This document shows positions 1-26,290 of a DNA stretch of 26,290 bases, piece after piece. Made by a program: the position numbers and the translations under genes. The notes beneath the pieces are model-generated. The model ran no database searches and was not told where the DNA came from. It saw nothing but the letters and a program-made list of their open reading frames with translations. Source of the stretch: an archaeon (lineage in GTDB: Archaea; B1Sed10-29; JAJSAI01); contig JAJSAI010000027.1 in assembly GCA_024274695.1 (NCBI GenBank), forward strand, positions 1 through 26,290, in the 5' to 3' direction. The number at the start of each line of letters is the position of its first letter. Within the stretch, counting starts at the first letter, position 1.

Positions 1-202
1 CATTACCTATTATGCTATTCCCTTGGCAGTCTATCAGGACATTGCCTGTTGATAGACTGAAGCATGTGCCGTTACTGTACACATCATTCTGCAGGTAGTA
101 TTCTCCTGAGGAGGAGATCCCCTGACAGGAGGTTAGGGTCGCGGAAAACCCTGCTGCGGTCAGCAGCACGACTGAAATGATGAATGCGTTCAGGTGCTTC
201 AT
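1..202 (-). CDS. Secreted beta-helix-like protein, N-terminal part only (runs off window)
   Basis: An open frame runs from an ATG at 202 to the window edge, giving 67 codons. It begins with a signal peptide (Lys-His near the start, then a hydrophobic stretch of about 16 residues ending near FSA). After it comes a pattern of Cys, a short Gly/Ser-Tyr-Tyr-Leu strand, then NGTCF and NVLIDCQGNSI. This cysteine-spaced pattern resembles the first coil of archaeal exported parallel beta-helix (NosD/PbH1-like) surface proteins; that assignment is inference. A strong ribosome-binding site (AGGAGGG) lies about 9 nt before the ATG. The next gene on the same strand ends at 228, only 25 nt upstream, so the two are probably co-transcribed. 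The C-terminal domains and any anchor lie outside the window. Confidence 0.72.
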   Translation of the reverse strand, partial: MKHLNAFIISVVLLTAAGFSATLTSCQGISSSGEYYLQNDVYSNGTCFSLSTGNVLIDCQGNSIIGN

Positions 203-227
203 CCTCTGAACCCTCCTGAGAAAAGTT

Positions 228-1025
228 TCACAAGAGCGAGCCTATGAAGCCCACGAGAGAATATAAAGGTTGCAGAAGGCCTGGGACGAGCACGAACCCT
301 TCTCCAACACTCTTCATCTTGGACTTCATCGTGGGCTTGACCCACAGCTCTCTTTGGAATTCTTCTTTCAGGCCTGACGCGTACTCAACCTTCACCCTGA
401 TGGGGTACCTTCCCTCCTCGGTGGCCTTCAAGGGTATTCTCACCTCTATCTCCTGGCCTGATTTTATGGTCTCCTCAGCAGCTCCCGCCCACGCTCTCGG
501 AAGGCCTTCTATTCTCGCGAGTATCACGTCGTCCGCGAGGGACTCGCTCTTAACCTTGAACACGTAGTACGAGTCTTCTGCCGCGGGAACCGTCTCCCTA
601 ACAAAGTAGTGCGTGTACGCTTCAGGGGTGACGTCCAGCCTGAACACGATTCTTTCTGTTCCTCTGAACATGAATTCTTCCATGAAGTATATTTCCACCC
701 AAGCGTTCCGGTCCTCTGAAACCGCGTTGAGGGTGACCACGAATTGTTTGGGTGTTTTCTCGTAACTGACCCGCAGGCCTGGGCTCGTGTATATCAGGAG
801 GTTGTCCCAGTCGTATGGAGTGCCGGAGTCTCTTGAGAACACCAGCCTAATGCTCTGGCCAGGAGAAAGTTTTCCGAGGTAGTGGTCTCCGAGATCGTAC
901 GTGTTCTTGTCAGAATTGAACCTTATTACCTTGACATAGTCGTGGGTGAAGGGAGCCTGCATGTACACTGCGGCGAGTGATAGGGAGACGAGCAACATCA
1001 ATGAGGCCAGGATTTTTCCTATCAT
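228..1025 (-). CDS. Exported protein with C-terminal membrane segment, function unknown
   Basis: This 265-residue protein starts with a signal peptide or signal anchor (MIGKILASLMLLVSLSLAAV) and ends with a hydrophobic segment at about residues 243-265. The body would therefore face outside with a C-terminal tail anchor. The middle is beta-rich, with alternating hydrophobic strands and repeated Ig/COG1470-like strand patterns (for example RYPIRVKVEY near residues 205-215), and it has no recognisable catalytic motif. I do not recognise the family. A TATA-like GTTATTTAAG centred near 1054 lies about 29 nt from the ATG and overlaps the stop codon of the upstream UPF0201 gene, which suggests its own leaderless transcript. 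The neighbouring downstream exported protein suggests a role in cell surface structure, which is inference only. Confidence 0.75.
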   Translation of the reverse strand: MIGKILASLMLLVSLSLAAVYMQAPFTHDYVKVIRFNSDKNTYDLGDHYLGKLSPGQSIRLVFSRDSGTPYDWDNLLIYTSPGLRVSYEKTPKQFVVTLNAVSEDRNAWVEIYFMEEFMFRGTERIVFRLDVTPEAYTHYFVRETVPAAEDSYYVFKVKSESLADDVILARIEGLPRAWAGAAEETIKSGQEIEVRIPLKATEEGRYPIRVKVEYASGLKEEFQRELWVKPTMKSKMKSVGEGFVLVPGLLQPLYSLVGFIGSLL

Positions 1026-1049
1026 GCGTAAGAAGAAGGGAGTATGTTC

Positions 1050-1361
1050 TTAAATAACTTTTTGGGGAGCGCGGGAGGGGTATACTCTCACGCAGCCGAG
1101 CGGGAACCCTGCGTCCACGCTGGCCTTCCCGGAGAGCATGGCGAGCTTGCTTAGCTCAAGGAAACCGTTTTCTTCAAGTTCTTTTTCCAGGGCAGGTCTT
1201 ATGCCCTGTTCTTCCACTCTCCTCCAGAACTCCTGCTCGTCAGCCTCCCCGGTTATCTTGTCCCCTTCAACCTTGAACTCCGCGCCGGGAAAAAAGTCGC
1301 GCAGCATTCTAAGCACTTTTTCAGGGTCTTCCGTGTGTCTTAGGTCGCATTCTACTTTCAT
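1050..1361 (-). CDS. UPF0201 family protein (predicted RNA-binding)
   Basis: The protein matches the pattern of the archaeal UPF0201/COG1325 family: an N-terminal strand (KVECDLRHTEDPEKV), a GAEFKVEGDKITGE strand pair, a helical middle, and a C-terminal strand ending GFPLGCVRVYP that corresponds to the family's PLGPIRV ending. Members are found almost only in archaea and are considered RNA-binding; the exact role is unknown. The frame can extend upstream to an ATG at 1388 that overlaps the Lrp stop codon (TGATG). An internal AGGAG positioned 9 nt before the ATG at 1361 gives a protein that starts exactly where the family does, so I chose 1361. The gene follows the Lrp-type regulator and is probably in one transcript with it. 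Confidence 0.8.
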   Translation of the reverse strand: MKVECDLRHTEDPEKVLRMLRDFFPGAEFKVEGDKITGEADEQEFWRRVEEQGIRPALEKELEENGFLELSKLAMLSGKASVDAGFPLGCVRVYPSRAPQKVI

Positions 1362-1387
1362 CCGCTTCATCTCCTGGGCAGGAGTCA

Positions 1388-1789
1388 TCAGACTCTTATG
1401 AGAGTTCTTATCTCCACTATTCCCGGGACCGAACCAAGGTCTTCTTCCACGAACTTCCTCAGGGAACTGACGTCGGCCATGTCCGTGGTTATTATCACGT
1501 CATAGGAGCCTAGAGTTCTCTCAACCTTCACTTTTTTACTCAGTGCTTTTATTATACTGTCAACGTTTTCAGGAGAGCACCTGAGGAGGATGTACGCCCT
1601 CACGGGCAGGCCCATGGCCTCCTTGTTCAGTTCTATCGAGAACCGTTCTATTACCCCAGTTTCTATCAGTTTCTCTACCCTCTTTTTTATTGCAACGTCA
1701 GAGAGCCCTAGCTCCTTGGCTATTTCGGTAAAAGGAGTTCTGGAGTCCCTGGACAGTATTTCAATTATTTTCTGGTCAACGGAGTCCAC
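1388..1789 (-). CDS. Lrp/AsnC family transcriptional regulator
   Basis: At 133 residues this is slightly shorter than typical family members (about 150). Residues 1-60 form the winged helix-turn-helix (DQKIIEILSRDSRTPFTEIAKELGLS followed by VEKLIETGVIERF), and residues 65-133 form the RAM ligand/oligomerisation domain, including the characteristic LGSYDVIITTDMAD strand. Such proteins are dimeric or octameric DNA-binding regulators that often respond to amino acids; the ligand here cannot be predicted. The start codon is GTG at 1789. An AT-rich box at 1812-1820 lies about 27 nt upstream, consistent with a leaderless mRNA. It is divergent from the NrdD-like operon and could regulate that operon and itself from the shared 54-bp intergenic region (inference). 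Confidence 0.9.
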   Translation of the reverse strand: MDSVDQKIIEILSRDSRTPFTEIAKELGLSDVAIKKRVEKLIETGVIERFSIELNKEAMGLPVRAYILLRCSPENVDSIIKALSKKVKVERTLGSYDVIITTDMADVSSLRKFVEEDLGSVPGIVEIRTLIRV

Positions 1790-1810
1790 AAGGTTTGTTA
1801 GGCCACCAAA

Positions 1811-1821
1811 CTTATTTATTC
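1811..1821. promoter_or_regulatory. Shared TATA-like element for divergent genes
   Basis: CTTATTTATTC, read as AATAAATAAG on the other strand, is the only AT-rich box in the 54-bp gap between the Lrp gene (GTG at 1789) and the NrdD-like gene (ATG at 1844). Its centre is about 27 nt from each start codon, the distance expected between a TATA box and the start of a leaderless archaeal transcript on either strand. Confidence 0.5.
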
Positions 1822-1843
1822 TTTTCCGCCCTTTCTATCCTGG

Positions 1844-3520
1844 ATGGGAGTATCCCCTAACATCGTGGTCAAAAAGTGCACTCAGGCAGGGATAGGGTTC
1901 TGGCTTGCCAGCAAGATAGCCTTGAAACTGGGGGACAAGCTGCCTTCTTCCGAGAGGGGTATTAATAACGCGATATACGCTGCCCTGGCAGAAGAAGATC
2001 CTGACGCTGCAGAACTGTTCAGAATGTACTACGGGATAATGGTGAGAACAAGCGATCACAGGATAGAGTACTTTGACAGGAGCAAGATAACCAAGAGCCT
2101 TGTGAAGGAGACCCGGCTGCCTGTTTCCGTTGCCGAGGACATTGCCAAAAAAGTGGAAGCGGACATCCGCCGTCTCCAGCTCAGGAACGTGAGCGCGCCC
2201 CTGATCCGGGAGATGGTGAACGCGGAACTTCTGAGCAGAAGGCTCTTCAAGGCCCAGGCAAGGTACACAAGGTTGGGCCTGCCGATATACGACGTGAGCC
2301 AGGTTCTCAAGAAGCCTGGAAAGAGCCTTTCAAAGTTCACAGAGGTTTTCGGAGACAGGATAATGGAAGAGTACTCTCTCACCAGCCTGCTGCCGTCAGA
2401 CTGTGCCACGGCCCACCTGAACGCGTTAATACACGTTCACGGCCTGTCGCACTTTGGGCTGACCCCCTACTCTTTCCTTAATGACCTCAGGCTCTTTTTC
2501 ATGCACGGGGTGAGGATCCCTGGGCTCATAAGCACTGGGCCTGCTAAGAAAGCGAGTGTTGCGGTGTCCCACGCTGCGAGGATCTTGAGCGTTTCAAAGG
2601 ACTACGTGTACGCGAGCGTGGGCATAGACTCCTTCAATGTCCTGGTAGCGCCTTTCCTGCGGACAGTGCCCAAGAAGAGGTGGGCGCAGATCGCTCAGGA
2701 TTTCTTGTACGAGCTGAACGAGCACTACCTGCCGAGGAAGGCGTTCACTGTGACCCTCTCGAAGGAGATCCCAGGATGGCTCGGCAGGCTTGGGGCCGTT
2801 GGCCCGGGAGGAACCCTTTCCGGGACCTATTCTGATTATTCGGACGAGGCGAGCGCGTTCTACGAGATTTTCCTGGAAGTGCTTGAAAGAGGGGATAACG
2901 CGGGTAACCCGTTCAGGTTCCCTTTCTTGTGCTTGCGCAGGGACACGAGAGGGCATGTTGCGCTTAACTCGAGCAAGTGCTTCGTGTACCCGGACGTTCT
3001 CGAAAAACCGAGGGCAGGAGTGATGCAGGTTGTCTCCGTAAACATTCCCAAGATCCTGCACGAGGCCAGGACAGAAGAGAAAGTGTACTCTGAGATCAGG
3101 AGAGCAGCGTCCCTGGCCTTTAAGGTGTTCAGGGTGAAGCACATCATGATGATGGAAAACGCGCACAAGAAGAACATGCTTCCTTTCCTGACGCAGTCCT
3201 TCGGAGGAAGGGAGTACGCTCAGATAAAGGACTTTTACTACGTCCTGTCCCCTGACTTCATTTCCACCGCGGGAAGCATTTCCGAGAGGATCGTCAGGTA
3301 CCTTGAAAGGCTCGTGAAGGACGAGCGGAACGAGTCTGGCCTGAACATACGGCTCGGTTACAGGGAAACAGGTTTTCTCATGAAGAGGAACCTGGCAGAG
3401 GGAGTGCCCACAGAAAAGATTAGCCTGGAAACCGCTGAAAAACTCCAGAGGCTGTTCCCCATGGGAATAGGGTATCCTGAAAAGTCGGAGAAAATCGTGC
3501 TGTCAGGTGAGCTTTATTGA
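1844..3520 (+). CDS. ATP-cone protein related to anaerobic ribonucleotide reductase, without glycyl-radical tail
   Basis: The protein has 558 residues. Residues about 5-62 resemble the helical part of an ATP-cone lacking its first strand, and residues 66-150 form a more complete ATP-cone (HRIEYFDRSKITKSLV, then IREMVNAELL and ARYTRLG). From about residue 180 the sequence follows class III ribonucleotide reductase (NrdD): AHLNALIHVHGL near 190-201, a PAKKASVAVSHAARIL helix, FNVLVAPFL, a GDNAGNPFRFPF segment and VVSVNIPKI. The protein stops without the usual Cys-rich Zn site and without any C-terminal glycyl-radical motif (RxxGY), and few cysteines remain. It is therefore probably a non-catalytic or repurposed NrdD homologue that may sense nucleotides through its cones (inference). 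It overlaps thpR by 4 nt. The start is an ATG placed about 28 nt after the TATA-like box. Confidence 0.75.
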   Translation: MGVSPNIVVKKCTQAGIGFWLASKIALKLGDKLPSSERGINNAIYAALAEEDPDAAELFRMYYGIMVRTSDHRIEYFDRSKITKSLVKETRLPVSVAEDIAKKVEADIRRLQLRNVSAPLIREMVNAELLSRRLFKAQARYTRLGLPIYDVSQVLKKPGKSLSKFTEVFGDRIMEEYSLTSLLPSDCATAHLNALIHVHGLSHFGLTPYSFLNDLRLFFMHGVRIPGLISTGPAKKASVAVSHAARILSVSKDYVYASVGIDSFNVLVAPFLRTVPKKRWAQIAQDFLYELNEHYLPRKAFTVTLSKEIPGWLGRLGAVGPGGTLSGTYSDYSDEASAFYEIFLEVLERGDNAGNPFRFPFLCLRRDTRGHVALNSSKCFVYPDVLEKPRAGVMQVVSVNIPKILHEARTEEKVYSEIRRAASLAFKVFRVKHIMMMENAHKKNMLPFLTQSFGGREYAQIKDFYYVLSPDFISTAGSISERIVRYLERLVKDERNESGLNIRLGYRETGFLMKRNLAEGVPTEKISLETAEKLQRLFPMGIGYPEKSEKIVLSGELY

Positions 3521-4041
3521 GGTGCTTTATAGGAATAAGAGTGGAGCCTAACAAGGAAATCCTGCAGGAACTTGATAAACTAGGGAGGCTTGAGTATGTT
3601 AAGACAGTCAAGCCAGAGAACCTGCAGGTGGACCTCAGGTTCCTGGGAGAAGTGGACGATCCTGACCGGATCCTCACGGTCCTGCAGGGGATAAGGTTCA
3701 AGAAGTTCAGCATGACAATAAAAGGATTGGGTGTCTTTCCTGGCCACGGTTTTATCAGGGTCGTGTGGGCTGGCGTGGAGTCTCAGGATGTCTACGGCCT
3801 GAAGAAGGAGGTTGACAGCGCGCTGCAGGAGCTCGGCTACCCTCCTGACAACAGGTTCGTGCCCCATCTCACGTTGTGCAGGGTTAAGAGAAAGCCTGAC
3901 GAAAGGCTGCGGACGATAATCCGGGAGGACGGACAAAAGTTTTTCAAGGTCCAGCCTGTTGAAGAGTTCAGGCTCTACCAGAGCGTGCTAAAAAGAGAGG
4001 GGCCTGAGTACACAGTAATAGGACGGGTGAACCTGGAATGA
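3517..4041 (+). CDS. thpR: RNA 2',3'-cyclic phosphodiesterase (ThpR/LigT-like), first catalytic motif altered
   Basis: The 174-residue protein has the length and fold pattern of the 2H phosphoesterase family: MRCFIGIRVEP at the N-terminus, ENL-x-V-x-LRFLGEV near 34-45, a KEVDSALQELGY helix and a C-terminal VPHLTLCRVK. ThpR proteins hydrolyse 2',3'-cyclic phosphates on RNA using two HxTx motifs. The second motif is intact (His117, Thr119). The first reads Gln37-Val-Asp39-Leu where His-x-Thr is expected, so normal catalysis is doubtful. The start is a TTG that overlaps the preceding stop (TTGA), with GGTGA just upstream. It sits in the middle of a three-gene overlapping operon, with 4-nt overlaps on both sides. 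I am sure of the family, but not of the activity. Confidence 0.85.
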   Translation: MRCFIGIRVEPNKEILQELDKLGRLEYVKTVKPENLQVDLRFLGEVDDPDRILTVLQGIRFKKFSMTIKGLGVFPGHGFIRVVWAGVESQDVYGLKKEVDSALQELGYPPDNRFVPHLTLCRVKRKPDERLRTIIREDGQKFFKVQPVEEFRLYQSVLKREGPEYTVIGRVNLE

Positions 4042-5486
4042 AGAAAGTGATCATGATACTACTGGTCCTAGCGGTCACGGGCGCGTGCCTTGACTACGTG
4101 GGCCCGTACCAGGGGAGAATGCTGGTGTCCGCGGCCAGGCAGACCCTCGCCGTTCCAAAAAATCTTGCCCTTCCCGCGTACATTAACTCGTGGGCGAGCG
4201 TCCCTCTCGTGCCAGAGATAGTGTCGGGGAAAACCAGGTACGATCTTAACATCACGTGCGACGAGAGCGTTTTCCAGCAGAAGAAGACCAAGGTCACGGT
4301 CTCGGATTCTGAAGCGTACCAGGACCTAACGCTCTCAGGAGAAGTGACCTTCGCCGAGGATCACGTGAGGAACAGGATAACCCTCTCCAGCAACATGGAC
4401 ATGGAGGTCACGCTAACGTACAGGTTCTCCTTCCAGCACAAGGTAAGGGTGTTCTCTGAAGCGACATACAAGGGAAGCCCTGGAAGAATACTCGCGTTCA
4501 TTCCTGCGGACGGGGACGGAGAAGCGCTCGCGGTCGTCACGAACTGGGACATTGACCCTGGAATGATCCCCACTAATAAAATGCAGACCACGTCCTTCTC
4601 GCTGTCCACTAAGGTGATCCTGAAAAGAAAGGCAGAAACCTCCCTTGAGATAAAAATAATCCCGTTCTACCTCGTGCAGTCCAAGAGGACAGAGTACCCG
4701 ATAGAATACTCCGGGTTCCTGTCCAACAAGCTCGTCAGGACCTTCGGGAGCGAGAAGACTAGCATAACCAATGCACCCGGCAGGGTCACTGAACTCCTGG
4801 CGAAACTGGGGGGCAGGAGCAGTAACCCAGAGTTCCCTGAGTTTCATGATGTCACCCTCTCATCATCTCCGGGAGACTCTCTGACGCTGGTGAGCAAGGC
4901 CAAGGCGGTCTGCTCTAACTCAGGAGTGCCGTGCAGGATCGTTGTAGGGATCAAGGACAAGAAGTACTACGCCTGGCTTGACGTTTTCGACGGCGCCTGG
5001 CAGACCGTGGACCTGGCCGCGGGAACAAGAAGCCCTCCTGAAGGGTATACCGTGGTCTACGTGGAGCCCCTTGGGAGGATAGAGGTAGTGCCCGTGGAAC
5101 CGAGCGATGACGAAATATACTCCGCCCTCAAGGAAGTGACTGCAGAGGGCTTGAACCCTGTGGTGTACTACGTACTGCTTGGCGTGCTGATGTTCGTGGC
5201 CATAGTCCTGTTCTTCAAGTTCAAGGCCAGGGATGTGCTGGCGAGAACAAGCAAGAAACCCGCGCACGAGACAGGGCCTGTGAACGGGGCGTACGAGATC
5301 GTGGGAGACGCGTCCAAGGTAACAGACCCTCTCCTCTCAGAGGTTCTTGAGAAGATCAGCAAGAAGAACGGCAGGGTTGACGTGGAAGAGTACGCCAGGG
5401 AACTGCACTACTCGAAAGAGCTCGTGGACTGGGCGGTCAGAAGCCTTGTGCTGCAGGGGATCATAAAGAAGAAAGAGACGACATGA
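4038..5486 (+). CDS. Lipoprotein-like membrane protein: external transglutaminase-like region, TM helix, cytoplasmic winged helix
   Basis: This is a 482-residue protein. Residues 1-17 are a signal peptide ending TGAC, so Cys17 could be lipidated. The external part is beta-rich. Residues about 276-325 (from SPGDSLTLVSKAK through SGVPCRIVVG to YYAWLDVFDGAWQTVDL) resemble the transglutaminase/protease core, but the positions of the catalytic Cys and His appear to be Ser/Leu and Tyr, so it is likely inactive. One membrane helix lies near residues 374-395. The cytoplasmic tail (about 415-482) reads like a winged helix (RVDVEEYARELHYSKELVDWAVRSLVLQGIIKKK). The layout suggests a one-component membrane sensor or an envelope protein with a DNA- or protein-binding tail (inference). 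It is last in its operon, and its 3' end overlaps the convergent ATPase gene by 26 bp. Confidence 0.75.
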   Translation: MKKVIMILLVLAVTGACLDYVGPYQGRMLVSAARQTLAVPKNLALPAYINSWASVPLVPEIVSGKTRYDLNITCDESVFQQKKTKVTVSDSEAYQDLTLSGEVTFAEDHVRNRITLSSNMDMEVTLTYRFSFQHKVRVFSEATYKGSPGRILAFIPADGDGEALAVVTNWDIDPGMIPTNKMQTTSFSLSTKVILKRKAETSLEIKIIPFYLVQSKRTEYPIEYSGFLSNKLVRTFGSEKTSITNAPGRVTELLAKLGGRSSNPEFPEFHDVTLSSSPGDSLTLVSKAKAVCSNSGVPCRIVVGIKDKKYYAWLDVFDGAWQTVDLAAGTRSPPEGYTVVYVEPLGRIEVVPVEPSDDEIYSALKEVTAEGLNPVVYYVLLGVLMFVAIVLFFKFKARDVLARTSKKPAHETGPVNGAYEIVGDASKVTDPLLSEVLEKISKKNGRVDVEEYARELHYSKELVDWAVRSLVLQGIIKKKETT

Positions 5487-6987
5487 CCTTGCGCTTGTCC
5501 TGGTAGTACTGGTTTATCACGCTCACCAGGTCAAGGTAGTCGAAGATCCTGTTCTTCACGAGAACGTCCAGCAGCCTTCTCCTGTCGTCCAGTTCTTTCA
5601 TGACCCGCTTCTTGGTCATGCCCGAGAACTTGGCCAGCCTTTCAAGGTTCCTGCTCGGCAGAGCAGTTCTCTCAAGAACTTTTGATTCCGGATCCCATTT
5701 GAATATTTCCTCTAATGAGACCGTGCCTCCCATCACCGAGGACTCCGCGACCTCAACTATCCTCCTCTTAAGACCCCTGGAGTTCGGATCGTACATCCTC
5801 TGCTGCACGACTATCAGGTCAAGCAGTCTGAACATTTGGGTGGGCACGTTCATGGGAGGGTCAGAAAGCCGGGTGATTGTCTCTCTTGCTGTGTTAGCAT
5901 GTAGCGTGCCAAGTATGCCCTGGTGCCCTGTGTTCATGGCGTTGAACATCGTCAGGGCCTCCTCGCCCCTCACCTCTCCAACGATTATCCTGTCGGGCCT
6001 CATCCTGAGAACGTTCCTGAGTAGGTCCTTCATGCTAACCTCTTTCTCGAGAACACCCCTCCTCGCCTCGAGCCTTATCCAGTTCTCCCTGTTGTAGAAG
6101 TTGAGTTCCAGGGTGTCCTCCAGGGTTATTATCCTCTCTGACAAGGGAATGAACACTGACAGCGCGTTCAGGGTGGTCGTTTTCCCTGAACTCGTGCCTC
6201 CTGCTATCAGAACGCTCATAGGGTAAACTCTGAGCCCCTCAACGTGCAGCCACAAGAACGCTGCAAGAGAACTCGGCATCGTGCCGTTCGCTATAAGCTG
6301 GGTTATCGTGAGAGGGTTCTCCCTGAACTTTCTTATGGTGAGTGTGGGCCCTGACGGCGAGACAGGAGGGAGGGTCATGTTGACCCTGCTCCCGTCAGGA
6401 AGCCTTGCGTCTATGAGCGGTTCTGAAGGGTCCACCCTCTTCCCAACATAGGCCGCAACCCTCTTCACCACTCCCATAAGGTCATCGTCTGAAGAGAACC
6501 GGACGTTGGTCTTGCACAGCCCATAGTCTCTGTCAAAAACGAAAACCTCTTCCTTGGAGTTAACCATTATCTCCTCAAGGTTATCGTCCTCAAGAAGGCG
6601 TTGTATCTTTCCCATGCCTATTGTCTCGCTCGCTATCAGGTACTCCATGCTCGCAGGATGCTCTATCCTCTTTCCAGAGTCCTCAAGGAAACTCCTGATT
6701 ATCTCGTACGCCCTTTTCTCGTCTTCCTCGGAAAGCGCTTTCCGGGAGAACGGCTCCAGGTCCTGCGCGAGCTTCTTAACAAGCTCTGCCAGCAAGCCCT
6801 TCTTGCTGTCCTCAAGATAAAGTTTTTCTATTTCCTTAGGGGAGGGGTTCTTGTTGAGCACGTAGTCAATGAAGTCAAAGAACTCTTTCTCCTCCGGGCT
6901 GAGTTCTGGAAGAACCACCTCGTAATAGTTCCAAGGGTATCCCTCGTACACTCTTCCCGAGTTCCTTTCTGAAAGCAGTCTCGCCAT
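5461..6987 (-). CDS. Type II/IV secretion system ATPase (GspE/TadA/archaeal pilus or archaellum type)
   Basis: This is a hexameric cytoplasmic ATPase of the type that powers assembly of archaeal type IV pili or secretion structures. In numbering from the longest frame, residues 110-220 form the N-terminal domain, GGTSSGKTT (268-276) is the Walker A motif, TLEDTLEL the Asp box, RPDRIIVGEVRG (334-345) the Walker B, and NTGHQGILGTLHANT (356-370) the His box. The longest frame begins at a TTG (6999), but a TATA-like TATAAATTG at 7011-7019 lies about 28 nt from the ATG at 6987, so a leaderless start there is more likely. No TadC-like membrane partner or pilin is visible in the window. Its 3' end overlaps the 3' end of the convergent membrane-protein gene by 26 bp. 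Confidence 0.92.
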   Translation of the reverse strand: MARLLSERNSGRVYEGYPWNYYEVVLPELSPEEKEFFDFIDYVLNKNPSPKEIEKLYLEDSKKGLLAELVKKLAQDLEPFSRKALSEEDEKRAYEIIRSFLEDSGKRIEHPASMEYLIASETIGMGKIQRLLEDDNLEEIMVNSKEEVFVFDRDYGLCKTNVRFSSDDDLMGVVKRVAAYVGKRVDPSEPLIDARLPDGSRVNMTLPPVSPSGPTLTIRKFRENPLTITQLIANGTMPSSLAAFLWLHVEGLRVYPMSVLIAGGTSSGKTTTLNALSVFIPLSERIITLEDTLELNFYNRENWIRLEARRGVLEKEVSMKDLLRNVLRMRPDRIIVGEVRGEEALTMFNAMNTGHQGILGTLHANTARETITRLSDPPMNVPTQMFRLLDLIVVQQRMYDPNSRGLKRRIVEVAESSVMGGTVSLEEIFKWDPESKVLERTALPSRNLERLAKFSGMTKKRVMKELDDRRRLLDVLVKNRIFDYLDLVSVINQYYQDKRKVMSSLSSL

Positions 6988-7010
6988 CCAAGACAACAAA
7001 GGCCGCCGGG

Positions 7011-7020
7011 CAATTTATAC
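7011..7020 (-). promoter_or_regulatory. TATA box of the secretion ATPase gene
   Basis: On the minus strand GTATAAATTG is centred about 28 nt before the ATG at 6987. It is a good archaeal TATA match and supports a leaderless start there. Confidence 0.55.
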
Positions 7021-7034
7021 GTTTCGCACGCCAA

Positions 7035-7044
7035 AGGTTTTTAT
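7035..7044 (+). promoter_or_regulatory. TATA-like box of the cca operon
   Basis: GGTTTTTATG lies about 29 nt before the ATG at 7070. The first possible ATG of the frame (7043) sits inside this box, which argues against using it as the start. Confidence 0.45.
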
Positions 7045-7069
7045 GCCCGGCAGGAGTTTCTTTTATCGC

Positions 7070-8353
7070 ATGGACAGGCTGATGGACTACGAGCCCGTGC
7101 TTAAGAAGATAAGGCCCTCTGAAGAAGAGGTTAAGAAGACTCAGGAGATTGCCAAGAAGATCATATCCAAGCTGAACAAACTCGGGTACGAGGCAGTGCT
7201 CGTGGGATCAAGGGCCAGGGGAACCTTCCTGGCTAACTCAAGGGACATGGACATATTCTTTTTCTTCCCGCAGAACCTGCCCAGGGAAAAACTTGAAAAA
7301 GAAGGGATAAGCGTCGCCAAAAAGGTTCTCAGGGGGCACAGGGTAAAAGTCCACTACGCGGAACACCCTTACGCTAAGACCGTGATAAAAGGAATAACAG
7401 TGGAGCTTGTTCCCTGTTATAAGGTCAAGGACAAGATAATCTCAGCGGTTGACAGAACCCCCTTGCACAACGAGTTTCTGCTGCATAACCTCAGGCCAAT
7501 GCACAGGGACGAGGTGCTCTTACTGAAACAGTTCCTCAGGAACATTGACGCGTACGGGGCAGAGCACAGGGTGCACGGGTTCTCAGGGTACCTGTGCGAG
7601 CTCCTCATACTTTATTATGACACGTTCGACAACCTCGTGAAGAACGCTGCAGAATGGAAGCACAAGACAGTGATAGACATAAAAGGACACTGCAAGAACC
7701 CTGAAAAGTTCAAGGAGCCCCTGGTGGTCATAGACCCAGTAGACCCTGACAGGAACGTTGCAGCTGCCGTCAGCAGGAAGGTGCTCAGCAGGTTCATACA
7801 GACCTGCAGGGACTTCCTGAAGAAGCCTGGGCCGGACTTTTTCTTCAAGAAGAAAGAGGTGAACGTCAAGAAAGAGGCTTCTGGAAGGAACCTTGTGGGA
7901 ATCGTGTTCAAGTATCCTAAGGAAACCGTGGAGGAAATAGTCTGGGCCCAGCTTGAAAAGCTCGCCAGAATACTCAAGGACGGCATGGAAAGAAAGGGCT
8001 TTGAGGTGCTCGGGTCAAGCTACTGGACCGACGAAAAATCAAAGTGCGCGGTGATACTGGACCTTAACACTACAGAGCTGGGCGCCTGGGAAAAGCACAG
8101 GGGGCCAGAGGTCTGGGACAGGGAAAACTGCGAAAGGTTCATAGAAAAGAACGCGAAGTACTTCTTCCGCAAGAGCAGGGTGTACGCGTGGAGGAAAAGG
8201 GACTGCACCAAGGCAGAAGAGTGCTTGAAGAAGATCATCGAAAGCGAAGAGCTTCCGAGCAGGCTTTCCAAGAACGCTAAGAAAGCGAAGGTGAAGAAAG
8301 GGCTGAACATACCCCGGGAAGCGCTGCAGGAGTACTTCAGGTGGTACGGTTGA
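7070..8353 (+). CDS. cca: CCA tRNA nucleotidyltransferase (archaeal class I)
   Basis: This enzyme adds CCA to the 3' end of tRNAs; neither tRNA gene in this window encodes its CCA. The class I signature VGSRARGTFLANSRDMDIFFFF carries the GS motif and the DMD carboxylates that bind the two metal ions, followed by the archaeal KVHYAEHPYAKTVIKGITVELVPCYKV strands. The C-terminal tail/body region (for example ELGAWEKHRGPEVWDRENCERFI) is typical of archaeal CCA enzymes. The length (427 residues from 7070) is normal. An upstream ATG at 7043 lies inside the TATA-like box, so the ATG at 7070 is preferred. It is first in an overlapping operon with an HD-domain gene and deoxyhypusine synthase. Confidence 0.95.
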   Translation: MDRLMDYEPVLKKIRPSEEEVKKTQEIAKKIISKLNKLGYEAVLVGSRARGTFLANSRDMDIFFFFPQNLPREKLEKEGISVAKKVLRGHRVKVHYAEHPYAKTVIKGITVELVPCYKVKDKIISAVDRTPLHNEFLLHNLRPMHRDEVLLLKQFLRNIDAYGAEHRVHGFSGYLCELLILYYDTFDNLVKNAAEWKHKTVIDIKGHCKNPEKFKEPLVVIDPVDPDRNVAAAVSRKVLSRFIQTCRDFLKKPGPDFFFKKKEVNVKKEASGRNLVGIVFKYPKETVEEIVWAQLEKLARILKDGMERKGFEVLGSSYWTDEKSKCAVILDLNTTELGAWEKHRGPEVWDRENCERFIEKNAKYFFRKSRVYAWRKRDCTKAEECLKKIIESEELPSRLSKNAKKAKVKKGLNIPREALQEYFRWYG

Positions 8354-9195
8354 CGGGCCTGGACACCGTTCTGCGCTCTAAAGAAGTAGAGAAAGCGATC
8401 GCACTCGCCCTCGACTACCTGCAGAAGAGGATGACCAGACAGCTCGCCTCGCACTCTCTAGGACACCTTTACTACACCGCGAAAAAAGCGGTTGAAGAAG
8501 CGGTGAAAGAGGGAGTCAGGGATCCGGAGGTACTGCGGGACATCTTCATCTCGGGAATATACCACGATCTCGTAAGAACAGGGAAGACAGTGAGCGGCGA
8601 GAAGGACGCTGTCGTGTCAGCCAAAAAAGCTGAAAGAATGCTGGAGGGCGTGCTACCAGAAGAAAGGAGGAAGAGGATCTCGAAAATAATAAGAGGAGAC
8701 GCGCCCGAAGCAAGGTACCTGTTCATGGCAGACTATTCTGAGTTCACGCCCTACAGGGCATACTCTTTCGGGTACTACGAGCACCCCATCCTAGGGCCAG
8801 CGGTCCTAGCGCTGCACAAGCTCGAGGGAGAGGACTTCAGGGACTTGTACTGGAAAGAAATGCGCAGAAAAGAAGAAGAGCTGAAAAGAATGGGGGTGGA
8901 CGAGGAGAGGATACGAGAACTGAGAGAAAAAGCCAGGACAAGCGCCTTACAGCTTGAAGAAACCTACAGGAAAAGGTGGGGCGACAGAAAAGGAAGGAAA
9001 ATGGCAGGACAGGCAGGAGTAGCCATTGAAGTCCACAGAATGAAAAAAGCTTTAAAAGAGCTGGGCAGAATGTTCCCAGGACTAAAGACAAGGTTCCCTA
9101 GGATATTCGAAACAGGAGGAACAAGCGTCACAAGAGTCCCGAGAAGACCCGTGTACCGGTACGAGAGAGGAAAACTGAGGAGAAGGAGAGCATGA
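8341..9195 (+). CDS. HD-domain protein, probable metal-dependent phosphohydrolase
   Basis: A 284-residue protein. Residues 38-76 show a divergent HD pattern: His38 and His42 in SHSLGHLYYTAKKA, then His75-Asp76 in SGIYHDLVRTG, with a later Asp131 in FMADYSEF as a possible fourth ligand. HD proteins hydrolyse phosphoester bonds of nucleotides or RNA; the substrate here is unknown. Residues 165-230 are long charged helices (coiled-coil-like) and the C-terminus is strongly basic (PVYRYERGKLRRRRA), which suggests nucleic-acid contact. It overlaps cca by 13 nt. A TTG at 8350 preceded by AGGTGG is an alternative start to the GTG at 8341. Its 3' end overlaps the next gene by ATGA. Its place between cca and a translation-factor modification enzyme hints at an RNA-related role (inference). 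Confidence 0.8.
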   Translation: MVRLTGLDTVLRSKEVEKAIALALDYLQKRMTRQLASHSLGHLYYTAKKAVEEAVKEGVRDPEVLRDIFISGIYHDLVRTGKTVSGEKDAVVSAKKAERMLEGVLPEERRKRISKIIRGDAPEARYLFMADYSEFTPYRAYSFGYYEHPILGPAVLALHKLEGEDFRDLYWKEMRRKEEELKRMGVDEERIRELREKARTSALQLEETYRKRWGDRKGRKMAGQAGVAIEVHRMKKALKELGRMFPGLKTRFPRIFETGGTSVTRVPRRPVYRYERGKLRRRRA

Positions 9196-10106
9196 AAAAA
9201 GTTGAAGACTATACTATTTCGGGGAACACGAGCCTGTCAGACCTTCTTGAGAACTGGGCTCGTGCAGGAGGTTTCGTGGCCAAAAAACTGGCGGACGCCG
9301 CGGACATCGTCCGGGAGATGACCGAAAGGGATGACTGCTATAACTTCCTGTCCTTCCCGGCGTGCATCATCTCAACAGGCCTTAGGGGAGTCATAGTCCA
9401 GTTGCTTGAGAAGAAAAAGTTTGACGCCGTGGTAACCACCTGCGGGACCCTTGACCACGATATCGCGAGAGCGTATGGGGAGTACTACCACGGGAGCTTC
9501 ATGCTTGACGACGAGGAGGTTAGAGAAAAAGGTTTCTCCAGGCTCGGGAACGTGCTCGTGCCCACCAGCGTTTACGGGGACGAGGTCGAGAAAAGGGTAA
9601 TGCAGTGGCTCCAGGAAATCTACGACGAGGGCAAGAGGGAGCTCGGGACCTACGAGCTCGTGTGGGAGTTCGGGAAAAGAATGCCTGAAAACACGATATG
9701 CCACCAGGCCTGGAAGAACAAGATCCCCGTGTTCATTCCCGGGATAACCGACGGGGCCATAGGCACTCACCTGCTAATGTTCTCTCAGGATCATTCCGAC
9801 TTCAGGGTGAACGTGCTCAGGGACGAGAAGATGCTCTCGGACATCGTGTTCGATCATCCAGTGACAGGAGCGCTCATGATAGGCGGGGGCATCTCAAAGC
9901 ATCACGTGATCTGGTGGAACCAGTTCAAGGACGGCCTGGACTACGCGGTCTACCTGACCAGCGCCCCAGAATGGGACGGGAGCCTGTCAGGAGCCAGGAT
10001 GAGAGAAGCCATAAGCTGGGGGAAGCTCAAGGCCAGGGCAAGGTACGTCACGGTAGAAGGAGACGCGACCGTGAACCTGCCCCTTGTCGTGAGCAGGATA
10101 CTATAG
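9192..10106 (+). CDS. dys: Deoxyhypusine synthase
   Basis: Deoxyhypusine synthase transfers the aminobutyl group of spermidine to a lysine of aIF5A, using NAD, as the first step of hypusine formation. The 304-residue sequence carries the family landmarks in order: FLSFPACIISTGLRG, FDAVVTTCGTLDHDIARAYG near residues 77-96, the ENTICHQAWKNKIPVF helix, GITDGAIGTHLLMF, GGGISKHHVIWWNQF near residues 231-245 with the catalytic lysine, and EWDGSLSGARMREAISWGK. All are intact. The start ATG overlaps the preceding stop codon (ATGA), so it is translationally coupled to the HD-domain gene. It ends about 100 bp before the 3' end of a convergent tRNA-Arg gene. Confidence 0.96.
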   Translation: MKKVEDYTISGNTSLSDLLENWARAGGFVAKKLADAADIVREMTERDDCYNFLSFPACIISTGLRGVIVQLLEKKKFDAVVTTCGTLDHDIARAYGEYYHGSFMLDDEEVREKGFSRLGNVLVPTSVYGDEVEKRVMQWLQEIYDEGKRELGTYELVWEFGKRMPENTICHQAWKNKIPVFIPGITDGAIGTHLLMFSQDHSDFRVNVLRDEKMLSDIVFDHPVTGALMIGGGISKHHVIWWNQFKDGLDYAVYLTSAPEWDGSLSGARMREAISWGKLKARARYVTVEGDATVNLPLVVSRIL

Positions 10107-10123
10107 CAAAAAGGTTCTTTTGG

Positions 10124-10143
10124 CGCCCCCGCCGGGATTCGAA
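10124..10143 (-). repeat. Duplicate of the tRNA-Arg 3' end
   Basis: The 20 bases CGCCCCCGCCGGGATTCGAA at 10124-10143 are identical to 10209-10228, which encode the T-loop, 3' T-stem, 3' acceptor strand and discriminator base of tRNA-Arg. The copy lies 85 bp downstream of the tRNA 3' end, and the rest of the tRNA is absent. A duplicated tRNA 3' end is the classic footprint of site-specific integration (an att site) or of a small local duplication. No integrase is visible here. Confidence 0.7.
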
Positions 10144-10243
10144 AGGGGAGACACCAAGGTTTCTCCCTCTACCCTCTTCCTTTCCAACATCCTGCATGGA
10201 AAATGAAACGCCCCCGCCGGGATTCGAACCCGGGTTACAGGCT

Positions 10244-10401
10244 GTTCGCGCAGCCCTTTCCTCTCTTTTCCGTGAATGCATCCTACTGGAATACTTGCCC
10301 TTTCTCTTCCACGAACCACTTGCCCTTTCTCTTCCATGAACTACTTGCCCTTTCTCTTTTCCGTGAACGCTTTTCTCTTTCGGGAAAGAGAAAAGGGTTC
10401 T
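10244..10401 (-). other. Intron of tRNA-Arg
   Basis: The 158-nt intron is long for an archaeal tRNA intron. Its 5' part (plus positions 10370-10395) forms an 11-bp perfect hairpin (CTTTTCTCTTT / AAAGAGAAAAG with a 4-nt loop). Its 5' CCCTTTTCTCT can instead pair with AGAGGAAAGGG at its 3' end, closing the intron next to the bulge-helix-bulge. The middle consists of tandem repeats. There is no homing-endonuclease gene. Confidence 0.75.
10294..10368. repeat. Tandem 25-bp repeats inside the tRNA intron
   Basis: Three consecutive units start at 10294, 10319 and 10344. Each begins CTTGCCCTTTCTCTT and continues with CCAYGAAC; the third has two extra T. A fourth, diverged copy (ctttcctctcttttccgtgaatg) lies at about 10255-10277. 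The units have no spacers and no palindromic structure, so this is a simple tandem array. Confidence 0.85.
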
Positions 10402-10425
10402 CCGCAAGCCCGCGTCCTGTCCAGG

Positions 10426-10986
10426 CTAGACTACGGGGGCGTCTTTTGAGAGCGCGAACACGGAGTAGTTGAGTATGTCCTGCAGGTGCTGGTCCAGTTC
10501 TTTTATCCTGCCCTGCTTTGCAAGGCTTTTGGCCCGGAGTATTTTCACGAGCACTTGGTCTGTTATGGCCTTTTGGCTCATGTCCTTCCAGGCCTGCCCG
10601 TAGTCGTGTTCTTTTTTGGCCAGCAGTTCTTTTACCCTCGCGGTCACCTTGTTGTAAGCGTCCATTATCCTGTCAGCGTCCGCGTCCGGGACCTCTCCTG
10701 ACCTCATTATTTTCTCGGTGTCAGGCAGGACTTCAGGGTACCAGAGCCTCATAAGCCCCATCACGCAGTAGTTTATTATCCCAAGGTATTCTGATTCAGC
10801 GCTTTCTCCCACCCTGTTTTCTTTTGTTTCCTGCAGGGTTCGGATTCTCTTGGCTTTTATCCAGAGCTGGTCCAGGAGCGATTCCCACCTTAGGATGGTC
10901 CACGCCAGCCCGTAGTCTCCGAGCTTTTTTTTGAAAACGCTCCTGGCCCTGGAGACCACGTTATCATAGTACGAAAGGTCTGGCAT
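10426..10986 (-). CDS. DUF1599 (Nmad1-like) protein
   Basis: The 186-residue protein has two similar halves. The first contains FKKKLGDYGLAWTILRWESLLDQLWIKAKRIRTL and IINYCVMGLM; the second has KKEHDYGQAWKDMSQKAITDQVLVKILRAKSL and ILNYSVFALS. This two-repeat pattern with HDYGxAW and NYxVxxL is that of DUF1599, the 'nucleotide modification associated domain 1' family, which I know mainly from Bacteroidetes and phages, where it is linked to modified nucleotides. Its molecular function is unproven. An archaeal copy may reflect lateral transfer (inference). A TATA-like TTTAATAC near 11014 lies about 28 nt before the ATG. The last five codons, including the TAG stop, are also the first 15 nt of tRNA-Arg. 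Confidence 0.8.
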   Translation of the reverse strand: MPDLSYYDNVVSRARSVFKKKLGDYGLAWTILRWESLLDQLWIKAKRIRTLQETKENRVGESAESEYLGIINYCVMGLMRLWYPEVLPDTEKIMRSGEVPDADADRIMDAYNKVTARVKELLAKKEHDYGQAWKDMSQKAITDQVLVKILRAKSLAKQGRIKELDQHLQDILNYSVFALSKDAPVV

Positions 10987-11040
10987 GGGAGAAAGTACGC
11001 GGAAGGTAGTATTAAACCCTTTGGGCAGGGAAACCGTCAG

Positions 11041-11049
11041 TTATAAAAA
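11041..11049 (+). promoter_or_regulatory. TATA box of the Zn-ribbon/aEF-1beta operon
   Basis: TTATAAAAA predicts transcription from about 11071, giving a short leader of about 15 nt with GAGGGTGATC before the ATG at 11086. Confidence 0.6.
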
Positions 11050-11085
11050 CCCCGCGTGGGGAAAACTGCTTCTGAGGGTGATCAA

Positions 11086-11244
11086 ATGGTGCTAAAGTGC
11101 AGCAGTTGCAACAGGGAAGTGTTCGACGACTACATAAAGTTCAAGTGCCCTGCCTGCGGCAAGTTAGAAATAATCAGGTGCGAGAAGTGCAGGGCCATGA
11201 GCGTGAAGTACACGTGCCCAGAGTGCGGTTTTGAGGGCCCGTGA
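11086..11244 (+). CDS. Zn-ribbon RNA-binding protein linked to translation (COG2888-like)
   Basis: A 52-residue protein with four CxxC pairs (CSSC, CPAC, CEKC, CPEC) forming two zinc ribbons, and the family ending IIRCEKC...YTCPECGFEGP. This is the small archaeal COG2888 family, predicted to bind RNA and act in translation, and typically encoded next to aEF-1beta as it is here. The frame can be extended to a GTG at 11056, but the TATA box at 11041-11049 and the GAGGGTG site before the ATG at 11086 make 11086 the start. The aEF-1beta gene follows after 20 nt. Confidence 0.88.
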   Translation: MVLKCSSCNREVFDDYIKFKCPACGKLEIIRCEKCRAMSVKYTCPECGFEGP

Positions 11245-11264
11245 CAACAGGAGGATGATCAAGA

Positions 11265-11519
11265 ATGGGAAAAGCGCTTGCTGTTTACAGAGTGTACCCT
11301 GAAGAGGGTGCTGATGTTGACCAGGTGATAGAAGAACTGAAGAAGATAGAGAAGGTGAAGGCCATAGAAAAAGAGCCCATCGCGTTCGGGCTCGTGGCCA
11401 TAAAAGTGGGCCTCCTGCTTGATGACAAGCAGGACGATCCTGAAGAGTGGGAGAAGAAGGTCAGGCAGGCAAAGGGAGTCGGGGAAGTGGAGTCCCTGGA
11501 AGTGAGCCTGATCAGCTGA
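11265..11519 (+). CDS. ef1b: Elongation factor 1-beta (aEF-1beta)
   Basis: This is the guanine-nucleotide exchange factor that reloads aEF-1alpha with GTP during translation. The 84-residue length and sequence (MGKALAVYRVYPEEGADVDQV, EKEPIAFGLVAIKVGLLLDD, then a final VGEVESLEVSLIS) match the single-domain archaeal form. A good ribosome-binding site (AGGAGGATGATC) precedes the ATG. It is second in a two-gene operon with the Zn-ribbon protein. Its last 8 bp overlap the 3' end of the convergent coiled-coil gene. Confidence 0.95.
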   Translation: MGKALAVYRVYPEEGADVDQVIEELKKIEKVKAIEKEPIAFGLVAIKVGLLLDDKQDDPEEWEKKVRQAKGVGEVESLEVSLIS

Positions 11520-12054
11520 GTCGCCCTTCTTTTCTGAGGGTGCCTTCCTTTCTTTCTTTTTCTCTCTTGAGCGCGCGGCTTATGCGCTCTATTCTCTCGT
11601 GCAGGTACTCTATTTCTTTGAGCAGTTCTTCCCTTTCTTTCCCGCTCAGGGCTGATGCTTCCTCTTCAGCGTCCCACAGCATGGACTGGTACACCGTGAG
11701 TTCTGTCTCAAGCTCTTCTCTTCCTTTTTCCTTGCTGGAAACGAATTCAGAGTTTATTCTTTTGGAGAGGATGTCCTGGACCACACGGTTTTTCAAGGAG
11801 AGTCCCCTGAGCTCCAGGTCAGCCAGCGCATTCTGGAGCTTTTCGTACTTGTACCGCAGGACGTCCAGCCTCTGGCGTATTTCTTCAGCCTTTTCAGGGT
11901 CCCTTGAGAAGAGCTCCTGCTCTTCCTCTGCCTCGAGGATCGCGTTAAGAGTCTTTCTTATTTCTCGTTCTAGTGTTCTTCTGAGCCTGCGTTTTTCCGA
12001 TTTTATCAGGTCTTTTTCCTTCCGGGTTAGTCTTATTCTCAGGACGCGGCTCAT
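11512..12054 (-). CDS. Coiled-coil protein of unknown function, paralogue A
   Basis: A 180-residue, almost entirely helical and highly charged protein with heptad-like spacing throughout. It is a paralogue of the gene just upstream: both start with LRIxLxRxEK, contain SRDP near residues 50-62, and share the core LADLELxGLxLxxxVxQDxLSxxIxSxFV (residues 77-105 here). No enzymatic motif is visible and I do not recognise the family. Its ATG overlaps the preceding stop (ATGA), so the two paralogues are translationally coupled and may form a heteromeric coiled coil (inference). It converges on aEF-1beta with an 8-bp overlap. Confidence 0.78.
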   Translation of the reverse strand: MSRVLRIRLTRKEKDLIKSEKRRLRRTLEREIRKTLNAILEAEEEQELFSRDPEKAEEIRQRLDVLRYKYEKLQNALADLELRGLSLKNRVVQDILSKRINSEFVSSKEKGREELETELTVYQSMLWDAEEEASALSGKEREELLKEIEYLHERIERISRALKREKERKEGTLRKEGRLS

Positions 12055-12587
12055 GAATTCCCTCCCTTGCGCGAGAGGACGGTTTTTATCAGGGTCCTCT
12101 TTTTCTGGATTTCTTCAAGGGTTTTGGACAGGACTTCTTTGTCCCCTTCGTCGATAGCGTGCGAGAGAAGGGTCTGGACATCATCCTCAAGCTCTTCCAG
12201 TCTCCTGAGCTCCATCCTAAGGAATTCTTCAGCGCCCTCTTTCTGGGGGACAAAAACCGATCTTATCTTTCTGGATAGCACGTCCTGAAGCACTTCGTCC
12301 TCTAGGGGGAGGCCTGACAGCTCCAGGTCCGCGAGAGACCTTGTGACCATAGCGTACTCTTTTTCAAGTTTTTTCTTTTCTTTTGTGAGTTCACGGACTG
12401 CTTTGGGGTCCCTGGACATCTCCTCCATCCTCGCTTCAACTTCTATCAGCTCGTTCAGCAGTTCCCTTGATTTTTCCTCCAGCTCCTCCTTTTTGCGTTC
12501 TAGGGCGTCGCGCAGGGCATTCTTCTCCTCCCTGGACAGATTTATCCTAAGAGTTTTCTTCCTTTTTCCCGCTTTTGTCCGGAGCAT
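12051..12587 (-). CDS. Coiled-coil protein of unknown function, paralogue B
   Basis: A 178-residue charged helical protein with a basic N-terminus (LRTKAGKRKKTLRINLSREEK). The shared paralogue motif lies at residues 84-113 (SLADLELSGLPLEDEVLQDVLSRKIRSVFV, given here in outline only). A strong GGAGGT ribosome-binding site lies 8 nt before the ATG, inside the 3' end of the Mut7-C gene, with which it overlaps by 41 bp. The tight packing with a predicted RNase and a paralogue suggests a shared function, but none can be named from sequence. Similarity to Rad50-type coiled coils is compositional only. Confidence 0.78.
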   Translation of the reverse strand: MLRTKAGKRKKTLRINLSREEKNALRDALERKKEELEEKSRELLNELIEVEARMEEMSRDPKAVRELTKEKKKLEKEYAMVTRSLADLELSGLPLEDEVLQDVLSRKIRSVFVPQKEGAEEFLRMELRRLEELEDDVQTLLSHAIDEGDKEVLSKTLEEIQKKRTLIKTVLSRKGGNS

Positions 12588-13014
12588 TTTCTTTTACCTC
12601 CAGAACATTTTTTATCCCGTTCCAGTGCCGGCCCTGCCAGTACACTTTCCCGCACCTGGGGCAGGCCCAGAACCTTTGGCTCCTCACCTTTTCCGGCACC
12701 CCAGGGGGGCGGGAGCCCACTTCCTTCAGCCGGGCGTTGCACTCCGGGCACCTTGATTTCTCAGGGAATTCTGGCTCAAGGCTGAACTTTTCCGCCACTT
12801 CTTTGAACTGTTCTGCAGGGTCTCTTGCCTTCACGTAGTACGCGTTTGGCGCTGACCTGGCGAGGGACTTGTCCCTGGTCAGCAGTATTCTTGCTCCTGA
12901 CTCCTGCAGGACCTGCGCGTCTGAAAGGCTCTCGCCAGCGTGCTTGCAGTCGTACCCCGCCATCCTGAGCCACCGGCAGAGCTTGCCCAGCGTCACGTCA
13001 CAGTAGAACTTCAT
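12547..13014 (-). CDS. Mut7-C PIN-like nuclease with Zn ribbon
   Basis: A 155-residue protein of the Mut7-C family (COG1656), a PIN-like fold predicted to be an RNase. Residues 1-70 carry the acidic PIN-type residues (FYCDVTLGKLCRWLRMAGYD and ILLTRDKSLA), and residues 89-121 form a zinc ribbon (CPEC and CPRC), followed by the conserved YWQGRHW. The length is normal. On the minus strand an AT-rich box at about 13037-13048 lies some 27 nt before the ATG at 13014, so it is probably leaderless; the same box serves divergent rad50. The first gene of a three-gene operon, it overlaps the next by 41 bp. Confidence 0.9.
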   Translation of the reverse strand: MKFYCDVTLGKLCRWLRMAGYDCKHAGESLSDAQVLQESGARILLTRDKSLARSAPNAYYVKARDPAEQFKEVAEKFSLEPEFPEKSRCPECNARLKEVGSRPPGVPEKVRSQRFWACPRCGKVYWQGRHWNGIKNVLEVKENAPDKSGKKEENS

Positions 13015-13036
13015 GCTCGTTACTGGTAGGGTGCTG

Positions 13037-13048
13037 GATTAAATAATC
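13037..13048. promoter_or_regulatory. Shared near-palindromic TATA element, Mut7-C / rad50
   Basis: GATTAAATAATC (arms GATTA/TAATC) lies midway between the ATG at 13014 and the GTG at 13069, about 26-28 nt from each. It is the only AT-rich box in the 54-bp gap, so it could direct leaderless transcription both ways. Confidence 0.5.
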
Positions 13049-13068
13049 GTTTCGGGAGAATATGGATC

Positions 13069-15315
13069 GTGATAAAAAGGATAGAGCTCGAGAACTGGAG
13101 GAGCCACGAGAGGACAGTGCTAGAGTTCAGCAGGGGCACGAACGTGCTCGTGGGGATCATCGGTTCTGGGAAGAGCAGTGTCATGAACGCCATGTGCTAC
13201 GCGCTGTTCGGAACGTTCCCTGACCTACAGCAGAGGAGGCTCAAGCTGGACGACGTGATAATGAACAAGCCTTACCAGAAGAAGAGGGCGAGAGTGCTCG
13301 TGGCCTTCGAGCAGGACGGGAAGGAATATACTGTCGAGAGGGTGATAGAAAAAGGAAAGGGGAGTGTGGAAAACTTTTTCAGGGAGAACGGTGTCCTGAT
13401 AGAAGGTCCTAATTCTAAGAGGGTGACTGAAAAGGTTTCTGAAGTGCTCGGGATATCCTACGAGCTGTTCTCTAAAGCAGTCTACTCCGAGCAGAACAAC
13501 CTGGAGTACTTCCTGGAAATCCCCCGGGGCCAGAGGAGGCAGAAGATAGACGAGCTGCTGGGAATAACCCGGCTGGAGAGAGCGCGTAAGAACAGTTCCA
13601 AGGCTGTTAGGGAGCTAAAGCAGAGGATCGAGATCCTGGAGGAGGAGGCGGCGAGGGCACCCTCAGAAGAGGAGGTGGCCCGGAAGAGGGAGGAGGTCAG
13701 CGCTCTCGAGCGCGCCATCCGGGAACTGGAGGATAGGGAGGCGATGCTCGGGAAGGAGCTCAGGATCGCGGAAAAGCGGTTGGAGGAAGAAGAGAGGAGG
13801 GAAAAGGAGCACTCGCGGCTGTCGATGGAGCTCAAGAGAGAAGAGGGAAGAGCCCTTGCCCTGAAGGAAAAGGCTTCGGGCAGTAGCAGGCCTGAAAAAG
13901 AGGTCAGGGAAGACCTTGAACGTGTGAGAAGAGAAATAGAAACGGCGAGGGACGCTGAAGAGAAGAGGAAAGCGCTTGAAAGGGAAGCATCAAGGCTCAA
14001 GGGAGTGATCAGCTCCCTGGAGGAAGAGGCTGAAGAGATAAAAGAAGAGATGCAGGGCCTACCCGATCCTGAAAGGGTAAAGGCCAGGGCAAAGGATCTG
14101 GAAGAGGCCCTGGTGAAAGCGAAGACCGAGAGAGAATCCGCCCTGACGAGGGCAAGAGAGATTGTTAAGGAGATAGAAATGCTCTCGGGAAAGGACACCT
14201 GCCCGTTGTGCGGCAGCAGGGTCCAGGACCCTGAAAGGATAGTGAAAGAAAAAGAGGCTGAACAGAAAGCGCTTGAGGAAAAGGCAAGAGAACTGGACAG
14301 GAGGATAGCCTCTCTCTCCAGAGAAAAAGAAGCAGTGGAACGGGACACGCGCAGGGCGTCACGCAGGCAGTTCCTCGCGAGCAGGCTTCTGAGGATAGCG
14401 GAAGAGGCCAGGCTAAAGCGCGAGGAACTCAGGAAAGCTGAAGAGGCACTTGCAACACTGAAAGCAGGGGACGTGAGCGCACTATTGCAAGAAGAGTCCC
14501 GGCTACTGAAAGAGCTTGAGATCGCGAAGGCGAAAACAGAGTACCAGGAGGCTGTTAAACGGATAGAAACCCTGAAGAAGGAGATTGAGAAACTCGGGCA
14601 CGATCCAGGCAGACTGGAAAGAGTGAGGAGAACGTGCGAGGACCTGAGGGCCCAGCACGCTAGAACCGTGCAGGAGATAACTGGAGAAAAAAGACTTCTC
14701 CTGGAAAAGAAGCAGGCCCTGGAGAGGCTTGAAAAGGAGAGAGCAGGGGCACTGAAGGCCCTGGAGGAAAAGAAGGCGTGCGAGAAGGCGATCTCACGGT
14801 TCCTGTTCCTCGAGAGAGTGTTGGCAGCAGGCCAGGATCAGCTGAGGAAAGAGTTCATAGCAGAGGCCAACGAGGCTCTGAAGGAAGTCTGGAAGAGGAT
14901 ATACCCCTACGAGGACTACCAGAGCCTGAAACTGGATGTTGAAGAAGGGGATTACATCCTAAAACTGCTGACCAGAGGAGGGGAGTGGGTTAACGTGGAG
15001 GGAATAACCAGCGGGGGAGAAAGGAGTATCGCGTGCCTTGCCCTCAGGATAGCCCTCTCTTTCGTGCTGGCCAGGAACCTGAGCTGGCTGGTCCTGGACG
15101 AGCCCACCCACAACCTTGATAGGAACTCTGTCAGGGAGCTTGCGAGAACACTCAGGGAAAGCCTGCCGCAGATAGTAGAACAAGTGTTCATAATAACCCA
15201 CGACGAGGAACTAGAGGCCGCTGCGAGCGGGACATTGTACGTGCTGGACAGGAAAAAAGAAGAGGACGAGCCCACAAGGGTAAAAAAAGAGGTCTTACAA
15301 GACCTGCTGTTTTGA
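13069..15315 (+). CDS. rad50: DNA double-strand break repair ATPase Rad50
   Basis: Rad50 is the SMC-like ATPase that works with the Mre11 nuclease in end processing. The 748-residue protein has Walker A GIIGSGKSS (29-37), a Q-loop VYSEQNN, a long coiled coil interrupted by the zinc-hook CPLC near residue 378, then a second coiled coil, signature TSGGERS near 647, Walker B LVLDEPTHNLD near 675 and a final ITHDEE switch. All motifs are present; the coiled coils are somewhat short compared with the usual 850-900 residues. The start is GTG, placed about 26 nt after the AT box. Mre11, which usually sits next to Rad50 in archaea, is not encoded in the window, while HerA and NurA lie a few kb downstream on the other strand. 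Confidence 0.95.
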   Translation: MIKRIELENWRSHERTVLEFSRGTNVLVGIIGSGKSSVMNAMCYALFGTFPDLQQRRLKLDDVIMNKPYQKKRARVLVAFEQDGKEYTVERVIEKGKGSVENFFRENGVLIEGPNSKRVTEKVSEVLGISYELFSKAVYSEQNNLEYFLEIPRGQRRQKIDELLGITRLERARKNSSKAVRELKQRIEILEEEAARAPSEEEVARKREEVSALERAIRELEDREAMLGKELRIAEKRLEEEERREKEHSRLSMELKREEGRALALKEKASGSSRPEKEVREDLERVRREIETARDAEEKRKALEREASRLKGVISSLEEEAEEIKEEMQGLPDPERVKARAKDLEEALVKAKTERESALTRAREIVKEIEMLSGKDTCPLCGSRVQDPERIVKEKEAEQKALEEKARELDRRIASLSREKEAVERDTRRASRRQFLASRLLRIAEEARLKREELRKAEEALATLKAGDVSALLQEESRLLKELEIAKAKTEYQEAVKRIETLKKEIEKLGHDPGRLERVRRTCEDLRAQHARTVQEITGEKRLLLEKKQALERLEKERAGALKALEEKKACEKAISRFLFLERVLAAGQDQLRKEFIAEANEALKEVWKRIYPYEDYQSLKLDVEEGDYILKLLTRGGEWVNVEGITSGGERSIACLALRIALSFVLARNLSWLVLDEPTHNLDRNSVRELARTLRESLPQIVEQVFIITHDEELEAAASGTLYVLDRKKEEDEPTRVKKEVLQDLLF

Positions 15316-15324
15316 GGTTAGTGA

Positions 15325-15369
15325 GTTATATATACTATTTTTGATACAAAAACAATGGTGAAATAGTAT
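15325..15369 (+). promoter_or_regulatory. Promoter and inverted repeat of the relBE-like module
   Basis: TTATATATA (about 15327-15335) is a TATA candidate. ATACTATTT at 15332-15340 is exactly inverted as AAATAGTAT at 15361-15369, which includes the first two bases of the antitoxin ATG. The dyad could be an operator for autoregulation, or an RNA stem over the start codon with GGTG in the loop. Confidence 0.45.
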
Positions 15370-15601
15370 GAATATTAATATAAAACTCGAAGGGATTCTT
15401 GAGAAAATAATAGAAAACGCGATAAAAAAGGGGCTGGTTAAAACGAAAGCAGAAGCGGTGAGACTAAGCGTGCTGGAGCTGGGAAAAGAGTACGGACTAT
15501 TAGAAGAACCTGAGCTTAACGAGAAGACCATCCGAGAACTAAGAAAAAGAGAAAAGCAAAAGCCCGTGAAGGCCAAATCTTTAAATGAGTTATTCAGGTG
15601 A
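15368..15601 (+). CDS. relB: Antitoxin of a RelBE-like toxin-antitoxin pair
   Basis: The 77-residue protein has an N-terminal strand-helix-helix pattern (INIKLEGILEKIIENAIKKGLVKTKAEAVRLSVLELGKEYGLLE) like a ribbon-helix-helix antitoxin, and a disordered charged C-terminus (ELRKREKQKPVKAKSLNELF) that would wrap around the toxin. Its 3' end overlaps the toxin gene by 17 bp, a common arrangement. Ribosome-binding GGTGA lies about 7 nt before the ATG. Its base composition is clearly richer in A+T than rad50, which fits recent acquisition. The symbol is by analogy; the exact antitoxin subfamily is not certain. Confidence 0.78.
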   Translation: MNINIKLEGILEKIIENAIKKGLVKTKAEAVRLSVLELGKEYGLLEEPELNEKTIRELRKREKQKPVKAKSLNELFR

Positions 15602-15863
15602 GCCTTTGTACGAACTTTATTATCATAAGGCAGTCAAAAAAGAAATAATAAAGCATTGTAAAAAGAATAAGAACCTAGAAACAGCTATCAGAAAGAAGAT
15701 AAAACAGATTCTTAAAAACCCGTATCAATTCAAACCCCTGAGAAAACCTCTTCAAAACAAGAGAAAAGTTCACATTCTCTCGTGCTATGTGTTGATATAT
15801 TCTATAAAAGACGGGAAAGTAATCTTAGAAAAATTCGGGCACCATGATGAGGTTTACAAGTGA
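15585..15863 (+). CDS. relE: RelE/ParE-family toxin
   Basis: The 92-residue protein ends with the RelE core: KKIKQILKNPYQFKPLRKPLQNKRKVHILSCYVLIYSIKDGKVILEKFGHHDEVY, described here as helix, then PLRKPL strand, YVLIYSI strand and FGHHDEVY. RelE toxins cleave mRNA on the ribosome, whereas ParE relatives poison gyrase; the archaeal HHDEVY ending is typical of the RelE side. The long basic N-terminal helix (KAVKKEIIKHCKKNKN) is also typical. It overlaps the antitoxin gene by 17 bp. The ATG at 15585 has no clear ribosome-binding site of its own and is probably translated by coupling. Confidence 0.85.
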   Translation: MSYSGEPLYELYYHKAVKKEIIKHCKKNKNLETAIRKKIKQILKNPYQFKPLRKPLQNKRKVHILSCYVLIYSIKDGKVILEKFGHHDEVYK

Positions 15864-15868
15864 ACTGT

Positions 15869-16069
15869 TCACAGGACCTTCTCTTTTGAGAGCCTCACCA
15901 GGTACCCTGCCGCTATGTTCCTAGGGGTCTTTGACTGGAACACTCCCATTTCCTTGAGCACCTGCTTGTTGTGCTCGAAGTCTGTTGTGAACTTGTCCGG
16001 GAACCTTCTCTTCAGTTCCTTTATCTTGTTCGTGAGGCTAGTGTTTCTCTGCTTCCCCAATCTTCTCAC
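15869..16069 (-). CDS. rps17e: Ribosomal protein eS17 (S17e)
   Basis: The 66-residue protein contains the diagnostic core of S17e, ELKRRFPDKFTTDFEHNKQVL, and the ending PRNIAAGYLVRL, corresponding to the family's RNRIAGYITRL. It is a small-subunit ribosomal protein shared by archaea and eukaryotes. The longest frame starts at GTG 16069. A TTG at 16060 preceded by GGGTGA gives a protein beginning MGKQRN, closer to the usual N-terminus. Either way it overlaps the end of rpoK (by 32 or 23 bp) and is translated from the same mRNA. Confidence 0.93.
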   Translation of the reverse strand: MRRLGKQRNTSLTNKIKELKRRFPDKFTTDFEHNKQVLKEMGVFQSKTPRNIAAGYLVRLSKEKVL

Positions 16070-16268
16070 CCTTTATGTTGTAATACTCTACTTTCCCGTT
16101 CGGGTATTCTCTTATTATCGAGAAGGGCAGCACGCCCTTCCTCATCTCTTCCTTGGCTATTTCAGGGGCCTCCATCCCCTTCTTCACTCTTATCAGGGGA
16201 GGCGCTCCCCTTGAAAGCTGTAGTACTCTGACACCTACTACCCTAGCAATCTCAAAACGAGTGAGCAT
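16038..16268 (-). CDS. rpoK: DNA-directed RNA polymerase subunit K
   Basis: RpoK is the archaeal counterpart of bacterial omega and eukaryotic Rpb6 and stabilises the polymerase clamp region. The sequence begins MLTRFEIARVVGVRVLQLSRGAPPLI, matching the family's LTRYEKARIIGARALQLxxGAPxLI. It continues with AxEEMRKGVLPFSIIREYPNG, the conserved C-terminal strand. The frame extends to a TTG at 16283, but GGAGGGTGG directly before the ATG at 16268 makes this the start. A TATA-like TTTTTAAACC near 16309-16320 lies further upstream on the minus strand. It overlaps and precedes the eS17 gene. Confidence 0.94.
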   Translation of the reverse strand: MLTRFEIARVVGVRVLQLSRGAPPLIRVKKGMEAPEIAKEEMRKGVLPFSIIREYPNGKVEYYNIKGEKIGEAEKH

Positions 16269-16369
16269 CAAGCCACCCTCCAAAGAACCGGAAAGTATTC
16301 TAACAAAAGCGGTTTAAAAAGGTTTCTGAACCCGGCGGGAGGAACAACCGCTCGCTATCCCTCCGAGTG

Positions 16370-17833
16370 TTACAGGAAAGCTCCCGCATCCTTCTTCTCT
16401 TTTTCCTGCTTCTCCTCGTATTCCCGGGTCGCCTGTTCAAAGTCTTTCCCGAGCCCTCCCTCTCTTGACCTCCGCTTCCTGATTTTCAGGAAGAGAGGGA
16501 AGTTCACGGCTTCTCCCACGAGAATGCCTTCCCCGACCCTAAGGCTCGTGATGCTGTCCAGGGTGCTCTGGTCTATTCCCTCGCTGGACTCTCCTATGTG
16601 CTTCAGGTCGTACGGGTTCGTTACCCTGAGGATCAGCTGGGTGTTGCACTGGGAAAGGGCGGTGGTGCTGAGCCTGACAGGCCTCTGGCTCACCAGGCAC
16701 AGGCTCGCCCCGAACTTCCGGCCTTCTCTTGCTATGGTCTCTATTATCCCCCTGCTGATGCTGCTGGACTCGTTCCCCGCAAAGTTATGCGCTTCTTCCA
16801 CAAAAAGCACGAACGGAGGAATCCTCCCATCCCTCCTGGCCCAGAAGAGGTTCCTGGAAACCCATGCCCCAAGCACTTGTTTCTTGTACAGGTTGGTCTC
16901 GCTCGCAAGGTTTATCACGCTAAGTGCTCCTGGCCTGGCAAGATCCTCCACAGAGATGTTTCCTGTCCTGTCAAACAATCCTGTCCCAGCGAGCTGCTCC
17001 AGCCACGCGTTCAGGGCCCTGGCTGTGGATCCTCCGACCTTTTGCTCGACAGCGTCCATGACATCGGCCAGGTCGTACGGGCCTGATCCTGCGGACTGTC
17101 TCGCCCGCAGGTCCGCGAGCACTCCCCCAAGCTCTCTTTTCTGGACTTCTGTCATTCCAGGCATGAAAAGGGAATAGTCTGACACGGTCAGGCTTGGGAC
17201 TGGGATCCTGACGTTCTCGTAAACCCTTGTCCGGGAGGCGTACGCAGGGTCTTCAGCGAATCCAGTGTACTCTCCGTGCACGTCCAGCACTATCACGGCT
17301 GGCCTCGCCTGCTCCCGGTCCAGCAGTTCTTCTATCATCACGCTCACCGCGTACGATTTCCCTGCCCCTGACATGGCGAGGACCGCGACGTGCTTCTGGA
17401 ACATCTTGCTGAGGCTTACCCTTACCGGAATCCCATGATGCTCCAGAGAGCCCAGGTGCAGGCCGTTCGGGTCAAAACCGAGGAACCTTTCCAGTTCTTC
17501 AGCCGAGGCGACGCGGACTTCTGATCCCGGAGAGACGGCCTGGAAGGGCCTTCTTATGCCCTCTTCAGATAGAACCCCGTATACCCTGACCCTGGCGGTC
17601 TCAAGCTCCCAGTCCCTGGCAGGAAGCTTTTCGGGGATCGAGCCAGACCTTTTCATGGTCTCCGGGCTCTCGTAGTACCTGTTGCTCCGGTAGACCTCTG
17701 TAACCATCCCGATGACAGTGCCGTCCTGTGAGTCCACGGCCACGAACATGTTCTTCTTCACTGGCTCAGAGGCCACGAAGTAGTATTCGAGCGTGCTCGG
17801 GCTCGAGTCCAGTGACAAAACCCTACCGATCAT
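16370..17833 (-). CDS. herA: HerA DNA translocase/helicase
   Basis: HerA is a hexameric bipolar DNA helicase that works with NurA (and with Mre11-Rad50) in DNA end resection. The 487-residue protein starts with a HAS-barrel (residues 1-110), then has Walker A LAMSGAGKS (152-160), a VLDVHGEYTGF segment, Walker B FVLFVEEAHNF, and the arginine-finger-containing SQRPVRLSTTALSQCNTQLILRVTNPYD segment. The C-terminus is charged. The ATG at 17833 follows an AGTGAT sequence 3 nt upstream. HicA ends 10 nt upstream. A second copy of the first codons (MIGRV) lies upstream of hicB right after nurA, suggesting that nurA and herA were once adjacent. Confidence 0.95.
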   Translation of the reverse strand: MIGRVLSLDSSPSTLEYYFVASEPVKKNMFVAVDSQDGTVIGMVTEVYRSNRYYESPETMKRSGSIPEKLPARDWELETARVRVYGVLSEEGIRRPFQAVSPGSEVRVASAEELERFLGFDPNGLHLGSLEHHGIPVRVSLSKMFQKHVAVLAMSGAGKSYAVSVMIEELLDREQARPAVIVLDVHGEYTGFAEDPAYASRTRVYENVRIPVPSLTVSDYSLFMPGMTEVQKRELGGVLADLRARQSAGSGPYDLADVMDAVEQKVGGSTARALNAWLEQLAGTGLFDRTGNISVEDLARPGALSVINLASETNLYKKQVLGAWVSRNLFWARRDGRIPPFVLFVEEAHNFAGNESSSISRGIIETIAREGRKFGASLCLVSQRPVRLSTTALSQCNTQLILRVTNPYDLKHIGESSEGIDQSTLDSITSLRVGEGILVGEAVNFPLFLKIRKRRSREGGLGKDFEQATREYEEKQEKEKKDAGAFL

Positions 17834-17843
17834 GGGATATCAC

Positions 17844-18074
17844 TCAAACGTATTTTTCAAATTCTTTGGGATCTATCCTTGCGAGCTTGAGGGCTCCAAG
17901 CAGTGTTCCTTTCTTGAGGGACTTGTGCAAGGGAACAACCGTTCCTATTTTTCCTTGTTCTGTTTCTTTTGACAACCGAACGTGGCTTCCTTTCCTGCCA
18001 CTTATTTTGAAACCAAAATGATTACAGAGTATCCTAACAACCTTTTCCCCGGAAAGTCCTTTAAGTTTTGACAA
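17844..18074 (-). CDS. hicA: HicA-family mRNA interferase toxin
   Basis: HicA toxins are small double-stranded-RNA-binding-fold proteins that cleave mRNA. The sequence LSKLKGLSGEKVVRILCNHFGFKISGRKGSHVRL (read in outline) carries the catalytic GSHVRL histidine, followed by VVPLHKSLKKGTLLGALKLARI, the usual second half. Length (76 residues) is normal. The frame can extend to GTG 18092, but GGGAGGAG just before the TTG at 18074 gives the standard MSKL-type N-terminus. It overlaps the end of hicB by 14 bp. It separates herA from nurA. Confidence 0.9.
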   Translation of the reverse strand: MSKLKGLSGEKVVRILCNHFGFKISGRKGSHVRLSKETEQGKIGTVVPLHKSLKKGTLLGALKLARIDPKEFEKYV

Positions 18075-18285
18075 CCCTCTCCTCCCCGGCACGTACTTCG
18101 AACGTTGTTAGTAGAGTGGGACTTTCTTCGGGCAGGGGAAATTCTTCTAGATACAGTTCAGTAGCCTCTTTAAGGTTCTTGACAGCCTCTTCTATGGTCT
18201 TTCCTTGGCTAACGGTTCCCACTTCAGGGCACTCTGCCACGTACATATCCTCTTCCTTGTGTATCACGGCAGTCAGGACAACCAT
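18061..18285 (-). CDS. hicB: HicB-family antitoxin
   Basis: The 74-residue protein shows the HicB partial RNase H fold: VVLTAVIHKEEDMYVAECPEVGTVSQGKTIEEAVKNLKEATELYLEEF, described as strand, PEVGTVSQGKTxxEA turn and helix. It is the short form without a C-terminal DNA-binding domain, so autoregulation may be weak or need HicA. It lies upstream of hicA, the reverse of the E. coli hicAB order but common in archaea and cyanobacteria. Directly upstream is a 20-codon remnant that starts like HerA and overlaps the hicB start. Confidence 0.92.
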   Translation of the reverse strand: MVVLTAVIHKEEDMYVAECPEVGTVSQGKTIEEAVKNLKEATELYLEEFPLPEESPTLLTTFEVRAGEERVVKT

Positions 18286-18338
18286 GCTTTACACCACATT
18301 CTCTTCTGCTTTTCCAGGTTAATAACCCTGCCGATCAT
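18276..18338 (-). pseudogene. Remnant of a herA 5' end between nurA and hicB
   Basis: An ATG at 18338, 6 nt after the nurA stop, opens a 20-codon frame beginning MIGRVINLE. The real herA begins MIGRVLSLD. The preceding GGTGATGATC also resembles the AGTGATATCCC before herA. The frame runs into the hicB start and stops. It looks like the leftover 5' end of a herA allele that was once directly downstream of nurA. Confidence 0.6.
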
Positions 18339-18343
18339 GATCA

Positions 18344-19231
18344 TCACCTGAAAGGCCTTCTTTCCCTCCGGAGCGAGAGGCCCTGGTCTGTCCAGTACGC
18401 TTCCGCTTCTTTTAACCCTATCTTTGCCCTGAGGTCAGCCTCTATTATCGGCGCGGGTATCCCGTAGTCAGGAGAGACCGTGAGGCTGGCCAGCCATGCC
18501 GCCAGATCCTCTGGCCCGTACCTCCCGTTATCGTAGTACTCCACGCGCACGGGCATGTCATTGTTGGGCCGGTAGTAGAAGAACCTTATCCGCTCAGCAT
18601 GCTCTTCCGGAACATCCGAGAGTATTGGGTGTTCCCTGGAGTGCTTGGAGTAAGCGAAGGACTCGGTCATCTGCCCCGGGCCCAGCTTGTGCGCTAGCAC
18701 CAGCGTGTCGTTTTTTCCGGTGAGCGTGCTCGCTCTGGAATCCTCCACGATTCCTGCCAGCGTTTTCCCCTGCGCGGCGCGCGAGTATAGTTCCACGTAC
18801 TCTCCCAGCACCTGCTCGTACAAGCTCTTTCCCGCGCCCCAGGGCTTGTCCTGGGGCTGCATCACGAGCGACCCGTCGAGCAGGATCATGTCCGCGCGCC
18901 CGCAGGCGTCCAGCGCGCGGGAAACCTCTTTCCTGAGCCTGTGCAAGCCAGGAACGTCAAGCTCGTCCGCGATCACGGCAGGCTCTCCCAGGCCCAGGTA
19001 CTCTGTTCTTTTAAGGATTCCTCTCTCGTATTCCATGACGGCAGCCACTGTTCTGAGGAGGATTAGGGTCACGCCAGGAAGTTTTCGGACGCTGATCCCC
19101 CCGTCCACTCCCGCGACAGTTCCCGAGAACGGTTCGTCGGGAATGTTCAAAACGCGCACGCTGAGGGCTGATGCTGCTGCTTCGTGCTCTCTTCTTATCC
19201 TTTCTATCAGCTGGGGGATCATGCGTGTCAT
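18344..19231 (-). CDS. nurA: NurA 5'-3' nuclease
   Basis: NurA is the nuclease partner of HerA in DNA end resection. The 295-residue protein has the RNase H-like metal site: GVDGGISV near residues 41-48 with Asp43, and DMILLDGSL near 114-122 with Asp119. The conserved C-terminal YYDNGRYGPEDLAAWLASLTVSPDYGIPAPIIEAD segment (outlined) is also present. The open frame extends much further upstream, but only as the antisense of the phosphoesterase gene; the ATG at 19231 is the family start. An AT box (CTTTTTTAC on the minus strand, about 19248-19256) lies upstream. The stop is followed at once by the herA remnant and hicB. Confidence 0.92.
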   Translation of the reverse strand: MTRMIPQLIERIRREHEAAASALSVRVLNIPDEPFSGTVAGVDGGISVRKLPGVTLILLRTVAAVMEYERGILKRTEYLGLGEPAVIADELDVPGLHRLRKEVSRALDACGRADMILLDGSLVMQPQDKPWGAGKSLYEQVLGEYVELYSRAAQGKTLAGIVEDSRASTLTGKNDTLVLAHKLGPGQMTESFAYSKHSREHPILSDVPEEHAERIRFFYYRPNNDMPVRVEYYDNGRYGPEDLAAWLASLTVSPDYGIPAPIIEADLRAKIGLKEAEAYWTDQGLSLRRERRPFR

Positions 19232-19245
19232 ATTCTGACCGGCAG

Positions 19246-19256
19246 GGTAAAAAAGG
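19246..19256. promoter_or_regulatory. Shared AT box between nurA and phosphoesterase
   Basis: GGTAAAAAAGG lies 15-25 nt from the nurA ATG and about 27 nt from the GTG at 19278. It is the only AT-rich box in this 46-bp divergent gap. The fit is better for the plus-strand gene. Confidence 0.35.
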
Positions 19257-19277
19257 GTTTCCAACCCAGATAAGAGC

Positions 19278-19928
19278 GTGGCAAGGAAACTGAAAAAGGT
19301 CTTTGGAGCCCCAGCATGCGTCCTGGGAAACAGGCTTGTGATTGCTGACCTGCACGTTGGGATAGAGAAGGAACTGGCAAAGGAGGGTATTCGGGTCAGG
19401 GTAGACCCTTCCCCGATGCTCGAGGAGATCCTCAGGCTCCTGAACCTGACCAGGGCAAGAGAACTGCTTGTGCTCGGGGACTTGAAGCACGACGTGTACG
19501 GGGCGTCATGGCAGGAGAGAAAAGCCCTGCAGGAGTTCGTGGAAAACATTCCCGTTCCTGTGACATTGTTCAAGGGAAACCATGACGGCGGGATAGAGGA
19601 ATGGCTTGACATCCCGGTTGTCCAGCCCCAGGGGAAAAGGGTCCTGGGATACTGGCTGTTGCACGGGCACGCCAGGCCTCCTGAGGAAGAAAAGGGTCCT
19701 TTCCTGGCAGCACACTCTCACCCCGCTCTGTCTTTCCAGGATCCCTTCGGTGGCGTCAGCGTAGAGAAGGTCTGGGTGGAACAGGAAGACTTAATAATCA
19801 TGCCCGCGTTTAATCCCCTGATAGGAGGAAGTGATGTCAGGAAAGGGATTGCCGGACCCATGAAAAAATACTATGACCCGAAAAAGGCGAGGTTGTTCCT
19901 GTTGGACGGCTTGGAGGTCAGCGTATGA
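19278..19928 (+). CDS. Metallophosphoesterase, COG1407 (ICC-like)
   Basis: The 216-residue protein carries all calcineurin-type metal motifs: ADLHVG (Asp24, His26), LGDLKHD (Asp68), KGNHDGG (Asn101, His102), LLHGHARP and AAHSHP. These place it in the COG1407 family, close to the DNA-ligase-associated phosphoesterases of bacteria. Substrate unknown. It should not be mistaken for Mre11: it is much shorter and lacks the capping and Rad50-binding regions. It starts with GTG, leaderless-compatible with the AT box near 19250, and its stop overlaps the pth2 ATG (ATGA). Confidence 0.9.
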   Translation: MARKLKKVFGAPACVLGNRLVIADLHVGIEKELAKEGIRVRVDPSPMLEEILRLLNLTRARELLVLGDLKHDVYGASWQERKALQEFVENIPVPVTLFKGNHDGGIEEWLDIPVVQPQGKRVLGYWLLHGHARPPEEEKGPFLAAHSHPALSFQDPFGGVSVEKVWVEQEDLIIMPAFNPLIGGSDVRKGIAGPMKKYYDPKKARLFLLDGLEVSV

Positions 19929-20269
19929 AGCAAGTGATCGTGGTCAGGAAGGACCTGAAGCTCCCTAAGGGGAAGCTCGCTGCCCAGGCCGCGCACGCTG
20001 CGGTGGCTGCCGCGGACCTCGCGAGGAAAAAGTGTCCTGAAAAGTGGAAGAAGTGGAAGCAGGAGGGCATGGCAAAGATAGTCGTGTACGTGGCCGACAA
20101 GAAAGAACTGTTCGAGCTAAAGGAAAGGATTCCTGACAAGATACCGAAGGCAGTGATAACGGACGCTGGAAGGACGGTCGTGGCCCCCGGGACCGTGACG
20201 TGCATGGGAATAGGGCCCTGGGACGAGGAAGAGCTTGACAAGTACACGGGAGAACTGAAACTGGTGTGA
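19925..20269 (+). CDS. pth2: Peptidyl-tRNA hydrolase, Pth2 type
   Basis: Pth2 releases tRNA from peptidyl-tRNA that drops off ribosomes. The 114-residue sequence is typical: KQVIVVRKDLKLPKGKLAAQAAHAAVAA with the conserved lysines and QxxHA, KIVVYVADKKEL, ITDAGRTVVAPGTVTCMGIGP with the catalytic Asp, and the final LDKYTGELKLV. Length and motifs are complete. Translation is coupled to the preceding phosphoesterase by a 4-nt overlap, and the next small gene starts 6 nt downstream. Confidence 0.96.
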   Translation: MKQVIVVRKDLKLPKGKLAAQAAHAAVAAADLARKKCPEKWKKWKQEGMAKIVVYVADKKELFELKERIPDKIPKAVITDAGRTVVAPGTVTCMGIGPWDEEELDKYTGELKLV

Positions 20270-20275
20270 TGCCGT

Positions 20276-20623
20276 ATGGGATGGATACTAAAGCGGAAGA
20301 GGGACTTGAAAAAGCTGTTGCTGGGGCTCAGGAGAAGGCAGGAGTCTCCTGAAGCGAGAAGAGCGAGGGAGAAAATCCTGGCGCACTCTAAAAAGCTGGA
20401 CATGCTGCTGGAAAAGAAGAGAGAGCAGGCCCTGAAAAACCCTATGTACCACAAGGTGGCTGCGAGGATGAAGTCTGACAAGAAGTTCAGAGAAGCCGCT
20501 AGGATGGTCGTGGAATCAGGAGGGGACGTGGAAGCGAAACTGAACGCGGTGGAGTACCTGAAGGCGCAGGGAGTGCCGGAACTGGAAGCATACGATTTCG
20601 CGGACACGGTCGCGATCCTGTAG
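20276..20623 (+). CDS. Small basic helical protein of unknown function
   Basis: A 115-residue protein with a very basic N-terminal half (KRKRDLKKLLLGLRRRQ, then REKILAHSKKLDMLLEKKREQ) and a less charged C-terminal helical half (DVEAKLNAVEYLKAQGVPELEAYDFADTVAIL). There are no cysteines and no membrane segment, and I do not recognise a family. It lies 6 nt after pth2 with GGTGTGATG upstream, so it is clearly part of the same operon. The basic composition and the translation/nuclease neighbours suggest RNA or ribosome binding, which is only a guess. Confidence 0.7.
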   Translation: MGWILKRKRDLKKLLLGLRRRQESPEARRAREKILAHSKKLDMLLEKKREQALKNPMYHKVAARMKSDKKFREAARMVVESGGDVEAKLNAVEYLKAQGVPELEAYDFADTVAIL

Positions 20624-20684
20624 AGAAAGGGCCTGGGAGATGTGCTAGTGACCCCTAGAAAGAAAAAGAAGAAGTGAGAGATGG

Positions 20685-21047
20685 ATGGCGAACCCAAACT
20701 ATCAGAGAGGCTACCGGCTCGAGTACAGGACAAGGAAACTCCTTGAGGGCATGGGCTGGAAGGTTCTCAGGAGCCCCAGTTCCAAGGGAGAAGCGGACAT
20801 TATCGCGTTCAACAGGGACGCCAAGATACTCGTGCAGTGCAAGACAACAGCCAAGAACGCGTTGTACGTTTACGGGCTGGAAAAGCTCGTGCGGGAAGCA
20901 AAAGAGTACGGGGCAGTCCCTGTCCTGGCGTACTCTTTCCTCAGGACCCCAGTATACGGGGCGGTAGTGTCAGCCGGGAAGTTCAAGGCAAAAAAAGGGG
21001 GTGAAGAGAACACCAGGCTGGAAGAACTTTTAAAGAGGATCGCGTAG
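20685..21047 (+). CDS. Holliday-junction-resolvase-like PD-(D/E)XK nuclease
   Basis: The 120-residue protein resembles archaeal Hjc (COG1591): RGYRLEYRTRKLLEGMGWKVLRSPSSKGEADIIAFNRDAKILVQCK, described by its catalytic residues Glu13, Asp38 and Lys53, then an Hjc-like VPVLAYSFLRTPVYGAVV segment. Hjc resolves four-way junctions. Where Hjc normally has Glu, this protein has Gln51 (QCK), a variant also seen in Mrr-type PD-(D/E)XK enzymes, so activity is plausible but not assured. The length fits Hjc. GAGAGATGG precedes the ATG. It sits between the small basic protein and the CBS genes. Confidence 0.82.
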   Translation: MANPNYQRGYRLEYRTRKLLEGMGWKVLRSPSSKGEADIIAFNRDAKILVQCKTTAKNALYVYGLEKLVREAKEYGAVPVLAYSFLRTPVYGAVVSAGKFKAKKGGEENTRLEELLKRIA

Positions 21048-21070
21048 AAAAGGAAAAGGAGGTTTTAATC

Positions 21071-21616
21071 ATGGTCGTGGGCATTCGCGTGGAAGAAATC
21101 ATGCACAAGGGGATCATAACCGTGGACAAGAGCGCCAGCGTGACCGAAGCAGCCAGGGTGATGGCGCGCGCTGGCGTAGGAGGGCTCATAGTCACTGATA
21201 TTAACGGTCCTGTAGGCATAATCACGGAAGGGGACATAATAAGGAGGGTGCTAGCAGAAGGCAAGGACCCGAAGAAGACCCGCGTCGAGGAAGTGATGAG
21301 CGCGCCCCTGAAGACCGTGGGCAGGAAAACTGACCTGGAGACCGTGGCAGAAAAAATGAGGGACTACAACGTTGACAGGCTCCCGGTAACCGGAGAGGAC
21401 GGGAGGATAATAGGTATAATAACAGAAAGGGATCTCGTGAGAACAGAGCCTGACCTGATACTAATAACCAGAGAAAAACGGGTTCTGGAGAGTATAAGGG
21501 GACAGAGGCCAGCAGAGCTCAGGTACTCGGGAGTGTGCGAGTCCTGCGGCAACTACTCTGAAGATCTCATGCTCACACCAGAAGGGCTTCTTTGCCCAGA
21601 ATGCAGAGGAGAGTGA
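21071..21616 (+). CDS. CBS-domain pair with C-terminal Zn ribbon
   Basis: The 181-residue protein has two CBS domains: residues 5-65 (VEEIMHKGIITVDKSASVTEAARVM ... GIITEGDIIRRVL) and 70-130 (VEEVMSAPLKTVGRKTDLETVAEKM ... GIITERDLVR). It ends in a zinc ribbon (CESC near residue 155 and CPEC near 176). CBS pairs bind adenosine nucleotides or S-adenosylmethionine and regulate partner proteins. The AGGAGG site about 9 nt before the ATG is strong. A second CBS gene follows after 4 nt, so they form a two-gene unit. Confidence 0.9.
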   Translation: MVVGIRVEEIMHKGIITVDKSASVTEAARVMARAGVGGLIVTDINGPVGIITEGDIIRRVLAEGKDPKKTRVEEVMSAPLKTVGRKTDLETVAEKMRDYNVDRLPVTGEDGRIIGIITERDLVRTEPDLILITREKRVLESIRGQRPAELRYSGVCESCGNYSEDLMLTPEGLLCPECRGE

Positions 21617-21620
21617 TAGC

Positions 21621-22436
21621 ATGCTCGTGAAAGACTACATGATCGGAGAAGCGTACGTGGTCGGGCCGGAAGAGCCTCTGGCCGCGGTGAGAAACCTTTT
21701 CCTCAAGAGAAAGCTTGAAAGCGTGCTCGTTTACGATGAAGAGCCGCTTGGGATAATCACAGAAAGAGATCTTGGAAAGGCTTTCTTCGAAGAAAAGAGG
21801 CCTATTGACGCCGTACCGGCCAAGGACATAATGTCCTCACCTCTCATAACCATAACCCCTGATGCTAGCGTCTACGAGGCCGCCCGGGTAATGGCGGAGA
21901 ACAGGATAAGCACCCTCCCAGTAGTACAAGGGAAGGAGGTTCTGGGGATACTCCCCAACACTCACCTGCTCAGGTTTTTCATTGAGCACCACACCGGAGA
22001 CGCGCCCATGTCCGAGGTCATGACACCTGAAGTGATCACAATAACAGAAAACCATTCCATATTCCGGGCCCTGAAGCTGATGAAAGAGCATGACATTGAC
22101 AGGCTCGTGGTCGTGCGCGACAACAAGGCAGTCGGGATCCTCTCCGACACTGACATAAGTTTCTCAGGGTTCGGGCTCAAGCCCAAGAGGGTCACGTTCA
22201 TCAGGAAGACGGTCAGGGGAGTCAGGCACGAGCACGTCAAAGTATTCCCCCTAGTGGTAGGGGACCTCATGAGGACCAGAATAGAGAAGGTCAAGCCCTT
22301 TGACGACGCGAGCCTGGGGGCCAAGAGAATGCTTGACAAGAGGATAGGAAGCGTCCTGGTCATGGAAGGAGACACTCTCCTGGGAATATCAACAAAGACA
22401 GACTACGTGAAATGGCTCGCAGAGCACGGGAAATAA
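21621..22436 (+). CDS. Protein with four CBS domains
   Basis: The 271-residue protein has two CBS pairs. The repeats start at VKDYMIGEAYVV, AKDIMSSPLITI, MSEVMTPEVITI (about residue 130) and VGDLMRTRIEKV (about residue 210). Each ends in a GI-hydrophobic-T/SxTD/ERD-like segment, with the third and fourth separated by a basic linker (KPKRVTFIRKTVRGVRHEHVKV). Such proteins are nucleotide-sensing modules; the partner is unknown. It is adjacent to another CBS protein, 4 nt downstream. A TATA element for the next RNA begins right at its stop codon. Confidence 0.9.
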   Translation: MLVKDYMIGEAYVVGPEEPLAAVRNLFLKRKLESVLVYDEEPLGIITERDLGKAFFEEKRPIDAVPAKDIMSSPLITITPDASVYEAARVMAENRISTLPVVQGKEVLGILPNTHLLRFFIEHHTGDAPMSEVMTPEVITITENHSIFRALKLMKEHDIDRLVVVRDNKAVGILSDTDISFSGFGLKPKRVTFIRKTVRGVRHEHVKVFPLVVGDLMRTRIEKVKPFDDASLGAKRMLDKRIGSVLVMEGDTLLGISTKTDYVKWLAEHGK

Positions 22437-22437
22437 T

Positions 22438-22449
22438 ATTTTATAAACC
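22438..22449 (+). promoter_or_regulatory. TATA box of a putative guide RNA
   Basis: TTTTATAAACCC is a near-consensus archaeal TATA box centred at about 22444. Initiation 26 nt further gives an RNA starting at 22470-22471, exactly where the H/ACA-like hairpin begins. Confidence 0.6.
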
Positions 22450-22470
22450 CGTTTTCACAGAATATTTAAC

Positions 22471-22527
22471 GGCGTGGGGGATGAACCCCGGTGAAAGGTG
22501 AGCCGAGGGACAATACCACGCCGTACA
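22471..22527 (+). ncRNA. Putative H/ACA guide RNA hairpin
   Basis: A lower stem GGCGTGG (22471-22477) pairs perfectly with CCACGCC (22516-22522). An internal loop follows (GGGATGAA on one side, ACAATA on the other), then an upper stem CCCCGG (22486-22491) with CCGAGGG (22503-22509, one bulged A). The apical loop is TGAAAGGTGAG, which fits an L7Ae K-loop with two UGA-like parts. ACA stands at 22525-22527, 15 nt after the top stem ends, meeting the 14-16-nt rule for pseudouridylation guides. The target predicted from the pocket is 5'-UAUUGU-(Psi)N-UUCAUCCC-3'; I could not match it to an rRNA site. Confidence 0.5.
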
Positions 22528-22670
22528 ATCTCCCCATCCCCAATATCACCAGATCACGCTCACACCCTTTAACAAAAATCACCGAAAACAGTTCGGACAA
22601 CACGCTGGAAGGGCGTGGGCTAGTTCTGGGTATTGAGGGTGGGAAGACACCCCTTAAAAGGTAGTCCAGG
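22528..22670 (+). other. Non-coding stretch with small hairpins before the Toprim gene
   Basis: No gene is seen. Small hairpins can be drawn: CCGAA/TTCGG (22582-22596), CACGC/GCGTG (22601-22617) and GGGTG/CACCC (22637-22652). A TTTAACAAAAAT near 22568-22579 is a possible TATA for the Toprim-dnaG operon. It could be the 5' leader of that mRNA or the 3' part of a longer RNA. Confidence 0.4.
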
Positions 22671-23045
22671 ATGACAAGGGCTGAAAAACTAGAACTCCTA
22701 TTGCAGGAGCTCAGGGAGAACAAGAACACCAAGATAGTAGAAGGCAGCAAGGACAAAAAAGCCCTGGAATCGCTCGGGATAACCAACGTGATCACCTGCA
22801 GCAAGAGCCCACAGCAGGCTGCAGGAAAGGCAAGCGATCCCGCAGTGATACTCACGGACTACGACCGGACAGGGAGAAGGCTCGCGAGCCTTCTCGTGGA
22901 ACTATTACACGATCTCGGGAAGACAGCTGACCTCAGCTACCGCAGGAGGCTCAGAAAGCTTTCCGAGATAACCAGGATAGAAGAACTTCCGAAAAAAATT
23001 GAAAAAATTCGCAGAGGTGAAGCTTGTGGCAAAAACGTATGTTGA
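22671..23045 (+). CDS. Small Toprim-domain protein (COG1658-like)
   Basis: The 124-residue protein has the Toprim core: KIVEGSKDKKALESLGI with the catalytic Glu24 and VILTDYDRTGRRLASLL with the DxD-like Asp pair. This is the small primase-like/RNase M5-like Toprim family of archaea, whose function is not settled. It overlaps the dnaG gene by 20 bp and is probably co-translated with it. The C-terminus is basic and helical. No GGAGG is present; GGTAGTCCAGG directly before the ATG is a weak site. Confidence 0.85.
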   Translation: MTRAEKLELLLQELRENKNTKIVEGSKDKKALESLGITNVITCSKSPQQAAGKASDPAVILTDYDRTGRRLASLLVELLHDLGKTADLSYRRRLRKLSEITRIEELPKKIEKIRRGEACGKNVC

Positions 23046-24189
23046 TACTGTCAAGTACGTTATAAACGCGGAGTTTGACATAAGCGGTGTGGTTGAAAAG
23101 CCTGACATAATAGGAGCCATATTCGGGCAGACCGAAGGGCTCCTGGGAGACGACCTGGACCTCAGGGAACTCCAGAAGTCAGGCAGGATAGGGAGAATAG
23201 AAGTAGACCTGCACACCGAGAAGGGAAGGACCAAAGGAAACATCACAGTGCCCAGCAGTATGGGGAGGATAGAGACAGGGCTCCTGGCAGCAGCCCTTGA
23301 AACAGTGGACAGGATCGGACCCTGCGAGGCAAAGATCAGGGTCACAGAAGTAGAGGACACCAGGACCAAGAAGAGACAGTACATAGTGGAAAGAGCCAAG
23401 GAAATACTAAAGAAGATGATAGAAAAACAGCTGCCGGAAAGCAAGGAACTCACAGAACTCGTCAGGGAAGAGGTCAAGACCTCGGAAATAACAGCCTGGG
23501 GTCCTGAAAAACTGCCAGCAGGACCAGCAGTGGATTCGTCTGATGAAGTGATAGTGGTCGAAGGAAGGGCTGACGTGCTCAACCTGCTCAAGTCAGACCT
23601 GGACAACGTTGTGGCCCTGCAGGGCAAGAACATCCCAAAGAGTGTTGTGGAACTGTCTCACAGGAAGACAGTAACCCTCTTCCTTGACGGCGACAGAGGA
23701 GGAGACCTGATAGTCAAGAACTTCCTGGAAGCAGGAGGAGAACCAGACTTCGTGGCAAAAGCGCCTGACGGGAAAGAGGTGGTAGAACTTACCCAGAAAG
23801 AGATCCTCAAGTGCCTCAGGAGAAAACTGCCCTTGTCAGAGTTCATGAGCCACACCTTCCGGGACTACGAGCACAAGGAAGAAAAACCCAGGGCACGCAG
23901 GAAGCAGGAAGATCCTCTGACCAAAATGGAGGACACCCTGAACAAGCTCGCGGGAACCCTGAAAGCAGTAATGTTCGACAAGAACATGAAAGAAATCAAA
24001 GAAATTCCCGTGAAAGAACTGGCCAGCACCCTGGAAAAAGAAAAGGGAGTGCACGCAGTAGTCCTGGACGGGATAGTCACCCAGAGGCTCGTGGACATCG
24101 CGGACAGGAAAGGAGTCAAGTACCTTGTCGCGGTAAAGCAGGGCAATCTCAAGCGAACAGGAAAAGTAGAAGTATACACAGCAGGATAA
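23026..24189 (+). CDS. dnaG: Archaeal DnaG primase-like protein
   Basis: Archaeal DnaG is a Toprim protein associated with the exosome and with RNA primer synthesis in some species. From the GTG at 23026 the protein has 387 residues and begins MAKTYVDTVKYVINAEFDISGVVEKPDIIGAIFGQTEGLLG, the usual family start. The Toprim core follows at about residues 165-250: EVIVVEGRADVLNLLKS, ALQGKN and VTLFLDGDRGGDLIVKN. The C-terminal part carries a charged linker and a further domain (VVLDGIVTQRLVDIADRKGVKYLV). A longer frame exists from TTG 22999, but GAGGTGAA just upstream of the GTG and the family start favour 23026. Confidence 0.94.
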   Translation: MAKTYVDTVKYVINAEFDISGVVEKPDIIGAIFGQTEGLLGDDLDLRELQKSGRIGRIEVDLHTEKGRTKGNITVPSSMGRIETGLLAAALETVDRIGPCEAKIRVTEVEDTRTKKRQYIVERAKEILKKMIEKQLPESKELTELVREEVKTSEITAWGPEKLPAGPAVDSSDEVIVVEGRADVLNLLKSDLDNVVALQGKNIPKSVVELSHRKTVTLFLDGDRGGDLIVKNFLEAGGEPDFVAKAPDGKEVVELTQKEILKCLRRKLPLSEFMSHTFRDYEHKEEKPRARRKQEDPLTKMEDTLNKLAGTLKAVMFDKNMKEIKEIPVKELASTLEKEKGVHAVVLDGIVTQRLVDIADRKGVKYLVAVKQGNLKRTGKVEVYTAG

Positions 24190-24203
24190 CCTCAAACCCC
24201 CTC

Positions 24204-24216
24204 CCTCTTATTTTTA
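24204..24216 (+). terminator. T-rich terminator candidate after dnaG
   Basis: CCCTCTTATTTTT, about 15 nt after the dnaG stop, is a pyrimidine/T-rich run of the type that ends archaeal transcripts. No strong hairpin precedes it. Confidence 0.35.
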
Positions 24217-24285
24217 GGGTCAGACATCCTCTTCTGATTGCAAACACCTGAATACTTCAGCATTTCAAACAGGACCCCACGTACG

Positions 24286-24335
24286 TTCCAGAGCCTGGAA
24301 ACCAGAAAAATTTTTAGAGGGGGTTAACACCCTCT
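24286..24335. repeat. Cluster of palindromes in the dnaG-serS gap
   Basis: Three palindromic elements stand close together. The first is a hairpin TTCCAG-AGC-CTGGAA (24286-24300). The second is the perfect palindrome AAAAATTTTT (24306-24315). The third is AGAGGGGGTTAACACCCTCT (24316-24335), symmetric at 9 of 10 pairs without a loop. The last looks like an operator dyad; it lies directly before the relE remnant. Confidence 0.6.
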
Positions 24336-24344
24336 ACTCCACGA

Positions 24345-24560
24345 ACAAGGAGCCGGATAAAAAAAGGAATAGAATGCCTTGCGGAAAACCCTTTCTTAAA
24401 AAGAAGCGGTTGTGACATCAAAAGACTGGAAGGACATTATACCCCTGTATTCCAGAGGCTCCGGATAGGAGACTACAGAATAAGTTATACGATAGAAAAG
24501 CGGAAAGTCAAGATAACCGAAATATTGCGCAGAAAAAAGGCTTACAAGTTCCTGGACTAA
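24345..24560 (+). pseudogene. Decayed relE-like toxin gene
   Basis: One frame ending in TAA at 24560 reads ...RIKKGIECLAENPF, then DIKRLEGHYTPVFQRLRIGDYRISYTIE and KVKITEILRRKKAYKFLD (outlined). This is the C-terminal two thirds of a RelE/ParE toxin, including the LEGH and RLRIGDYRISY strands. No start codon or N-terminus is present in this frame; a stop lies at 24315-24317. A 7-A run at 24359-24365 may mark a frameshift, because another frame gives NKEPDKKR just before it. No antitoxin gene is visible. The frame continues after the stop for 37 more codons to 24674, of unknown meaning. Confidence 0.65.
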
Positions 24561-24715
24561 GAACCAAGAAAACACACAATTTCCGCGGAATTCTATCGGA
24601 AGCTGGGATACTCTGACTTCGCGAGAGTGATGTGCAAGCGGCTTAAAGAAGAGAAGGACCGTCAAGGTTTTTAAGCTGCTTCAGGGGAATATGAGGCAGG
24701 AGAGAGTGGTGCCTG

Positions 24716-26008
24716 ATGCTTGACATCAAGCTGTTCAGAGAAAACCCTGACCTGATAAAACAGGATCTTGTCAAGAGGGGAGAAGACCCCAGCATTGTTG
24801 ACAGGATCGTTGAGCTGGACAGGGAATGGAGGCAGACCAAGAACGAGCTGCAGAAGCTCCAGCACCAGAGGAACCAGGTCACCAGGGAAATTGCTGAGCT
24901 CAAAAAGAAGGGAGAGGACGCGAGCCAGAAGATCGCGGAAATGAGGGAAGTCAACAAAAGAATAAAAGAAATGGAAGAGAGGGCAAGAAAACTTGAAAAA
25001 GAGAGGGATGACCTGAGGCTCAGGGTCCCGAACCTCACTCACGAGAGCGTGCCAGTAGGAAAGGATGACAGCGACAACGTCACGATCAGGACATGGGGAG
25101 AGCCCATCAAAAAGGACTTTGAGCTCAAGCCCCACCAGGACGTGCTCGAGGCCCTGGGGCTGGCGGATTTTGACGCTGCGGCCCAGGCGAGCGGCAGAGG
25201 ATTCTACTATCTGCTCGGACAGGCCGCGATGCTGGACCTCGCGATACAAAGATTCGCGTTGGACGAGCTCAGGAAAAAGGGTTATGTGATAGTCGAGCCT
25301 CCCCTGATGCTCAGGCGGAGGGCAATGCAGGGCGCGGTGGACCTGAGTGCGTTCGAGGACGTCCTGTACAAGGTGGAAGACGAAGACCTTTACCTGATAG
25401 CCACTTCAGAACACCCCCTAGCGGCCCTGCACATGGACCAGGTGATAGCAGAGGAGAGTCTTCCGCTAAGGTATGCTGGAATAAGCCCGTGCTTCAGGAA
25501 GGAGATAGGATCCCACGGGGTTGACACAAAGGGATTGTTCAGGGTCCACCAGTTCAACAAGATAGAACAGTTCGTCTACAGCATGCCTGAAAAGTCATGG
25601 GAAGAGCACGAGAGAATGATAGCAATAGCAGAAGAACTCTTCCAGAAACTGGAAATCCCGTACAGGGTTGTTAACGTGTGCACGGGGGACCTTGGAGGCA
25701 CTGCTGCCAAAAAGTATGACATAGAAGCGTGGATGGCGAGACAGGGAACTTACAGGGAAGTGGTCAGCTGCTCGAACTGTACCGACTACCAGGCCAGAAA
25801 ACTTAACATCAGGTACCAGAGGAAGAACGGGGAAAGAGGAGTGCTGCACACCCTCAACTCCACAGCAATAGCCACAGGGAGGGCGATGGTCGCGATAATA
25901 GAAAACAACCAACAACCGGACGGCACTGTCGTGATACCGAAAGTGCTCAGACCGTACATGGACGGGCAGGAAGTCCTGGAGCCCAGGAAAAAACCAGTAA
26001 CTTATTAA
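24716..26008 (+). CDS. serS: Seryl-tRNA synthetase
   Basis: SerRS charges tRNA-Ser. The 430-residue protein is the common type, not the rare methanogen type: residues 1-105 form the two-helix coiled-coil arm that grips the long variable arm (MLDIKLFRENPDLIKQDL, then a long charged helix pair). The class II core follows: motif 2 FRKEIGSHGVDTKGLFRVHQF near residues 262-282, TGDLGGTAAKKYDIEAWM, and motif 3 LNSTAIATGRAMVAIIENNQQPDG. All are complete. A TATA-like GGTTTTTAAG at about 24666-24675 and AGGAGAGAG before the ATG mark its own promoter and ribosome-binding site. Confidence 0.97.
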   Translation: MLDIKLFRENPDLIKQDLVKRGEDPSIVDRIVELDREWRQTKNELQKLQHQRNQVTREIAELKKKGEDASQKIAEMREVNKRIKEMEERARKLEKERDDLRLRVPNLTHESVPVGKDDSDNVTIRTWGEPIKKDFELKPHQDVLEALGLADFDAAAQASGRGFYYLLGQAAMLDLAIQRFALDELRKKGYVIVEPPLMLRRRAMQGAVDLSAFEDVLYKVEDEDLYLIATSEHPLAALHMDQVIAEESLPLRYAGISPCFRKEIGSHGVDTKGLFRVHQFNKIEQFVYSMPEKSWEEHERMIAIAEELFQKLEIPYRVVNVCTGDLGGTAAKKYDIEAWMARQGTYREVVSCSNCTDYQARKLNIRYQRKNGERGVLHTLNSTAIATGRAMVAIIENNQQPDGTVVIPKVLRPYMDGQEVLEPRKKPVTY

Positions 26009-26023
26009 AACCCCTAAACCCCC

Positions 26024-26030
26024 AATAAAC
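26024..26030 (+). promoter_or_regulatory. TATA-like box of tRNA-Lys
   Basis: AATAAAC lies about 24 nt before the first base of the tRNA at 26050. Confidence 0.4.
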
Positions 26031-26049
26031 GTGCCCTTCTTCTCCTGTT

Positions 26050-26158
26050 GGGCCCATAGCTCAGTCTCCCTTCCGCCGCACTGCGGAGGAAGCGGCTGAA
26101 GTGGCAGAGCACCAGGCTTTTAACCTGGGTGTCGGGGGTTCGAATCCCCCTGGGCCCG
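26050..26158 (+). tRNA. tRNA-Lys (anticodon TTT) with an insertion in the D-loop
   Basis: Acceptor GGGCCCA pairs with TGGGCCC and discriminator G follows at 26158. The anticodon arm CCAGG-CTTTTAA-CCTGG gives anticodon TTT. The T-arm is GGGGG-TTCGAAT-CCCCC. The D-stem is GCTC/GAGC, but its loop is about 44 nt long. Removing about 35 nt (26068-26102) restores AGTCTGGCA, the usual archaeal tRNA-Lys D-loop. No CCA is encoded. Confidence 0.9.
26068..26102 (+). other. Probable intron within the tRNA-Lys D-loop
   Basis: The insert forms a stable hairpin: CTTCC-G-CCGC (26070-26079), loop ACT, GCGG-A-GGAAG (26083-26092). Outside it AGTC (26063-26066) can pair with GGCT (26094-26097), leaving TCC and GAA as 3-nt bulges, so a bulge-helix-bulge-like motif can be drawn, though with one unpaired C. 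The exact cut sites are therefore uncertain by a few bases. Confidence 0.65.
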
Positions 26159-26181
26159 CTATAGGGACAACCTACGGTTTT

Positions 26182-26236
26182 ATACCAAGAACCCCCTGGG
26201 TTCTTGGATAATCCAAAAGGCTTCGCCTTTTGGTAT
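26182..26236. repeat. Two adjacent perfect hairpins after tRNA-Lys
   Basis: CCAAGAACCC-CCT-GGGTTCTTGG (26185-26207, 10-bp stem) is followed by CCAAAAGGC-TTC-GCCTTTTGG (26213-26233, 9-bp stem). The outer ATACCAA (26182-26188) and TTGGTAT (26230-26236) are also complementary, so the pair could fold as a cruciform. T-rich sequence follows near 26264-26272. The role (transcript end, protein-binding site or small mobile repeat) is unknown. No gene is seen in the last 130 bp. Confidence 0.7.
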
Positions 26237-26290
26237 TCCCCTATTACCCCTTTCCCTTCTAAATTTTTCTTTACCCTCCTCACCCGAATA

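Follow-up and report, generated by a model that had tools for sequence, protein, structure and literature searches.

A probable relaxed-motif intron in the D-loop of an archaeal tRNA-Lys(TTT) gene, in a genome with one recognisable splicing endonuclease gene of the alpha kind

What becomes of an insert that interrupts a tRNA gene at a non-canonical place, and which enzyme would remove it, is the question raised by the locus at 26050-26158. The window analysed here (26,290 nt) is the whole of a contig (C22) in an 825-kb archaeal assembly that is 91% complete, and its plus strand carries at these positions a tRNA-Lys(TTT) gene with 35 nt inserted in the D-loop. An earlier note on this DNA had recognised this arrangement, and had left it open whether a relaxed splicing endonuclease removes the insert or the tRNA keeps it as an extra arm. 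Judging from sequence comparison, we consider the insert very probably a protein-spliced archaeal tRNA intron, and we infer that it is excised, with ligation of the exons, in the cell. The features of the locus are as follows.

24716-26008, plus strand: serS, serine-tRNA ligase (TIGR00414, E 5e-160), directly upstream of the tRNA-Lys gene.
26050-26066, plus strand: exon 1 of tRNA-Lys(TTT), with the acceptor 5' strand (26050-26056), the D-stem 5' strand (26059-26062) and A14 to C17 (from ARAGORN on the spliced sequence).
26067-26101, plus strand: the 35-nt putative intron, D-loop position 17/17a (from the genome's own tRNA-Lys(CTT), uninterrupted relatives and a comparison of eight genes).
26102-26158, plus strand: exon 2, U17a to discriminator G73 (from gene reading, similarity search and ARAGORN on the spliced sequence).
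26119-26121, plus strand: anticodon TTT (UUU) (from gene reading and ARAGORN on the spliced sequence).

The gene reads GGGCCCATAGCTCAGTC-(35 nt)-TGGCAGAGC...CTTTTAA...GGGCCCG. Its acceptor 5' strand pairs with 26151-26157, G26158 is the discriminator and all the stems are intact. When the 35 nt were deleted, ARAGORN called a perfect tRNA-Lys(ttt) cloverleaf with the D-loop A14 G15 U16 C17 U17a G18 G19 C20 A21. In the intact window ARAGORN found no tRNA, and the Rfam match (38.6 bits) was limited to 26094-26150, the part 3' of the insert. The uninterrupted tRNA-Lys(CTT) of the same genome reads AGTCTGGCTAGAGC across the insertion site, and the spliced D-loop AGUCUGGC agrees with it (precisely, AGCTCAGTCTGGCTAGAGC in the CTT gene and AGCTCAGTC-(35 nt)-TGGCAGAGC in the window gene). 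The insertion point is therefore 17/17a, as fixed by the comparison with the CTT gene, by the spliced D-loop and by the ARAGORN call. The Rfam alignment, which starts at 26094, suggested another reading in which GCUGAAGUGGCAGAGC is the true D-arm and the insert lies before position 10; we rejected it because the CTT gene and the relatives fix 17/17a and a G13-G22 mismatch would remain. The intron mode of ARAGORN, run on the precursor, gave a tRNA-Phe that we considered spurious.

The tRNA-Lys gene starts 41 nt after serS. The serS protein of the window is closest to that of Candidatus Diapherotrites Zod_Metabat.1420 (64% identity), and the order serS, then tRNA-Lys with a D-loop intron, is common to both (L081 in the latter). 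When the first serS relatives were run in ARAGORN, tRNA-Lys appeared uninterrupted or absent; the intron in L081 came to light when these loci were searched with the motif. The contig of the class genome G014 is apparently this same Candidatus Diapherotrites contig, JAFGGZ010000010.1; the intron is identical and tRNA-Lys stands after serS there too. On the 3' side, two bases after the tRNA-Lys gene, a repeat of about 100 nt begins (window 26160-26259). It recurs almost unchanged immediately 3' of tRNA-Arg(CCG) (G000:C26:46794-46889) and at two contig ends (C26, C19). Copies that have diverged are found 3' of tRNA-Lys(CTT) (C19:11180) and at C26:47276, and pieces of it occur near tRNA-Tyr (C32:9248) and within the 37/38 intron of tRNA-Arg(TCG) (C9:13148). 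The repeat looks tied to tRNA genes and is perhaps mobile.

The site is shared within the class. By a similarity search of 61 genomes, and by reading the tRNA-Lys loci fetched from the 19 class genomes, we first found eight tRNA-Lys genes (five TTT and three CTT) interrupted at 17/17a in seven of the 19, that of the window included. These are the TTT genes of the window, G004, G005, G009 and G014, and the CTT genes of G005, G008 and G011; recovery of Lys genes across the class was incomplete, G015 and G018 giving none that was read. Eight genes from seven genomes share the interrupted site, so the interruption is not due to chance. The inserts are 27-35 nt long, and their loops drift freely in sequence and length. 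A motif pattern searched in 394 archaeal genomes matched exactly these eight genes; there were no matches in the 375 genomes outside the class, and a backwards control pattern matched nothing at all. As the pattern includes the splice motif itself, the agreement in all eight genes is not independent evidence for the motif, and what the search shows is its restriction to the class.

The splice motif comprises the following elements, in which a slash within a bulge marks the predicted cut.

26061-26064, plus strand: exon strand of helix H, UCAG, invariant in the eight genes and paired with 26096-26099.
26065-26067, plus strand: 5' bulge UC/U, with the 5' splice site at 26066/26067; YCU in 8/8 genes.
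26068-26095, plus strand: h' stem-loop of the intron (from the fold of the whole precursor, z -2.85, and covariation).
26096-26099, plus strand: intron strand of helix H, CUGA (from the eight-gene comparison and covariation).
26100-26102, plus strand: 3' bulge AG/U, with the 3' splice site at 26101/26102; ANU in 8/8 genes.

In all eight genes the exon bases UCAG (12-15) face an intron YUGN just 5' of the 3' site. The CAG:YUG pairs are always formed, and the outermost pair is U-A in six genes; of the two exceptions, those of G011 and G014, one has U-G and the other U-U. Exon and intron form the 4-bp helix H, with a 3-nt bulge at each splice site (UCAG:CUGA, UCU and AGU in the window), and over the eight genes the bulges read YC/U and AN/U. 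The h' stem of the window consists of CC (26068-26069) with GG (26094-26095), a bulged C26093, and further in CTTCC (26070-26074) with GGAAG (26088-26092) and CCGC (26076-26079) with GCGG (26083-26086). No conserved outer helix h could be drawn, so the strict hBHBh' form is lacking and the 3' site lies outside a full motif. We consider the predicted motif to be of the relaxed HBh' type, following the usage of Marck and Grosjean that PMC4090602 and PMC6379350 describe. That the insert needs a non-canonical splice and folds as a stable hairpin, both claims of the earlier note, agrees with these results. Its further claim, that nothing better than an imperfect bulge-helix-bulge fits, was not supported, h alone being missing from a motif that can otherwise be drawn well.

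Across the eight genes h' varies in sequence while its pairing stays: four genes begin it with G-C, two with C-G and the remaining two with U-A. In 16/16 cases the first two h' pairs were formed (permutation p 0.0024), and the run of h' pairs came to 32 in total, against 5.2 +/- 2.9 in shuffles. By pair count, 92% of cells were paired with a covariation of 0.415, which was reached by 0/500 shuffles and by no slid register, sliding the register lowering the paired cells to 50% or less. The eight sequences are related, so these shuffle tests overstate significance and their figures are not strict probabilities. A minimum free energy alternative, UCAGUC with GGCUGA, keeps most of H and is absent in genes whose h' starts with G-C; for this reason it was set aside.

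In the precursor, the intron CUGA would pair with exon U12-G15, opening the D-stem, and the 4-bp helix H would form with the bulges UCU and AGU at its sides. The tRNA-splicing endonuclease would then cut UC/U and AG/U, freeing the 35 nt, and RtcB would ligate C17 to U17a and so leave the D-arm free to fold. The usual place of cleavage is after the second base of the bulge, and cuts at that place would restore the D-loop exactly. The precursor and mature folds are mutually exclusive, because helix H takes the exon bases of half the D-stem. An intron would be expected to show such exclusion, which would be of no help to an arm that stays permanently in the tRNA.

This bears directly on the extra-arm alternative of the earlier note, in which the hairpin is kept in the D-loop of the mature tRNA. 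The stability of the hairpin would suit it, as would an endonuclease complement of one alpha-type protein without relaxed-specificity loops. It does not account, however, for an intron end complementary to exon positions 12-15 and competing with the D-stem, nor for two conserved bulges placed so that splicing restores AGUCUGG. The insert is, moreover, missing from the genome's own CTT isoacceptor and from some relatives, and its loop drifts freely. We therefore regard retention as very improbable, and splicing, the other branch left by the earlier note, as strongly favoured by a helix and bulges kept in eight genes while the insert changes. A dead gene, with another tRNA-Lys(TTT) serving the cell, is barely credible. 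A second copy could be hidden in what is missing from an assembly that is 91% complete, but the stems are all intact, the motif covaries, and the tRNA-Lys(TTT) found in G004, G005, G009 and G014 is interrupted likewise. The earlier note had pointed to a second, uninterrupted tRNA-Lys(TTT), with this one silent, as the observation that would speak against it; we sought a second tRNA-Lys(TTT) among the Rfam matches and fetched loci that make up the tRNA inventory of the genome, and none was found. The window gene is for this reason probably essential.

The genome has both parts of the machinery that splicing as a protein-spliced intron would use. One RtcB gene (E 1e-173) and one recognisable tRNA-splicing endonuclease gene were found, the latter encoding a 172-aa alpha subunit (L050:1270-1788; TIGR00324, 122 bits with a cut-off of 59.6), a single polypeptide with the N-terminal domain and the catalytic Y, H and K, as in alpha4 enzymes. 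No gene for a second subunit and no fused three-unit protein was found in the genome. The two loops tied to relaxed specificity are defined as an ASL of 11 aa with a conserved YK and a CSL of 15-18 aa with K-P/V-K/R (PMC12397907). Neither insertion is present beside the active site, either against the M. jannaschii structure 1a79 or between YG and PEEALYL. In the two-gene archaeon G027 an insertion, FFGKPVGIRKPKVPEFDRPLELS, stands where the window genome has YGEKEKDKLILS, and the part between YG and PEEALYL, GKPVGIRKPKVPEFDRP, fits the CSL description (PMC12397907). The endonuclease of relaxed type that the earlier note considered is thus not what the genome was found to encode. We infer that the cutting is nevertheless the work of this one alpha protein, which is probably a homotetramer and has no known relaxed-motif loops.

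This last step is at odds with the published view. According to reviews, alpha4-type enzymes cut canonical motifs only (PMC6379350, PMC4033280, PMC4090602), as do alpha2 enzymes, Korarchaeum, which has a specific loop, being the sole alpha2 archaeon with non-canonical introns (PMC4033280); efficient removal of relaxed-motif introns is ascribed to (alpha-beta)2 and epsilon2 enzymes only (PMC6379350). On these grounds (PMC6379350, PMC12397907) the intron might be cut with the help of a beta subunit that escaped the search, or by another enzyme, and not by the single alpha EndA. Such subunits are short and evolve rapidly, and one genome of the class, G001, carries two PF01974 genes. Against this, of the 16 class genomes (out of 19) with a match, 15 have exactly one gene, with an open frame of 171-215 aa, among them the intron-bearing G008, which is 98% complete; and the same search does pick up a second subunit encoded by its own gene in other archaea, G021, G026 and G027 among them. 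We consider a different cutter possible but doubtful. Both G001 genes (L175, L176) are divergent, and either a second subunit or contamination is possible there. G007 is the sole class member with 4 extra residues at the loop site.

Other genes of the genome are also interrupted at unusual places. tRNA-Gln(TTG) (L031, G000:C32, about 10220-10323) has a D-arm intron of about 31 nt, and the adjoining CTG isoacceptor is uninterrupted. In tRNA-His(GTG) (L037, G000:C21:29500-30600, minus strand) an intron of about 44 nt interrupts the T-loop at 59/60; with the insert left in, the T-arm looks truncated. In the class, the tRNA-Lys(TTT) genes of L053 (G004) and L057/L186 (G009) carry two introns, one in the D-loop and one in the T-loop, and the tRNA-Phe gene beside them is likewise interrupted by an intron in its T-loop; the CTT gene of G005 and the tRNA-Lys of G014 have an additional intron at 37/38; and in L185 (G008), L060 (G012) and L195 (G016) the tRNA-Lys(TTT) intron is apparently at 30/31. 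We also observed in the genome a tRNA whose anticodon is TAT (Ile-UAU) and which has an intron at 37/38 (L038, G000:C26:36773-36888); this is unusual, since most archaea read AUA via a modified CAU anticodon.

The intron belongs to a known kind, the non-canonical archaeal tRNA introns. Its pairing with an alpha-only enzyme, as read from the genomes, would challenge the published rule on enzyme types. Either the rule has an exception, or a partner protein went unrecognised, or H, the bulges and h' suffice for an alpha4 enzyme acting on a full-length precursor; from such a precursor the EndA of A. fulgidus is able to excise a 37/38 intron of the bulge-helix-loop form (PMC6379350). We give even chances to the wider proposition that the lone alpha EndA of Diapherotrites, without both loops, removes relaxed-motif introns at many positions (17/17a, D-arm, T-loop, 30/31). 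If so, broad specificity would have been reached by one more independent route, and the published rule that links enzyme type to intron diversity would no longer hold. Since these genomes have one recognisable enzyme only, and that of the alpha kind, the statement that alpha4 enzymes cut only canonical motifs becomes directly testable. A D-loop site conserved over a DPANN class is also added to a field built mostly on Crenarchaeota. The case shows, in addition, why tRNA-Lys may seem missing from such genomes, as ARAGORN and Rfam miss interrupted genes wholly or partly; at the gathering score, Rfam missed those of L053, L057, L177 and L193 altogether.

Non-canonical tRNA introns have been described mainly from Crenarchaeota, Thaumarchaeota, Nanoarchaeota, Korarchaeota and ARMAN (PMC4090602, PMC3218864, PMC8450103). 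PMC4090602 names positions such as 20/21, 22/23 and 25/26 in an open-ended list without 17/17a, and a literature search on Diapherotrites tRNA introns or DPANN splicing endonucleases gave nothing on point. With archaeal relaxed-BHB introns (hBH or HBh') those described here share the location off 37/38, the short length, the exon-intron helix H, the 3-nt bulges, and the occurrence of several per genome and sometimes two per gene, but the host is here a member of the Diapherotrites with an alpha-only EndA. The split tRNA-Lys(CUU) of Nanoarchaeum and Staphylothermus is likewise broken at a non-canonical place (30/31; PMC3218864), apparently the same as that of the tRNA-Lys(TTT) intron in G008, G012 and G016, whereas the window gene is continuous and interrupted in the D-loop. 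The EndA of the window genome has the catalytic Y, H and K of the family, as do the epsilon2 enzyme of ARMAN-2 and the (alpha-beta)2 enzyme of Aeropyrum, and differs from them in missing the ASL or CSL loop. With the alpha4 EndA of Methanocaldococcus jannaschii (PDB 1a79) it is colinear over residues 6-172 of 172 (E 3.5e-33), but it is one residue longer after EALYL and has there a K/R-rich EKRK. The extra residue and an EKRK-like basic stretch are kept in nearly all members of the class, and this clade-specific segment is a candidate determinant of relaxed specificity.
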